A DNA stretch of 64,000 nt, taken from the NCBI RefSeq assembly GCF_002999235.1, contig NZ_CP027236.1, forward strand, positions 1,550,001 to 1,614,000, given 5' to 3'. Position 1 is the first letter of the stretch; each line of letters begins with the position of its first letter. The notes beneath the pieces were generated by a model, which did not search any database, had not been told where the DNA came from, and was given only the letters and a program-made list of their open reading frames with translations. Made by a program: the position numbers and the translations under genes. Origin of the DNA: Actinomyces sp. oral taxon 897 (lineage in GTDB: Bacteria > Actinomycetota > Actinomycetes > Actinomycetales > Actinomycetaceae). Shown in pieces: positions 1 through 64,000 of the stretch.

Positions 1-139
1 CGTCCTGCGACTCGGTCCGGGGGCAGGCCTCGGACTGGGGGCGGGTCCCGGGTCGGGCGCCGTCCGCCTGCGGGGCGTCGTCCTGCGGCTCGTCCCGGGC
101 GTCGGCGGTGGGCTGGGCGTCGTCCTGCTCGGAGGTCAC
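1..139 (-). CDS. N-terminal fragment of an acidic protein, probably signal peptidase I (runs off the window)
   Basis: An open frame starts at a GTG at 139 and runs off the left edge. The 46 visible residues are rich in Asp, Glu, Gln and Pro (VTSEQDDAQPTADARDEPQ onward), a disordered cytoplasmic extension with no recognisable domain yet. It lies just downstream of rplS on the same strand, and in Actinobacteria rplS is usually followed by lepB, whose product often has such a tail before its membrane anchor. The lepB assignment therefore rests on gene order only; the open frame is what I see. Confidence 0.45.
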   Translation of the reverse strand, partial: MTSEQDDAQPTADARDEPQDDAPQADGARPGTRPQSEACPRTESQD

Positions 140-272
140 GCTAATCCCTTCACTCGTGTGCTCCGCTGGCGCGGAAACCTGCCGTGATCCTACCTACCCG
201 CCACGCGAAAGGGCGCCCGCAACCGCTGTGGTCACGGACGCCCTCACCCGCGGGCAAGGCTGCCCTGGGACG

Positions 273-620
273 TCAGGCCTCGCGACGCTCCTTGATCTTG
301 GCGGCCTTACCACGCAGGTTGCGCAGGTAGTACAGCTTGGCGCGACGAACGTCACCACGGGTGACGACCTCAATCCGGTCGATAGTGGGGGTGTGCACCG
401 GGAAGGTGCGCTCCACGCCCACCCCGAAGGAGATCTTGCGGACCGTGAAGGTCTCGGAGACACTGGCGCCGGAGCGCGCGATCACCACGCCCTGGAACAC
501 CTGGATACGCGAACGGCTCCCCTCCACGACCTTGACGTGCACCTTGACGGTGTCGCCAGGGCGGAAGGCGGGGACGTCCTCGCGCAGGGAGGCGGCGTCG
601 ATCTGGTCAATGAGGTTCAT
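273..620 (-). CDS. rplS: 50S ribosomal protein L19 (bL19)
   Basis: A 115-residue protein beginning [14 protein letters not shown] and ending in a basic [11 protein letters not shown] tail, the full length and sequence of bL19, which sits at the 30S-50S interface of the ribosome. Typical L19 blocks are visible: [27 protein letters not shown] and [16 protein letters not shown]. An upstream in-frame ATG would add eight residues (MARAWRRT); I chose the internal ATG because all L19 proteins begin near it. It lies about 1.2 kb beyond trmD in the rpsP-khpA-rimM-trmD-rplS order, with a plus-strand DUF4241 gene in between, so it must have its own promoter in 621-862. Confidence 0.97.
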
Positions 621-862
621 GGTTCTTCTCCACGCACGTGCCACTGGTCATGGGCGCTTGGTCGGCGACACCTCACGGGGCGTCGGTGCTCGTGCCCGCA
701 GGTCCCGCTCGGCAGGGGCTCCCCAGTGGCAGAGCCGCTCCCGGGCCCGGGGCCAGGCAAGTGTGCCACAGCCCCTCAGCAGGCGGCGAGCACAGGGGCG
801 AGGACGTGCGCGACCTCACGGCGTGTTTGACACCGCGGAACCGGCTACGGAACCATCACCGC

Positions 863-1516
863 ATGAAGATCACTGACTTCCACGCCCTGCACCCCGGTAC
901 GGTCCGCGACGGCGAGGGGGACGAGGTGACCCTGAGCGTCCACGACCTGGGGACGCTGCGCGTGCCCTCGGGACGGGTGCGGGTCTGCGACCCGTTCGTC
1001 AACCTCGACGACTGCCTCGAGTTCGCGGTCCCGCCGGGAGACTACCCGGTACGGGTCACCATGGCCGACTGTGAGGCCTACTTCTCCCTGGTACTGGGCG
1101 AGGGGGAGGCCGCCAGCGTCGAGCCGGCGGCCTCTGTCGAGGGCGCCCCGGAGCCCGGGAGCTGCTGGCTGGTCCCCGTGGACGCCGGGACCGTGGGCAT
1201 GGTCGACGCCGACGCCGTGGAGCGGTGCATGCCCGAGCTGAACGATGAGTGCGACTGGTACGAAGAGATCTTTGACAGCGGGGAGCCGACCTCCTGGTTC
1301 GAGCTCATGGACTCCGAGGAGCACTACCAGCCCGGACTCGCCAATATCGTCATGCCGCTGGCGACCCACGGCGAGAACGTCGTCATGAGCCACTCGGGGT
1401 TCGGTGACGGCTCCTACCCGGTGTACCTGACCCGCGACGCCGCGGGCAGGCCGCTGGGACTGCACATTGACCTCCTCCTCATTGCGCCCGAGGAGGACGA
1501 GGATGACGAGGGCTGA
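863..1516 (+). CDS. DUF4241 domain protein
   Basis: A 217-residue acidic soluble protein without signal peptide or membrane segment. The N-terminal half has RVCDPFVNLDD and PPGDYPVRVTMAD, and the C-terminal part has GFGDGSYPVYLTRDAAG followed by a hydrophobic strand. This split pattern is that of DUF4241, a family of unknown biochemical function sometimes found near secretion or toxin/immunity genes; no such partner is here. It lies divergent to rplS inside a conserved ribosomal operon region, so it is an inserted cargo gene. No clear Shine-Dalgarno sequence precedes the ATG, so it may be leaderless. The tail is a run of Asp/Glu (PEEDEDDEG). Confidence 0.75.
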   Translation: MKITDFHALHPGTVRDGEGDEVTLSVHDLGTLRVPSGRVRVCDPFVNLDDCLEFAVPPGDYPVRVTMADCEAYFSLVLGEGEAASVEPAASVEGAPEPGSCWLVPVDAGTVGMVDADAVERCMPELNDECDWYEEIFDSGEPTSWFELMDSEEHYQPGLANIVMPLATHGENVVMSHSGFGDGSYPVYLTRDAAGRPLGLHIDLLLIAPEEDEDDEG

Positions 1517-1807
1517 ACGGCCCGCCCGGGCCGGAGCCTAGGCCGGGGCCGCCTAGCAGGTTCTGCCGGAACCCGGCGAGGAGCGCGGAACAGCTCGCCT
1601 GGGTCGGGGCCGCCTCGGCCCACGTGATCTGCGACTTCCGGGCCCCGGGAACGGCCCGCCTGCGACCACCTGGCCGCGGACCCGGGTCGGTACTGCGAGC
1701 GCGAGCCCGTGGCCTGGGGTCGGGGCCCGCAGCCTGTGGCCGGGGCTCGCAGCCCGGGGCTCATGGCCTGTGGCCGGGGCCCGGGGTCAGTGGGCTAGCG
1801 GCTGCCC
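1517..1807. other. Intergenic region with degenerate CGGGGCCCG repeats
   Basis: The space between the convergent DUF4241 gene and trmD is filled with short imperfect repeats (GGCCGGGGC, CCCGGGGC, GCCTGTGGCC). No frame with coding character and no clean terminator hairpin were found. Transcripts of both flanking genes must end here. Confidence 0.5.
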
Positions 1808-3433
1808 TCAGCGGTCCGGGAGCCGACGCACCATAACGACGTCGCGGCAGGCCCGTCCGCCGACGTCGTAGCTACGTGTTCCCACCACCGTGAACCCGGC
1901 CCGCCGGTAGGCCTTCTGGGCCCGCCTGTTACCGGTGTGGGTACCCAGCCACAGCAGCGTGGCCCCGGCCTGCCGGGCCTGGTGGAGGGCCCGCTCCAGG
2001 AGCGCGGCGGCCAGGCCTGAGCCGCGCAGGCGGGCGTCCACGTACACCTTGGACAGCTCAGCCACCAGATCCGTGTCCCCGACCTGGACGCAGGACGGCC
2101 TAGCGTCCAGCCCCTCGGGCAGGCGGCCGCCGTCCCGGCGCTCCAGGATCAGGGCGCTGTAGCCCACCACCTCCCCCGGGGCGGGCACGTCGGCCCCCGG
2201 TGGCACCGCGCGCCCGAGGGAGGCCAGGGTCAGGAGCACACGCGGGTCCGCGGCCCAGGAACTGAAGCGCTCTGCGGTGAGGTGAGTCGCAATGTGCTCG
2301 GCGACCCGGTCCTCGCTGAGGAAGGGTGGGCAGGCGTCGGGGAAGGTACGGGCCGCCAGGGCCGCCAGGCACTGGGCGTCCTCAACGCCAGCGGCCCGCA
2401 GCCCCACGGGCACCGGGTGGGCGCACCCCACCGGCACCACCCAGCCCAGGGCCGCCAGGCGGGCGCGGTCGGCGGCGTCCAGGGCGGCGGCGTCCAGGGC
2501 GGAGACCATGTCCGGACGGCGCCGCGCGGTGCGGGTCAGGGCCTGGTCCCGCCGGGCACGGGCAATACGGCCGTGGTCCCCCGACAGCAGGACCGGGTCC
2601 ACGGCCAGGTTCCGCCAGGTGGTGGGCCGGGTGTAGACCTCGTGCTCCAGCAGCCCGTCAGTGCCGTGGGACTCCTCGACCACGGAGTCCGGGTTGCCCA
2701 GGACCCCGGGCAGGAGCCGGGCCACCGCCTCGATCACCACCAGGGCGGCCGCCTCCCCGCCGTTGAGGACGTAGTCGCCGACAGAGAGCTCGCGCACCTC
2801 CACGCCCCGGGCGCGGTAGTGCTCGGCGACGCGGGAGTCAATACCCTCATAGCGTCCGCAGGCCAGGACCAGGTGCTCGGCACCGGCCAGGTCCTCGACG
2901 ACCCGCTGGGTCAGGACGTCCCCGGCGGGGGTGGGGATGACGAGCACAGTGCGGCCCCGCTGCGGGGCGTCCGTCCCGGTACCGGCTGCCTGGGTGGGTG
3001 CCCCCGCCGTCCCGGTACCGTGTGGTCCGGCTGGGGCGGGCAGCTCGGTACGGCCCGGTCCGGCCGGGGCGGCCCCGGCGCCACCAGGTCCTGGCTCGAT
3101 CCCGCCACCAGCTAGGAGGGGGGCAGCACCACCCGGAGCCGTCGTCGTCAGCGGGTCCGGCCCCGGGGCGGGCAGGTCCAGGACGGCGTCGAGGGCCCGA
3201 CCCCACACGTCGGGACGCATGACCATGCCCGCGCCCCCGCCGACCGGGGTGTCGTCCACGGTGCGGTGGCGGTCGTGGGTCCAGTCACGCAGGTCGTGGA
3301 CCCGCAGCTCCAGGAGGTGGTCCTGGCGCGCCCTGCCAATGAGGGACAGGTCCAGGGCCTGGAAGTAGTCGGGGAATATGGTGACGACGTCGTAGCGGCG
3401 TGTGCGGGCCTGTCCCTGGTCTGCGGCGGCCAC
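1808..3433 (-). CDS. trmD: tRNA (guanine37-N1)-methyltransferase TrmD fused to a GNAT acetyltransferase
   Basis: 541 residues, about twice the normal TrmD. Residues about 14-90 ([24 protein letters not shown]) and 160-330 ([31 protein letters not shown]) form the SPOUT methyltransferase that makes m1G37 in tRNA with S-adenosylmethionine. About 70 residues between these halves are a Gly/Pro/Ala-rich insert not needed by the family. Residues about 340-541 are a GNAT acetyltransferase ([22 protein letters not shown] is the acetyl-CoA loop; [18 protein letters not shown] follows). The GTG start at 3433 overlaps the rimM stop (TAGTG), implying coupled translation. The acetyl acceptor is unknown; tRNA or a ribosomal protein is only a guess. 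Confidence 0.93.
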
Positions 3434-3990
3434 TAGCGCGCCTCCTCGGCCTGCCCCGAGGCGGGGAAGAGCCCGCCGGGTGGATCCAGGGTGAGGGCGC
3501 CGGCCTCCAGGTCGACCTGCGGAACCAGCGCGGTCACGAAGGGGACCGCCACCTCCTGCCCGTCAGGGGTGCGCACCACCAGCCGGTCCTGGGCGACGCC
3601 GGGTTCCAGGTCCGTCACCGTGCCCAGGACGTGCCCGTCAACGTGGAGGGCGCGCAGGCCCACGAGCTCGTGTCGGTACCACTCCTGGTCGTCACGCTCG
3701 GGGTCACGTTCCTCGGCGTCGGTGTCTACCAGGAGGCGCAGGCCGCGCAGCGCCTCGGCGGCCGTGCGGTCAGGAACCCCCTCAAAGGCGGCGAACCAGC
3801 GGGCGCCGTCGGAGCGCAGCCGCGAGACGGTCAGGGTAGCGGGTGCAGGCCCCTGCCAGCCGCCGGGGGCCTCCACGGGCAGGGTGGTCCCGGGGGCGAG
3901 CCGCCCCCGGGGGTCGTCGGTGCGGATCGCAAGGCGGACCTCGCCCTTGAGGGCGTGGGCGGGACCGATGACGGCGACGGTAAGCAGCAC
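3433..3990 (-). CDS. rimM: 16S rRNA processing protein RimM
   Basis: A 185-residue RimM, the maturation factor that binds ribosomal protein S19 during assembly of the 30S head. The N-terminal RimM domain begins [20 protein letters not shown] and the C-terminal PRC-barrel contains [18 protein letters not shown] and [12 protein letters not shown]. The frame is open upstream for another 58 codons, but that part is low-complexity; I placed the start at the GTG at 3990, just before the conserved first strand. It overlaps trmD by one base. The usual khpA neighbour is 920 bp upstream rather than adjacent. Confidence 0.95.
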
Positions 3991-4192
3991 GCGGGGCTCC
4001 TGGGTGGCTGGTAGGTGTCCGGAACCGACACTACCGGCTGAGGCGTGCCGGGAGAGGGCGGGGTCGGGATGCGGGCAGGGTCGGGCGTGGGCGGGGCCAG
4101 CTGACCACGCCGGCCACGAGCGCACCACCGTGGTCAGGAGCCGGGAGCAGGCAGGAGCCACCACGTCCCGGGCACCAGCACGGCCAGTGGGT

Positions 4193-4294
4193 CACGCCGT
4201 ACAGCTGGCGGGTCGCACCGCGTGGCCAGTGGGTAACGCAGGGCACGCCGTACGGTTGGCCGGTCGCGCCGCGCGGCCAGTAGGGCACGCCGGG
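4193..4294. repeat. Two 51-bp direct repeats
   Basis: CACGCCGTAC starts at 4193 and again at 4244. The copies share the pattern CACGCCGTACRGYTGGC, then GGTCGCRCC, then GCGYGGCCAGTRGG, and partial copies flank them (CGGCCAGTGG at 4181, GGCACGCCGG further on). Non-coding GC-rich tandem duplication. Confidence 0.65.
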
Positions 4295-4415
4295 CGACCA
4301 GCGGGTCACGCTCGCACTGCACGGCTGGCCCCGTGGGGCCACCGCGTGCACCCTAATCCCCGCCGGGTACCGGGGTGCTATGCGCGGCCCTGCTGGGGCT
4401 GGTACCCGGTTCTGT

Positions 4416-4540
4416 CGCAATCTGAGGATCAGAACCACCCACACCCCGCTCCAGCCTTTGTGCACTTAATGTCCACGCAGGTCAGAGACTTGTCCGCCAG
4501 CGCGGCCAAAGGTGGGACCCGTTCTGATCCTCAGATTGCG
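4416..4540. repeat. 125-bp element bounded by perfect 20-bp inverted repeats
   Basis: The arm CGCAATCTGAGGATCAGAAC (4416-4435) is matched exactly by its reverse complement at 4521-4540, with an 85-bp interior. Each arm contains its own smaller dyad (TCTGAggaTCAGA). The layout resembles a miniature inverted-repeat element or a long hairpin. I see no clear target-site duplication at the edges and no transposase in the window. Confidence 0.75.
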
Positions 4541-4715
4541 TCAAACGCGGGAAGCCGGGGCGACCGAAACCTGGGAGATTATTTGGATTACTGCATATAG
4601 TGTTACCGGAGGGGTCGCATCCACCCTCGGGAGCCCTTACAGTGGCGGCGAGAGCCGCTCAAGGGCACCTGAACGGGACGCCCGCGCAGGTCAGGCCCGG
4701 TGAGACAGGGGCTGT

Positions 4716-4833
4716 CCGTTCTCGCGAGCAATAAGTACCGTTCTCACGACGAACAAGTACCGTTCTCACGGCGAATAAGTACCGTTCTCGCGAGCAATAA
4801 GTACCGTTCTCACGGGGAATAAGTACCGTTCTC
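4716..4833 (-). repeat. 22-bp tandem array A1 (5 units plus closing half-unit)
   Basis: Read on the minus strand, GAGAACGGTACTT recurs at exactly 22-bp intervals. On the plus strand AAGTACCGTTCTC starts at 4733, 4755, 4777, 4799 and 4821, and a closing CCGTTCTC lies at 4716. The 9-nt variable parts are attccccgt, attgctcgc, attcgccgt, gttcgtcgt and attgctcgc. The array starts 76 bp past the khpA stop codon and reads in the same direction as khpA. Confidence 0.95.
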
Positions 4834-4909
4834 GCGGTGGGAGGGGGTGGGGACGGCGGCGGCCCGGCTCCCTGAGCGGGGCCGGGCCGTCCGTCAGCTG
4901 ACGCGATGC

Positions 4910-5146
4910 CTACCGGCGGTCGGTGTCGACGACGTCGACCCGCACCGGCGCCTCCGCCAGGGCGCCGACGACGGTGCGCAGGGCGCGGGCGGTGCGACCC
5001 GAGCGGCCGATGACACGACCCAGGTCCTCGGGGTTGACCCGCACCTCCAGCAGGTCGCCGCGGCGCAGCGAGCGGGAGGTGACGGTGACGTCGTCAGGGT
5101 TGTCGACGATCCCCCGCACGAGGTGCTCGAGCGCGTCGGCCAGCAT
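4910..5146 (-). CDS. khpA: KhpA-type KH-domain RNA-binding protein
   Basis: A 78-residue protein with a single KH fold: LADALEHLVRGIVDNPDDV, then the RNA-gripping loop GRVIGRSGRTARALRTVV (GRSG is the GxxG motif), then a final strand. It is the small KH protein encoded right after rpsP in most Actinobacteria and Firmicutes; KhpA homologues bind many small and messenger RNAs, often with KhpB. Its ATG at 5146 lies two bases after the rpsP stop, so the two are co-transcribed and probably coupled. Confidence 0.94.
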   Translation of the reverse strand: MLADALEHLVRGIVDNPDDVTVTSRSLRRGDLLEVRVNPEDLGRVIGRSGRTARALRTVVGALAEAPVRVDVVDTDRR

Positions 5147-5148
5147 CC

Positions 5149-5583
5149 TCAGGCCTCCTCGGCGGGAGCCTCGGCCGAGGCCTGGGCGGCCTCCTTCTCG
5201 GCCTTGGCCTTGGCCGCCGCGGCCTTGCGCTTCTCGGCGTCGTCGGCGACGGCCTTGACGGCGGCCTGGGTGGCCACCGCCTCGGCGTCGGCGTCCTTGA
5301 CCCTCAGGGTGCCCTCGGCCCCCGGCAGGCCCTTGAACTTCTGGTAGTCGCCGGTGATCTTGAGCAGCTTGAACACGGCGTCGGTGGGCTGGGCGCCCAC
5401 GCCGAGCCAGTACTGGGCTCGCTCGGAGTTGATGCGGATGAGCGAGGGCTCCTGCATCGGGTCGTACAGGCCGATCTCCTCGATCACACGGCCGTCGCGG
5501 CGCTTACGGGAGTCGAGGACGACGACCCGGTAGAACGGGGCGAACTTCTTGCCCATGCGCTTGAGGCGAATCTTGACTGCCAC
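5149..5583 (-). CDS. rpsP: 30S ribosomal protein S16 (bS16)
   Basis: 144 residues. The bS16 core ([42 protein letters not shown]) spans about the first 80 residues and is followed by an Ala/Lys/Glu-rich extension of about 50 residues ([19 protein letters not shown]), as is common in Actinobacteria. The GTG at 5583 is chosen because S16 always starts M/V-A-V-K-I-R; an upstream in-frame start would add 75 unrelated residues. S16 binds 16S rRNA in the body of the small subunit. First gene of the rpsP-khpA unit; its promoter must lie in 5584-5822. Confidence 0.97.
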
Positions 5584-5822
5584 TTGGTTGAACTCCTGGT
5601 TCTGGATGGTTTGGCTCGCACTGGTCCCCGGTGGGGTCAAGCAACAGTTTCCGGTGGTTGCCGAGACGCGACTGGGTCCGGGAGAGGGGCCGTACTCAGC
5701 CGAGTACAGCAGAGGATTCTGCCAGAACGCCCCCGCAGGCTGCCAGCGGCGGCGCCACCCGGCGCCGGGACACCGGTGCGAGATCTCCCACAGAGTCCGT
5801 CTTGCCACACCCCTGGTTCCGT

Positions 5823-5846
5823 GGTTAACTACTCATGTAACTAACC
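5823..5846. promoter_or_regulatory. Candidate GntR/YtrA operator
   Basis: GGTTAACTACTCATGTAACT followed by AACC contains GGTTA and TAACC arms 14 bp apart, plus an inner repeated TAACTA. It lies 29 bp before the GntR start codon in an AT-rich promoter segment, where a self-regulating YtrA-type repressor would bind. Inferred from symmetry and position only. Confidence 0.5.
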
Positions 5847-5874
5847 AACGAAGTCCTCGAGGAGGTGCCCACCC

Positions 5875-6261
5875 TTGCCCCACTTTGACGACGCGTCCCC
5901 CATCTACCTCCAGATCGCCGAGGAGATCCGCACCCAGATCCTCAGTGGCGACCTGGCCGAGGGGGCACGCCTGACCTCCACCACCGAGTACGCCACCCGC
6001 TACCGCATCAACCCGGCCACCGCGAACAAGGCCGTCTCGCTCCTGGTCGACGAGGGCCTGGTGGTCAAGCGACGCGGCATCGGCATGTTCGTGGCCGAGG
6101 GCGCCCTGGAGAACCTGCGCCGCTCACGGCGCACCACCTACACCGACGACGTCCTGCACCCCGCGCTCGACACCGGGCTCGCACTCGGCCTGAGCTCCAC
6201 CGAGTTGCGCGACGCCGTCGCCACCCACCTGAGGACCCGCACCCCCAAGGAGACCCGATGA
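5875..6261 (+). CDS. GntR-family (YtrA subfamily) transcriptional regulator
   Basis: 128 residues: a GntR winged helix at about 8-75 (SPIYLQIAEEIRTQILSGDL, AEGARLTSTTEYATRYRINP, ANKAVSLLVDEGLVVKRRG) followed by only about 50 residues. A short tail without an effector domain is the mark of the YtrA subfamily, which usually represses an adjacent ABC transporter, sometimes one for antimicrobials. Translation starts at a TTG preceded by GGAGG. Its last four bases (ATGA) overlap the ATPase gene, so repressor, ATPase and membrane protein form one operon, and the upstream dyad suggests autoregulation. Confidence 0.88.
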   Translation: MPHFDDASPIYLQIAEEIRTQILSGDLAEGARLTSTTEYATRYRINPATANKAVSLLVDEGLVVKRRGIGMFVAEGALENLRRSRRTTYTDDVLHPALDTGLALGLSSTELRDAVATHLRTRTPKETR

Positions 6262-7067
6262 GCACCCACCGCCCCGCGCCACCCACCCCTGAGAGCGTCC
6301 CCGAGACCTCCTGCGAGACCGCTCCCGGCGGGCCGGCCATTGACGTGACCGACCTCGGCTACCGCTACGCGCGGGGCGGCGGGCCGGCCCTGACCGGGCT
6401 CACGCTCACCCTGCGCCCCGGCACCGTCACCGGCCTGCTGGGCCGCAACGGCTCAGGCAAGACCACCCTGCTGTCCCTGGTCTCCGGGGTGCGTCGCCCC
6501 ACCAGCGGGACTCTGACCGTGGCCGGGCGCCCCGCCTTCGACGACGCCACCACCATGGCCGCCACCGCCCACCTGGGCGGCCCCCGCACCCTGATCGAGG
6601 ACTCCCCGGTGCGCCGCTCCCTGGACCTGTGGGCCGCCACCCGCCCCGGCTGGGACGCCCAGGAGGCCGCCCGGCTCATGGACCGCTTCGAGGTCCCCCT
6701 GCGCACCAGGCCCTCACGCATGTCCCTGGGCCAGCGCAGCGCCCTGGACGCCGTCCTGGCCCTGGCCTGCCACTGTCCCGTGCTGCTCCTGGACGAGATC
6801 CACCTGGGCATGGACGTCGTGGTACGACGCCGCTTCTGGGACGAGCTGCTGGCCACGTACCTGCGTGAGCGCCCCACCGTGGTCATCTCCTCCCACCAGG
6901 TCGACGAGATCGAGGACCTCCTGGAGGACGTCGTCGTCCTCCACCGTGGCCGCCTGGTCGCGGCAGGCACCGCCGACGAGCTGCGCACCGCCCACTCCCG
7001 TCCCGGCCAGGGGCTCGCCTCCCTGAGCGAGACCCTCATCGACATCACCGAAGGAGACCTGTCATGA
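6258..7067 (+). CDS. ABC transporter ATP-binding protein
   Basis: 269 residues. Walker A is GRNGSGKTT (about 62-70), the signature is MSLGQRSALDA (about 154) and Walker B is PVLLLDEIHLGMDVV. The Asp-Glu pair is kept, but the usual EPTxGLD has become EIHLGMD, and no clear Q-loop glutamine is visible. The H-loop is SSHQVDEIED. It lies between the GntR regulator and a membrane protein with 4-nt overlaps on both sides, so it energises that protein. The substrate is not evident; YtrA-type exporters are often induced by cell-wall antibiotics. Confidence 0.88.
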   Translation: MSTHRPAPPTPESVPETSCETAPGGPAIDVTDLGYRYARGGGPALTGLTLTLRPGTVTGLLGRNGSGKTTLLSLVSGVRRPTSGTLTVAGRPAFDDATTMAATAHLGGPRTLIEDSPVRRSLDLWAATRPGWDAQEAARLMDRFEVPLRTRPSRMSLGQRSALDAVLALACHCPVLLLDEIHLGMDVVVRRRFWDELLATYLRERPTVVISSHQVDEIEDLLEDVVVLHRGRLVAAGTADELRTAHSRPGQGLASLSETLIDITEGDLS

Positions 7068-7825
7068 CCGCCGCCATCCACGCCGCCCGGCCCCGCCAGC
7101 CCCGTCCCGACCAGGAGCAGGCCAAGACCCGCACCACCTCGCCCACGTGGAGGCTCACCCTCCTGGCGCTGCGCGAGCTGGCACCCATCCAGGGCGTGAT
7201 CCAGGCGGGGGGCGTCGTGGTCGTGACCGTCCTGCTCGTCATGCAGTCCTCGGGGCTGCTCCCAGAGCCGTCGAGGCTGCCCGGGGTCCCGGCGGGCACC
7301 AACTTCGTCTTTGGCGGCTACTGCATGTGCGCCTTCGTCTGCGCGGCCTACCTCGCCTTCACCCAGGGGGTCGTCATGGCCACCCGCACGCCGGCGTCAC
7401 TGCGCGCCGGGCTGACGCGGGGTGCGGTCATGGCGCACCTGACCCGGACCGGGGAACTCCTCGGCGCGGCGTCCACGGCCGTGTGCGGGCTGCTGACGAT
7501 CCCCGACGTCCTGCTGAAGGACCAGGTCACGGGGGTCCACCTCGCCACGGTCCCGCAGCTGGCCGTGCTGGCTGCGCCAGCGGTCCTGCTGTGCTACCTG
7601 GCGGGCGCAAGCGTCACCCTGCTCTTCCTGAGGTACCCCTGGTGGGTGGGCACCGTGGCGGTCCTGGTGGGCCTGAGCCTTGGGTCCCTGTGCATGGAGC
7701 AGGCCATCACCCACTGGGGCACGCCCTGGGCGGCCGCCTGTACCGCCCTGGGCATCGCCCTGCTGGCGGCCGCGGGCCCGCTGGGGACCTGGCTGCTGCT
7801 GCGCCGCTACGAGCCGCGGCGCTGA
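7064..7825 (+). CDS. Membrane permease partner of the GntR-linked ABC transporter
   Basis: 253 residues with a charged cytoplasmic N-terminus of about 45 residues and about six hydrophobic segments (for example VIQAGGVVVVTVLLVMQ, GGYCMCAFVCAAYLAF, LAVLAAPAVLLCYLAGA, VGTVAVLVGLSLGSLCM, AACTALGIALLAAAGPL). It ends in a positive RRYEPRR tail. No family motif is recognised beyond the general layout of ABC-2 type permeases, so the role comes from the ATGA overlap with the ATPase gene. Transcription probably ends at the hairpins near 8.1 kb. Confidence 0.8.
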   Translation: MTAAIHAARPRQPRPDQEQAKTRTTSPTWRLTLLALRELAPIQGVIQAGGVVVVTVLLVMQSSGLLPEPSRLPGVPAGTNFVFGGYCMCAFVCAAYLAFTQGVVMATRTPASLRAGLTRGAVMAHLTRTGELLGAASTAVCGLLTIPDVLLKDQVTGVHLATVPQLAVLAAPAVLLCYLAGASVTLLFLRYPWWVGTVAVLVGLSLGSLCMEQAITHWGTPWAAACTALGIALLAAAGPLGTWLLLRRYEPRR

Positions 7826-8074
7826 AGGACACGGGCCGGGCCCCACCCCGCTGAGGGAGGAGCGGGTACGCCGCCCCGGCAGTGCGGGCCCCAAGCGGCG
7901 TCGGCGGGTGCCGCGCTCGGTCCAGCCGACGCCACCTCGGCAGTGCGGGCCCAGGAGCCAGGCATGGTGACGGTGGCCCACGGCCGGGTGTCGTGGTGCG
8001 GGCCGGACCCCGGGAGCCAGGTCTCGCGACGTCCTCGACCACGACCGTGGTTGAGCAGGGCCCCGGGGACAGGG

Positions 8075-8116
8075 CGGCGGTGGGTGCCACAGCAGGAGCT
8101 GTGGCACCCACCGCCG
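8075..8116. terminator. Strong 18-bp hairpin between convergent genes
   Basis: Stem GGCGGTGGGTGCCACAG (8076-8092), loop CAGGAG, then the exact complement at 8099-8115, extendable by one pair at 8075/8116. No T-run follows, as is usual in very GC-rich actinobacteria. Probably a bidirectional terminator or transcript-end stabiliser. Confidence 0.7.
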
Positions 8117-8121
8117 TCAGC

Positions 8122-8180
8122 GGCCCGACCGAGCACCGTGGGCGCCAGGGCCCAGGGCGCCCACAGTACTCGGTCGGGCC
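8122..8180. terminator. Second hairpin, 12-bp outer and 9-bp inner stems
   Basis: GGCCCGACCGAG (8122-8133) pairs with CTCGGTCGGGCC (8169-8180). Inside, GTGGGCGCC (8138-8146) pairs with GGCGCCCAC (8156-8164), separated from the outer stem by 4-nt bulges on each side. It follows the first hairpin by only 5 bp. Confidence 0.65.
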
Positions 8181-8245
8181 CAGGAGTCACCTCGTCACGC
8201 AGGGCGTCGGACAGGGGGCGCCGCCAGCGCCGACAGGCCCAGGGC

Positions 8246-9043
8246 TCAGAGCACCGTCACGGCGTAGGTCCCGTCGAACTGCTGGGGCAGGATGTCGTGC
8301 TTGCGGCCGGCCGTGGTGGTGGCGTTCTGCCACTTGCTCATGTCCGTGTACGGGGCCACCACGCCGTCGGTGGTCCACCGGATGACGGGCCAGCGCCGCC
8401 CGATGTTGGAGGAGGTGTGGTAGACGTGGCTGCTCACGTACCTCTCAAGATCCGGGTCGTCCGTCTTCATGTCCGTACGGCGCTCGGCCACGGTCATGTC
8501 CAGCAGCTTGTAGTACTGCGAGTCCGGCCCGGGCGTGTCGGTGGCGTAGAAGTAGATGGAGAGCATGGACCCGCCGACCAGGTAGCCGTCGGCGTCCTTG
8601 GAGTCCGACTTCCAGGAGGCGTAGATGTCGCAGCCGCCCACCTGCGTGACGTCGGTGGCGGCCTCGACCTTGACGACCCAGTTCATGGGCGTCTCCTCGA
8701 CCCAGACGGGGGCCTTCCACTGGCTGCTGACCGTCAGGACAGGCTTGGTGGTGTTCTCCTTGTTCGACTTAAAGCGCCAGTACAGGACCGTCCCCGCGGG
8801 GATGACGCCGCCGTCGACCGTGGCCGCCAGGGAGATGTCGAGCTTCTGGTAGTCGTCGTTCCCGTCGTAGTAGGTCAGGGTGCAGATGTCCCCGGTGGGT
8901 GTGGTGGACGCCGCGGCCGCGGCGGCCGGGGCGCCGATCGCGATGACGGGGACAGCCCAGGCGGCGCCCGCAACGACAGTGCGGCGCCTCAGGCCGCTGG
9001 GGACGTCAGAGCCGCTAGAGGAGACAGCGGGAGACATGGGCAA
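8246..9043 (-). CDS. Tat-exported protein of unknown function
   Basis: 265 residues. The N-terminus has a twin-arginine signal (GLRRRTVVAGAAWAVPVIA, then an Ala-rich cleavage region), so it should be exported folded by Tat. The mature part, about 215 residues, has many beta-prone stretches (ICTLTYYDGNDDYQKLDIS, GTVLYWRFKSNKENTTKP, MLSIYFYATDTPGP, HDILPQQFDGTYAVTVL) and only two cysteines. It resembles Ig-like exported orphans with the RRRTVVAGAAWAVPVI signal seen in Actinomycetaceae and relatives; I recognise no domain. It has its own promoter region (9044-9237) and no operon partner. A second in-frame ATG two codons in is equally plausible. Confidence 0.8.
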   Translation of the reverse strand: MPMSPAVSSSGSDVPSGLRRRTVVAGAAWAVPVIAIGAPAAAAAASTTPTGDICTLTYYDGNDDYQKLDISLAATVDGGVIPAGTVLYWRFKSNKENTTKPVLTVSSQWKAPVWVEETPMNWVVKVEAATDVTQVGGCDIYASWKSDSKDADGYLVGGSMLSIYFYATDTPGPDSQYYKLLDMTVAERRTDMKTDDPDLERYVSSHVYHTSSNIGRRWPVIRWTTDGVVAPYTDMSKWQNATTTAGRKHDILPQQFDGTYAVTVL

Positions 9044-9237
9044 GGACCTCCACAGGTCGCAGACTTAAGGTTCAGGACCCCCTGGGGCGGAGTCGGCACA
9101 ACCGTTCCCGCCTCGCAGAGACTGTTCTCCAGTGTCTCACAGGGACTTCTGAAAAATCCCCGGTTGTTACGCCTTTGTGATGGATACCTCGCCCGCCGTC
9201 GAGGTCCGAAAACCTTTCTCACCAGCGCTTTTACCTC

Positions 9238-9251
9238 ATGACACCTGTCAT
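9238..9251. promoter_or_regulatory. Perfect 6-bp dyad upstream of an ABC transporter operon
   Basis: ATGACA-CC-TGTCAT, 60 bp before the ABC ATPase start codon, in the only AT-rich stretch between the divergent exported-protein gene and this operon. A further GTGACAACG follows at 9261. Candidate operator, possibly for the operon's own response regulator; from symmetry and position only. Confidence 0.4.
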
Positions 9252-9310
9252 ATCACGCCCGTGACAACGCTCAGTACCGCTGCCGCCCCGGACGGCGGAA
9301 CCTGGTACCC

Positions 9311-10317
9311 ATGAGCACGCCCGCCCCCTCAACCAGCACCGTACCCACCGCCTCACCCGGCACCCCCCGCAGCACCACCTCACACGCCTTCTCCACCCCC
9401 GCCATCGCCCTGTCAGACCTGAGGAAGACCTTCGGCGCCGTGCAGGCGGTGAACGGCCTGGACCTGAGCGTCGGCCCCGGTGAGGTGGTCGCCTTCCTGG
9501 GTCCCAACGGCGCGGGCAAGTCCACCACCCTGGACATGGTCCTGGGCCTGACCCAGCCCACCAGCGGCACCGTGCGCGTCCTGGGCTCGACCCCCGGCGG
9601 GCCGTGGCCCAGGGCCGCATCGGCGCCGTCCTCCAGGACGGGGGCCTGACGGACAACTTCACCGTGGCCGAGACCCTGCGCGCCACGGCCTCCATGCAGT
9701 CCCACCGCGGGGACCTGGGCGACCTGGTACGGCAGACCGACCTGGCCGGTATCCTGCGGCGCCAGGTCGAGCGCTGCTCGGGAGGGGAACGCCAGCGCCT
9801 GCGCCTGGCCCTGGCCCTCATGACCGCCCCCGCCCTGCTCGTCCTGGACGAGCCCACCGCCGGCATGGACGTGACCAGCCGGATCGCCTTCTGGGACACC
9901 ATGCGCTCCCAGTCCCACTCCGGACGCACCATCGTCTTCGCCACCCACTACCTGGAGGAGGCGGCCTCCTTCGCCGACCGGATCGTCATTATCGCCTCGG
10001 GGCGCCTGGTCGCCGACGGCTCCGTGGACCAGATCCGCGCCATGGGCGAGGGCGCCCTGGTGACCGCCTCCTGGCCCGGCCTGACCCCCCAGGACCTGGA
10101 CCGGGCCTGGGCGGCCGCCGCCGAGCGCGTCCCGGTGCTGGCCGCCTCGCTGCTGAGCCGGACGGTGCGCGGGGAGCACCTGGAGATCCGCACCACCGCG
10201 CCCGACGACGTCGCCCGCTGGCTGCTGACCGCCACGCCCGCCGAGAACCTGGGGGTCAGCGCCACCAGCCTCGACGACGTGTTCACCGCCCTGACCACCA
10301 CGCCCGCCAGGGCCTGA
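9311..10317 (+). pseudogene. ABC transporter ATPase gene interrupted by a frameshift near 9600
   Basis: The first frame (9311-9649) gives the N-terminal third with Walker [11 protein letters not shown], then loses homology after VLGSTPGG. The second frame (open from 9604) continues at once with [19 protein letters not shown], signature CSGGERQRLRLALAL, Walker B LLVLDEPTAGMD and H-loop FATHYLEEA, to a normal end. Adding one G to the GGG at 9599-9601 restores one continuous protein of about 335 residues. Together they form a normal drug-exporter type ATPase. The break is a recent null mutation, a sequencing error in a G-run, or a frameshift site. The downstream permease and two-component genes are intact, which favours an error or very recent loss. 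Confidence 0.85.
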
Positions 10318-10358
10318 GCCCACCCCACCCGGCAACGATTCTCGAGAGAAGCACCCCC

Positions 10359-11171
10359 ATGACCACCGCCACCACCACGCCCCGCCTGCGCCCGGCCCGC
10401 CCCGCCCTGAGCTACCTCGCCATTGACGTGCGCCGCACCGTGCTGAACCCCGCCAACCTGTTCTTCGTCGTCCTCTTCCCTCTGGCCATGTACCTCCTCT
10501 TCGGGGCCATACAGTCCTACGCGGACACGGACGTCAACGAGCACGGCAACGTCGCCGCCTCGGTCATGCTGGCCATGGCCTCCTACTCCGCCTGCCTGGG
10601 ATCCACCTCCTCCACCTCCGCCACCGCCGTGGAGCTCTCCGGGGGCTGGGGCCGTCAGATGGCCCTGACCCGCTCGGGCCTGCGCGGCTACTGGGGCGTC
10701 AAGCTGGCCACGGCCAGCTTCAACGCCCTCATCCCCATCGCGGTGGTCATGGTCGCCGGGGCGTTCACCGCCGTCCGGCTCGACGCACAGGGCTGGGTCC
10801 TGGGCCTGCTGCTGTCCCTGCTGGGCACAGTTCCCTTCGCCCTGTGGGGCCTGGCCATGGGCTCCCTGCTGCCGCCCCAGAGCGCGGTGGGCATCGCCAC
10901 CTCCCTGGTGACGCTCTTCGGGTTCCTGGGCAACGCCTTTATGCCCCTGAGCGGGACCCTGCTGGCGGTCGGACGCCTCACCCCCATGTACGGGGCGAGC
11001 GCCCTGGCCCGCTGGCCCCTGACCCAGGGCACCACCTACACCTACTCCGGCGGCGACACCCACGCCACCCAGGAGCGCCTGTGGGTGGTGGTGGCTAACC
11101 TGGTGGTGTGGACCCTGGTATTTGCCGCCCTGGTGGTGGCAGCCCGACGTCGTTCCACCCGTCGGGCGTGA
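10359..11171 (+). CDS. ABC-2 type permease
   Basis: 270 residues with six hydrophobic segments: NLFFVVLFPLAMYLLFGAI, SVMLAMASYSACLG, ALIPIAVVMVAGAFTAV, LGLLLSLLGTVPFALWGLA, GIATSLVTLFGFLGNAFMPL and LVVWTLVFAALVVAA. The order and the FMPLSG motif before the last extracellular stretch fit ABC-2 permeases of drug or lipid exporters. It follows the frameshifted ATPase by 41 bp, preceded by GAGAGAAG as ribosome-binding site, and overlaps the next gene by GTGA. Substrate unknown. If the ATPase is really dead, this permease has no energy source encoded here. Confidence 0.87.
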   Translation: MTTATTTPRLRPARPALSYLAIDVRRTVLNPANLFFVVLFPLAMYLLFGAIQSYADTDVNEHGNVAASVMLAMASYSACLGSTSSTSATAVELSGGWGRQMALTRSGLRGYWGVKLATASFNALIPIAVVMVAGAFTAVRLDAQGWVLGLLLSLLGTVPFALWGLAMGSLLPPQSAVGIATSLVTLFGFLGNAFMPLSGTLLAVGRLTPMYGASALARWPLTQGTTYTYSGGDTHATQERLWVVVANLVVWTLVFAALVVAARRRSTRRA

Positions 11172-12310
11172 GCACCCGCCTCGTGGACCCGCGCAGCCAC
11201 GCGGCCCTCACCCCGGGGCCGTGGTGGCGGCGGGTCGAGTGGTCCAGCACCCTGTGGATCCTCTTCCTGCTGGTCCCCTTCAGCATCGTGGTACTGGCCG
11301 ACGGGCTGTCGGCCCCCCGCAGGGCGTGCGGGCTGGTCGGCGTCACCAGCTTCGCCGCGGTCTACGCCTGGACCGTCTCCACCTCACCGCCCTGGCACTC
11401 GGTACCCCCTGACGCCAGCCTGTCCGAGCAGCTGTCGCCGCTCCTGCCCGGACTGGTCCCCATGGCCCTGACGACCGCCCTGTCCCTCCCGGGACTGGGC
11501 TGGGCCACGGGCTACTACCTGCCGTTCCTGTACGCCTTCATCCTGTTCACCACGCCGGCGCGTACCGGCCTGCCGGTCGTCGTGGCCGCCAACGCCTGCG
11601 CGCTCTGGGCCGCCCTCATGCTCACCCCCACCGCCGAGGCCATGTGGACCATCCTGGGCAGCGCCTGCGCCACCCCCACGATCATCTTCGCCAGGATAGG
11701 CGACGAGCGCAGCCGCCGACGCCTGGCCGCGGAGGAGGAGCTCAACGTGGTGCGCCAGCGCGAGAGGATCGGCCGGGACGTGCACGACATCCTGGGCCAC
11801 TCCCTGACGGTGCTGACCCTCAAGGCCCAGGTGGCCCGTCGGCTCGTGGGGCGGGACCCGGAGGCGGCCGTCCGCGAGCTCGACGAGATCATCTCCCTGG
11901 CCCGCTCCTCCCTGGCCGACGTGCGCGCCACCGTCACCCGCCTGCGCACCCCGGACCTGGCCAGCCAGGTCGAGGCCTCCCGCACGGCCCTGCGGGCCGC
12001 AGGGGTCACCGTGTCCCTGGAGGGCGACCCCCAGGCGGTCCCCTCCGGACAGCGCGACACCCTGGCCTGGGCGCTGCGGGAGGCCACCACCAACGTGGTG
12101 CGCCACGCCGGGGCCGGGCACGTGCGGATCACCCTGGCGCCGGGGCTGCTGCGGGTGGCCGACGACGGCGTCGGCCTGGGCGGGGCGGTCCCCGGCAACG
12201 GCCTGAGCGGCCTGCGCCAGCGCGTCGAGGCGGTCGAGGGTTCCCTGAGCGTGACCAGCCCCGACCCGGGCACCGGACGTGGCACCCTGGTGGAGGTGAG
12301 ACTGCTCTGA
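11168..12310 (+). CDS. DesK-type sensor histidine kinase
   Basis: 380 residues from the GTG that overlaps the permease stop. About five membrane segments fill residues 25-160. A coiled linker (RSRRRLAAEEELNVVRQRERI) leads to the HisKA_3 box GRDVHDILGHSLTVLTLKAQ with phospho-acceptor His206. The HATPase domain shows WALREATTNVVRHAGAGHV and VADDGVGLGG, then GNGLSGLRQRVEAVEG. With no large extracellular domain, it probably senses the membrane or the transporter itself. The ABC-HK-RR order is the usual arrangement in which the response regulator controls the exporter genes. Confidence 0.92.
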   Translation: MSTRLVDPRSHAALTPGPWWRRVEWSSTLWILFLLVPFSIVVLADGLSAPRRACGLVGVTSFAAVYAWTVSTSPPWHSVPPDASLSEQLSPLLPGLVPMALTTALSLPGLGWATGYYLPFLYAFILFTTPARTGLPVVVAANACALWAALMLTPTAEAMWTILGSACATPTIIFARIGDERSRRRLAAEEELNVVRQRERIGRDVHDILGHSLTVLTLKAQVARRLVGRDPEAAVRELDEIISLARSSLADVRATVTRLRTPDLASQVEASRTALRAAGVTVSLEGDPQAVPSGQRDTLAWALREATTNVVRHAGAGHVRITLAPGLLRVADDGVGLGGAVPGNGLSGLRQRVEAVEGSLSVTSPDPGTGRGTLVEVRLL

Positions 12311-12599
12311 GGCGCCGGCGTCCCCCGGCCGGCTGGACGCCCGCCCGCACAGGCCGGGCCCCGGCCAGCTGGCACCGTCCTGGCCAGCCGGACGCCCCGG
12401 TCCCAGCCAGACACCTCGGTCAGCCGGACGCCCGCCCCGGCCAGCCAGCCAATAGCCCTGCCCCGCCTGCACAGACCGAGCCGACACGCACCGCCTCGCC
12501 TGCCCCGGACGCCCGCCCGCACAGGCCGGGCCCGGCCGCCAGCGTCAGCCGGTCCTCACGGCGGACACCCCTGCCCGCACAGACCGAACGGAGCCCGTC
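12311..12599. repeat. Spacer with long direct repeats
   Basis: A 27-bp sequence starting GGACGCCCGCCCGCACAGG and ending CCGGGCCC occurs exactly at 12335-12361 and 12507-12533. Shorter pieces (CCAGCCGGACGCC, CCCGCACAGACCGA) recur around them. The spacer separates a kinase from its response regulator, which normally overlap. Only the last 15 bases look functional, with GGAG as ribosome-binding site. Confidence 0.7.
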
Positions 12600-13262
12600 A
12601 TGACCCCACCACCAGCTGCGAACCCGACCACGGCGCCCGGCAGCGCCCCGCAGGCCCCCATCCGCCTGCTCATCGCCGACGACCAGGCCCTGGTACGAGG
12701 CGCCCTGGCCACGCTCCTGGACCTGGAGGACGACCTGGAGGTGGTGGCCCAGGTGGGCAGCGGGGACGAGGTGGTGGCAGCGGTACGGGCCCACGACGTG
12801 GACGTGGCCCTCCTGGACATTGACATGCCCGGCAAGGACGGGCTCACCACCACCGCGGAGCTCAGCGCCGCGAACCTGGGCTGCCGGGTCCTCATTGTCA
12901 CCACCTTCGGGCGGCCCGGCTACCTCTCGCGCGCCGTGGAGGCCGGGGCCAGCGGGTTCCTGGTCAAGGACACCCCGCCCGAGGAGCTGGCCGAGGCCAT
13001 CCGCCGCATCCACGCCGGGGGGCGCGTCATCGACCCCACCCTGGCCCAGGAGCTGGTGATCCTGGGGCCCGACCCGCTGTCCGCACGCGAGAAGGACGTC
13101 CTGCGCCTGGCCGGGAGAGGAGCGGACGCCCGCACCATCGCCGCCACGCTGTTCCTGGGGGAGGGGACCGTGCGCAACTACCTCTCCAGCGCGATCGCCA
13201 AGACCCAGGCCCGCAACCGTACCGAGGCGGCCCGTACCGCCGAGACCAACGGCTGGCTGTGA
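12600..13262 (+). CDS. NarL/DesR-type response regulator
   Basis: 220 residues after a low-complexity start of about 20. The receiver domain shows LLIADDQALVRGALATLL, phospho-acceptor Asp73 in ALLDIDMPG, the Thr in VTTFGRPGYLSRAVEAGA and the Lys in GFLVKDTPPEEL. The C-terminus is a LuxR-type helix-turn-helix (LSAREKDVLRLAGRGADA, TIAATLFLGEGTVRNYLSSA). It is the partner of the upstream DesK-type kinase and probably activates the adjacent ABC exporter operon. A dyad at 9238 is one candidate site. Confidence 0.93.
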   Translation: MTPPPAANPTTAPGSAPQAPIRLLIADDQALVRGALATLLDLEDDLEVVAQVGSGDEVVAAVRAHDVDVALLDIDMPGKDGLTTTAELSAANLGCRVLIVTTFGRPGYLSRAVEAGASGFLVKDTPPEELAEAIRRIHAGGRVIDPTLAQELVILGPDPLSAREKDVLRLAGRGADARTIAATLFLGEGTVRNYLSSAIAKTQARNRTEAARTAETNGWL

Positions 13263-13523
13263 GGCCGCCTCCCCGGCGACCGGCGCACCGGTGCCGGGGG
13301 TGGAAAACCATCACGGTCGGGTGCACTAATACACCGGTCCACAAGGCCCGGCACCGTGCCAGGAGCACAGGCAACCGGTCAGCCTTACCTTAAAGTCTAA
13401 GAACTCGTAACCGTCTGCGTTTGCCCGCCCCTCAGGCCACGCGAGAGGATACCAGTGCTGAGAACCGAGGCACCGCCCGCCATCGGCCCCTCACACACGT
13501 CCACCACTCAAGGAGCCTGACGC
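13263..13523. other. Promoter region of tkt
   Basis: The GC-rich start turns AT-richer at 13383-13415 (CTTACCTTAAAGTCTAAGAA), a plausible promoter for the monocistronic tkt gene. AAGGAG at 13510 is the ribosome-binding site. I could not fix a convincing -35/-10 pair. Confidence 0.45.
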
Positions 13524-15620
13524 ATGACCACCGAGCAGTTTGCGCTCACTGAAAACGACGACCAGGCGATCGCCGTCGCCAGGGCCCTGTCCGCTGACGC
13601 CGTCGAGAGGGCCGGTTCAGGTCATCCAGGGACAGCGATCGCCTTGGCCGGCGTGGCCTACCTCCTCTACCAGTACGAGATGCGCCACGACCCGGCCGAC
13701 CCGCAGTGGCTGGGGCGTGACCGGTTCGTGCTCTCGGCCGGTCACGCCTCCTTGTTCATGTACACGCAGATGGTGCTCTCCGGCTACGGCCTGGAGGTCA
13801 GCGATCTGCGGGCCCTGCGCACGCTGGGCTCCCTGACCCCGGGCCACCCCGAGCGCGGGGTCACCCCGGGCGTGGAGACCACCACCGGGCCGCTGGGGGC
13901 CGGGCTGTCTAACGCGGTGGGCATGGCCATGGCCGCACGCCGTGAGCACGGTGTCCTGGACCCCGACGCCGCCCCGGGGGAGTCGGTGTTCGACCACTAC
14001 GTCTACACGCTCGTAGGCGACGGCTGCCTCCAGGAGGGGGTCACCGCCGAGGCCGCCTCCCTGGCCGGCACCCAGGAGCTGGGCAGCCTCATTGCCATCT
14101 ACGACGACAACGACATCTCCATCGAGGGCAGCACCGACACCTCCTTCACCGAGGACGTCAGCGCGCGCTTCGAGGCCTACGGGTGGCACGTGGTCGACGT
14201 GGACTGGCGGGCCGGGGGCACCTACCACGAGGACTACCAGGCCCTCCACGCCGCCCTGGCGGCCGCCCGGGCCGAGACCACCCGCCCCTCCCTCATCCGC
14301 CTGCACACCATTATCGCCTGGCCCTGCCCCACCCTGAAGGGCTCGGAGGCCACCCACGGCGCCAAGCTCGGTGCCGCCGAGGTGGCCGGCCTCAAGGAGG
14401 TCCTGGGCCTGGACCCCGCCGAGAGCTTCTTCGTGCCCGACGGGCTGCTGGAGCGCACCCGCGCCCACGCCGCGGCCCGCGCCGCCGCGGCCCGCGCCGA
14501 CTGGGACGCGCGCTTCGCCACCTGGCAAGCCGCCTTCCCCGAGCGGGCCGCCCTCCTTGAGCGGCTGCGCGCCCAGGCCCTGCCCGAGGGCTGGTCCGAC
14601 GTCCTGCCCGCCTGGGACCTGGACCAGTCGGTGGCCACCCGGACCGCCTCAGGCCGGGTCCTGGACGCCCTGGCACCGGTCCTGCCCGAGCTGTGGGGCG
14701 GCTCAGCCGACCTGGGCGCCTCCAACCACACCACCATGGCCGGCGAGCCCTCCTTCCTGCCCGCATCCCTGGCCCAGGGCAAGGGCGACGGCCCCTACGG
14801 GCGCACCCTCCACTTCGGGGTGCGCGAGCACGCCATGGGGTCGATCGTCAACGGGATCGCCCTGGACGGCCTGACCCGCCCCTACTGCGGGACCTTCATG
14901 GTGTTCGTGGACTACATGCGCCCGGCGGTGCGCCTGGCCGCGCTCATGGGGGTGGGTTCCGTGTTCGTGCTCACCCACGACTCCATTGGGGTGGGCGAGG
15001 ACGGCCCCACCCACCAGCCCGTGGAGCACCTGGCCTCCCTGCGCGCCATCCCCGGCCTGGCCGTGGTGCGGCCCGCTGACGCCAACGAGACGGTGGCGGC
15101 CTGGAGGCGGATCCTGGAGCACCCCCGGGAGCCCGTCGCCCTGGCGCTGTCGCGCCAGAACCTGCCCGTGGTCTCCGCCGCCGCCCAGGCCCGCCAGGGC
15201 GTGGGCCGGGGCGCCTACGTCCTGGCCGAGGCGGTCACCCTCTCCGGCGCCGTGACGCCCCCCGCCGTCGTCCTCGTCGCCACCGGCAGCGAGGTGGCCG
15301 TGGCCCTGGAGGCGCGCAACCGCCTCCAGGAGACCGGCACCCCCACCCGCGTGGTCTCCGCCCCCTGCCTGGAGTGGTTCCGCGCCCAGGACGCCGACTA
15401 CCAGGACCAGGTCCTGCCGCCTCAGGTCGTGACCGTCTCAGTGGAGGCCGGTATCGCCCAGGGCTGGCGGGAGGTCGTGCGGGACTCGGGGGACATTGTC
15501 TCCCTGGACCACTACGGCTCCTCCGCCGCCGGTGCCGTCCTGTTCAAGGAGTACGGCTTCACCGGGGAGAACGTGGCCCGGGTGGCGGCCCGCGCCCTGG
15601 CCCGCGCGGGCCGGGCCTGA
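13524..15620 (+). CDS. tkt: Transketolase
   Basis: 698 residues, full length. The thiamine-diphosphate domain has SGHPGTAIALAGVAYLLY, the metal motif GDGCLQEGVTAEAASLAG ending IYDDNDISIEG, and TTGPLGAGLSNAVGMA. The pyrimidine domain has FGVREHAMGSIVNGIALDG and THDSIGVGEDGPTHQPVEHLASLR, and the C-terminal domain has ATGSEVAVAL and VSVEAGIAQGW. It moves two-carbon ketol groups between sugar phosphates in the pentose phosphate pathway. In many Actinobacteria tkt is followed by tal and the zwf genes; here it stands alone. Confidence 0.97.
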   Translation: MTTEQFALTENDDQAIAVARALSADAVERAGSGHPGTAIALAGVAYLLYQYEMRHDPADPQWLGRDRFVLSAGHASLFMYTQMVLSGYGLEVSDLRALRTLGSLTPGHPERGVTPGVETTTGPLGAGLSNAVGMAMAARREHGVLDPDAAPGESVFDHYVYTLVGDGCLQEGVTAEAASLAGTQELGSLIAIYDDNDISIEGSTDTSFTEDVSARFEAYGWHVVDVDWRAGGTYHEDYQALHAALAAARAETTRPSLIRLHTIIAWPCPTLKGSEATHGAKLGAAEVAGLKEVLGLDPAESFFVPDGLLERTRAHAAARAAAARADWDARFATWQAAFPERAALLERLRAQALPEGWSDVLPAWDLDQSVATRTASGRVLDALAPVLPELWGGSADLGASNHTTMAGEPSFLPASLAQGKGDGPYGRTLHFGVREHAMGSIVNGIALDGLTRPYCGTFMVFVDYMRPAVRLAALMGVGSVFVLTHDSIGVGEDGPTHQPVEHLASLRAIPGLAVVRPADANETVAAWRRILEHPREPVALALSRQNLPVVSAAAQARQGVGRGAYVLAEAVTLSGAVTPPAVVLVATGSEVAVALEARNRLQETGTPTRVVSAPCLEWFRAQDADYQDQVLPPQVVTVSVEAGIAQGWREVVRDSGDIVSLDHYGSSAAGAVLFKEYGFTGENVARVAARALARAGRA

Positions 15621-15751
15621 GGGCGCGTGGCGCAGCATTCTGAGCCCCGGCCCCTGGCCCGTGCGGACCAGGTCTGAGGCGGCGGCCAGCAGCTCGGCGC
15701 GCTCGCGGACGCCCCTGATCCGCGCGGGCCGGGCCTAAGAGCACGTGGCGG
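15602..15751. repeat. Duplicated 3' end of tkt
   Basis: The last codons and stop region of tkt (CGCGCGGGCCGGGCCTGAG, then GGCGCGTGGCG, from 15602) recur 118 bp downstream from 15720 as CGCGCGGGCCGGGCCTAAG, then AGCACGTGGCG: 30 bp with three differences. A decayed copy of a gene end placed just after the gene. Confidence 0.65.
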
Positions 15752-15775
15752 GGCCGCCGGGGACCGGGTAGCGGT

Positions 15776-15795
15776 CCTGACCCACGGGGGTCAGG
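15776..15795. terminator. Hairpin after tkt
   Basis: CCTGACCC-ACGG-GGGTCAGG: a perfect 8-bp stem with a 4-base loop, 155 bp after the tkt stop and followed by GC-rich sequence without a T-run. The rest of 15621-16005 holds a possible promoter for the next gene and AAGG as ribosome-binding site. Confidence 0.55.
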
Positions 15796-16005
15796 GCGCG
15801 CCGTCGCCCCGATCCCCGGCGGCCTGGCCCCCGGCGGCCTCGCACCTGTGCCGCTCCACGCCTATGCCGCCCCCGTCGGCGATTACCTTGGTCACGCTCA
15901 GGTGACAACCTGCTACCTGGTGTGCATGCTTGGGCTGGTCGGAGCCAGTCCAGACGGGCGTCCGCCGTCCTCATCCACTCCTACGAGAAGCAGACAAGGC
16001 AGTAC

Positions 16006-16578
16006 ATGAGCTCGCAACCGCCCGCCTGGGGCAACTCCCCCCAGCCCGCCCCTGGTGTACCGCCCCAGGGGACTCCCGCCCCCGCAGCCAAGAAGGTCGA
16101 TGACGACGACCTCCACACGTTCCTGTACATTCCGGTCGTCATTGTCGTGGTCCTGGCGGGGGTCGGCCTGGGTATCGCCCTCTTTCTGTGGATCGGCAAC
16201 CACTCCTCGGTCCGGAGGATCCCGATCTGGCTCCTGGCGCTACCCGGGATCCTCCTGTTCGTGGTCGGCCAGAAGCTCGACAACGTCCTGGCCAGGAACT
16301 TCCCGAACCTGGTCCCCGCCAGCAAGCGGCCCCAGCCCGTCGCCCAGGCGGGACCCTACGGCGCGACGGGGACCTACGACGCCGCGGCCCCCTACGGTGC
16401 GGCAGGACCCTACGGCGCGCAGGGCACTCCCCCGCAGGCTGGTTACGGCCAGCAGGCCGTCTACGGCACGCAGGGCACGACCGCCACCGGCTACGGCCAG
16501 GCTGGCGCCTACGGCCAGACCCCCCAGACCGGGACCACGGGCTACGGCCAGCAGCCCCCCTACGGTCAGGCTGGCTGA
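16006..16578 (+). CDS. Small membrane protein with a YG-rich repeat tail
   Basis: 190 residues in three parts: a Pro/Ala-rich N-terminus (SSQPPAWGNSPQPAPGVPPQ), two membrane helices (FLYIPVVIVVVLAGVGLGIA and IWLLALPGILLFVVGQ) at about 40-90, and a low-complexity C-terminus of about 75 residues repeating PYGAxG, GYGQ and AYGQ. Such Gln/Gly/Tyr-rich tails are common in actinobacterial envelope proteins of unknown role. Both termini probably face the cytoplasm. The start is the ATG after AAGG; upstream in-frame codons look non-coding. Not in an evident operon. I do not recognise a family. Confidence 0.75.
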   Translation: MSSQPPAWGNSPQPAPGVPPQGTPAPAAKKVDDDDLHTFLYIPVVIVVVLAGVGLGIALFLWIGNHSSVRRIPIWLLALPGILLFVVGQKLDNVLARNFPNLVPASKRPQPVAQAGPYGATGTYDAAAPYGAAGPYGAQGTPPQAGYGQQAVYGTQGTTATGYGQAGAYGQTPQTGTTGYGQQPPYGQAG

Positions 16579-16758
16579 GAGACTCTCACGTCCGGGGGAC
16601 GGGGTCCTCTCCGGCCCGGTGAGGCGCCGTCGAGGCCCTCACGCCACCAGGACAGGACAGATACCTCACGCGCCGAGGCCGCCCGGGGAGCTCCTCACGC
16701 CCGCCAGGACAGGACCGTTGCGCAGACCGGACAGCCTCAGGAGCCTGCCGGGCACGCT
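16579..16758. other. Intergenic region before array A2
   Basis: Short repeats of CCAGGACAGGAC (about 16648 and 16691) and CTCACGC. Together with array A2 it separates the membrane-protein gene from radA. No coding frame and no clean hairpin. Confidence 0.45.
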
Positions 16759-16832
16759 CCGTCCTCACGAGCAACAAGTACCGTTCTCACGACAAACAAG
16801 TACCGTTCTCGCGGCGAATAAGTACCGTTCTC
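16759..16832 (-). repeat. 22-bp tandem array A2 (3 units plus closing half-unit)
   Basis: Plus-strand AAGTACCGTTCTC at 16776, 16798 and 16820, with a closing CCGTCCTC (one mismatch) at 16759. The period is exactly 22 bp. Variable parts read on the minus strand: attcgccgc, gtttgtcgt, gttgctcgt. The array begins 56 bp before the radA start codon and reads away from radA. Confidence 0.93.
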
Positions 16833-16888
16833 ACGGAAGGGCGGGGAGGGCGGGGTGGGGCGTCGGTCCTCCGTGAGATGGTGGGCCC

Positions 16889-18304
16889 ATGCCCAGCGCC
16901 AAGGCCACCCGACCTCCCAGGACCAGCTACCGCTGCACCGAGTGCGGCTGGACCAGCCCCAAGTGGCTGGGACAGTGCCGCGAGTGCCGCGCCTGGGGGA
17001 CCCTGGAGGAGCAGCGCCCCGGGGCCGCACCAGGCGGCGTCGGGGCCCCCGCACTGGCCCGTGCCACCACCCCGGCCACCCCGGCCCTGCCCATTGGACA
17101 GGTCAGTGCCGAGGAGGCCCGGGCCCGCCCTACCGGGGTCGGTGAGCTCGACCGGGTCCTGGGGGGCGGGATCGTGCCCGGAGCCGTCGTCCTCCTGGCC
17201 GGGGAGCCCGGGGTGGGCAAGTCCACGCTCCTGCTCGACGTCGCCGCGAAGGCGGCCGCCGTGTCCCGCTCGCGCGGGGACGGCCCGGTCCTCTACGTCA
17301 CCGGGGAGGAGTCGGCATCCCAGGTGCGGCTGCGCGCCGAGCGGATCGACGCCCTGGACCCGGCTCTCCTCCTGGCCTCCGAGACCACCCTGGAGGCGCT
17401 CCTGGGACACGTGGAGGCGGCCTCCCCCTCCCTGGTCGTGGTGGACTCCGTCCAGACCGTTGCCTCGACCCAGGTCGAGGGCAGCGCCGGGGGCGTCACC
17501 CAGGTGCGGGCCGTGGCGGGGGCCCTTATCGCCGTGGCCAAGGAGCGGGGGATCCCCGTGCTCCTGGTGGGGCACGTGACCAAGGACGGCGGGATCGCCG
17601 GGCCGCGCGTCCTGGAGCACCTGGTGGACGTGGTCACCCAGTTCGAGGGAGACCGCCACGCCCGCCTGCGCCTGCTGCGGGCGGTGAAGAACCGCTACGG
17701 TCCCACTGACGAGGTGGGCTGCTTCGACCTGGGGGAACGGGGCATTGTGGGGCTGGCGGATCCCTCGGGGCTGTTCCTGTCGGCCGCCCGCTCCGAGGTG
17801 CCCGGCACCTGTGCCACCGTGACCCTGGAGGGACGCCGCCCCATGCCCGTGGAGGTCCAGGCCCTGGTGGCGGGGACGAACGCGGGCTCACCACGGCGCA
17901 CCACCTCCGGGGTGGACCACTCCCGGGTCGCCATGGCCCTGGCGGTCCTGGCGGCGAGGCTGAGGGTGGACACCTCCAGTACGGACGTCTACGTCTCCAC
18001 CGTGGGCGGGGCGCGCGCCGTGGAGCCGGCCACGGACCTGGCGGTGGCCGTGGCGGTGGTCTCCGCCGCCCGCGACCTGCCCACCCCGGCGGGGCTGGTG
18101 GCGGTGGGGGAGGTGGGGCTGACCGGGGAGGTGCGGGCCACGGTCGGGGTGCAGCGGCGCCTGGCGGAGGCCGCGCGCCTGGGCTTTGACCGGGCGATCG
18201 TGCCCCTGGCCGGCAGCCAGGAGCTGCGCGCGGTCCCGGGGATGCAGGTCCTGCCGGTGGAGCACGTGGGTGAGGCCGTCGGCGCGGCCCTGCCGCAGGG
18301 GTGA
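16889..18304 (+). CDS. radA: DNA repair protein RadA
   Basis: 471 residues, full length. An N-terminal four-cysteine zinc finger (YRCTECGWTSPKWLGQCREC) precedes a RecA-like ATPase with Walker A GEPGVGKST and Walker B VVVDSVQT, then the RadA-specific KNRYG motif (VKNRYGPTDEVG), and finally a Lon-like domain (STVGGARAVEPATDLAVAVA). RadA promotes branch migration and processing of recombination intermediates. disA follows 94 bp downstream, the common radA-disA pairing; DisA binds branched DNA and RadA can affect its activity. Confidence 0.97.
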   Translation: MPSAKATRPPRTSYRCTECGWTSPKWLGQCRECRAWGTLEEQRPGAAPGGVGAPALARATTPATPALPIGQVSAEEARARPTGVGELDRVLGGGIVPGAVVLLAGEPGVGKSTLLLDVAAKAAAVSRSRGDGPVLYVTGEESASQVRLRAERIDALDPALLLASETTLEALLGHVEAASPSLVVVDSVQTVASTQVEGSAGGVTQVRAVAGALIAVAKERGIPVLLVGHVTKDGGIAGPRVLEHLVDVVTQFEGDRHARLRLLRAVKNRYGPTDEVGCFDLGERGIVGLADPSGLFLSAARSEVPGTCATVTLEGRRPMPVEVQALVAGTNAGSPRRTTSGVDHSRVAMALAVLAARLRVDTSSTDVYVSTVGGARAVEPATDLAVAVAVVSAARDLPTPAGLVAVGEVGLTGEVRATVGVQRRLAEAARLGFDRAIVPLAGSQELRAVPGMQVLPVEHVGEAVGAALPQG

Positions 18305-18398
18305 GGACCGTGTCGCGCACCACGAGTGTCCCCACCCCGCCGCGACACCACTACGATGGGTCGTGTCCCCTGTTGGCCAGCAGCCCCAATGGAGTCCT

Positions 18399-19460
18399 AT
18401 GAGCGACACCGTCCTGCGCGACACCCTCGCCCTCGTCGCCCCGGGCACGGTCCTGCGTGACGGCCTGGAGCGCATCCTGCGTGGGCGCACCGGCGCCATT
18501 ATCGTCATGGGCATGAACAGGACCGTGGAGTCCATCTCCTCGGGCGGCTTCCACCTGGACGTGGAGATATCCGCCGCCCGTCTGCGTGAGCTGTCCAAGA
18601 TGGACGGCGCCGTGGTGGTGGACCAGGCCGCGAGCCGGATCGTGCGCGCCAACGTCCAGCTCCTGCCCGACGCCACCATTGAGACCGCCGAGGCGGGGAT
18701 GCGCCACCGCACGGCCGAGCGCGTGGCCAAGCAGACCGGGTTCCCGGTCATCTCGGTGAGCCAGTCCATGCGGATCGTCTCCCTCTACGTGGACGGCAGA
18801 CGCCACGTGCTGGAGCCCAGCGAGTCCATCCTGGCGCGGGCCAACCAGGCCCTGGCCGCCCTGGAGCGCTACACCTCACGCCTGGCGCAGACCTCCTCGG
18901 GCCTGGACGCCCTGGAGATCGAGGACCTGGTCACTGTGCGTGACGTCACTGTCGTGCTCCAGCTCCTGGAGATGGTGCGTCGCATCACCAGCGACATTGA
19001 CGGCTACATTGTGGAGCTGGGCACGGACGGACGCCTGGTGGCCCTCCAGCTCGAGGAGCTCACCCGCGGCCTCATGGCCCAGCGCGACTACCTCATGGAG
19101 GACTACCTGCCCACGGGCCTGGACGCCACCACGGTGGACGCACGCCTGAAGTGGGTCGGCTCCCCGGCCCTCCTGGACCTGGCCATGGTGGCACGCTCCA
19201 TGGGCCTGGGCGGCCCCGACGGCCAGGAGCTGGAGACCTCCGTCTCGCCGCGGGGCCTGCGGATACTCTCCAAGATACCGCGCCTGCCGATTGTCATGGC
19301 ACGCCAGGTCACCTCGCACTGGAACTCCCTCCAGGGGGTCCTGGGCGCCACCGTGGAGGAGCTGGTGGCGGTGGACGGCATGACGCCCCGCAGCGCCCGG
19401 ATCCTGCGTGACGGCCTCTCCCGCCTGGCTGAGATATCGATTGTGGACCGGTACGCCTGA
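18399..19460 (+). CDS. disA: DNA integrity scanning protein, diadenylate cyclase DisA
   Basis: 353 residues. The DAC domain (about 10-145) has the catalytic DGA motif in KMDGAVVVD and RHR in GMRHRTAERVAKQTGFPV, together with GMNRTVESISSGGFHLD. A helical spine follows, and a C-terminal helix-hairpin-helix domain (ATVEELVAVDGMTPRSARIL) binds branched DNA. It makes cyclic di-AMP from two ATP and slows when it meets recombination intermediates. GGAG seven bases before the ATG is the ribosome-binding site. Transcription with radA is likely. No c-di-AMP riboswitch was recognised in the window. Confidence 0.97.
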   Translation: MSDTVLRDTLALVAPGTVLRDGLERILRGRTGAIIVMGMNRTVESISSGGFHLDVEISAARLRELSKMDGAVVVDQAASRIVRANVQLLPDATIETAEAGMRHRTAERVAKQTGFPVISVSQSMRIVSLYVDGRRHVLEPSESILARANQALAALERYTSRLAQTSSGLDALEIEDLVTVRDVTVVLQLLEMVRRITSDIDGYIVELGTDGRLVALQLEELTRGLMAQRDYLMEDYLPTGLDATTVDARLKWVGSPALLDLAMVARSMGLGGPDGQELETSVSPRGLRILSKIPRLPIVMARQVTSHWNSLQGVLGATVEELVAVDGMTPRSARILRDGLSRLAEISIVDRYA

Positions 19461-19503
19461 GCCGGTCGAGGCGCCCTGGGCCGACACCGGTACCCGCCGT
19501 TGA

Positions 19504-20751
19504 CTACTCAATGACAAAGACCGCGGAGGTGCCCACGTCCGTGCCGCCTACCTGGACGCCGACCCGGTAGGTCCCCGGTGCCGCCACATCCCCGGGGGCG
19601 TTCAGGGAGCCCGGCGGCTGGGGTGCCTGCGTGGTCGGGACGGGCTCCTCGGGCCCCGGGGTGGCGCCTGGCGTCGGGGTGGCGGTGGGCGTCGGCGTCG
19701 GGGTAGGCAGGGCGCAGGTGGTGGACTCCACCCGCCCGTCCCAGACGACCGTCAGCTCCACGGCCTTCCCGGGCCCGATGAGCAGGGGCCGGCTCTGGGC
19801 CTGCCCGGTGCAGGTGGCCGAGGTCCAGATGCTCGACCCCCCCGAGGTAATGAGGGCGGTGAACGTGCCGGTGCCCGCGTCCAGGAGGCAGGGCACGCTC
19901 CCGGTGTTCGTCACGGTGGCGCCCACACTGAGCCCGGCGCCTGCGGGCACCGTCTCGGGGACGCTCAGCGTGGCGCCCAGGGCGCTGGCGGAGCAGGCCT
20001 CCGGGACGGGGTAGGTGGTCACCTGGGCGGCCGCCTCGCGCGCGGCGTCCTGGCGGGCGATCTCCTCGCGTGCCGAGGAGAACCCGAGGACGAGGAGGGA
20101 GACCATGCTAATGACGACGCCGACGGCCAGGGCGCTGACGAGCACCCACCGCAGGGCGTAGTTCGGGCGCCGGGGTACCTGGGTCACCGTCAGCTTGCCT
20201 GTACCGCGGGCCGGCCCGGGGCCGGCTCCCCGGCCCGGGGATGACGCGCGAGCCTTCCCCCGCCCCTGCCCCGGGGCCCGCCCCTGGTCGGTTCCCCGGG
20301 CCCGCGGGGTACGCCGGGGCGCGCGCGCGGGCCGCCCCTGCTGGTGGCTGCTGTCGCGGTTGGCTCGGGCGGTGCCCGGAGACGTCTGCCGACCGCCCGC
20401 CGACGTCGTCCCCCGTGAGCTGGCAGGACGGGAGCCTGCGCCCGCGGCCGGACGAGGCTGGGCGCCTGCGGCCGGACGAGGCTGGGCGCCCGCGGCGGGA
20501 CGGGGCTGGGCGCCCGCAGCCGGACGGGGCCCCTGGCCGTGGGGCTGGGCAGCGCCGGTGCGCCTGCGGTAGGCCGAGCCCGCCGCCCCGCCCCGCCCTG
20601 ACGCCCCGCGGCCCGTTCCGCCCCTGGCCTGACCGGTGGTACTCGGACGTGACTGACGTGACTGGGGTACGCGCCCCGCACCGTGTGAGCCGCCCCGGCC
20701 CGGTGTGCCACCGGAGCGGCGTCCACCGTGTCTACCCTGTCCCTGCGCCAT
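19504..20751 (-). CDS. Single-pass membrane protein with basic repeat-rich N-terminus
   Basis: 415 residues. Residues 1-195 are Arg/Gly/Ala/Pro-rich, likely disordered and strongly basic, with four near-exact AQPRPAAG repeats encoded by 24-bp DNA repeats at about 20450-20525. One membrane helix follows (ALRWVLVSALAVGVVISMV, about 202-222), then an extracellular beta-rich domain of about 130 residues (PETVPAGAGLSVGATVTNTG, two cysteine pairs possible), a TPTPTPTATPTPG linker and a final strand-rich part. The order suggests an envelope protein with a nucleic-acid-like cytoplasmic tail. It follows mutY by 24 bp on the same strand, so the two are probably co-transcribed. Family not recognised. 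Confidence 0.78.
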   Translation of the reverse strand: MAQGQGRHGGRRSGGTPGRGGSHGAGRVPQSRQSRPSTTGQARGGTGRGASGRGGAAGSAYRRRTGAAQPHGQGPRPAAGAQPRPAAGAQPRPAAGAQPRPAAGAGSRPASSRGTTSAGGRQTSPGTARANRDSSHQQGRPARAPRRTPRARGTDQGRAPGQGRGKARASSPGRGAGPGPARGTGKLTVTQVPRRPNYALRWVLVSALAVGVVISMVSLLVLGFSSAREEIARQDAAREAAAQVTTYPVPEACSASALGATLSVPETVPAGAGLSVGATVTNTGSVPCLLDAGTGTFTALITSGGSSIWTSATCTGQAQSRPLLIGPGKAVELTVVWDGRVESTTCALPTPTPTPTATPTPGATPGPEEPVPTTQAPQPPGSLNAPGDVAAPGTYRVGVQVGGTDVGTSAVFVIE

Positions 20752-20775
20752 GGTGCCGACTGTACCGGGCGCCGC

Positions 20776-21915
20776 TCAGGGCAGCCGGTAGGTGGCGCCG
20801 TCGTCGTGGGTGGCAATGAGGCCGTCAGCCAGGAGGCTGGCCAGGACCCGCTCGGGCTGGGCAGGGTCGGGGTGCTGCCCGCGCGCCAGGCTCACACCGG
20901 CAGCGGCGGCCAGCAGCTCACCACGTCCCAGGCCCCGGGCCACCTCCCGGCCTGCTGACGCCTCGGCGTGCTGGCGGCGCAGTCGGTCCATGACCAGGCC
21001 GCGGGCCTGCCGGTCGGTACCGTGCCAGGCCTGGCTGCGGCGACGACGGGCGTGCTTATCCGGTGGGCAACCGGCTGCGAGCCAGGCGCACTCCCGCCTC
21101 CAGGGGCAGGAGGGGCAGGCTGGCTCCCTGACGGTGCACACCAGCGCCCCGAGCTCCATGACGGCCACCGACCAGCGGGCGGCCCGGGCGTCCTCCAGGG
21201 GCAGGAGGGCGGCGGCCCGGTCCCGCTCAGCCCGGACCAGGCTGGGAGCGGGCAGGGCGCTCCCCCCTACCGCCCGGGCCAGGACCCGCCGGACGTTGGT
21301 GTCCAGGGCCAGGGCCCGCCTGCCGTAGGCAAAGGCCAGGACCGCCCCGGCCGTGTACTCCCCCACGCCGGGCAGGGCCAGGAGGGCGTCGGGATCCGCG
21401 GGCAGGACGCCGTCGTACCGCTCGACGACGGCCGCAGCGCACTCCCTGAGCCTCAGGGCGCGTCGCGGGTAGCCCAGACGCCCCCAGGCGTGCAGGACCT
21501 CGGCGACGGGGGCACCGGCCAGGTCCGCGGGGCCGGGCCAGCGTGCCATCCAGGCCGTCCAGGCAGGAGTGACGCGAGACACAGGGGTCTGCTGGCTCAT
21601 GACCTCCGAGACGAGCACGCCCCAGGGCGTGGTACCGGGCCGCCGCCAGGGCAGGTCCCGGGCGTGGTCATGGTACCAGTCGATGACGGCCTGGTCCGAC
21701 GGCGCCCGGTCCGACGGCGCCTGGTGCCGGGCCGCGTCCGCCTGCTGCGGGGGCACACCGCTGGCGCCGTCTGGTACGAGGCCGCGCACCACCGCACCCG
21801 CCTGCTGCGGGGGCACGGCTACCGGCCCCCTGGGCTCAGGCGGGCAGGCCGTCCTCGGTCTACCGGGAGCGGCGGGCCTGGTACCACGACAGTCGGGGCC
21901 GTCGGGCTGGGTCAT
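20776..21915 (-). CDS. mutY: A/G-specific adenine glycosylase MutY
   Basis: 379 residues. The glycosylase starts near residue 72 (QAVIDWYHDHARDLPWRR). SEVMSQQTPVSRV is the adenine-pocket segment, LPGVGEYTAGAVLAFAYG the helix-hairpin-helix, and ALDTNVRRV carries the catalytic Asp. An iron-sulphur loop with Cx6Cx2Cx5C spacing (CTVREPACPSCPWRREC) follows. It removes adenine mispaired with 8-oxoguanine. The first 70 residues are a Pro/Gln-rich extension with two PPQQA copies; a later start could remove it. The C-terminus is short and lacks a clear NUDIX-like domain, as in many actinobacterial forms. Confidence 0.94.
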   Translation of the reverse strand: MTQPDGPDCRGTRPAAPGRPRTACPPEPRGPVAVPPQQAGAVVRGLVPDGASGVPPQQADAARHQAPSDRAPSDQAVIDWYHDHARDLPWRRPGTTPWGVLVSEVMSQQTPVSRVTPAWTAWMARWPGPADLAGAPVAEVLHAWGRLGYPRRALRLRECAAAVVERYDGVLPADPDALLALPGVGEYTAGAVLAFAYGRRALALDTNVRRVLARAVGGSALPAPSLVRAERDRAAALLPLEDARAARWSVAVMELGALVCTVREPACPSCPWRRECAWLAAGCPPDKHARRRRSQAWHGTDRQARGLVMDRLRRQHAEASAGREVARGLGRGELLAAAAGVSLARGQHPDPAQPERVLASLLADGLIATHDDGATYRLP

Positions 21916-22080
21916 TGGGCACCCTCCTCCTGGGCGGGTCCGGGCAACCGCATTAGGCTACAGCCTGGCCACGACGCGGGGCCCGCCCGACGGGGTTCGC
22001 CCCGGTGTCGGGTTACCCCTACCAGGGTTGGCCTGCCAGTAGGATGGTGGCGACAGGCTCCGACCAGGAGGGTATGAGGT

Positions 22081-23667
22081 ATGAGTACACCAGCACCCTC
22101 CCCCGAGGACGCCCCGCTCCAGGGCGCCGCGGCACCCACCACCTCTGTCACCGACCCCGACGCCCTCCCGGATGCCGACCCTGACGCCCACCCGGATGCC
22201 GACCCTGACGCCGACCTCGACGCCCTCCCTGACTCCCCCGTGGCCGACGGCACGGGCACCCAGGGAGGGGCCACTCAGCCCCCGACTCGTGCTGACTCCC
22301 CCACGACCAGCAGCCCGGGCACCACGGGCGCCAGCTCGGGAGCCCCCGTCGGCGCCCCGGCACAGCCCGTGCCGCCAACCGGGCGGACGCCCGGCGAGCG
22401 CGGCACCTACTACCCGGCGCGTCGGCAGACGACCGCGTACGCCGCCTACCTGCTGACGTCCTGGCCCATCCACCTGGGGTTCTTCCTGGTGGTCATCCTC
22501 CTGTGCTCCCTGGGGGCCGGACTGGCGATCCTGTGGATCGGCCTGCCAATGCTGGCAGGCGGCATCACGGTGGCTCGTCACGCGGCGTCCTGGCAGCGCC
22601 GGACCAGTGCCGACCTGACGGGGTATCCCGCCCCCGAGCAGGTCTACGCGCTACCGGACCCGCACGCCCCGCTCCCACAGCGTCTCCTGGTCCTCCTGCG
22701 CGACCCGCAGTCGTGGCGGGACGTGGTCTGGGTGCTCACCGGCTTCTTCGTCTCGGCGCTGACCTGGTGCCTGACCCTGGTGTGGCTGGCCGGAATCCTC
22801 GCCGTGCTGCACGGCCCGGTCACCCTGATCACGCGCCGGGCCCTCCTGCAGTTCGGGGTGTCGACCAGCAGCCTGGGCGATCTGCTCGGCGTACCATACC
22901 CGGGCGCCTTCGACACCCTGCTGGGGATCGGCGTCGGCCTGTTCTTCCTGTTCAGCGCCCCCGCCGTCCTCAGGACGCTGGCCACCACGCAGCTGGCCTA
23001 CGCCGAGAACATGCTCTGCCACCACGCCCGCGACCGCGAGCGGATCGACCGCCTGACGGCGTCGCGCACCTCGGCCCGCAACGCCGAGGCCTCGGCCCTG
23101 CGCCGCCTGGAGCGCGACCTGCACGACGGCCCCCAGCAGCGCCTGGTGCGGCTCAATATGGACCTGGCCCGGGCCCGGCGTCAGGCGGCCACCAACCCCG
23201 AGCGCGCCCAGGAGATTATCGACGGCGCCATGGCCCAGGCCCAGGAGACCCTTGACGAGCTGCGTCAGCTCTCGCGCGGCATCGCCCCGCCGGTGCTCGT
23301 GGACCGGGGCCTGCAGGCCGCTATCGCCGAGGCCGCGGCCCGCTCCGTCGTGCCGGTGACCGTCCACGCCGACCTGCCGACCGTCCCCGTGCACGCGGCC
23401 TCGGCGGCGTACTTCGTGGTGGCCGAGTCGCTGGTCAATATCAACAAGCACTCCCAGGCCTCGACGGCCACGGTCAGCGCCGAGGTGCGTGACGGCGTCC
23501 TGCACCTGGTCGTCGCCGACAACGGCGTCGGCGGGGCCAGTACGGCCAAGGGCCACGGCCTGGCCGGGCTGGTCGAGCGGCTTGACGGCGTGGACGGCTC
23601 CCTGTGTGTCTCCTCCCCCGTCGGGGGCCCGACGACCATCGAGGCGGTAATCCCGTGCGGATCCTGA
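22081..23667 (+). CDS. Sensor histidine kinase with putative-sensor membrane domain
   Basis: 528 residues. The N-terminal 105 are low-complexity with Asp-Ala-Asp-Pro repeats (DALPDADPDAHPDADPDAD). A four-helix membrane sensor follows (about 125-310: IHLGFFLVVILLCSLGAGL, ILWIGLPMLAGGITVARHA), like the actinobacterial 'putative sensor' domain. The HisKA_3 box is ERDLHDGPQQRLVRLNMDLA with His348, and the ATPase domain has FVVAESLVNINKHSQAS, VVADNGVGG and GHGLAGLVERLDG. It overlaps the response-regulator gene by 13 bp, so they form one two-component operon. The signal is probably membrane-derived. Confidence 0.93.
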   Translation: MSTPAPSPEDAPLQGAAAPTTSVTDPDALPDADPDAHPDADPDADLDALPDSPVADGTGTQGGATQPPTRADSPTTSSPGTTGASSGAPVGAPAQPVPPTGRTPGERGTYYPARRQTTAYAAYLLTSWPIHLGFFLVVILLCSLGAGLAILWIGLPMLAGGITVARHAASWQRRTSADLTGYPAPEQVYALPDPHAPLPQRLLVLLRDPQSWRDVVWVLTGFFVSALTWCLTLVWLAGILAVLHGPVTLITRRALLQFGVSTSSLGDLLGVPYPGAFDTLLGIGVGLFFLFSAPAVLRTLATTQLAYAENMLCHHARDRERIDRLTASRTSARNAEASALRRLERDLHDGPQQRLVRLNMDLARARRQAATNPERAQEIIDGAMAQAQETLDELRQLSRGIAPPVLVDRGLQAAIAEAAARSVVPVTVHADLPTVPVHAASAAYFVVAESLVNINKHSQASTATVSAEVRDGVLHLVVADNGVGGASTAKGHGLAGLVERLDGVDGSLCVSSPVGGPTTIEAVIPCGS

Positions 23668-24302
23668 TCGCGGACGACTCGGTCCTGCTGCGCGAGGGCC
23701 TGGCCATGATCCTGGCCGACGACGGCCACGAGGTCATTGGCGGGGTCGGCACGGGCCCGGAGCTGGTGAGCCAGTGCCTGGCCCTGCGTCCTGACCTGAC
23801 GATCAGCGACATACGCATGCCGCCGTCGCACACCGACGAGGGCCTGCGCGCCTGCATGCGTATCCGCGCCCGGTGGCCGCAGGCCCCCATCCTGCTGCTG
23901 AGCCAGTACATTGTGCTCAGCTACGCCACCGACCTGCTGTCCTGCGGCTCGGGTCCCATTGGCTACCTGCTCAAGGACCGGGTCGCCGACCTGGACTCCT
24001 TCCTTGACGCCGTACAGCGGGTGGGCAACGGCGGGATGGTCCTGGACCCGGAGGTGGTGGCGCAGATGATGGGGCGCGGGCGCCGCGACGACCCGGTGGC
24101 CACCCTCACCCCGCGCGAGCGGGAGGTCCTCGAGCTCATGGCCCAGGGGCACACCAACTCGGCCATCGCCAGGCGCCTGGTGGTGACCGACGGGGCCGTG
24201 GAGAAGCACATCCAGCGGATCTTCGCCAAGCTGGGCCTGTACGCCAACGCCGACGTGCACCGGCGCGTGGTGGCCGTGCTCACCCTGCTGGGACTGTCCT
24301 AG
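23655..24302 (+). CDS. NarL-family response regulator
   Basis: 215 residues from the GTG at 23655 inside the end of the kinase gene. The receiver is RILIADDSVLLREGLAMIL, phospho-acceptor Asp52 in TISDIRMPP, then LLSQYIVLSYATDLL and GYLLKDRVADLDSF. The C-terminal LuxR-type helix-turn-helix is LTPREREVLELMAQGHTNSA, then VVTDGAVEKHIQRIFAKLGL. The start is chosen because every member begins VRILIADD. The target is unknown; no transporter follows, and the adjacent 20-bp-period repeat array begins within 10 bp of the stop codon. Confidence 0.94.
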   Translation: MRILIADDSVLLREGLAMILADDGHEVIGGVGTGPELVSQCLALRPDLTISDIRMPPSHTDEGLRACMRIRARWPQAPILLLSQYIVLSYATDLLSCGSGPIGYLLKDRVADLDSFLDAVQRVGNGGMVLDPEVVAQMMGRGRRDDPVATLTPREREVLELMAQGHTNSAIARRLVVTDGAVEKHIQRIFAKLGLYANADVHRRVVAVLTLLGLS

Positions 24303-24310
24303 GTATTCTG

Positions 24311-24410
24311 GCGTACTTCCGGCCGCCGGGGACGTACTCTGGCCGCCGGGGACGTACCTTAGTCATCGGGAACGTACCTTAGTCATCGGGGACGTACTCG
24401 TAGGGTACGT
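24311..24410. repeat. Five 20-bp tandem units carrying GACGTAC
   Basis: GCGTACT at 24311, then GACGTAC at 24331 and 24351, AACGTAC at 24371 and GACGTAC at 24391: an exact 20-bp period. Unit endings are ggccgccggg (twice), agtcatcggg (twice) and a diverged last one. The third and fourth units (AACGTACCTTAGTCATCGGG) resemble the 22-bp family (GAACGGTACTTATTCGTCGC). Confidence 0.85.
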
Positions 24411-24440
24411 CGGCGGCGGCTAAGGTACGTCGCCGCCGAC
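24409..24440. terminator. 10-bp hairpin closing the 20-bp array
   Basis: GTCGGCGGCG (24409-24418) pairs exactly with CGCCGCCGAC (24431-24440) around a 12-base loop. It lies between convergent genes, the response regulator and the SorC regulator, and could end both transcripts. GGTACGT occurs just before and inside the stem-loop, so the last array unit merges with the hairpin. Confidence 0.7.
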
Positions 24441-24471
24441 CAGGAACCGGGAGCCAGAGCCAGGAAGACGC

Positions 24472-25671
24472 TCAGGAGGCCCGCTGGTGGGCGAGCTCCA
24501 GGACGGCGCGCGCCGTGGCGTCGTCGACCACCAGGTCCGTGGCCACCCGGGCCCGCAGCGCGGCCAGCAGCGCCCGGGCCTTTCCGGTCCCGGCCACCAC
24601 GCACAGGCGCCGGGGGATGCGGGCGAGCTGGGCGGGCGTGGGACCCGTGGCCCGGGCGTTGAGGCTGATGTCACGCCAGGAGCCGTCACCGCGCAGCAGC
24701 ACCGTGCACACGTCCCCCACTACCCGCTGACGGCGCAGCACGGCCCGGTCGGAGGCGCTGAGGTGCCCCCCGGCGTACACCTGGGAGGGCAGGGCCCCGT
24801 CCAGGGCGCCGACGCCGAACACCACCAGGCGCGCGCGGCGGGCCACTGCCAGGACCCGCCTGACCGAACGCTCGGACCACATGGCCTCACGGGTGGCCAC
24901 GTGGTCGAAGAACGCCGGCACCGGGAAGGAGATGGTGCGCGCCCCCAGGGCGTCACGCATACGGGAGAGCACCTCGGTGGCGCTGGGGCCCTCGTGCACG
25001 GGGTCCGAGGCGCCATTGAGCTGGACCACGGTGAGCCCGGGCACCGGCCGGGAGGGCAGGACGGCGCTGACCTCTGACATGGTGGTCCCCCAGGCGACGC
25101 CGACCACCACGCCAGGCCCGACGCCGTCACGGCCGACGGGGTGCGCACTGTCCCGCCCACCGGGGTGCACGCCCTGTAGGACCGGCCCGACGCCGTCACG
25201 GCGTGCCCCCGCCTGCTCGGCCAGGTCCGTCACCAGGTCCACCATGTGCGTGGCGGCCACGCCGGCGACCTGCTGGAGGCGGTGGATCTCCGTGGTGCCC
25301 TCACGCACCGGGACGACGCGGGCCCGTACCCCGAAGACCTGGGCCAGGTGGCCCTCCAGGGACCCGGCCCCGCCGGGCTGGACCAGGCTGATACGCACCA
25401 CCCCCTGGGCGCGCGCCCGGGCCAGCAGCCGGGAGACGGTGGAGCGCGAGACCCCCAGGTGGCGAGCGATCACCTCCATGGTCTCGCCCTGGACGTAGTA
25501 CATGGAGGCCGCCTCGTAGGCGCGCACGAGCCCCTCACCGCCCTGGGCGGGACCGCTCCCCCGCCCGGTGGGCCCGCAGGATAACCCGGGCCGGCCCGGC
25601 CCACCAGATCCCGCCACAGGCTCGTCACCGACCACGTCAGCCCCCTGTCGCCTCCTCGGCACGGCGCCCAT
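24472..25671 (-). CDS. SorC/DeoR-type sugar-binding regulator, probable glycerol operon regulator
   Basis: 399 residues. A helix-turn-helix at about 65-88 (EVIARHLGVSRSTVSRLLAR) is preceded by AYEAASMYYVQGETM, the SorC family start. The effector domain shows GVAWGTTMSEVSAVLPSR, VVQLNGASDP, VFGVGALDG and VVAGTGKARALLAAL. An insert of about 35 residues with a repeated RDGVGP splits the effector domain. It is divergent from glpD-glpK, so glycerol-3-phosphate or a related phosphorylated compound is a likely ligand (inference). The first 45 residues are low-complexity and the true start may be internal. Confidence 0.88.
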   Translation of the reverse strand: MGAVPRRRQGADVVGDEPVAGSGGPGRPGLSCGPTGRGSGPAQGGEGLVRAYEAASMYYVQGETMEVIARHLGVSRSTVSRLLARARAQGVVRISLVQPGGAGSLEGHLAQVFGVRARVVPVREGTTEIHRLQQVAGVAATHMVDLVTDLAEQAGARRDGVGPVLQGVHPGGRDSAHPVGRDGVGPGVVVGVAWGTTMSEVSAVLPSRPVPGLTVVQLNGASDPVHEGPSATEVLSRMRDALGARTISFPVPAFFDHVATREAMWSERSVRRVLAVARRARLVVFGVGALDGALPSQVYAGGHLSASDRAVLRRQRVVGDVCTVLLRGDGSWRDISLNARATGPTPAQLARIPRRLCVVAGTGKARALLAALRARVATDLVVDDATARAVLELAHQRAS

Positions 25672-26041
25672 CCTTGTCCCGCCTACCGGTTAGGGGTGCA
25701 CGTCCGTGCAGCTGCCTTGCCCATCCTCTCATACCTGGGCGAGAGTGGATCCTGTCACCACAATCCGGTCGCCACGGGCCGGTCGCCGCCCGGCCTCCAC
25801 CGCCCGGCCCCGGCCAGGGGCCGCCGGAGCTGGCCAGCACGCAGGCCCACACCGCGGGCCCGGTACCGCCAGCCGGACCCACACCACCGCGAGGCCCCGC
25901 CACTGCGAGACCCGCCACCAGCAGGCCCACCGTAGGCCGCGCCACCGTAGGCCGCGCCACCAGCGGCCCCACCGCAGGCCCGGTACCACCAGCCGGGCCC
26001 GAGTACAACGACGTGTACAACCAGGAGCACCAGGAGCCACC
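25672..26041. other. Divergent regulatory region of the glycerol genes, with direct repeats
   Basis: Contains repeats of CACCGTAGGCCGCGCCACC and of CAGGCCCGGTACCRCCAGCC. A less GC-rich stretch at 25725-25760 is near the regulator start. The end at 25998-26041 holds an operator-like dyad and the GGAG ribosome-binding site of glpD. Confidence 0.5.
26003..26018. promoter_or_regulatory. Candidate operator of glpD
   Basis: GTACAACGACGTGTAC has GTACA and TGTAC arms in perfect inversion, and GTACAACC overlaps its right arm. It lies 24 bp before the glpD ATG, where binding by the divergent SorC-type regulator would block transcription. From symmetry and position only. Confidence 0.4.
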
Positions 26042-27811
26042 ATGCCGTCCTCCCAGCCCCCAGCGCGGGGCGCCACACCCGCCCCCACCCAGGACACCGC
26101 GCTCAACGCCGCCCAGCGCACGCGCGCCCTGGCGGAGATGTCGTCGGCCGAGGGCCTGGACGTCCTGGTCGTCGGCGGCGGGGTCACCGGGGCCGGGATC
26201 GCCCTGGACGCCGCAGCCCGGGGCCTGCGCACCGGGATCGTGGAGATGGGCGACTGGGCCTCGGGCACCTCCTCGTGGTCCTCCAAGCTCATCCACGGCG
26301 GGCTGCGCTACCTCTACCAGCTCAACCTCGCCCTGGTCCACGAGTCCCTCACCGAGCGCGGCCGCCTGCTGACCACCACCGCCCCGCACCTGGTCAAGGC
26401 CCAGCCCTTCCTGTGGCCGCTCAGGCACCACTACGAGCGCTCCTACTCCGCCGTCGGCGTGGGCGCGTACGACGCCCTGGCCCTGGTCGGCGCCCGTGGC
26501 CGCAGGACCCTGCCGGTCCAGCGCCACCTGGGGCGCAGGGGCACCGCGGCCCTGGCCCCCGCCCTGGACACCAGCGGCCTGGCCGGGTCCATCCGCTTCT
26601 TCGACGCCCGGGTCGACGACGCCCGCCTGGTCATCGACCTGGTGCGCACCGCCGTCGGCCTGGGGGCCCTGGCCGCCAACCGCACCAGGGTCACCGGCTT
26701 CCTCACCGACGGGCGCGGCCACGTCCACGGGGCCCGCGTCACCGACCTGGCCACCGGTACCGAGCACGAGATCCGTGCCAGGTACACCATTAGCGCCACC
26801 GGGGTGTGGACCGAGGAGGTCCAGGACCTGGCCAGCGCCGACGGGGGCCTGAAGGTCCTGGCCTCCAAGGGGATCCACGTCGTGGTGCCCAGGGAAGCCA
26901 TTGACGCCCAGACCGGCGTCTTCCTGCGCACCGAGAAGTCCGTCCTGTTCATTATCCCCTGGCCCGAGTACTGGGTGATCGGCACCACCGACACCCCCTG
27001 GGACCTGGACGTCTCCAGGCCGGTGGCCACCGCCGCCGACGTCGACTACATCCTGGCGCACGCCAACTCCGTCCTGGCCCGCCCCATTACCCGGGACGAC
27101 ATTATCGGCGTCTACGCGGGCCTGCGTCCCCTGCTCCAGCCCAGGCTCAGACCGGGGGCGCAGGCGGCCTCCACCAAGGTCTCCCGCGAGCACACCGTCA
27201 CCCGTGTGGTCCCGGGCCTGACCGCCATCGCCGGCGGCAAGCTGACCACCTACCGGGTCATGGCGGCCGACGCCGTGGACCACGCCCTGGGCGAGGCCCT
27301 GGCCCGCACCCACCCCTGCGCCACGGCCGACCTGCCCCTGGTGGGGGCCGCCGGCTACCGTGCCCTGGCGGCCCGGGCGGGGCAGATCGCCGCCGAGCGG
27401 GGCTGGAGGCTGGAGCGGGTCACCCACCTGCTGGACCGCTACGGGGACGAGACCCCGGCCCTGCTGGCCTCCATTGACGCCGCCGAGGACCCCTTGGCCC
27501 GCCTGGGTGAGCCGCTGGAGTCGGCCCCCGCCTACCTGCGCGCCGAGGTCGCCTGGGCCGTCACCCACGAGGGCGCCGAGCGCCTGGACGACGTCCTGCT
27601 GCGCCGCGTGCGCCTGGACGTCTCGCGGCGCGACCACGGCCTGGGTGCCGCCGACGAGATCCTCTCCGTCATGACCCCCCTGCTGGGGTGGACCCGGCAG
27701 GAGGCGGCCGCCCAGAAGGAGGCCTACGCCCAGCGCGTGTCAGACATTACCGCCGCCGAGGCCGAGGTCACCGACGCCGCGGCCGTGGCCCACCTCAGGC
27801 AGCCCGTCTGA
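26042..27811 (+). CDS. glpD: Aerobic glycerol-3-phosphate dehydrogenase
   Basis: 589 residues. The FAD-binding fold begins at about residue 40 (DVLVVGGGVTGAGIALDAAA), followed by the family motif GTSSWSSKLIHGGLRYLYQ and later ISATGVWTEEVQDL, KGIHVVVPREAI, WVIGTTDTPWD, YAGLRPLL and IAGGKLTTYRVMA. The C-terminal DAO_C domain (LGAADEILSVMTPLLGWTRQE) ends the protein. It oxidises glycerol-3-phosphate to dihydroxyacetone phosphate and passes electrons to the quinone pool. The ATG follows two GGAG motifs; the frame is open further upstream but low-complexity. glpK follows after 240 bp. Confidence 0.96.
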   Translation: MPSSQPPARGATPAPTQDTALNAAQRTRALAEMSSAEGLDVLVVGGGVTGAGIALDAAARGLRTGIVEMGDWASGTSSWSSKLIHGGLRYLYQLNLALVHESLTERGRLLTTTAPHLVKAQPFLWPLRHHYERSYSAVGVGAYDALALVGARGRRTLPVQRHLGRRGTAALAPALDTSGLAGSIRFFDARVDDARLVIDLVRTAVGLGALAANRTRVTGFLTDGRGHVHGARVTDLATGTEHEIRARYTISATGVWTEEVQDLASADGGLKVLASKGIHVVVPREAIDAQTGVFLRTEKSVLFIIPWPEYWVIGTTDTPWDLDVSRPVATAADVDYILAHANSVLARPITRDDIIGVYAGLRPLLQPRLRPGAQAASTKVSREHTVTRVVPGLTAIAGGKLTTYRVMAADAVDHALGEALARTHPCATADLPLVGAAGYRALAARAGQIAAERGWRLERVTHLLDRYGDETPALLASIDAAEDPLARLGEPLESAPAYLRAEVAWAVTHEGAERLDDVLLRRVRLDVSRRDHGLGAADEILSVMTPLLGWTRQEAAAQKEAYAQRVSDITAAEAEVTDAAAVAHLRQPV

Positions 27812-27901
27812 AGAGGGCGCGACCCGCACCAGGGCGGGGCGACGGCGCCCGGTGCCGGGCCCCGGCGCCCACCGTCGTCCGCCACCGCTGCCCACCGCTA
27901 T

Positions 27902-27917
27902 CCGCCACCGGTGGCGG
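27902..27917. repeat. Perfect 16-bp palindrome between glpD and glpK
   Basis: CCGCCACCGGTGGCGG reads the same on both strands and sits among CCACCGCTGCCCACCGC repeats. It may terminate or attenuate transcription between glpD and glpK. The remaining spacer (27812-28051) also has a tandem CCCGCTAGCCT pair and a GAAAGGA ribosome-binding site before glpK. Confidence 0.5.
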
Positions 27918-28051
27918 GCACCGTCCTGGTCCGGCCGCCCTGCCGCCGGGCCCCCGGTCGTCCGCCCCGCTAGCCTCCCGCTAGCCTGTCCTGGTCCGCA
28001 CCCGATCGACCCGCCGCCGAGCCCGCTCACGACGCAGTGAAAGGACCGTCC

Positions 28052-29608
<1,557 letters not shown>

Positions 29609-29648
29609 CCCCGCCCGCGCCCCGCGCCCCCACCCGCCCCCACTCGCC

Positions 29649-29722
29649 GAGAACGGTACTTGTTCGCCGTGAGAACGGTACTTATTGCTCGCGAGAACGG
29701 TACTTGTTCGCCGTGAGAACGG
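29649..29722 (+). repeat. 22-bp tandem array A3 (3 units plus closing half-unit)
   Basis: GAGAACGGTACTT at 29649, 29671 and 29693, then a closing GAGAACGG at 29715. Variable parts: gttcgccgt, attgctcgc, gttcgccgt. It begins 40 bp after the glpK stop and reads in the same direction as glpK. Confidence 0.94.
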
Positions 29723-29776
29723 GCGCGCTGCCCTGGCACCTGCCGCCAGGGACCCGGCAGGAGGTGCCGGGACGCC

Positions 29777-29817
29777 GACGGCGGGGTACCAGCCGTGTCA
29801 GCTGGCACCCCGCCGTC
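29777..29817. terminator. 17-bp hairpin between glpK and ptsH
   Basis: GACGGCGGGGTACCAGC (29777-29793) and GCTGGCACCCCGCCGTC (29801-29817) form a stem with one mismatch and a 7-base loop. It serves the convergent glpK and ptsH transcripts. Confidence 0.78.
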
Positions 29818-29850
29818 GCGAGAGTGAGAGAGGTGAGCCCCGGTCGGGGA

Positions 29851-30117
29851 TCAGGCGTCGAGGTCGGTCTCCAGGAGGGCCTTGAGCTCCTTCAGGGCGC
29901 CCTCAGAGCCAGCGGCGTCAGAGGCGAGGGTCACGACGTCGCCGAAGCCGGCGCCCAGGGTCATGACACCCAGGATGGAGGAGGCGTCAACGGGGGCGCC
30001 GCCCTCCTTGGCAATGGTGACGGGAACGCCCTTCTCGGCGACAGCCTTGACGAAGGTGGCGGCGGGACGGGCGTGGAGGCCGACCTTGGAGGCGATGGTG
30101 GCGGTGACCTGGGCCAT
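29851..30117 (-). CDS. ptsH: Phosphocarrier protein HPr
   Basis: 88 residues. The active-site motif KVGLHARPAATFVKAV carries His15, which takes phosphate from enzyme I and passes it to sugar permeases. DASSILGVMTLGAGFGDVVT carries Ser46, the regulatory site used by HPr kinase in Firmicutes; Actinobacteria usually lack that kinase. AGAGCTCC in front of the ATG holds the ribosome-binding site. It stands alone, convergent with glpK and without ptsI beside it. Confidence 0.96.
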   Translation of the reverse strand: MAQVTATIASKVGLHARPAATFVKAVAEKGVPVTIAKEGGAPVDASSILGVMTLGAGFGDVVTLASDAAGSEGALKELKALLETDLDA

Positions 30118-30485
30118 GAGAGCTCCTTTAAGAGGATGGGGACGGCAGTGCGACGCCGTCAGACGCCACAGTGCCACATGACTGGGAGCAACCCGAGGGT
30201 TGCTTTGGGGCCACAGTACCGGACAATCGCCGTGCGCGCCGAGATCCTTTCGACCTGAGAGAAACATAGAAAGCGCTCCCCGTCACACCAACGACCCCCG
30301 GAGGCCGACTGGCGAGCCCACCAGTATGGTCAGGGCCACACCGTGGAGGTCCCGACGCCGGTCACGGAGACGGGTCCTGGGCGGGGGCGTCCGCCTCGGC
30401 GTACCCGACGGACAGGCCGGGTAAGAGGCTGCCACCCGGGTAAGAGGCTGCCGCTGGTGTCGGCACCGGGTGCCATCCTGGCCCT
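30118..30485. other. Divergent promoter region of ptsH and the exonuclease gene
   Basis: The stretch at 30240-30275 (TTTCGACCTGAGAGAAACATAGAAAG) is AT-richer and could hold ptsH promoter elements. At 30417-30452 CCGGGTAAGAGGCTGCC occurs twice in tandem, just before the exonuclease start. No coding frame. Confidence 0.5.
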
Positions 30486-31268
30486 ATGAGCACCACCGAA
30501 TCCGCCTCGCCCCGCCAATCTCGTCCCCGCGGACCTGAGGCCGCCCGCCCCGCCTCCTGGGTCCAGGGGCCCCTGCTCGGCTTCGACACCGAGACCACGG
30601 GCGTGGACCCGAGCCAGGACCGCCTGGTCACCGCCGCCCTGGTCTGGCGCGGCCCGCGCCGGGCCGACGGCCCACGTGCCCAGAAGGTGCGGACCTGGCT
30701 GGCGGATCCGGGGGTCGAGATCCCCGAGGCCGCCACCGCCGTCCACGGCATCTCCACGGCGCAGGCCCGCGCCCAGGGGCGCAAGATCTCCGAGGTCCTG
30801 GAGGAGGTCGCCGCGGTCCTGGCGCGGGCGATGTCGGCGGGGACGCCGGTGGTGGCCTTCAACGGCTCCTACGACCTGACCCTCATGGAGGCCGAGCTGG
30901 ACCGCCACGGCCTGCCCACGCTGCGCCAGCGCCTGGGCCGGGACCTGGGGCCCGTGGTGGACCCGCTGGTCCTGGACCGGATGGTGGACCGCTTCCGCAA
31001 GGGCAAGCGCCGCCTGGGGGACCTGACCGAGGTCTACGGGGTGAGGGTCGCCAGCAGCCTGCACACGGCCGAGGTGGACGTGGAGGCCACCCTGGACGTC
31101 CTGGAGGCCATGGTGGACGCCCACCCCCAGCTGGCGGACCTGCCCCGGGAGGATCTGGTCAGCACCCAGGCCCAGGCCCACCGGAAGTGGGCGGAGTCCT
31201 TCAACCGCTGGCTGGCTCGCCAGGACCCGGGCCGACCGGGTGCCAGCCTGTCCTGGCCCCTGCCGTAG
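30486..31268 (+). CDS. DEDDh 3'-5' exonuclease (DNA polymerase III epsilon-like)
   Basis: 260 residues. After about 25 disordered residues the fold begins LLGFDTETTGVDPSQDRLV (ExoI: Asp34, Glu36). ExoII is TPVVAFNGSYDLTLMEAEL and ExoIII has LHTAEVDVEATLDVLEAM with the His and Asp of the DEDDh class. It would bind two metal ions and trim single-stranded DNA or RNA ends. Actinobacteria carry several such stand-alone paralogues with unassigned substrates, so I give no symbol. Monocistronic. Confidence 0.9.
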   Translation: MSTTESASPRQSRPRGPEAARPASWVQGPLLGFDTETTGVDPSQDRLVTAALVWRGPRRADGPRAQKVRTWLADPGVEIPEAATAVHGISTAQARAQGRKISEVLEEVAAVLARAMSAGTPVVAFNGSYDLTLMEAELDRHGLPTLRQRLGRDLGPVVDPLVLDRMVDRFRKGKRRLGDLTEVYGVRVASSLHTAEVDVEATLDVLEAMVDAHPQLADLPREDLVSTQAQAHRKWAESFNRWLARQDPGRPGASLSWPLP

Positions 31269-31456
31269 TAGAGGCCGCGTGCCCTGGCCGGCCCCGCGCT
31301 AACGCACCCCAGCAGGCCCCGGCAGGCCCCGCAGTACTCCCGCCAGCCCCCTGGTAGCACCCCGGCGGCCCGGTAGCGCACCCGACCAGCCCCTGCGGTA
31401 GCGCCCCAAACCGGCCCCGGTAGCACCCCCGGCGAGGGCACCGGGTGCTGCCCGCC
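31269..31456. repeat. GC-rich spacer with GGTAGC repeats
   Basis: Variants of CCGGTAGCACCCC and GGTAGCGCACCC recur at least five times between the exonuclease gene and guaB, which converge here. No clean hairpin was found. Confidence 0.5.
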
Positions 31457-33034
<1,578 letters not shown>

Positions 33035-33143
33035 TCAGCACCCGCCAGCCGTCCCGGTCCATCGCCCAGGAGGGGCAAGCCTAGTGTCCCGCTCCCGGCC
33101 CGCCCCGCCACCAGGGCCCTAAAACCTCCCCATAACGTGCCCA

Positions 33144-33161
33144 CAACCAATTAAACGGTTG
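33144..33161. promoter_or_regulatory. Dyad in the guaB-whiB divergent region
   Basis: CAACCAATTAAACGGTTG has CAACC/GGTTG arms and an overlapping CCAA/TTGG pair in an AT-rich core. It lies about 150 bp before the guaB start and 190 bp before whiB. A regulator site for either gene is possible. Confidence 0.4.
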
Positions 33162-33267
33162 GACTCGCAATCGTAACTCATATTGTGAAGACGACCACTG
33201 GGGCGCCCTTGACCTGCGGGTTTTCCGGAAGGTCATTATTAAACTCTCGGAAAACATCTGTCAAACC

Positions 33268-33296
33268 TTGTCCCAACAGTTCGGGCCACCTATCAT
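33268..33296 (+). promoter_or_regulatory. Probable whiB promoter
   Basis: TTGTCC (33268-33273) and TATCAT (33291-33296) are 17 bp apart, near the vegetative sigma consensus, in an AT-rich part of the 356-bp divergent region. Transcription would start near 33303, leaving a leader of about 50 bases with GGAGGG as ribosome-binding site. Confidence 0.5.
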
Positions 33297-33351
33297 TATA
33301 AACAGGCGCATGTGCGACACCTGCACGATAGGCGTCTATCGGAGGGACACG

Positions 33352-33657
33352 ATGACGGAGAACTCACGGCTTCCAGGCCCGATCTCCGCTCTGTGGGAGT
33401 GGCAGTACGATGGCGCCTGCCTGGGGATGGACTCCTCCCTCTTCTTTCACCCTGAGGGCGAGCGAGGCTCATCGCGTCGCCGTCGGGACGAGGGCGCCAA
33501 GCTGATCTGCGGCACCTGCCCGGTTGTTGAGCAGTGCCGCGCGCACGCTCTGCGTACGCGCGAACCCTACGGAGTCTGGGGAGGTATGACAGAGGAGGAG
33601 CGTCGGGAGTGGCTCGACGCGGAGTCCCGCAGGCGCCGCCGAAGCGTGGGCGCCTGA
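33352..33657 (+). CDS. WhiB-family iron-sulphur transcription factor
   Basis: 101 residues. Cys23, Cys53, Cys56 and Cys62 (Cx29Cx2Cx5C) hold the [4Fe-4S] cluster. The turn motif YGVWGGMTEEERR and a basic RRRRR tail follow, which contact the sigma factor and DNA. The N-terminus ALWEWQYDGACLGMDSSLFF and its place near groES and guaB match the WhiB2/WhmD branch, which controls division and septation in other Actinobacteria (family knowledge, not shown here). The ATG after GGAGGG is chosen over upstream starts. Confidence 0.94.
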   Translation: MTENSRLPGPISALWEWQYDGACLGMDSSLFFHPEGERGSSRRRRDEGAKLICGTCPVVEQCRAHALRTREPYGVWGGMTEEERREWLDAESRRRRRSVGA

Positions 33658-33765
33658 GGGCAGCACGATCCCGGCCTGCGACCAGGCCGGGGTCGTGCGC
33701 GGGCTTGTGCGCCCACGCGAGCGGGCCAGGGCCCCGACAGACACGACCCGCCCCTGACAGACACG

Positions 33766-33800
33766 GCCCGCCCCCGAGAAGGTCCTTCTCGGGGGCGGGC
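33766..33800. terminator. 15-bp bidirectional terminator between whiB and groES
   Basis: GCCCGCCCCCGAGAA (33766-33780), loop GGTCC, then the exact complement at 33786-33800. Just before it a 19-bp unit GACAGACACGRCCCGCCCC is repeated in tandem, so the left arm may have been copied. Confidence 0.85.
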
Positions 33801-33841
33801 TGGTAGCTACCGGGCACCGGGGCGCGGTGCCGGCGAGGTCC

Positions 33842-34138
33842 TCAGCGGGTGATGACGGCCAGGACGTCGCGGGCGGAGAGGATGAGGTAGTCCTCACCGT
33901 CGTACTTGACCTCGGTACCGCCGTACTTGGAGTAGATGACGACGTCGCCCTCGGCGACGTCCACCGGGACGCGGTTGCCCTTGTCGTCCACGCGGCCCGG
34001 GCCCACGGCCACGACCTTGCCCTCCTGGGGCTTCTCCTTGGCGGTGTCCGGGATGACCAGACCGGACGCGGTGGTCTGCTCGGCCTCGACCGTCTGGACG
34101 ACGATGCGGTCCTCCAGCGGCTTGATGGAGATCGACAT
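33842..34138 (-). CDS. groES: Co-chaperonin GroES
   Basis: 98 residues. [20 protein letters not shown] opens the barrel, then the mobile loop region [16 protein letters not shown], and [20 protein letters not shown] near the end. It caps the GroEL chamber during ATP-driven folding. A CIRCE element lies 184 bp upstream, so HrcA control in heat shock is likely. No groEL follows: the strong terminator comes right after the gene, so groEL must be elsewhere in the genome, as in Bifidobacterium and related groups. Confidence 0.97.
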
Positions 34139-34583
34139 TGCGGACCTCCCCTTCTCGCTTCTCAGCGTGCAGTAGAACGGCTTATTCGCCCTCCGCCGGG
34201 TGCGTCCGGCCGCCGTCGCGGGGGTCGGCCTGACGCTGGTGGAGCGCGAGTCGCAGGGCGCGTCCCGGACGTCCGCACATCCTGGCCACGCGCCTGCGCC
34301 TGCGCAGAATCTACGACGGCGTTAGCACTCAGTCAATGCGAGTGCCAACCACGGGGTGCGGTTTCGCCCGTGGCGTCACCACCCTCGTAACCGGTGAGAC
34401 CCGGCACACCAGGGCAGTCACCCGGCTGGCCCCGGCACGGGCGGCTCGGCGGCTTCGTCGAGCTCATTGGGCTGGCCCTGGAAGCAGCGTGGCCAGACCC
34501 CGGTCCGGCGTCGGCCCCGCCCTCACCGGCGCACCCGGCCGCGCCCTCACCGGCGCCGCGAGCCAGGGCCGGGCACCAGGCCG
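34139..34583. other. groES promoter region and downstream repeats
   Basis: 34139-34321 is the groES leader, 34322-34348 the CIRCE element, and 34349-34583 lies beyond the 3' end of the DUF218 gene. The last part has a tandem pair built on CGCCCTCACCGGCGC. No coding frame. Confidence 0.55.
34322..34348. promoter_or_regulatory. CIRCE element (HrcA operator)
   Basis: TTAGCACTC, nine bases AGTCAATGC, then GAGTGCCAA: one mismatch from the consensus TTAGCACTC-N9-GAGTGCTAA. It is placed upstream of groES on the strand that reads into it. HrcA bound here represses chaperonin genes until heat stress. Confidence 0.93.
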
Positions 34584-35273
34584 TCACGAGACCGACGGGC
34601 GCTGCGAGCGGGTCCAGGCCCTGGCCTCATCGACCGTGACCTCACGGTCCCCCAGGATGGGCTGACGGTCGCTGACCACGTCCCAGGCCGCCTTCATGGC
34701 CGCCACCCGCTCACGCAGCCAGCTGCGCCACCACGAGCGGGTCCCCGAGACGGTCTCGGCGTCCACCACGCCGCGGGCGTCGACCCCCACGGCCCGGCAC
34801 ACCGCCACGGCCCGGGGGGCGTGGAAGTCCTGGGTGACCATAATCGCCTGGTCCACGCCGAAGATCCGGTGGGCTCGCACGCAGGTGTCATAGGTGTCCA
34901 GCCCCGCGTAGTCCAGGGCGATCGCCTCGGGCGGCACCCCCTGCTCAATGAGGTAGGCCCTCATGGCCACCGGCTCGTTGTAGGTCATCTCGGAGTTGTC
35001 CCCCGAGACCAGGACCGCCTCGACCCGTCCGGAGGCGTACAGGCTCACCGCGGTGTCCAGTCGGCGGCGCAGGACGGTGGAGGGCGTCCCGTCGGCGTAC
35101 ACGGAGGCACCCAGCACGACGGCCACCGGGGCGGTCGACGTGTCACTGGGCGACCCCAGGGTCCTAATGCGTCCGTGGCTGAGGTGCCAGATCCACAGGT
35201 TCGGCCCCAGGACCACCGTCAGCAGCACCAGGAGCACCAGCAGGACCGTGACCCGACGGACTCGTTTCCCCAT
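34584..35273 (-). CDS. SanA/YdcF-like DUF218 membrane-anchored protein
   Basis: 229 residues. One N-terminal membrane helix (VTVLLVLLVLLTVVLGPNLW) anchors a DUF218 domain: VAVVLGASVYADGTPSTVLR, SGRVEAVLVSGDNSEM, EPVAMRAYLIEQGVPPEAI, DTYDTCVRAHRIFGVDQAI, VTQDFHAPRAVAVCRAVGVD. The pattern is that of SanA, linked in enterobacteria to envelope barrier function and vancomycin tolerance; the reaction is not established. The start is the ATG before MGKRVRR. It is divergent from the methyltransferase gene. Confidence 0.92.
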   Translation of the reverse strand: MGKRVRRVTVLLVLLVLLTVVLGPNLWIWHLSHGRIRTLGSPSDTSTAPVAVVLGASVYADGTPSTVLRRRLDTAVSLYASGRVEAVLVSGDNSEMTYNEPVAMRAYLIEQGVPPEAIALDYAGLDTYDTCVRAHRIFGVDQAIMVTQDFHAPRAVAVCRAVGVDARGVVDAETVSGTRSWWRSWLRERVAAMKAAWDVVSDRQPILGDREVTVDEARAWTRSQRPSVS

Positions 35274-35438
35274 GCCTCCTCCTCCTTCCCCACCGGCGGC
35301 ACGGTGAGCCGGCCAGAGCCGACCCAGGGCGTCACTGTAGCCCTTGGAAGGTGACAGGACGCTGGGAACACCCGGAACGTCATGGGACACACACCCGGCC
35401 CCGCGCGAGCCGGGGCGTGTCAGAGCCGAGGCCGTGGA

Positions 35439-36779
35439 ATGATCACGGAGGTGACCGCCACGCAGGACGCCCTCGCCCCGCTGCTCACCCCCGCCGGGTG
35501 GGCGCTGCTCGCCACCCTGCCGCCCTACCGGCAGGACGAGGCCCTGGCGCTCGGTGAGCGCCTGCGCGCCCAGGGGCACTCCCCCGACCTGGTGGCCGCG
35601 GCCCTGACCCAGCAGCGCCTGCGCGCCCGGGCGGCGGCCAAGTTCGGCCCCTTCGCCTCCACCATGCTCTTCACCCCCGACGGCCTGGAGCAGGCCACCC
35701 GCCTGGCGGTCGCGGCCCACCACGCCGCCCGCTACCAGCGCGCCGGGACCACCCGGGTCGCGGACCTGGGCTGCGGGATCGGGGGAGACGCCCTGGCCCT
35801 GGCCGGCCTGGGCCTGGGCGTCCTGGCCGTGGAGAGGGACGAGGCGACGGCGGCCCTGGCCACGGTCAACCTCATGCGCTTCCCGGAGGTCACGGTCCGC
35901 TGCGCCGACGCCCGGGAGGTGGACCTGGTCGCCGAGGGGGTGGACGGCGTCTTCGCCGATCCCGCCCGGCGCTCCGGCGGACGGCGGCTGACCGACCCCG
36001 AGCAGTGGTCCCCGCCCCTGAGCACGGTCCTGGCGTGGCGCGAGCAGGTGCCCGCCCTGGGGGTGAAGGCCGCCCCCGGCATCGACCACGCCCTCCTGCC
36101 CGCCGACGCCCACGTCCAGTGGGTCAGCGTCGACGGCGGCGTCCTGGAGGCGGACATCTGGTGCGGCCCCCTGGCCCTCGAGGGCCCCGGCCGCTCCGCC
36201 CTGGTCCTGCGCAGCGCGCCCGCCGCCACCAGCGGGGCGGGTACCAGCGGGGACGGCCCGGACGCCGTCGCCCGCCCCGCCGTCGCCCGCCTGAGCGACC
36301 CGGAGTGCACCGACCCCACTACCCCGCCGCTCCAGCTGCCCCCGATCGCGGGGCAGGAGGAGCTCGGCGAGTACGTCCTGGAGCCCGACGGCGCCGCCAT
36401 CCGCGCCGGGCTGGTGGCCCACCTGGCCTCCCGCGCCGGGGCCACCCCCCTGGCACCCCGGATCGCCTACCTCACCGGCCCCCGCCTGCCCGGGACGGAC
36501 CTGGCCCCCTTCCTGCGCGCCTGGCGGGTGCGCGAGGTGCTCCCGCTGCACCTCAAGGCGCTGAGGGCCCGGGTGCGCGAGCAGGGGATCGGCCGCCTGG
36601 AGATCCACCGGCGGGGGGTGGACGTCTCCCCCGACGCCCTGCGCGCCTCCCTGCACCTGGAGGGCCAGGCCTGCGAGACCTGGCTCCTGACCCGGCTGGG
36701 TCCCGGCGGGCCGGACCCCCGGGACCGGGGACCGCGGGGAGCCGTCCTGGTGGTCGACCCCGTCCCCCTGGCCTCCTGA
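35439..36779 (+). CDS. SAM-dependent methyltransferase with THUMP-like domain
   Basis: 446 residues. A helical N-terminus (LTPAGWALLATLPPYRQDEA) is followed by a class I methyltransferase with motif I TRVADLGCGIGGDALALAGL, acidic loop VLAVERDEATAALATVNL and motif IV FADPARRSGGRRL, where DPAR replaces the usual DPP. The C-terminal third (EYVLEPDGAAIRAGLVAHLA, GIGRLEIHRRGVDVSPDALR) is the THUMP-like part seen in actinobacterial homologues annotated as possible RNA methyltransferases. A Ser/Gly/Ala-rich loop lies near 265-280. Substrate unknown. Confidence 0.86.
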   Translation: MITEVTATQDALAPLLTPAGWALLATLPPYRQDEALALGERLRAQGHSPDLVAAALTQQRLRARAAAKFGPFASTMLFTPDGLEQATRLAVAAHHAARYQRAGTTRVADLGCGIGGDALALAGLGLGVLAVERDEATAALATVNLMRFPEVTVRCADAREVDLVAEGVDGVFADPARRSGGRRLTDPEQWSPPLSTVLAWREQVPALGVKAAPGIDHALLPADAHVQWVSVDGGVLEADIWCGPLALEGPGRSALVLRSAPAATSGAGTSGDGPDAVARPAVARLSDPECTDPTTPPLQLPPIAGQEELGEYVLEPDGAAIRAGLVAHLASRAGATPLAPRIAYLTGPRLPGTDLAPFLRAWRVREVLPLHLKALRARVREQGIGRLEIHRRGVDVSPDALRASLHLEGQACETWLLTRLGPGGPDPRDRGPRGAVLVVDPVPLAS

Positions 36780-36880
36780 GCCGCCCGGAGCCCGACTGAG
36801 CCGCCCGGCCGCCCCGCCCGGGCAGGTAGCCCCTCCTGAGCCGCCTGCCCCAGGGCCCGGACAGTCGTCCTTGTCAGACC

Positions 36881-36894
36881 GTTGCACGTGAAAC
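36881..36894. other. parS-like 14-mer
   Basis: GTTGCACGTGAAAC differs at one base from the central 14 of the ParB site consensus TGTTTCACGTGAAACA; 13 of the full 16 match. It lies 32 bp before the carboxylate-amine ligase gene. It may be a weak ParB site or chance. Confidence 0.3.
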
Positions 36895-36925
36895 CGGCAG
36901 CCTCATCGACTGAATCGAGGGATCC

Positions 36926-38116
36926 ATGACCCGCCCCCGCACCGGTACCCACCGTCAGCCGCTCCCGTTCGCGCTCTCGGCGCGCTCCACCCTGGGGGTG
37001 GAGTGGGAGCTGATGCTCATTGACCGCGACAGCCTGGACCTGCGCCAGTGCGCCGCCGAGATCCTGCGCGTCGCGAGCCAGAGCCCCTTCGTCCACGGCG
37101 AGATGATGCTCAACACGGTCGAGGTGGTCTCCGGGGCACGCGAGCGCGTGGCCCAGTGCATGGAGGACATCGCCGCGGCCCTCGACCACCTGCTGCCCGT
37201 CACCGACCCGTTGCGCATTGACCTGACCAGCGCCGGCACCCACCCCTTCGCCGACCCGCTGGTACAGAAGGTGACCGACGCCGAGCGCTACGCGCGCCTG
37301 GTGGACCGCACCCGCCTGTGGGGCCACCAGATGCTCATCTTCGGTACCCACGTGCACGTCGGCGTCGAGAGGCGCGCCAAGGTCCTGCCGATCCTCAGGG
37401 CCCTGCTCACCCGCACCGCCCACCTGCAGTGCCTCAGCGCCTCCTCGCCCTTCTGGTCCGGGCAGGACACCGGCTACGCCGACAACCGGGCCATGATGTT
37501 CCAGCAGCTGCCCACCGCCGGCGCCCCCGAGCAGCTGGACACCTGGGAGGAGCTGGAGGCCTACGCCGGGGACATGGTCCACACCGGCGTCATCAGGGAC
37601 TTCACCGAGGTCCGCTGGGACGTGCGCCCCTCCCCGCGCCTGGGCACCATCGAGGTGCGGGCCTGCGACGCCGCCACCAACCTCACCGAGCTCGCCGGCG
37701 TCGCCGCCCTGACCCAGTGCCTGGTGGAGTCCTTCTCCCGGGCCCTGGACCGCGGGGAGGAGCTCGACGCCATGCCCGACTGGTACGTGGCCGAGAACAA
37801 GTGGCGCTCGGCCCGCTACGGCATGGAGGCCATCCTCATTACCAACTCCGCCGGTGACGAGGAGCTCGTCACCGACACCGTGGCCAGGATGCTCACCGAG
37901 CTCGAGCCGGTCGCCTCCGACCTGGGCTGCCTGACCGAGCTCGAGGGCGTACGCGCCACGCTCGACGCCGGGGCCTCCTACCAGCGCCAGCTCGCCGCCG
38001 TCGGGGCCGCCGGGGGCTGCAAGGAGGCAGCGGTACGCCTCCTGCTGGCCGAGACACGTGCGGGCCGGCCCCTGCACCCCACCCAGGTGCTGGCCCTGGC
38101 CTCGTCGTCCACCTGA
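36926..38116 (+). CDS. Carboxylate-amine ligase of the YbdK / glutamate-cysteine ligase 2 family
   Basis: 396 residues. LGVEWELMLIDRDSLDLRQC opens the ATP-grasp-like glutamate ligase fold, then HGEMMLNTVEVVSGA, TSAGTHPFADPLVQKVTDAE, MLIFGTHVHVGVERR, SASSPFWSGQDTGYADNR and PRLGTIEVRACDAATNLTEL, which supply metal and substrate ligands. Family members join glutamate to an amine using ATP; those studied have weak glutamate-cysteine ligase activity. Actinobacteria normally use mycothiol, so the physiological product here is open. ATG after a GAGGGATCC leader. The last 16 bases are duplicated just after the gene. Confidence 0.92.
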   Translation: MTRPRTGTHRQPLPFALSARSTLGVEWELMLIDRDSLDLRQCAAEILRVASQSPFVHGEMMLNTVEVVSGARERVAQCMEDIAAALDHLLPVTDPLRIDLTSAGTHPFADPLVQKVTDAERYARLVDRTRLWGHQMLIFGTHVHVGVERRAKVLPILRALLTRTAHLQCLSASSPFWSGQDTGYADNRAMMFQQLPTAGAPEQLDTWEELEAYAGDMVHTGVIRDFTEVRWDVRPSPRLGTIEVRACDAATNLTELAGVAALTQCLVESFSRALDRGEELDAMPDWYVAENKWRSARYGMEAILITNSAGDEELVTDTVARMLTELEPVASDLGCLTELEGVRATLDAGASYQRQLAAVGAAGGCKEAAVRLLLAETRAGRPLHPTQVLALASSST

Positions 38117-38132
38117 CTCGTCGTCCACCTGA
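38101..38132. repeat. 16-bp tandem duplication of a gene end
   Basis: CTCGTCGTCCACCTGA, which ends the ligase gene with its stop codon, is exactly repeated at 38117-38132, giving a second copy of the C-terminal codons and stop. Confidence 0.9.
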
Positions 38133-38148
38133 ACGGCCCGGGTGCGGC

Positions 38149-38230
38149 CCGCAGACTTAAGGAGCCGCTGCCGTCCAGGTCCAGGCGGTCCAGGACCTGA
38201 CCGTGCACCCCGCAGGCTTAAGGAGCCGCT
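38149..38230. repeat. Pair of 21-bp direct repeats
   Basis: CCGCAGACTTAAGGAGCCGC (plus a T) at 38149-38169 and CCGCAGGCTTAAGGAGCCGC (plus a T) at 38210-38230, one difference, 61 bp apart, in the spacer before the next membrane-protein gene. CTTAAG is rare in this GC-rich DNA, so these could be binding sites. Confidence 0.6.
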
Positions 38231-38346
38231 CGCGCAGACGGGGATCGGGTCACTCGCGGCCTGCACGGCTCCTTTCGCTACGGCAGCCCGCCCTCCCGCC
38301 GCGGCAACCCGCGGCCTGCACGCCGCCGACCGTCTACTGTGGTGCC

Positions 38347-39027
38347 ATGGCGACGCCACCGTCCTCCCAGCTCACGCCCTACCCGTGGCAGCCCGGTCCG
38401 GCTGGCTGGCTCGTCCTGGACGCCGGGAGGAGTACCCGCCGCGCGCTGGGGCTGGTCCTCATCGTCGTCCTGCTCATGCTCCTGGTCCCCGTCCTGTTCA
38501 TGCTGTTCTGGGTCGTGGTATCCACCGGTACGGACAAGCCCTTGGGCGGCGGGCTGGGCCTCGGCGTGTTCGCGGCCGCCCTCGCGCTGCCCCTGGGGCT
38601 GTGCATATGGGCTATGACCCGGGCCGGGACGCCGCCGACCGTGGTCGACGCCCAGGGACTGCACCTGAACCAGCCGGGCGCACCCGTCCAGACCATCCCC
38701 TGGTCCCAGGCACACGGCCACGTGGCGGTCAAGACGGTCACGCAGTACGTGCCCGGCGCGGTCGGCACGCCGTCCATGGCCTTTGTGTGCCTGGCGTTCG
38801 ACGACGGGGAGATCCCCCTGCCGGGTACCATGCTCAGCTCCCCCACCCCCTACGTCATTAGCCAGCAGTCCTACGTCACCGCCCTGAGGGTCCTGGCCTA
38901 CGACCCCTGGCACCAGGAGGCGCCCCTGACGCTGACTGAGCAGACCTACACACCCTGGGTACCCACCAGCACCTACTACCACCACCCCTACCACTACCCT
39001 TACCACTATCCTCACCCGTTCACGTAA
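38347..39027 (+). CDS. Two-helix membrane protein with a His/Tyr/Pro tail
   Basis: 226 residues: a short Pro-rich start, two membrane helices at about 34-95 (LGLVLIVVLLMLLVPVLFML, LGVFAAALALPLGLCIWAM), then a cytoplasmic beta-rich domain of about 100 residues (PTVVDAQGLHLNQPGAPVQT, IPWSQAHGHVAVKT, MAFVCLAFDDGEIPL) that resembles a small PH-like fold. The last 18 residues (STYYHHPYHYPYHYPHPFT) are almost only His, Tyr and Pro, possibly a metal-binding tail. The ATG at 38347 is in the frame of the membrane segments. No operon partner; family not recognised. Confidence 0.75.
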   Translation: MATPPSSQLTPYPWQPGPAGWLVLDAGRSTRRALGLVLIVVLLMLLVPVLFMLFWVVVSTGTDKPLGGGLGLGVFAAALALPLGLCIWAMTRAGTPPTVVDAQGLHLNQPGAPVQTIPWSQAHGHVAVKTVTQYVPGAVGTPSMAFVCLAFDDGEIPLPGTMLSSPTPYVISQQSYVTALRVLAYDPWHQEAPLTLTEQTYTPWVPTSTYYHHPYHYPYHYPHPFT

Positions 39028-39383
39028 GAAGACGTCCTCCGGCCGGGGCTGCTGCGTGGTGGGCCGAAAGCCTGTGGCCTGGCGGACGTCCCGCAGGAGA
39101 AGCGCGAGGCGGAGCGTCAGCGTCACCGGAGCCCGTGGCCTGGCAGACGTCCCCCGGCAGGGGATGCTGACGGCCCGGGCGGGCGGGGACTGGTACGCGG
39201 GGTGGCTCCCGGCCGGGGCTGCTGCGTGGTGGCTCCCCGACCCACGCCCTTAACCGCCGCAGGGACCGGCTCAGGGGCCCGGGGCGGTTCACGTCGCGTG
39301 GTGGTGGTCCTGGCCGACCGGCTCAGGGGCCTGGGGGCACGGGCTGGCACCGCGGACACGGGCTGGCACCGCGGGCGCGGGCC
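39028..39383. other. Repeat-rich spacer before tsaD
   Basis: CCGGCCGGGGCTGCTGCGTG occurs at 39041 and 39210. GCCTGTGGCCTGGCGGACGT and GCCCGTGGCCTGGCAGACGT occur at 39070 and 39131. ACGGGCTGGCACCGCGG is in tandem near 39340. Convergent space between the membrane-protein gene and tsaD; no coding frame supported. Confidence 0.6.
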
Positions 39384-40430
39384 TTACCTGGCCACGACCG
39401 TCTCCAGGGGCATACCGGAGTCCGGGGCGAAGTCCAGGGGCGAGGGGGCGACGCCGGAGCGCGCGGCCGCCGATCCCATCGCCGCGATCTGGGCGCCGTT
39501 GTCGGTGCAGTAGCGCAGCGGGGGCAGGCGCAGGGTGATACCCGCGGCCCCGCAGCGCTCTGCGGCGAGCTCACGCAGGCGGGAGTTGGCCGAGTAGCCG
39601 CCACCGACCACGAGGGTGTCCACGTCCTGGTCCAGGCAGGCCTGGACGGCCTTGGCGGTCAGGGAGTCGTTGACGGCCTCGGAGAAGGCCGCGCAGACGT
39701 CGGCCACGGGGACCAGCTCGCCGTCGTCCTCCAGGGACTCCACGTAGCGGGCCACGGCCGTCTTGAGCCCGGAGAAGGAGAAGTCGTACCGGTGGCGCTG
39801 GCGGTCCTTGGCGGCGGCCAGCCCCCGGGGGAAGCGGATGGCGGTGCGGTCCCCGTGCTGGGAGACGCGGTCCACGTGCGGGCCGCCGGGGTAGGGCAGG
39901 CCGAGCAGCCGGCCGACCTTGTCGAAGGCCTCCCCGGCGGCGTCGTCCAGGGTGCCCCCCAGCTCGTGCACGTCGGTGGCGAGGTCGCCCACGGCCAGGA
40001 GGCTGGAGTGCCCGCCGGAGACGACGAGCCCCACGAAGCGCCGGGGCAGGGGCCCGTCGACGAGCTCGTCGACCGCCAGGTGCCCGATGACGTGGTTGAC
40101 GCCGTACAGGGGCAGGCCCAGCACGGCGGCCAGGGCCTTGGCGGCGCTCACCCCCACGGTGAGGCTGCCGATCAGGCCCGGGCCCGCGCTCACGGCGACC
40201 GCGTCCACCTGGTCCAGGCCGACCCCGGCCTGCTCCAGGGCGGCGTCCAGGGTGGGAAGGAGGGACTCCAGGTGGGCGCGCGAGGCGATCTCGGGGATGA
40301 TGCCGCCGTAGCGGGCGTACTCGTCCATGGAGGTGGCGGTGACGTCCGTCAGCAGCTGGCGGCCGCGCACCAGCGCCACGCCGGTCTCGTCGCAGGTGGA
40401 CTCAATGCCGAGGATCAGGGGCTCGCTCAC
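39384..40430 (-). CDS. tsaD: tRNA threonylcarbamoyltransferase TsaD
   Basis: 348 residues. The N-terminus [16 protein letters not shown] and the metal ligands of [13 protein letters not shown] mark the Kae1/TsaD family. Further motifs are [61 protein letters not shown] and [12 protein letters not shown]. With TsaB and TsaE, encoded nearby, it transfers the threonylcarbamoyl group from its AMP derivative to A37 of tRNAs reading ANN codons. In most Actinobacteria it directly follows rimI; here sdhCAB and array A4 lie between. Confidence 0.97.
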
Positions 40431-40478
40431 GCCCCCAGCCTACGCCCGGCTGCCGCCCCGCCCCCTCCCGCGGCCAAC

Positions 40479-40535
40479 AAGTACCGTTCTCACGACGAAC
40501 AAGTACCGTTCTCGCGAGCAATAAGTACCGTTCTC
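40479..40535 (-). repeat. 22-bp tandem array A4 (3 units)
   Basis: Plus-strand AAGTACCGTTCTC at 40479, 40501 and 40523. Variable parts on the minus strand: attgctcgc and gttcgtcgt between units, gttggccgc after the last. The expected closing half-unit at 40462 is degenerate. It starts 35 bp after the sdhB stop, reads in the sdhB direction and ends 48 bp before tsaD. Confidence 0.93.
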
Positions 40536-40570
40536 GCGACGGAAGAGAGGAGGAGGGGCGGCGTCGGGGC

Positions 40571-43344
<2,774 letters not shown>

Positions 43345-43357
43345 GGTGGTTCAACTC

Positions 43358-44134
43358 TCAGTGGGATCCGATACCGGCCTCGGCGGCCTTGACCGCGTAC
43401 TCGACGGCGTCCATGGGCGCGTCCACCAGGTGGAAGAAGATCGCGGTGGGCACGCACATGAAGGCGAGGAAGAGGCCGAAGGCGACGACGAAGGCGACCA
43501 GGCGCACGAAGGGGATCACGTTGCCGCGGATGGCGCCCAGGGTCTGGAGGGCCGACCACACCCCGTGCCACACGTGCAGGCACAGGGCGGCCAGGGCCAC
43601 GGCGTAGATGAGCCACACCCACCACAGCTGGAAGCCGTACCACATGTTCATGTAGGCGCGACCGTGCTCGTAGTGGCCGCCGGGGGTGATCGTCAGGGTG
43701 GTGAACTGCAGGATGTGCCAGACGAGGAACAGCAGCAGGATGACCCCGCCCCAGCGCATGGTGCGCATGGCGTAGCGGGAGGCGAAGTACTCGGCGCCGG
43801 GCTTCTTGACCGCGTACCTGTCGGTGCCGCGCGCCTTCTTGTTGCGCACCCACAGGTGGAAGGCGCTGCCGGCGTGGACCAGCAGGCAGGCCATGAGCGC
43901 CACGCGCAGGATCCACAGGACGCCGCTAGGGGGCAGGATCGGCACGAGCAGCTGGCGCAGGAAGTAGGCGTAGTGGTCGTAGGCGATCTCGCCCTCGAAG
44001 TAGTGGGTGTTGCCGTAGGCGTGGAAGATCACGAAGAGTATGAACACGAACCCCGAGATCGCCATCATGCGCTTCATGAAGACGGTCGTCGTGAACGCCG
44101 TGCGCTTCTTGGAGAGGAGAGTCGCTTTGGTCAC
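43358..44134 (-). CDS. sdhC: Succinate dehydrogenase / fumarate reductase cytochrome b subunit
   Basis: 258 residues with five membrane helices (MMAISGFVFILFVIFHAYGN, LWILRVALMACLLVHAGSAF, GGVILLLFLVWHILQFTTLT, LWWVWLIYAVALAALCLHVW, LVAFVVAFGLFLAFMCVPTA). Histidines in the first four helices (FHAYG, VHAGSAFHL, VWHILQ, CLHVWHG) are the likely ligands of two haems, as in type B enzymes of Bacillus and Wolinella. It anchors SdhAB and exchanges electrons with menaquinone. First gene of the operon, 13 bp before sdhA, so the promoter lies in 44135-44354. Confidence 0.95.
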   Translation of the reverse strand: MTKATLLSKKRTAFTTTVFMKRMMAISGFVFILFVIFHAYGNTHYFEGEIAYDHYAYFLRQLLVPILPPSGVLWILRVALMACLLVHAGSAFHLWVRNKKARGTDRYAVKKPGAEYFASRYAMRTMRWGGVILLLFLVWHILQFTTLTITPGGHYEHGRAYMNMWYGFQLWWVWLIYAVALAALCLHVWHGVWSALQTLGAIRGNVIPFVRLVAFVVAFGLFLAFMCVPTAIFFHLVDAPMDAVEYAVKAAEAGIGSH

Positions 44135-44354
44135 GTCACTAGTCTAGTGACCAGCCGTCGGTCGCAGGCACCACTTGGCCCCTCTCTCTGCGACCGCCTC
44201 CAGGGAACCTTGCCGTTCCAACGTTTTCCCGCCGCCCGCCAGGGCCGCTCCCACGGGGGCGGGCAGGGGGGAGGGGGAGGCGGGGAGGACCTGGGGCGGT
44301 ACTTTTGGCAAGGAGGACGTCAGACAAATCCAAGGGGCCGGTGCGGGGGCACGG
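44135..44354. other. sdh promoter region
   Basis: GGAACCTTGCCGTTCC (5-bp arms) lies about 70 bp before sdhC and could be a regulator site. Beyond it is a purine-rich run (GGGGGGAGGGGGAGGCGGGG). A lone CGGTACTT at 44301 resembles the 22-bp repeat core but lacks GAGAA. Confidence 0.4.
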
Positions 44355-45158
44355 CTAGGAGCCCACCGGGGCGGGAGCAGGGCGCAGCAGGGCCCGCATA
44401 ACGACGGCGTCCTCCTGGGGCGTCTGGTAGTAGCGTCGCCGCAGCCCGATACGGGTGAAGCCGTGGGCGGCGTAGAGGCTCTGGGCGGCGGCGTTGGAGG
44501 CCCGTACCTCCAGCAGCACGGCCCGGCAGCCCGCCCGCCGCGCCGTATCCATGAGCTCAGTCAGCAGGCGGGAGGCCACCTTGCGACGTCGGGCCTGCGG
44601 GATGGTGGCAATGGTCAGCAGGTCGGCGTCGCCAGCACCGTCACCCACCCACATGCCGGCGTAGCCCAGGATCCGGCTCCCCGCTCCTGCCGCGCCCCGC
44701 GCGTCTTCCCGCTCCCCCGGTTTGGGGCCCGCGGCCAGGGGGCTGGCGGGGCCCGTAGCCGGGGGGCCGGTGGGAGCTGCGAGCGGGGGGTCGGCGGGGT
44801 CCGTAGCCAGGGGGCTGGCTGGCGCCAGCGCCCGTGACCCGCCTGTCCCGGCAGATCCCGTCTGCGAGGGGTCGCTGGCTGGCCCCGGGACGGACAGCCC
44901 CGTACTGGCTGGCCCCGGGACGGGGCAGGGGCCTGGTGGGGATCCCGGCCAGGACGTCAGCCCCGGGACGGGGCAGGGCCCGCGGGCCACGACGTAGCGG
45001 CGGTCCCCGCCTGAGGCGGCCGCCAGCTCACCGGCCAGGAGGTCCTGGCTCCAGGCCTCCGCCCCGAACAGGCTGGCCTCCAGGCGCGCCACGACGGGCA
45101 GGTCCGCCTCGGTCATGTCCTCCAGGGTGACGCCGTCGGGGCCGGACGGGGTGCTCAC
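44355..45158 (-). CDS. rimI: Ribosomal-protein alanine acetyltransferase RimI with a central low-complexity insert
   Basis: 267 residues; typical RimI has about 155. The GNAT fold begins LEDMTEADLPVVARLEASLF with EAWSQDLLAGEL. About 105 Pro/Gly/Ala/Ser-rich residues interrupt it (from about 60 to 165). The fold resumes with ILGYAGMWVGDGAGDADLLT, acetyl-CoA loop IPQARRRKVASRLLTELMD and ASNAAAQSLYAAHGFTRIGL. RimI acetylates the N-terminus of ribosomal S18 and sits with the tsa genes in many bacteria. It overlaps tsaB by four bases. The insert lies at a surface loop, so activity may persist. Confidence 0.9.
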   Translation of the reverse strand: MSTPSGPDGVTLEDMTEADLPVVARLEASLFGAEAWSQDLLAGELAAASGGDRRYVVARGPCPVPGLTSWPGSPPGPCPVPGPASTGLSVPGPASDPSQTGSAGTGGSRALAPASPLATDPADPPLAAPTGPPATGPASPLAAGPKPGEREDARGAAGAGSRILGYAGMWVGDGAGDADLLTIATIPQARRRKVASRLLTELMDTARRAGCRAVLLEVRASNAAAQSLYAAHGFTRIGLRRRYYQTPQEDAVVMRALLRPAPAPVGS

Positions 45159-45922
45159 CGGGCGCGACGGGCGGTGCCGGGCACGTGGACGTCCGCGTGG
45201 CGCAGGTAGAGGGGCTCGCTGCCCAGTTCCTCCCCCCGCCCCACCCGGGCCAGGGCCAGACGGACCTGGCTGGCCGCGTCCCCGGAGACCGGGGCGTGGA
45301 CAGGGACGCCGAGCCGGTGGGCCAGGGACGGGTAGAGCACCGCCCCCGAGCCGGCCAGGACCAGGTGGTCGTGGCCGTCCGCCAGGGACAGGGCCTGCTC
45401 GGGGGGCAGCACATGCAGGTCGCTGAGGCGCTCGACGTCGTCGGCCCCCCGGGCGCGGTAGGTGGCGGCGTAGACCTCCTTGCGGCGCGCGTCGGTCAGG
45501 ACCAGGACGGTGGTACCCGCCTGGGCCCCCTGGGCGTCCGCCTCGTCCAGGGCGGTGCGGGCGACGGCGTCCAGGCTCGGGATCCCGTACAGGGGGACGC
45601 CCCGGGCCCGGCAGACCACGCGCGCCGTGACCAGCCCGGCGCGCAGGCCGGTGAACGGCGCGGGCCCGGTAGCGGCCACGACGGCGTCCAGGCGGGCGGC
45701 GGGGCTGCCGGGGTCGCCCAGGGCCTGCCGGAGCATGGGCCCCAGGGACTCGGCGTGGCGGCGGGGGTCGTCCTGCTCCTCCGCCACCAGGATCTCCAGC
45801 CGCACCCGGGCCCCGGCGGCCGGGAGGCCCGGGCCAGCCCCCTTCGCGCCGTCGTCGGCCACAGTGGCCTGCACGAGGAGGAGCCGGGTCCCCCGGGAGG
45901 AGTCAATCGACAGGATGCGCAC
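45155..45922 (-). CDS. tsaB: tRNA threonylcarbamoylation protein TsaB
   Basis: 255 residues. MRILSIDSSRGTRLLLVQ opens the actin-like fold; AVVAATGPAPFTGLRAGLVT is the TsaB signature near residue 90, and GIPSLDAVARTAL and VLVLTDARRKEVYAATYRAR follow. TsaB lacks the metal histidines of TsaD and forms the TsaBDE complex for t6A37. Nine bases after the 45932-46828 gene and overlapping rimI, so it belongs to the same operon. Confidence 0.95.
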   Translation of the reverse strand: MRILSIDSSRGTRLLLVQATVADDGAKGAGPGLPAAGARVRLEILVAEEQDDPRRHAESLGPMLRQALGDPGSPAARLDAVVAATGPAPFTGLRAGLVTARVVCRARGVPLYGIPSLDAVARTALDEADAQGAQAGTTVLVLTDARRKEVYAATYRARGADDVERLSDLHVLPPEQALSLADGHDHLVLAGSGAVLYPSLAHRLGVPVHAPVSGDAASQVRLALARVGRGEELGSEPLYLRHADVHVPGTARRAR

Positions 45923-45931
45923 GCCCCCAGC

Positions 45932-46828
45932 CTAGCCCTGCTGGGACGCCTCCGAGGCCGGGCCGGGCCCGGTGGCGCCGTGGCCCAGCAGGACGGCGGT
46001 ACGACGTCGCTCACGCAGGATAATGCCGACCACGGCCAGGGCCCCCAGCCCCAGGACCACCCCGGCGGTCAGCCAGGCCTGCCAGCTCGGGCCACCGCCG
46101 CGGGGGGCGGGGTCGGCCCGCGCGGAGGCCTGGGCGGTCTTGGCCAGGACCGCCGAGTAGGTCTCCAGGCTGACAGGCCCGGCCAGGCGGTCGTGGGCCA
46201 GGGCGTCCATGGCCGTCACGGTGCCCTCCGACACCGCGAACCAGGCGCCGTCGTCGTCCCGGACGATGGCGGGCCCCTCGGCCCCGGTGGTGGGACGGGC
46301 GGTGGACTGCTCCCCCGCCCCGGCGTCGGTCTCCGCCCCGGCCCCCGTCAGGACGGCGGTGGCCAGGAGGGTGTCAGGTACCCAGGTGGCCGTGACCTCC
46401 TGGTCCACGTCGAGCAGGACCGCCCCGGCGGGCTGCCCGCCCTCCTCGACCGCGCTGACCCACAGGGACGTAGGCACCAGTGCCGCCTGAGGGTCCGTAC
46501 CGTCGCGGAAGCCGTCCGCCCAGGCGCACACCGGCAGGGCGGGGTGGACGACCAGGACGCCGGTCAGCCCCTGGGAGCGCAGGTAGGACTCACCGGAGGA
46601 CCTGACCCAGGTCCCCGCCCTGCCCGTGGTCTCCAGGGGCTGGCAGGTCGCGGGCAGGGCCTGGACGGTGGGACAGGCCACCGGCAGGGCGGGGAGGCCC
46701 AGCACGAGCAGGAGCAGCGTCGCACCCGGCAGGAGGCGACCGGGTCCTGGAGAAGCCCGCCACCGGCCTCTCGGCACCCGGGCGGGAGGGCGGGACGTGG
46801 GTCGCGGGCGACGGCGTCGGGCAGCCAC
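45932..46828 (-). CDS. Exported or membrane protein of unknown function within the tsa operon
   Basis: 298 residues. A basic start (AARRRRPRPTSRPPARVPRG) precedes a signal-like helix (LLPGATLLLLVLGLPALPVA). The outside part is about 200 residues with three cysteines (ACPTVQALPATCQPLE, PVCAWADG) and acidic loops. A second membrane helix (WLTAGVVLGLGALAVVGIIL) and a short cytoplasmic RERRRTAVLL end follow. Membrane topology resembles type VII secretion or peptidoglycan accessory proteins, but no family is recognised. Gaps of 8-9 bp on both sides put it between tsaE and tsaB in one operon, where no such gene is usual. Confidence 0.78.
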   Translation of the reverse strand: MAARRRRPRPTSRPPARVPRGRWRASPGPGRLLPGATLLLLVLGLPALPVACPTVQALPATCQPLETTGRAGTWVRSSGESYLRSQGLTGVLVVHPALPVCAWADGFRDGTDPQAALVPTSLWVSAVEEGGQPAGAVLLDVDQEVTATWVPDTLLATAVLTGAGAETDAGAGEQSTARPTTGAEGPAIVRDDDGAWFAVSEGTVTAMDALAHDRLAGPVSLETYSAVLAKTAQASARADPAPRGGGPSWQAWLTAGVVLGLGALAVVGIILRERRRTAVLLGHGATGPGPASEASQQG

Positions 46829-46836
46829 GGCGGCCC

Positions 46837-47360
46837 TCAGCCGGCCAGGACGGTCAGGTCCACGCCCTGCCAGCGCGGGCCCACGGCGCGGACGGTCATG
46901 GTGCGGCGCCCGTCATCGACCCCGGCCAGGTCCGTCACCGGCGAGCCGTCACCGGACCCCAGCCCGCCGTGGGGGCGGCTGACCAGCACCTCCAGGCGGG
47001 AGGCGGCCAGGCCCTCCACCTTGTCCTGGCCCCACTCGACCAGGGTCACGCACTCCTCCATGGAGGAGTCCAGGTCCAGGGCGTCCACCTCCTCCAGGCT
47101 GCTCAGACGGTAGGCGTCCACGTGGACGAGGTCGGGCCCACCGCCCAGGGCGGGGTGGACCCGGGCGATCACGAAGGTCGGGGAGGTCACCCGCCCGCGC
47201 ACGCCCAGGGCCTCGCCGACCCCCTGGGCCAGGGTGGTCTTGCCCGCGCCCAGGCCGCCCGAGAGCATGACGAGGTCCCCGGCCCGCAGGAGGCCGGCGA
47301 GCCGCGCCCCCAGGGCCCGGGTGGCGTCAGGGCCGGTAGTGGTCAGGGTGATCTGGTTGC

Positions 47361-47364
<4 letters not shown>
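46837..47364 (-). CDS. tsaE: tRNA threonylcarbamoylation ATPase TsaE
   Basis: 175 residues. Walker A is LSGGLGAGKTTLAQGVGEAL, then VTSPTFVIARVHP, the family's HVDAYRL motif and VTLVEWGQDKVEG. TsaE hydrolyses ATP to reset the TsaBD complex in t6A synthesis. The last 40 residues (GGLGSGDGSPVTDLAGVDDG) contain a loop longer than usual. Its ATG overlaps the alr stop by four bases. Confidence 0.95.
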
Positions 47365-48752
<1,388 letters not shown>

Positions 48753-48765
48753 GACGCCGATTCTC

Positions 48766-50037
48766 TCACTGCGTACCGGTAACCCCACCCAGGGCGAGCC
48801 ACCTCTCCTCCTCGTTGGCCAGCAGCAGAGGCCCCTCGGCCCGGTACAGGTCCTCGATAATGCCAGGCAGCTCACATGCCAGGTCCATGGCGGCCACGGC
48901 GTGCCCGGGGCCGGGGGCCTGTGAGACGGACGACGCCACCCCCGAGGCGGCCTCGGCCCCCACGGTGCCCGAGGCCGCCTGGGCCGCCAGCCGGTGGAGG
49001 CGCACGGCCAGCCCCACCGCGCCGCGCACCCGCGGCAGGGGCATCTGGACCGCGGTGGTCAGCCCCCCGGCGGAGGGGGGCGGCAGGGTCCCGCCCTCGG
49101 TGTCCGCCTGTGCCCCGGCCAGCACCGCCCCGAGGATCCCGGCCAGGACGTCGCCGCTGCCGGCCGTGGCGAGCCAGGCCGGACCCGGCCCGGCCGTCCA
49201 CAACCGGCTCGGGCGCCGGGACCTGGGCGGCGTGTCGCGGGGGGTGGCGATGACGCAGCGGGCCCCCTTGAGCAGGACGGTGGCACCGGTGCGGATCGCC
49301 AGGCGGCGGGCGGCGTCCTCCTGGGCGGCCTCGACCTGGGCGCGCTCCGTGGGGCGTCCGAGCCCGCTCAGCAGGTCGGCGGCCTCCCCGGCGTGGGGGG
49401 TCAGGACGGTGGTGTGGGTCAGCCGGGTGCCGCCCTCCAGCAGCCCCGGCAAGAGGCTCAGGGCGCCGGCGTCCACGACGGCGGGCAGGACGCCCTGCGG
49501 GACGGGGTCGAGCGGGCCCGCCCCGCGCCGTGCCGTGGCCCCGGGGGCGTGCGGGGAGACGACGTCCTCCCCGGCGTCGGGTACGCCTCCGGGCTCGTCT
49601 CCCACGGGCACGCCTCCCACCGACTCGTCTCCCACGGGCTCGGCCCCGGGGCCACCGCCCAGGGAGGCGTCGACCGCGTTCACCGGCAGCGGGGTACGCA
49701 CCAGCTGGCGCAGGACGTCACGCAGCTCCCTCATCCGGGGCTCGTCGGCGGGGTCGGTGCCCGGCCCCACCACCAGCGCCTGGCAGCGCCCGGTGGCGGG
49801 GACCACCTCGGGCCGGGCGGCCAGCACCAGGTCCTGCACCCGGCGCGGGGCCATGAGCCGGACCATGCCCGCACCGGTGCGCACGGCGGCGGCACAGGTC
49901 AGGACCGCGGCCCCGGGGTAGGTCTCGCTGCCCGCCCAGACACTGAGGACACCGCGGGTGTACTTGTGGTCGTGCGACCCGGGGACACGCAGGTAGGTGA
50001 AGCGGCGGGGCGCGGGAAGGGTGTCAGTCACCCGCAC
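48766..50037 (-). CDS. nnrD: ADP-dependent NAD(P)H-hydrate dehydratase
   Basis: 423 residues from the GTG at 50037 (a GTG two codons on is also possible). Only the dehydratase (YjeF C-terminal) domain is present: HKYTRGVLSVWAGSETYPGA, AAAVRTGAGMVRLMAP, QALVVGPGTDP, VLTPHAGEAADLLSGLGRPT, TVLLKGARCVIATP and the catalytic loop TAGSGDVLAGILGAVLAGA. A VGDE-type repeat insert of about 45 residues sits after AVDASLGG. The enzyme repairs hydrated NADH and NADPH using ADP. The usual epimerase half is missing and must be separate. It is divergent from acpS and followed by alr. Confidence 0.9.
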   Translation of the reverse strand: MRVTDTLPAPRRFTYLRVPGSHDHKYTRGVLSVWAGSETYPGAAVLTCAAAVRTGAGMVRLMAPRRVQDLVLAARPEVVPATGRCQALVVGPGTDPADEPRMRELRDVLRQLVRTPLPVNAVDASLGGGPGAEPVGDESVGGVPVGDEPGGVPDAGEDVVSPHAPGATARRGAGPLDPVPQGVLPAVVDAGALSLLPGLLEGGTRLTHTTVLTPHAGEAADLLSGLGRPTERAQVEAAQEDAARRLAIRTGATVLLKGARCVIATPRDTPPRSRRPSRLWTAGPGPAWLATAGSGDVLAGILGAVLAGAQADTEGGTLPPPSAGGLTTAVQMPLPRVRGAVGLAVRLHRLAAQAASGTVGAEAASGVASSVSQAPGPGHAVAAMDLACELPGIIEDLYRAEGPLLLANEEERWLALGGVTGTQ

Positions 50038-50187
50038 ATTGTCACCCGCCCACCGTCCGTAGGCGGTCAGGCCGCGCAGGCCGTCGTGCCCCGGGTGCGC
50101 CCGGGGCGGCAGGGACGGACGGTGCCGCTGGTGAAGTAGTGGCCAACCTGCATTGCCACCCGCGCGGGCGGCGGGGACACTGGTGAC

Positions 50188-50571
50188 GTGACGCGCGCAA
50201 TCGGGACCGACGTGGTGGAGGTGGCCCGCCTGCGGGGCTACCTGGCCCGGGTGGGCCGCCTGGGTGAGCGCCTCTTCACCCCCGCCGAGCGACAGGCCTG
50301 CGCGGGCAGGACGGAGTCCCTGGCAGCGCGCCTGGCCGCCAAGGAGGCGGTGCTCAAGGCCCTGGGAGCAGCCCTGGAGGCCTGTGGCGCACCGCCGCCG
50401 ACCGGGTGGCGTTACCGGGACGTCGAGGTGGTCGCCGGCCGGGGCAGCCCACCGCGCCTGCGGCTGCACGGGCCGCTGCAGGAGGCCGCCCGTGACGCGG
50501 GGGTCCGCACCTGGCACCTCTCCCTGGCGCACGACGCCGGTATAGCCCTGGCCTTTGTCGTGGCCGAGTAA
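50188..50571 (+). CDS. acpS: Holo-[acyl-carrier-protein] synthase
   Basis: 127 residues from a GTG. IGTDVVEVARLRGYLARVG (metal Asp), RLFTPAERQACAG, then LAARLAAKEAVLKALGAAL (the Glu metal ligand and catalytic Lys) and WHLSLAHDAGIALAFVVAE at the end are the AcpS fold. It moves 4'-phosphopantetheine from CoA to acyl carrier protein. It sits between glmS and nnrD, the standard actinobacterial order, but on the strand opposite both; coaA for CoA synthesis is 2.2 kb away. Confidence 0.95.
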   Translation: MTRAIGTDVVEVARLRGYLARVGRLGERLFTPAERQACAGRTESLAARLAAKEAVLKALGAALEACGAPPPTGWRYRDVEVVAGRGSPPRLRLHGPLQEAARDAGVRTWHLSLAHDAGIALAFVVAE

Positions 50572-50666
50572 GCCGAGCAGGCCGAGCAGGTGCCGATGCC
50601 GTCGACCCCGCTGGCGTGCCCTCGCCCCCGGGCTCCACCCCGCCCTTAGAGCAGGGACGGCCGGGC

Positions 50667-52643
50667 CTACTCCACGGTGACGGACTTGGCCAGGTTACGC
50701 GGCTGGTCGATGTCCAGGCCCTTGGCCCGCGCCAGGGCGGCGGCGAAGACCTGCAGGGGGACCACGTCCACCAGGGGGCGCATGAGGGTCGGGGTGTCCG
50801 GCACCCGGATAATGGTGTCGGCGACGGCCTCCACGGCGTGGTCGCCCTCCTCGGCGATGACAATGGCCCGGGCCCCCCGGGCGCGGACCTCCTGGATGTT
50901 GGAGAGCACCTTGCCGTGGAGCTCGGGGCGGCGCGGGGTGGGCACGATAATGAACACCGGCAGCCCGTCCTCCACCAGGGCGATGGGCCCGTGCTTGAGC
51001 TCCCCGGCGGCGAAGCCCTCGGCGTGGACGTAGGCGAGCTCCTTGAGCTTGAGCGCCCCCTCCAGGGCCACCGGGAAGCCCACGTGGCGGCCCAGGAACA
51101 GGAAGGAGGCCTGGTCGCACAGGGCCGCCCCCAGGGCCTTGACCTCCTCCTCCTGGGTGTCCAGGAGCCGCTGGATCCGCTCGGGCATCCGCCCCAGGTT
51201 CTCCAGGTAGTCGGCGACCTCGTCGGGGAACTTGTTGCCGCGCAGCCGGGCCAGGTAGAGCCCCAGCAGGTAGCAGGCGGTGATCTGGGCCAGGAAGGCC
51301 TTGGTGGAGGCCACCGCCACCTCGGGCCCGGCGTGGGTGTAGAGCACGGCGTCGGCCTCGCGGGCGATGGTGGAGCCGTAGGTGTTGACGATGGCCAGGA
51401 CCTTGGAGCCCTGCTCGCGGGCGTGGCGCACGGCCTGGATGGTGTCCATGGTCTCCCCGGACTGGGAGATGGCCACGGTCAGGGTCTTCTCGCTGACCAC
51501 GGGGTCGCGGTAGCGGAACTCGTGGGCCAGCTCGATCTCGACGGGGATGCGGCACCAGTGCTCGATGGCGTACTTGGCCACGTGCCCGGCGTAGGCGGCG
51601 GTCCCGCAGGCCACCACGATGATCTTGTCCACGGATCGCAGCACGGAGGGCTCAATGCGCATCTCGTCGAGCTCCAGCTCGCCTCCCGCGCCCGCCCGCC
51701 CGCGCAGGGTGTCGGCCACGGCGGTGGGCTGCTCGTGGATTTCCTTGTCCATAAAGGTCTCGTAGCCGCCCTTGACGGCCGCCGAGGCGTCCCAGGCCAC
51801 CTCCCAGGTGGTGGGTTCGACGAGGTTGCCGGCCTGGTCCCACACGCGGACCTCGTCGGCGGTCAGCAGCGCGACCTGGTCGTCGTCCACCTCGGCGGCC
51901 CGGGAGGTGAAGGCCACGAAGGCGGCGACGTCGGAGCCCAGGAAGTTCTCCCCCTCGCCCAGGCCGATGACCAGGGGGCTGGAGCGGCGGGCGGCCACGA
52001 TGGTGCCGGGGGCGTCGGGGGTCAGGACCAGGAGGGCGAAGGTGCCCTCCAGGCGGGCGGCGACGGCGCGCACGGACTCCACCAGGAGCATTGCGGCCCG
52101 GTGGCCGGTGGCGACGGGGGCCGGGGCATCGGGACCGGCCGCGGAGGGGGCAGGGGCACCGTCCGCGGAGGGGACCGGGCCCAGGAGCCCGGCGGCGGCC
52201 AGGCGGGCGGTGTAGTCCAGGTCCAGGAGGTGGGCGACGACCTCGGTGTCGGTGTCGGACAGCAGCACCCGGCCCGCGGCCTCGACCTCGGTGCGCAGGG
52301 TGCGGAAGTTCTCGATAATGCCGTTGTGGACCACTGCCAGCCGCCCGGCGCGGTGGGGGTGGGCGTTGACGGCGGTAGGGCCGCCGTGGGTGGCCCAGCG
52401 GGTGTGCCCGATGCCGGCCGTGGCGGGGGCGGGCGGGTCGGCGTCCAGGGCGGCGCGCAGGCCCGCGAGCTTGCCGGCGACCTTGACCAGGGTGACCCCC
52501 TCGACCGGGTCGGTACCGGTGAGCAGCGCGACCCCGGCCGAGTCGTAGCCGCGGTACTCCAGGCGCCCCAGTCCGTCCATGAGGACGGTCAGGCTCCGGT
52601 TCGAGGGATCCAGGGGACCCACGTGTCCAACAATTCCACACAT
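50667..52643 (-). CDS. glmS: Glutamine--fructose-6-phosphate aminotransferase
   Basis: 658 residues. MCGIVGHVG puts the glutaminase nucleophile at Cys2. RLEYRGYDSAGVALL, GIGHTRWATHGGPTAVNAHP and VVHNGIIENFRTLR complete that domain. A 25-residue Pro/Ala insert (from GPVPSADGAPAP) lies in it. Two SIS domains follow (VACGTAAYAGHVAKYAIEHW, ISQSGETMDTIQAVRHAREQ, FLFLGRHVGFPVALEGALKL), and the end DQPRNLAKSVTVE is invariant in the family. It makes glucosamine-6-phosphate; GlmM, encoded in this window, uses the product for cell wall precursors. Confidence 0.97.
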   Translation of the reverse strand: MCGIVGHVGPLDPSNRSLTVLMDGLGRLEYRGYDSAGVALLTGTDPVEGVTLVKVAGKLAGLRAALDADPPAPATAGIGHTRWATHGGPTAVNAHPHRAGRLAVVHNGIIENFRTLRTEVEAAGRVLLSDTDTEVVAHLLDLDYTARLAAAGLLGPVPSADGAPAPSAAGPDAPAPVATGHRAAMLLVESVRAVAARLEGTFALLVLTPDAPGTIVAARRSSPLVIGLGEGENFLGSDVAAFVAFTSRAAEVDDDQVALLTADEVRVWDQAGNLVEPTTWEVAWDASAAVKGGYETFMDKEIHEQPTAVADTLRGRAGAGGELELDEMRIEPSVLRSVDKIIVVACGTAAYAGHVAKYAIEHWCRIPVEIELAHEFRYRDPVVSEKTLTVAISQSGETMDTIQAVRHAREQGSKVLAIVNTYGSTIAREADAVLYTHAGPEVAVASTKAFLAQITACYLLGLYLARLRGNKFPDEVADYLENLGRMPERIQRLLDTQEEEVKALGAALCDQASFLFLGRHVGFPVALEGALKLKELAYVHAEGFAAGELKHGPIALVEDGLPVFIIVPTPRRPELHGKVLSNIQEVRARGARAIVIAEEGDHAVEAVADTIIRVPDTPTLMRPLVDVVPLQVFAAALARAKGLDIDQPRNLAKSVTVE

Positions 52644-52765
52644 GGTCCCGATGGAAGCACGCCGCCAGGGCCCGCACAACCGGTCGCACCGGTGGTTCGT
52701 GTGATTCCCGTCGGCACCCTGACACCTGGTGCGAGATCGACCTGACAATGCGTCACACTTGACCA

Positions 52766-53866
52766 GTGAGCATCCCGTCCCCGGTCCCGGCATCGCCCAC
52801 CTCCCTGGTGCCCGACGCCGACGCCCGCCCGGCCGCGCCCGGCCAGATCGGCACCCTGGGTGCGCCCGGCGTCGGCAGCGCCTCACCCGGCCAGCCCGGT
52901 ACCGCGCCCGAGGTCAGCGCCTCACCCTACCTGGAGCTGGGGCGTGAGCAGTGGTCCGCCCTGGCCTCCACCACGCCCCTGCCCCTGACGCAGGCGGACG
53001 TGGAGAAGCTGCGCGGCCTGGGCGACCCCATTGACCTGGCGGAGGTGGACGCCGTCTACCGGCCCCTGTCCGCGCTGCTGGAGAACTACATCTCCGCCAC
53101 CCGCGAGCGCGCCCGGCGCACCGCCGACTTCCTGGGGGTCAGCGAACCCGCCACCCCCTTCGTGGTGGCGGTGGCGGGCAGCGTGGCGGTGGGCAAGTCC
53201 ACCACCGCCCGCCTCCTGGCCCACCTGCTGGCGCGCTTCCCGACCACGCCGCGGGTGGACCTGGTGACCACCGACGGCTTCCTGCTGCCCAACGCGGTCC
53301 TGGAGCGGCGGGGCCTGACGGGGCGCAAGGGCTTCCCCGAGTCCTACGACCGGCGGGCGCTGCTGGAGTTCGTGGCGGCGGTGAAGTCGGGGGCGCCCCG
53401 GGTGGAGGCGCCGGTGTACTCCCACACCACCTACGACGTGGTCCCCGGGGCGCGTACGGTGGTGGAGCGCCCTGACGTGCTGGTCCTGGAGGGGCTCAAC
53501 GTCCTCCAGCCGGCCCCGCGCCTGCGCCCCTCCGGGCCGTGGGGTCCCGCGCCCAGCAGCCTGGCGGTGTCGGACTTCATTGACTTCTCCATCTACGTGG
53601 ACGCCCGCAGCCGGGACATTGAGCGCTGGTACCTGGAGCGGTTCCTGACCCTGAAGCACACGGCCTTCACCCGCCCCGACTCCTACTTCCGGCGCTTCGC
53701 CCAGATCCCCGACGACATCGCGGTGGACGCCGCCCGGGGGATCTGGGAGAGCGTCAACCTGGCCAACCTGCGGGAGAACATCGCCCCGACGCGGGAGCGC
53801 GCCACCCTGGTCCTGGTCAAGGACAGCACGCACCACATGAGCCGGGTCCTGCTGCGCAAGGCGTGA
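52766..53866 (+). CDS. coaA: Type I pantothenate kinase
   Basis: 366 residues from a GTG. About 55 disordered residues precede the kinase: SPYLELGREQWSALASTTPL, then Walker A AVAGSVAVGKSTTARLLAHL, VDLVTTDGFLLPNAVLERRG, KGFPESYDRRALLEFVAAVK and YSHTTYDVVPG. LVLEGLNVLQ and FSIYVDA lead to the C-terminal ESVNLANLRENIAPTRERAT. It phosphorylates pantothenate, the first step of CoA synthesis. It is divergent from glmS. Beyond its stop lie array A5 and a decayed copy of its own 3' end. Confidence 0.96.
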   Translation: MSIPSPVPASPTSLVPDADARPAAPGQIGTLGAPGVGSASPGQPGTAPEVSASPYLELGREQWSALASTTPLPLTQADVEKLRGLGDPIDLAEVDAVYRPLSALLENYISATRERARRTADFLGVSEPATPFVVAVAGSVAVGKSTTARLLAHLLARFPTTPRVDLVTTDGFLLPNAVLERRGLTGRKGFPESYDRRALLEFVAAVKSGAPRVEAPVYSHTTYDVVPGARTVVERPDVLVLEGLNVLQPAPRLRPSGPWGPAPSSLAVSDFIDFSIYVDARSRDIERWYLERFLTLKHTAFTRPDSYFRRFAQIPDDIAVDAARGIWESVNLANLRENIAPTRERATLVLVKDSTHHMSRVLLRKA

Positions 53867-53893
53867 GGCGCCCCCGCCCAGGCCCACCATCGC

Positions 53894-53967
53894 GAGAACG
53901 GTACTTATTCGCCGCGAGAACGGTACTTATTGCTCGTGAGAACGGTACTTGTTTGCCGTGAGAACGG
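53894..53967 (+). repeat. 22-bp tandem array A5 (3 units plus closing half-unit)
   Basis: GAGAACGGTACTT at 53894, 53916 and 53938, then GAGAACGG at 53960. Variable parts: attcgccgc, attgctcgt, gtttgccgt. It starts 27 bp after the coaA stop and reads in the same direction. It separates coaA from a decayed copy of the coaA 3' end. Confidence 0.95.
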
Positions 53968-53984
53968 AGGACGTCCACGCCTCT

Positions 53985-54140
53985 GCAAGAACTCGTGCAA
54001 CCCGTGGGAGAGCACCGCCCGACGCGGGGGCACTCCACGCTGCCCTGCCCGCGGCCCAGGCACCGCCGCGACGCGGGAGTGCACCACTCCGGTCCGGGTC
54101 AAGGACAGCACGCACCAGCCCTGCTGCGCAAGGCATGAGG
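53985..54140 (+). pseudogene. Decayed copy of the coaA 3' end
   Basis: From 54069, CGACGCGGGAGTGCACCACT, then GGTCAAGGACAGCACGCACC and CTGCTGCGCAAGGCATGAGG, matches coaA 53787-53870 with several substitutions and a gap of about 10 bases. GAGAGCACCGCCCGACGCGG at 54006 looks like a second, shorter copy of the same segment. Stop codons and the gap remove any coding capacity. It shows that this 3' end was duplicated, with array A5 now between the two copies. Confidence 0.75.
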
Positions 54141-54269
54141 TAGAGCGACGGCGCCCCAGAGGCTCGCCCCCGAGGCGGAGCTCCGGGTCCTTACCCCGGA
54201 TCCTCACCCCGGGAGCGAGTCACCACGCAGCCGCACGTCCTGGACGCGGCTGTACCGGCACCTGGGCGC

Positions 54270-54554
54270 TCACGACCCTGACCGACGGCTCCGGGGCCTC
54301 TTCAGGATCTTGCTGTTCAGCAACCTGTCTCCCAGCCGCCAGCAGTACCACGCGACCGGCCCGACCCCCACCAGAATGATAATGACAGCGGTCCAGACGA
54401 CCTTCCCGGCAGTTGGCATAGTGTTGTTCTGGCGCCACACCTGGACCAGCGCGACCACGGTCAGCACCAGGACAATGACCAGCACAATGACGTGCTGGGG
54501 GCTGTACACGATCGTCGTGGGTTCCTGCATCATCTTGTCCTTACCCAACAACAC
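54270..54554 (-). CDS. Small two-helix membrane protein with a PLDc_N-like domain
   Basis: 94 residues. Helix one is HVIVLVIVLVLTVVALVQVW and helix two VVWTAVIIILVGVGPVAWYC. The spacing and GKVVWTAVIIILVGVGPVAW followed by RLGDRLL match the PLDc_N (phospholipase D N-terminal) family of short membrane proteins, whose role is unknown. Basic residues (KRPRSRRSGS) end it. The start may be the ATG at 54554 or the MMQEP start eight codons later. The gene and its upstream region are clearly less GC-rich than their neighbours. Confidence 0.72.
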   Translation of the reverse strand: MLLGKDKMMQEPTTIVYSPQHVIVLVIVLVLTVVALVQVWRQNNTMPTAGKVVWTAVIIILVGVGPVAWYCWRLGDRLLNSKILKRPRSRRSGS

Positions 54555-54899
54555 GTTATGACAATATTAATGGTAGCACTCCACCCTCGTCATCGTCACC
54601 CATTGACGGGGGCGGCTGGCGGACCTCAATGCCCTCGTTTTTCTAACGACTTTGTCACGACACCCCCGAAAAGCCTCTGACCTGCAGCTTCCCGGAGGCG
54701 AATAACGTTACACAACGTCAGCAAAACCTGGTTCGGGCCTCTTGCCTCAAGAACAGGCAGGTCAGGACAATCTCGCTATAAACGAACACGTTTATTGCCT
54801 GGTCTGGGACCGGGTTCAGCGCCGCCGTCCTGACAGCCCCACCGGTTTACTTCTTAGACTCTTCAAATTGATAGGGCCCAATTGGCATCCTCTACCCGC
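54555..54899. other. Low-GC non-coding region
   Basis: 345 bp with AT-rich patches unusual in this window (GACAATATTAATGGTAGC at 54562, CAATCTCGCTATAAACG at 54768). The first patch probably carries the promoter of the small membrane protein. A perfect dyad lies at 54778. No coding frame with family support. Confidence 0.55.
54778..54795. promoter_or_regulatory. Perfect 7-bp dyad
   Basis: ATAAACG-AACA-CGTTTAT. It sits in the low-GC region about 100 bp beyond the 3' end of the 54900-55586 gene. Candidate protein-binding site; partner unknown. Confidence 0.45.
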
Positions 54900-55586
54900 T
54901 CACAGAACGCGGGTGGGGACCCTGACCACCTGCCGGGGCGGGAGGCGCCGGAGGGCATTGCAGCCGGAGACCGAGATACCGACGCCGTCGTCGGCGAACC
55001 GGTACTCCGTGGTCACACCGCCCCACTCCCTGCGGTCCACGGGCCTGTGGGCCATCCAGAGCAGCCAGTCGCGGGCGCGGGCGACCTGCTCCTCAAGGGA
55101 CCCCTGGAACCTCTGACTAGGGCAGCACCTGTCATCAGGCTGCAGGTACATGCACTGGCAGTGCATGGAGCCCACGACGGTCTGTTCCCCGTCGTAGAAG
55201 GCGCCCACGGTGAGCAGCACGTAACGGTCCGCCACCAGGTCGTACCAGGCCATGCAGCGCCCCTGGGGCTCGGCCTCCTCCATACCCTGGTACCAGTCGG
55301 GCGCCAGCAGCATGGGGCGCAGCTCCTCAGGCATAGTACGGCGCATGAGCGCGACCCACCTGGCCTCGGCGGCCGTCAGCTCCGGGGCCGGGGTATCCGA
55401 GACCGGGGCCTCCGGGGCCTGGTCCGCCGCGGTCTGCCCGTCCGGGGCCATAGCACCCGGGGCCTCCGCGGTCTGCCCGTCCGGGGCCAGGGCACCCCGG
55501 GCCTCCAGGGCCGGGGTATCCGGAACCGCAGCATCTGGGGCCGGGACGCCAGCCATATCCTCTTTTGAGGGCTCCTTGGTGCTCAC
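54900..55586 (-). CDS. Conserved-looking orphan protein with an acidic N-terminal repeat
   Basis: 228 residues from a GTG. Residues 1-70 are Pro/Ala/Asp-rich with a repeated APDGQTA motif. Residues 71-228 look globular: LTAAEARWVALMRRTMPEEL, DWYQGMEEAEPQGRCMAWYD, LVADRYVLLTVGAFYDGEQT and a cysteine cluster (MHCQCMYLQPDDRCCPS). RDWLLWMAHRPVDRREWGGV ends the core. No signal peptide or membrane helix is seen. No family recognised; the cysteines could bind metal. Stands alone between the low-GC region and an ABC operon. Confidence 0.7.
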   Translation of the reverse strand: MSTKEPSKEDMAGVPAPDAAVPDTPALEARGALAPDGQTAEAPGAMAPDGQTAADQAPEAPVSDTPAPELTAAEARWVALMRRTMPEELRPMLLAPDWYQGMEEAEPQGRCMAWYDLVADRYVLLTVGAFYDGEQTVVGSMHCQCMYLQPDDRCCPSQRFQGSLEEQVARARDWLLWMAHRPVDRREWGGVTTEYRFADDGVGISVSGCNALRRLPPRQVVRVPTRVL

Positions 55587-55773
55587 AGTCCCAGCCTAGA
55601 CGGGGAACGTCCTTACCGGCAGGCCCGCCGGGACCGCGCCCGGTCCAACGCCCCACCCGGCGCCGGGCACCGTGGCTGGAGCACCAGCCCAAAAGTCCCG
55701 ACCACCCGGCAGCGCCCATGCGTGAAAGCTGCTTGAAGGTGCTGTGAAACCGCGCGGGTCTACCGTGACGCAC

Positions 55774-56907
55774 ATGAAGTCATCAGCACCTTCACGGCCC
55801 TCCGAGTCCTCCGCGCAGCCACCCGCGATTGAGACCAGGGGCCTGACCCGCACCTTCGGCAGCTTCACCGCCGTCGACTCCCTGGACCTGACGGTCCGCA
55901 CCGGCATCGTCTACGGCCTGCTGGGCCCCAACGGCGCCGGCAAGTCCACCACGCTGCGTATGATCACCACCCTGCTGGCGCCCACCCGCGGCACCGCCCG
56001 GGTCCTGGGGCACGACGTCGTGGCCGAGCGCCACGCCGTACGCAGCCTCATCGGGGTGACGGGCCAGTACGCGAGCGTCGACGAGATGCTCACCGGGGTC
56101 GAGAACCTCCGCCTCTTCGGCCGGCTGCTGGGCCTGAGCCGGCGCCAGGCCCGCGAGCGGGCCGACGAGCTCCTGGCCTCCTTCAGCCTGACGCAGGCCG
56201 GCGGGAAGCGGGTGAGCGGCTACTCCGGTGGCATGCGGCGTCGGCTGGACCTGGCCGTCTCGCTCATCGCCACGCCCCCGCTGGTCTTCCTCGACGAGCC
56301 CACCACCGGGCTGGACCCGCGCACCCGCGAGCAGATGTGGGACGTCATCCGCTCCCTGGTGGACGGCGGCTCCACGATCCTGCTGACTACGCAGTACCTG
56401 GAGGAGGCCGACCGCCTGGCCCACCAGATCGGCATTATCGACCACGGCCGCCTGGTGGCCGAGGGGACCCCCGACGAGCTCAAGGACCGGGTGGGCTCCA
56501 GCGCCCTCATCCTGACCCCGGCCACGCCCGGCGACCAGGCAGCCACCGCCACGATCATCGAGCGGGTGACCGGTCACGCGCCCGCCGTCGTCGACCAGGG
56601 CACCCACCTCCAGGCGCCCCTGAGCGAGGCGTCCGTAGCCACCGAGGTGCTCGTGGCCCTGCGCGACGCCGGTCTGCCACCCAGGACGGTCTCGGTGGAC
56701 CGCCCCAGCATGGACGCGGTCTTTATGGCCCTGACCGGTAAGCCTCAGGGTCACTCCGGGCGAGAGGACCCGGCCCGTGCGACAGCCCGCAAGGCGACGT
56801 CGGCGCCTGGCCCGGATGCAGCCGCAACCGCCCCGGCCAGCTCAATCAGCCCAGTCGCCTCCCACCGCCCCTCCGCCCGCCCCTCACAGAACCAGGAGCA
56901 GTCATGA
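55774..56907 (+). CDS. DrrA-like ABC transporter ATP-binding protein
   Basis: 378 residues. Walker A is [20 protein letters not shown], the Q-loop [14 protein letters not shown], the signature [18 protein letters not shown], Walker [21 protein letters not shown] and the H-loop-like [18 protein letters not shown], the last with Gln where His is usual, as in DrrA. A C-terminal subdomain and 50 disordered residues follow. DrrA/DrrB pairs export drugs or glycolipids. The ATG at 55774 is preferred over a GTG ten codons earlier. It overlaps the permease gene (ATGA). Confidence 0.93.
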
Positions 56908-57737
56908 CCTCCACCGCCTCCAGCAGCACGACCGCAGCCGCAACCGTCTTCTCCCCCACCGCCTCCCGCTTCAGCGAGGCGCGCCTGATTCCGGACACCG
57001 TCTCCATGGCCTGGCGCTCGCTCATTACGATGGTGCGCAACCCGGGCGAGTTCTACGACATCCTCATCCAGCCCGTGCTCTTCACCGTCATGTTCGGTCA
57101 GCTCTTCGGCGGCGCCATCGCCGGGGACGTCAAGGCCTACCTGCCCACGATCGTCTCCGGCCTGGTGATCATCAACGCGCTCACCACCAGCCAGAGCGTG
57201 GGCGTGGACCTGCGCGAGGACATGGACAAGGGGGTCTTCGACCGCTTCCGCACCATGCCCATGTCGCGCATCGCCCCGGTTCTGGGCCCCATGGTGGCCG
57301 ACGTGCTGCGCTACCTCATCTGCACCTCGCTGACGATCGCCACCGGCGCGGTCATGGGCTACCGCCCGGTCAACGGCTGGTCGGGAGCCGCCGGCGCCGT
57401 CGTCCTGGCCGGCGGCTGCGCCTGGGCCATCGCCTGGGGGTTCCTGTTCCTGGGGACGCTCTTCTCCTCATCCCAGGCGGTCACCTCCTTCGCGGTGATC
57501 GTCCTGTTCCCCCTGACCTTCCTGTCCAACGCCATGGTGCCCACCTCGACGCTGCCGGGCTGGCTCAAGGCCTTCACCCGCAACAACCCGGTCTCGCACA
57601 TTGTGGGCGGCTGCCGCTACCTGCTGGACGGGACGGGCTCGGCGGCCGACGTGCGCTCGGCCATTATCGGCTCATTCCTGGTCCTGGCCGTCATGGCCCC
57701 GTGGACAATCGCCCGCTACCAGCGGCGCAACGCCTAA
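56904..57737 (+). CDS. DrrB-like ABC-2 permease
   Basis: 277 residues. RNPGEFYDILIQPVLFTVMF opens the membrane domain; LPTIVSGLVIINALTTSQSV, DLREDMDKGVFDRFRTMPMS (a cytoplasmic coupling segment typical of DrrB), YLICTSLTIATGAVMGYRPV, WAIAWGFLFLGTLFSSSQAV and FPLTFLSNAMVPTSTLPGWL follow. Six membrane helices. It forms the channel for the upstream ATPase. Array A6 starts 18 bp after its stop. The large SARP-type regulator gene converges on it and is the nearest candidate regulator. Confidence 0.93.
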   Translation: MTSTASSSTTAAATVFSPTASRFSEARLIPDTVSMAWRSLITMVRNPGEFYDILIQPVLFTVMFGQLFGGAIAGDVKAYLPTIVSGLVIINALTTSQSVGVDLREDMDKGVFDRFRTMPMSRIAPVLGPMVADVLRYLICTSLTIATGAVMGYRPVNGWSGAAGAVVLAGGCAWAIAWGFLFLGTLFSSSQAVTSFAVIVLFPLTFLSNAMVPTSTLPGWLKAFTRNNPVSHIVGGCRYLLDGTGSAADVRSAIIGSFLVLAVMAPWTIARYQRRNA

Positions 57738-57755
57738 TACCGCCCCATCCCCCGT

Positions 57756-57851
57756 GAGAACGGTACTTATTCGTCGCGAGAACGGTACTTATTCGTCGCG
57801 AGAACGGTACTTATTCGTCGCGAGAACGGTACTTGTTCGTCGTGAGAACGG
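57756..57851 (+). repeat. 22-bp tandem array A6 (4 units plus closing half-unit)
   Basis: GAGAACGGTACTT at 57756, 57778, 57800 and 57822, then GAGAACGG at 57844. Variable parts: attcgtcgc three times, then gttcgtcgt. The three identical units suggest recent expansion. It starts 18 bp after the permease stop, in the same direction. Confidence 0.95.
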
Positions 57852-58094
57852 GCGGCGGCCAGGCACCCGGACCCGGCCTCGACACAGCGGCGGGGCGTCC
57901 GGAGCCTGCCCGGCGGCCAGTGCGCCCAGGCGACGGGCGGCCCCGCGCGGGTCATCCTGCTCCAGGCGGCGCAGGGCCGAAGTCTCGGCGCAGCGGCCCC
58001 CGCGCGGGGTATCCACGAGCTACTGTTCTTCAAGCAGTACCGAGCAGTACCGCAAGAGGCCCCACCGCGCGGGGCATCTGCAATCCTGCCCCGC
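57852..58094. other. Spacer with possible gene remnant between convergent genes
   Basis: On the minus strand a frame reads ETSALRRLEQDDPRGAARRL and GALAAGQAP before degenerating, which looks like a decayed helical-repeat protein end. CCGCGCGGGGYAT occurs about three times (57950, 58005, 58070). It could be an old extension of the neighbouring TPR regulator. Confidence 0.35.
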
Positions 58095-61000
58095 TCACCC
58101 GGCCTCGTCCGCCAGACGGCGGGCGAGGCCGGCCGCGTGGGCGAGCAGCCGGGCGTGGTCCAGGTGCCGAACCCGCTCCTCGGCCACGGCCATTGCCCGG
58201 TCGTCCAGCACGTGGGCGCGGGTGCGCAGGTAGTCGTGGGAGAGCAGGCGGCAGGTCTGATTGGTGCCCACGGCCAGGGCGGTAGCCACCAGCTCGGCAC
58301 CAGCAGCCCTACGATCCGCATCCCGACCCGTCGGGCCCACCGGACCCGTGCCCCTCATGGGCGCCTTCGGTGCCGCCACGGGACCCCCGTCCCGGCCCAC
58401 CGGACCCGCGTCCTGACCCGCCTCCCGGCCTGTCTCCTGGCCAGCACCCCGAGCCTCCTCCCGGCCTGCACCCCGGGCCTCCTCCTGCCCGACGGCGGCC
58501 ATGACCGACAGCCCCACGGCCGCCGCGAAGGCCATGACGGCAGGCACGTCGCGCTGCCGGGGGGCGGGGTCGGCCAGCATGTCGCGCAGAAGGGGCACGG
58601 CCCGGGCGCGGACGCCCCCGGCGTCCAGCTCGGCCGCCTCGGCCGCCTCGAGCTCGACGTCGGTGACCAGGCACATGCCCAGGATGTAGAGCTCCCACGG
58701 AGACCCCGCGCCCATGACGGTGCGCCACCTGCCGGCGTAGCCCAGGCTCGCGCGCTGGATGAGGGCGGCCTCGCGGGTGCGCCCTCGAACCAGCTCCAGC
58801 TCGCCGCTGACGGAGCGGGCCACAAAGCGCAGTGTTCCGGGCAGCGTGCTGAAGTCCGTCGCAGCCAGGAGGCCGGTGACCAGATCCTCCTCAGGGGTGA
58901 GGTAGACCTGGCAGTAGGCCCTGTCCAGCTGCAGCGCCTCCCGGTAGGAGGCTCCCCAGGCTGGCAGCAGGCGGTCCACCAGCTCCAGCGCCCGGGCGCA
59001 CTCGTCGGCCACCTGCTCGTAGCGTCCCAGTGTCATGAGCACCTGGAGCCGGCTGGTGCTCAGCTCGAGCAGGTAGATCCCCGCCAGGTCCGCTCCCCGC
59101 AGCCGGTCCAGCAGGTTCTCGACGACCTCCAAAGCGGCCTCGGGTGCGCCCTCGTTCTCCAGCTGTGCGGCCAGGCAGCGTCCCGCGATGCAGGCCACCC
59201 ACGGGTCGGCGTCGTGGACCAGCTCCGGCCACTGGCGGGCCGGGGCGCGCAGGAAGCGCCGGATGCGCGCCATGGACGGATCCTCGCCGTCGAGGGAGCG
59301 GGGCAGGCCCTCGCCGACCTGCTCGGGCAGGGGGCCGAGCAGCCCTGAGAGGCTGGCGCACAGGGCCAGGAGGCTGAGCCGGGCCTCGTTGCCGCGGGTG
59401 CTCCGGGCCGGCCGCACGGCCAGTGCGACCAGGCGCGGCGCGTAGTCGGCCGCGCGGTCGTAGCTCCAGGTGACGCTCCACAGCCTCATGAGGGCGGCCC
59501 CAATGGTGCAGGCGGCGTCCGAGCCGCCGTCCTGGCCGGGTCCGCCGGCCGTCACCTGCTGCAGCACGCGGTCGAGCTCCTGGACCACGACCGCCTCGTC
59601 GTCGACCAGCTGCTGGAAGACGCGGTTCTGCCGCTCGGCCTGCGGGCTGCCGACGTCGCCGAAGCTGTGCCGGCCCAGGGGCAGGCGGACCTCGGAGCAC
59701 ACCTCGAGCACCCAGTTACGCAGGCGCTCCCGGGCGGCCTCCTCCCCGCCGGAGCCGGCCAGCCGGGCCAGGGCGAAGTCCCTGACGGTGACGAGCATGT
59801 GGAAGCGGGGGACGCCGCCGCGGTCGCGCACGTTGAGCAGGCAGTGGCCCGCCAGGGCGTCGAGGACGTCGGCGGCCTCGGGGCCGATGAGGGCCTCGGC
59901 GGCGGTGAGGGTGAAGCCGTCGGGCAGCAGCGCCAGGCTCGCCAGGCCGCGGCGCTCGGAGTCGTCGAGCAGGTCCCAGGACCAGGCGATAACGGCTCTC
60001 AGGGTGCGCTGGCGGGCCGGGGCGTCGCGCGCGCCCGTCAGCAGGTCGGGCCGGGCGGGCAGCCGGGCGGCGATCTGGCCCACGGACAGGGTGCGGGTCC
60101 GGGCGGCCGCCAGTTCAATGGCCAGGGGGATGCCCTCCAGGCGGCCCAGGAGCTCCTCGAGGTCCGCCCCGTCAATCACCTGGCCGGGCCGGGCGGCCAG
60201 GGCGCGGGCCCGGAAGAGGCTGTCACTGGAGGCGGGATCCAGGGGCTCCAGGCGGTAGACGTGCTCGGCGCCCAGGTCCAGCTGGCGGCGTGAGGTGGCC
60301 AGCACCCGCAGGTCCGCGCAGGTGGCCAGGAGGGGACCAATGAGGTCGGCCACGTCCCCCGCCAGGTGCTCGCAGTTGTCCAGGACGAGGAGCGTGCCGG
60401 GCGCGGCCAGGACGGCACCCAGGGAGGCGCGCGCCTCGGCGTCGGCCACCGGCGGGCTCCCCAGGGCGTCGAGCAGGACCCGCACCAGGTCGGCCCCGGG
60501 GGCGACGTCGGCCAGGGCGGCGACGTACACGGCGGGACGCCGGCTGCGGGCCGCCACCGCCTGGGCCAGTGTGGTCTTGCCCACACCGCCCGGCCCGGTG
60601 ACGGTGACCAGCCGATGGGTGCCCAGGGCCTTGCCGACGGCCGCCACGTCGTCCTGGCGCCCCAGGAAGTGCTCGGGGACCGGCTCCAGGCCCCGGCGCA
60701 CGGGGTTCTCCGCGGCCAGCGCCACCTCGTGCGCGGCGCGCGCCACCGGGCCCGGCACCGCCCCCTGCTCACGCAGGCGCAGGCGGTAGTCCTCGTAGGT
60801 CCTCAGGGCCACCGCGGGCGAGCGTGCCCAGGCCTGGGCACGTACGAGGGCGGCCAGGACGGTCTCGTCGTCAGGCTCACGCTCCGCCGCGGCCCGTAGC
60901 AGGGGCACGGCCTGCTCGTACTCACCGACGGCCTCCAGGGCGAGGGCCCGCTGCCGCCCAGCGGCCTCGGCGTGTGCGGCGGCACGCTCTCGGAGCCGGG

Positions 61001-61463
61001 CCAGGGGGCCGGGACGCCGGGCCCCACCACCCGCCGGCCCTGTCCCCGCCGGCCCTGTCCCCGCCGACACGTCCGCGTCCGTCCCGGGCAGGTCGTCGGT
61101 CAGCTCCAGGACCTGGTCCCACTGGCCGGTGGCGGCGCAGGCACGGGCCCGGGCCGCCCGGGCCGCTAGGTCCCGGGCGTCGACGTCCGACGTCGCCAGC
61201 GCCAGCCGGTAGCCGTCACCGACGCGCTCGACCACGTCCTCCCCCACGGCCGCACGCGCCCGGGAGACGACGACGTGCAGGGCCCGCAGCGGGTGCGCCG
61301 GGGGATCCGCGGGCCACAGGGCCCCGACGATCGCGTCGTCGCCCATCCGGGCGCCCTCGCAGCCGGCCAGGGCGGCGAGGAGGTCCAGCGTCCGGCCGCT
61401 GAGCGCCCGGCCGCGCCACGTCGCCCCGTCACTCAGCAGGGACAGGGGGTAGGAGGGCGTCAC
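58095..61463 (-). CDS. SARP/BTAD - NB-ARC - TPR transcriptional regulator (AfsR-like)
   Basis: 1122 residues from the GTG at 61463. Residues 1-95: winged-helix DNA-binding domain (GRTLDLLAALAGCEGARMGD, ALHVVVSRARAAVGEDVVER). About 100-245: bacterial transcriptional activator domain (LARLRERAAAHAEAAGRQRA, ALRTYEDYRLRLREQGAVPG). About 260-530: NB-ARC-type ATPase with Walker A TVTGPGGVGKTTLAQAVAAR and Walker B GTLLVLDNCEHLAGDVADL, then EGIPLAIELAAARTRTLSVG. The rest is TPR-like helices with an EEARGAG repeat insert near 1020-1065. AfsR-type proteins switch on secondary metabolism or envelope genes. The target is unknown; the convergent DrrAB-like exporter is the nearest candidate. Confidence 0.9.
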   Translation of the reverse strand: MTPSYPLSLLSDGATWRGRALSGRTLDLLAALAGCEGARMGDDAIVGALWPADPPAHPLRALHVVVSRARAAVGEDVVERVGDGYRLALATSDVDARDLAARAARARACAATGQWDQVLELTDDLPGTDADVSAGTGPAGTGPAGGGARRPGPLARLRERAAAHAEAAGRQRALALEAVGEYEQAVPLLRAAAEREPDDETVLAALVRAQAWARSPAVALRTYEDYRLRLREQGAVPGPVARAAHEVALAAENPVRRGLEPVPEHFLGRQDDVAAVGKALGTHRLVTVTGPGGVGKTTLAQAVAARSRRPAVYVAALADVAPGADLVRVLLDALGSPPVADAEARASLGAVLAAPGTLLVLDNCEHLAGDVADLIGPLLATCADLRVLATSRRQLDLGAEHVYRLEPLDPASSDSLFRARALAARPGQVIDGADLEELLGRLEGIPLAIELAAARTRTLSVGQIAARLPARPDLLTGARDAPARQRTLRAVIAWSWDLLDDSERRGLASLALLPDGFTLTAAEALIGPEAADVLDALAGHCLLNVRDRGGVPRFHMLVTVRDFALARLAGSGGEEAARERLRNWVLEVCSEVRLPLGRHSFGDVGSPQAERQNRVFQQLVDDEAVVVQELDRVLQQVTAGGPGQDGGSDAACTIGAALMRLWSVTWSYDRAADYAPRLVALAVRPARSTRGNEARLSLLALCASLSGLLGPLPEQVGEGLPRSLDGEDPSMARIRRFLRAPARQWPELVHDADPWVACIAGRCLAAQLENEGAPEAALEVVENLLDRLRGADLAGIYLLELSTSRLQVLMTLGRYEQVADECARALELVDRLLPAWGASYREALQLDRAYCQVYLTPEEDLVTGLLAATDFSTLPGTLRFVARSVSGELELVRGRTREAALIQRASLGYAGRWRTVMGAGSPWELYILGMCLVTDVELEAAEAAELDAGGVRARAVPLLRDMLADPAPRQRDVPAVMAFAAAVGLSVMAAVGQEEARGAGREEARGAGQETGREAGQDAGPVGRDGGPVAAPKAPMRGTGPVGPTGRDADRRAAGAELVATALAVGTNQTCRLLSHDYLRTRAHVLDDRAMAVAEERVRHLDHARLLAHAAGLARRLADEAG

Positions 61464-61590
61464 GGGAGCATTCTGCCCCCTCCGACCCCACCCGGCCCAC
61501 CCGACCCCTGTGCGCCCGGGGCACGGATGCGCTGGTTTTGCATTCGCCTCAGGTAGGCGACCCGACCCCGGTGCGCCCGGGGCGCGGACC

Positions 61591-62955
61591 TCACAGGGCG
61601 AGGTTGGACCTGACGACGTCGGCCAGTCCCTGGGCCACAGTGTCGGCCTCGTCCTGGGTGGCGGCCTCGACCATAACGCGCACCAGGGGCTCGGTGCCGC
61701 TGGAGCGCAGGAGGACCCGGCCGGACTCCCCCAGGTGGTGCTCGGCCTCGGCAACGGCCTGCTGGACGGCGTCGTTGGTGGTGACGGCGGTCTTGTCCAC
61801 GCCGCGGACGTTAATGAGCGTCTGGGGCAGGCGGGTGACGATGCTGGCCAGGTCGGCCAGGGACCTGCCTGAGCGCTTCATGCGGGCGGCCACGCGCATG
61901 GAGGTGAGGATGCCGTCACCGGTGGTGGCGTGGATGGTGTCGATGACGTGGCCGGACTGCTCACCACCCAGGGTGTACCCCCCGGAGAGCATCTTCTCCA
62001 GCACGTAGCGGTCCCCCACCCCGGTCTGGACGACGCGGATCCCGCGCTCACGCATGGCCAGGAGCAGGCCGAGGTTGCTCATGACGGTCACCACCAGGGT
62101 GTCGGAGGCCAGGGTGCCGTCCTCCTTCATGCCCACGGCGAGCAGGCCCATAATCTGGTCGCCGTCCACCAGGTTGCCCTGGGCGTCCACGGCCAGGCAG
62201 CGGTCGGCGTCGCCGTCGTAGGCCACACCCATGTCCGCGCCCACGGCGGTGACGTAGTTCTGGAGCTGCTCGGGGTGGGTTGAGCCGCAGTCGGCGTTGA
62301 TATTGAGGCCGTCTGGGGAGGCGTTCATGGCAATGACCTCGGCGCCCGCGGCGCGCAGGGCGGCCGGCCCGACGACGCTGGCGGCCCCGTTGGCGGCGTC
62401 CACCACAATGCGCAGGCCGGAGATGTCGGTCCCCACGGAGTCCACGAGGTGGCTGATGTAGGCCTGGTCGGCCACCGTCTCACCCTTGATGACACGCCCG
62501 ACGGCGGCGCCGGTGGGGTGGGGCAGCTCGGCGGACAGGGCCGCCTCGATCTGGTCCTCGACGGCGTCCTCCAGCTTGTAGCCGCCCCGGGCGAAGAACT
62601 TGATGCCGTTGTCGGGGAAGGGGTTGTGGGAGGCGGAGATGACCACGCCCAGGTCCACGTCCTGGCTGGCGGTGAGGTGGGCGATGGCGGGGGTGGGCAG
62701 GACGCCCACGCGGGTGACGTCCATGCCGGCGGCAGCCAGGCCGGCGCTAATGGCGTGGTCCAGGAACTCCCCGGACGCACGGGTGTCACGCCCGACGACG
62801 GCGCGGGGACGCAGGTGCCCGGAGTGGCGCGCGTGGGTCGAGTCGGTGGTGGCCAGGACCCGGGCGGCCGCCTGCCCCAGGTGCAGGGCGAGGTCAGGGG
62901 TGAGCAGGTCGTTGGCCAGGCCGCGCACACCATCAGTGCCGAAAAGACGTGTCAT
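61591..62955 (-). CDS. glmM: Phosphoglucosamine mutase
   Basis: 454 residues. RLFGTDGVRGLANDLLTPDL begins the alpha-phosphohexomutase fold. The phosphoserine loop VVISASHNPFPDNGIK carries Ser109, the metal loop is AYDGDADRCLAVDAQG, the sugar loop GGEQSGHVID and the phosphate loop LLRSSGTEPLVRVM. It turns glucosamine-6-phosphate (from GlmS) into glucosamine-1-phosphate for UDP-GlcNAc. The ATG at 62955 follows an AGGAGGA motif. It comes after rpsI in the standard order, but 585 bp away with array A7 between. Confidence 0.97.
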   Translation of the reverse strand: MTRLFGTDGVRGLANDLLTPDLALHLGQAAARVLATTDSTHARHSGHLRPRAVVGRDTRASGEFLDHAISAGLAAAGMDVTRVGVLPTPAIAHLTASQDVDLGVVISASHNPFPDNGIKFFARGGYKLEDAVEDQIEAALSAELPHPTGAAVGRVIKGETVADQAYISHLVDSVGTDISGLRIVVDAANGAASVVGPAALRAAGAEVIAMNASPDGLNINADCGSTHPEQLQNYVTAVGADMGVAYDGDADRCLAVDAQGNLVDGDQIMGLLAVGMKEDGTLASDTLVVTVMSNLGLLLAMRERGIRVVQTGVGDRYVLEKMLSGGYTLGGEQSGHVIDTIHATTGDGILTSMRVAARMKRSGRSLADLASIVTRLPQTLINVRGVDKTAVTTNDAVQQAVAEAEHHLGESGRVLLRSSGTEPLVRVMVEAATQDEADTVAQGLADVVRSNLAL

Positions 62956-63051
62956 GGGTAGTCCTCCTTGGTAGGAAACGCCCCCATCCTCCCACGTCAC
63001 CCCCGTGCGCGCTCCCCTCACACTCCCATGGCCCGCCACCCGCCCACCCGC

Positions 63052-63213
63052 GAGAACGGTACTTGTTCGCCGTGAGAACGGTACTTATTGCTCGCGAGAA
63101 CGGTACTTGTTCGCCGTGAGAACGGTACTTGTTCGCCGCGAGAACGGTACTTGTTCGCCGTGAGAACGGTACTTGTTCGCCGCGAGAACGGTACTTATTG
63201 CTCGTGAGAACGG
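63052..63213 (+). repeat. 22-bp tandem array A7, the longest (7 units plus closing half-unit)
   Basis: GAGAACGGTACTT at 63052, 63074, 63096, 63118, 63140, 63162 and 63184, then GAGAACGG at 63206, with an exact 22-bp period. Variable parts: gttcgccgt, attgctcgc, gttcgccgt, gttcgccgc, gttcgccgt, gttcgccgc, attgctcgt. It begins 96 bp upstream of the glmM start codon and reads away from glmM, against both flanking genes. Confidence 0.96.
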
Positions 63214-63462
63214 GGCCGCACACCCCGCTGCCCCGCCCCACGGGTCTGGGCCGGAGCAGTCAAGCGGGCAGGCAGGCGCTGGGCCAGAACAATCAGGCGG
63301 GTGCTGGGGCGGGCGAGCAGGCACAGCCAGACGGGCGGGCAGGTGCCGAAGTAGTCACGTGGGCAGGCGGTAGGTGCCGGGACGGGCAGGCAGGTGCCGG
63401 AGCAGTCAGGCGGGCGGGCGCGGGCCTGGGCCGGAGCGCACACAGGCCCCAGCCTCAAGACG
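63214..63462. repeat. Degenerate GC-rich repeats between array A7 and rpsI
   Basis: CGGGCAGGCAGGTGCCGGAGC and close variants (GGGCCGGAGCAGTCAAGCGG, GCCGGAGCAGTCAGGCGGG, GCAGGTGCCGAAGTAGTCA) recur about five times at 30-60 bp intervals. No coding frame supported. Confidence 0.55.
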
Positions 63463-63498
63463 ACGCTGGCGACCACTCCTGGGAGCGGTCGCCAGCGT
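63463..63498. terminator. Hairpin after rpsI
   Basis: ACGCTGGCGACC (63463-63474) and GGTCGCCAGCGT (63487-63498) pair exactly; inside, CTCC and GGAG add four more pairs. It lies 43 bp beyond the rpsI stop. No T-run. Confidence 0.8.
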
Positions 63499-63540
63499 GG
63501 GCCATCGCGTACCGAGGCACGTCGCACCCGGTAGGCCCGG

Positions 63541-64000
63541 TCAGCGCTTGGAGTACTGGGGGGCGCGGCGGGCCTTGTGCAGGCCGGCCTTCTTGCGCTC
63601 CACGACGCGGGCGTCGCGGCTGAGGAAACCGGCCTTCTTCAGGGCCGGGCGGTTGGCCTCGCGGTCGATCTCGTTCAGGGCGCGGGCAATGCCCAGGCGC
63701 AGGGCGCCGGCCTGGCCGGACACGCCACCGCCGTGGATGCGGGCCACGACGTCGAAGCGGCCCTCAAGGTCCAGGATGGTGAAGGGGGCGCGCACGAGCT
63801 GCTGGTGCAGCTTGTTGGGGAAGTAGTCCTCCAGGGTGCGGCCGTTGAGGGTCCACTGACCGGTGCCGGGCAGCAGGCGGACGCGCGCGACGGCCTCCTT
63901 GCGGCGGCCCAGGCCGGCGCCGGGGGCGGTGACGGACTGACCGCGGCCAGGGGTGGAGTCCTCTGTCTCAGTGGTGTAGCTGGAGGGGGCGTTCTCCTCG
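63541..64000 (-). CDS. rpsI: 30S ribosomal protein S9 (uS9), N-terminus cut by the window edge
   Basis: 153 visible codons to the stop. [20 protein letters not shown] and [20 protein letters not shown] start the S9 fold, then [20 protein letters not shown] and the end [14 protein letters not shown], whose last Lys-Arg reaches the ribosomal P site. About 35 residues before the fold ([20 protein letters not shown]) form an acidic N-terminal extension, as seen in other Actinobacteria; its start is outside the window. rplM would normally lie just upstream. Confidence 0.96.

Follow-up and report, generated by a model that had tools for sequence, protein, structure and literature searches.

Arrays of 22-base repeats at gene ends in several Actinomyces species may be an undescribed punctuation mark for transcript ends. 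They were analysed from a 64,000-nucleotide stretch of Actinomyces sp. oral taxon 897 (the window), which covers bases 1,550,001-1,614,000 of a 3.24-Mb contig and is 73% GC. The arrays are tentatively read as sense-oriented elements that end transcripts, in which a C-rich leader is followed by phased sites for a putative factor. This reading is based on the sense polarity of the arrays, their short distance from stop codons, their preference for convergent gaps in the window genome and the C-rich leader; a factor that would read the phased sites is proposed because the core of the unit is frozen and the 22-bp spacing is kept. How transcripts end in high-GC actinobacteria is an open question, and clear intrinsic terminators are, to our knowledge, few in these bacteria. 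An abundant, sense-oriented, phased element near stop codons offers a direct handle for RNA 3'-end mapping and for pull-down of its binder. Also, the species dialects of the repeat are a natural experiment in the co-evolution of site and factor.

All seven arrays that a sequence-only reading had listed in the window were recovered by a re-scan of the sequence, each with a period of exactly 22 bp (Table 1). Six of the seven had been described as closing with an extra bracket; this number was too high, as the exact final GAGAACGG is present in five only, array A2 ending one change away from GAGAACGG and array A4 having no bracket. The main functional clue, position and orientation relative to genes, had been missed in that first reading. 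Five of the seven arrays lie in sense 18-76 nt 3' of a stop codon, and A2 and A7 are the exceptions to this 3'-end rule.

Table 1. Arrays of the window, C-rich leaders, other repeats noticed and dialect spellings of the 22-bp unit. Positions are those of the window unless a locus is named.
Feature	Positions	Strand	Composition, setting or basis
Array A1	4716..4833	-	5 units + GAGAACGG; 76 nt 3' of khpA (rpsP-khpA), in sense; then rimM
Array A2	16759..16832	-	3 units + GAGGACGG, degenerate bracket; antisense to both neighbours, a 218-aa ORF (+) and radA (+)
Array A3	29649..29722	+	3 units + GAGAACGG; 40 nt 3' of glpK, in sense; convergent gap, HPr gene opposite glpK
Array A4	40479..40535	-	3 cores, unbracketed; 35 nt 3' of sdhB, in sense; then tsaD
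Array A5	53894..53967	+	3 units + GAGAACGG; 27 nt 3' of coaA, in sense
Array A6	57756..57851	+	4 units + GAGAACGG; 18 nt 3' of ABC-2 permease gene, in sense; convergent gap
Array A7	63052..63213	+	7 units + GAGAACGG; 12 nt upstream of longest glmM ORF (-)
C-rich leader, khpA stop to A1	4834..4909	-	sequence of 35 nt next to array
C-rich leader, glpK stop to A3	29609..29648	+	sequence; composition tested in aggregate
C-rich leader, sdhB stop to A4	40536..40570	-	sequence
C-rich leader, coaA stop to A5	53867..53893	+	sequence
C-rich leader, ABC permease stop to A6	57738..57755	+	sequence
20-bp family	24312-24430; L054 ~19024; L046 ~13842; L055 ~7150; L062 ~8455		
19-bp repeats of G031	L172 1470-1540; L174 19609-19690		
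20-mer TGTCGCAATCTGAGGATCAG	4413-4432; L039, L049, L052, L054, L055, L057, L058, L063, L069		
GAGACCGGTAAGGG/GTGGATAA of G013	L143, L145, L146, L150, L138, L148, L151		
Dialect of G030			GAGATCGGGACRTCYKRACYBY
Dialect of G013			GAGACCGGGACATMKGKMYCRC
Dialect of G061			GAGATCGGTCSNNHTCCGBSYC
Dialect of G032			GAGACCGGTCGAWAWBAVSAKC
Other-species dialect spellings			GAGATCGG, GAGACCGG

The consensus of the unit in the window genome (G000) is GAGAACGGTACTTRTTBBYCGY. The earlier design of a constant part and a 9-nt semi-variable part holds for the fixed 22-bp unit, but 132 bracketed units revealed a constant part longer than claimed. In these units, each with GAGAACGG next, positions 1-13, 15 and 16 displayed zero variation, and C20 and G21 were each kept in 130. 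The free positions are 14 (A or G), 17 and 18 (any base but A), and 19 and 22 (C or T). The 132 units contain 31 distinct spacer words, which recur between arrays, and units within an array differ; the view that the arrays are not only the result of recent slippage is thus borne out. Some local copying is indicated, since 10 of 85 adjacent unit pairs are identical against 5.2 expected. Exact matching does not account for the frozen core: a 13-mer search that tolerated two mismatches found no spacing other than 22, and the only two imperfect cores it turned up stand at the ends of arrays.

Further counts come from an 864-kb sample of the window genome, made up of 40 evenly spaced 20-kb stretches and the window, which holds 47 arrays with 145 exact cores. 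The exact GAGAACGG terminus was found in 32 of the 47 arrays. YCGY also occurs in the left flank ahead of the first unit, its C and its G each being present in 98% of the 47 arrays, so bracketed arrays contain one copy more of the motif YCGYGAGAACGG than of the spacer. Position 14 is A in 28 of 42 first units and in 10 of 42 last units (p = 0.00016). The period of 22 bp corresponds to about two helical turns.

By extrapolation from the sample, about 136 arrays are expected genome-wide. The genome contains 419 exact copies of the core GAGAACGGTACTT (199 forward, 220 reverse; 0 for the reversed-pattern control), which substantiates the claim of an abundant genomic family that is not confined to one locus. 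The exact core is almost private to the window species; of 58 relatives searched, G015 alone contained it, in one copy. A looser pattern recovered further relatives. The skeleton GAGANCGG-N14-GAGANCGG, with no mismatches, has at least five copies in 17 of 49 genus genomes, the window genome included (569, 385, 332, 250, 197, 146, 87, 86, 82, 36, 33, 22, 14, 13, 7, 7 and 5 copies); none of the family's 164 other genomes has more than 2. The backward skeleton was found 4 times in total, with 0 in the genus. That 17 genomes share GAGANCGG and the 22-bp spacing while their spacers are unlike speaks for a role at transcript ends, and the 32 of 49 genus genomes with fewer than five copies count against it. 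A narrower pattern, searched in one genome each of 84,980 species (records near the window's genome possibly excluded), identified ten stretches, of which seven are from Actinomyces haliotis and one each from A. bovis, an Actinomyces MAG and a Tannerella MAG.

Judged from these sequences, the 13-nt core is only the window species' dialect of a GAGANCGG/22-bp skeleton. Base 5 hardly varies inside a genome, and the 14-nt spacer changes from genome to genome. Among sampled units base 5 was invariant in 10 of 10 genomes (3 units in G004, 5 in G029 and at least 11 in the others), with exceptions among further copies in G059, G030, G036, G014 and G005. Outside G000 the search required GAGANCGG, which by itself makes those seven bases invariant there; the near-constant base 5 of each genome is free of this constraint.

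Several other repeats were noticed. A second family in the window genome consists of 20-bp tandem units (GGGGACGTACCTTAGTCATC-like) that usually meet an inverted tandem to form long palindromic arrays; the 864 kb contain 14 such clusters, and both orientations are present in 12. By eye, an alignment of this unit to the 22-bp unit is possible, and L062 has one array of each family fused together. G031, which is without the 22-bp core, contains 19-bp units (CCGAGGTAGACATTTTCCG) as two direct and two inverted copies at gene ends. The 20-mer TGTCGCAATCTGAGGATCAG occurs in many loci of the window genome, several of which have it as an inverted pair about 110-170 nt apart, and is MITE-like. Inverted pairs of 22-bp arrays around a short centre form long palindromes in the samples of G032 (one, L238) and G035 (three, L240 and L241). 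In G013, 6 of 12 sampled arrays terminate in GAGACCGGTAAGGG, followed in 5 of the 12 by GTGGATAA, which we take to resemble the complement of a DnaA box. A three-copy pattern had two matches in viral contigs, one of which is a short-unit simple repeat. The other, L252 (IMG/VR, about 2543-2634, 56% GC), contains at least four perfect tandem copies of a 22-bp unit, beginning with GAGATCGG, either by relationship or by chance. The coaA locus of the window is 95-99% identical to that of G015 over about 3 kb, compared with about 85% for the glpK stretch, which suggests recent transfer between the two species.

Placement relative to genes was scored with genes called by a codon-usage script, with a Pfam and NCBIfam check for genes beside window arrays only. 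Both neighbours were called for 44 arrays of the window genome. A same-strand stop codon lies at most 100 nt upstream of 30 of these; for random intergenic points the share is 13.2%. One array of the 44 shows the mirror case, in which a stop on the opposite strand lies at most 100 nt away on the 3' side (13.5% of random points). Arrays are rare in divergent gaps (1/44 vs 22% random) and frequent in convergent gaps (24/44 vs 23% random). Thirty-four arrays are in sense to their 5' neighbour, with a median stop-to-array distance of 44 nt, and 24 of the 34 face a convergent gene, as do 39% of gene ends. Two arrays can also face each other in one convergent gap, as in L038, L047, L059 and L062. 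Arrays with no called stop of their own strand within 100 nt (14 of 44, including A2 and A7) count against a role at transcript ends.

Similar placement was found in other genomes of the genus. In G030, 22 of 34 arrays follow a sense stop within 100 nt (20.6% random), at a median of 15 nt. The next gene is on the same strand for 19 of these 34, so arrays of this species need not end a transcription unit. The mirror case is not depleted in G030 (8/34 vs 19.7%), and in G013 the sense bias toward the 5' neighbour is 7 of 12 (p 0.40); both results argue against transcript ends. A sense stop precedes 5 of the 12 G013 arrays (17.1% random), and the mirror case was seen in none of them. For seven further genomes the 20-kb stretches were picked where arrays were known, as was partly done for G030, a choice that affects density and leaves orientation unaffected. 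Here 24 of 48 arrays follow a sense stop against 8.2 expected; G027 and G059, with 1 of 5 each, were not above chance. Pooled over ten genomes, the count is 81 of 138 against 23.0 expected. Also, 6 of 12 loci from sparse genomes, examined singly, have a same-strand stop at most 100 nt upstream.

The sequence between stop codon and array is rich in C and poor in G. The mean composition is C 0.57 and G 0.24 for 29 arrays, compared with C 0.38 and G 0.38 in the first 40 nt past 282 array-free gene ends. Over the 30 nt left of the array, the excess of C over G in the window genome is +0.43 after stops (19 arrays, p = 2e-11) and 0.32 for arrays without a called stop (17 arrays, p = 3e-8); it is about -0.05 in the right flank and about zero in controls. 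Arrays without a called stop also exceed random intergenic sequence in G013 (0.40, 7 arrays, p = 3e-4) and G030 (0.24, 12 arrays, p = 3e-6), and those after stops in G030 gave 0.17 (4 arrays only, p = 0.058). G032 (0.34), G035 (0.40) and G027 (0.24), scored without a control of their own, follow the same trend. A C-rich left flank is absent from G061 (0.006) and G059 (0.06), likewise scored without their own control, which weighs against transcript ends; the scoring left out G004 and G029. From these compositions, the leader accompanies the array in most dialects examined, even where no gene end was called. A C-rich, G-poor leader is a feature of Rho-dependent terminators and was found relative to controls in G000, G013 and G030. 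The gene for Rho is present in the window genome.

In the mechanism proposed, the leader would serve as an RNA loading site of the Rho type, and a factor with sequence specificity would occupy the phased sites, on DNA or on nascent RNA. Once bound, it might end the transcript there by pausing or blocking RNA polymerase. Orientation would matter because the factor acts on polymerase or on RNA leaving the upstream gene, and the uniform spelling within a species could result from co-evolution with the factor and copying between loci. The array would thus be a polar element at which a bound roadblock acts, perhaps with the help of Rho. A bolder proposal, which we regard as rather unlikely, is a new class of bacterial terminator in which a Rho-loading leader is combined with helically phased, direct, polar sites for a genus-specific factor, with species dialects and with arrays that move with, and are rewritten by, that factor.

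Hairpins were also examined. Those after 29 arrays were not stronger than the hairpins of 228 control ends (p 0.20), nor did they exceed shuffled versions of themselves (p 0.13), while the control ends did exceed theirs (p 0.002). This result was counted against the reading as transcript ends; scored on hairpins, a possible intrinsic terminator beside the array showed no difference from controls. The idea of a single hairpin with the array in its loop was rejected because an array's two flanks pair no better with one another than with those of foreign arrays (mean -42.3 vs -42.5 kcal/mol; 6,497 of 10,000 permutations matched or bettered the value). A local RNA hairpin, YCGY-GAGA-ACGG, is plausible in the window dialect but by eye is not kept in others. 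Rfam gave no match in the window and, in seven loci, rRNA and tRNA only, away from arrays.

The best rival of the transcript-end reading, considered possible though doubtful, is a selfish or neutral repeat that inserts into, or survives only in, C-rich sequence after genes, changes by slippage and has no role for the host. It would account for fast turnover. Of 189 orthologous gene ends, 3 have arrays in both species (1.0 expected) and 21 in one only, and this poor sharing of positions was counted against transcript ends. The G015 locus that matches the window coaA locus, at 95-99% identity, has 1 unit where A5 has 3, and paralogous loci differ in unit number (L041 and window 16776; L039 and L055). 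The near-uniform dialect of each genome and the C-rich flank without a called gene end are likewise in its favour. One syntenic gap of G035 and G059 contains GAGANCGG sites in both, each in its own dialect, with a single exact copy next to a degenerate one in G035; another has arrays in G035 and none in G059. A selfish or neutral origin fits less well with a unit in which 17 of 22 positions are frozen or nearly so and five vary freely, with the preservation of the 22-bp spacing across dialects and with the strong sense bias. Also, RAYT (PF01797), the sole transposase type searched, was found in 0 of 49 genus genomes (5 of 14 in control rings), and A7, the one array queried, had no match in plasmid and phage collections. 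Neither a target duplication nor a clean empty site was obtained; for empty sites, the orthologous gaps of relatives align too poorly. A longer mobile unit around the array was rejected because right flanks are unrelated bar a few locus pairs.

Sense orientation past stop codons would also suit an mRNA 3'-end element at which an RNA-binding protein or a fold protects the message or sets its decay, an explanation that seems improbable. In 43 of the 47 arrays of the window genome the fold of the sense strand is more stable than that of the antisense strand, and positions 14, 19 and 22 change by transitions only, as G-U tolerance would allow. However, fold z-scores are modest and similar on both strands (-1.40 and -1.34), the sense preference is missing in G013 (5/12) and G030 (17/34), and the YCG...CGG pairing is by eye absent from many units of other dialects; nor would single-stranded RNA be expected to keep so strict a spacing of 22 nt. 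Somewhat more improbable are sites for DNA topology or for a nucleoid protein, such as gyrase, where positive supercoils accumulate, a role that has been claimed for BIMEs. The convergent-gap enrichment (24/44 vs 23%), the helical phasing and the facing pairs within one convergent gap agree with such sites. However, the own-strand bias (30/44 vs 1/44 in the mirror case) exceeds that towards convergent gaps, and polarity is not required of a topology site; also, dialects vary by species while gyrase is conserved between species. Recognition sequences for DNA uptake, as in Neisseriaceae, are very improbable. These are reportedly short motifs with species dialects, and they lie near gene ends as single scattered copies. 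Dialects, 3'-end placement and the inverted copies of some species recall them, whereas the 22-bp repeats form fixed tandem arrays. In the 864-kb sample 179 of 207 GAGAACGG copies are inside arrays and 28 outside, and an uptake sequence was rejected because many single dispersed copies were not found.

The earlier statement that no such element had been described agrees with the searches made, in that there is no Rfam match at the arrays of the window or of the seven loci scanned and no published description of the 22-bp element among the literature matches listed (e.g. the best 20 of 1,383 for the 8-mer; in other searches the best 20 of 291 and the best 10 of 317). A CRISPR array was rejected on the 13-nt constant core and on spacer words that recur between arrays (31 words in 132 units). 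MIRUs of mycobacteria are dispersed intergenic tandem repeats of variable unit number with longer units. The arrays resemble MIRUs as dispersed intergenic tandem repeats of an actinobacterium with variable unit number and differ from them, by description and not by sequence, in the shorter unit; we know of no phased 8-nt skeleton in MIRUs. The direct TAACTGA repeats of Beggiatoaceae form 169 mostly intergenic sets that are strongly gene-oriented, with a 7-bp unit located mostly just upstream of start codons (PMC4679880), whereas the present family has a 22-bp unit and lies past stop codons. REPs have a palindromic unit, and those of the GTAG type are linked to RAYT transposases (PMC3733652). 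As there described, REPs, BIMEs and REPINs share with the arrays many short extragenic copies, species-specific in some families, and are mostly downstream of genes in unidirectional and convergent gaps (PMC3733652), the 22-bp arrays being downstream also. The window arrays are direct, phased and polar, whereas REPs are palindromic, and identity with REPs fails on the direct repeats and on the absence of RAYT from the 49 genus genomes. TTF-I/Sal boxes and Reb1 sites are eukaryotic roadblock terminators in which polar protein sites are repeated just 3' of a gene. The arrays likewise place repeated polar sites 3' of genes, in a bacterium and for a factor that is putative.
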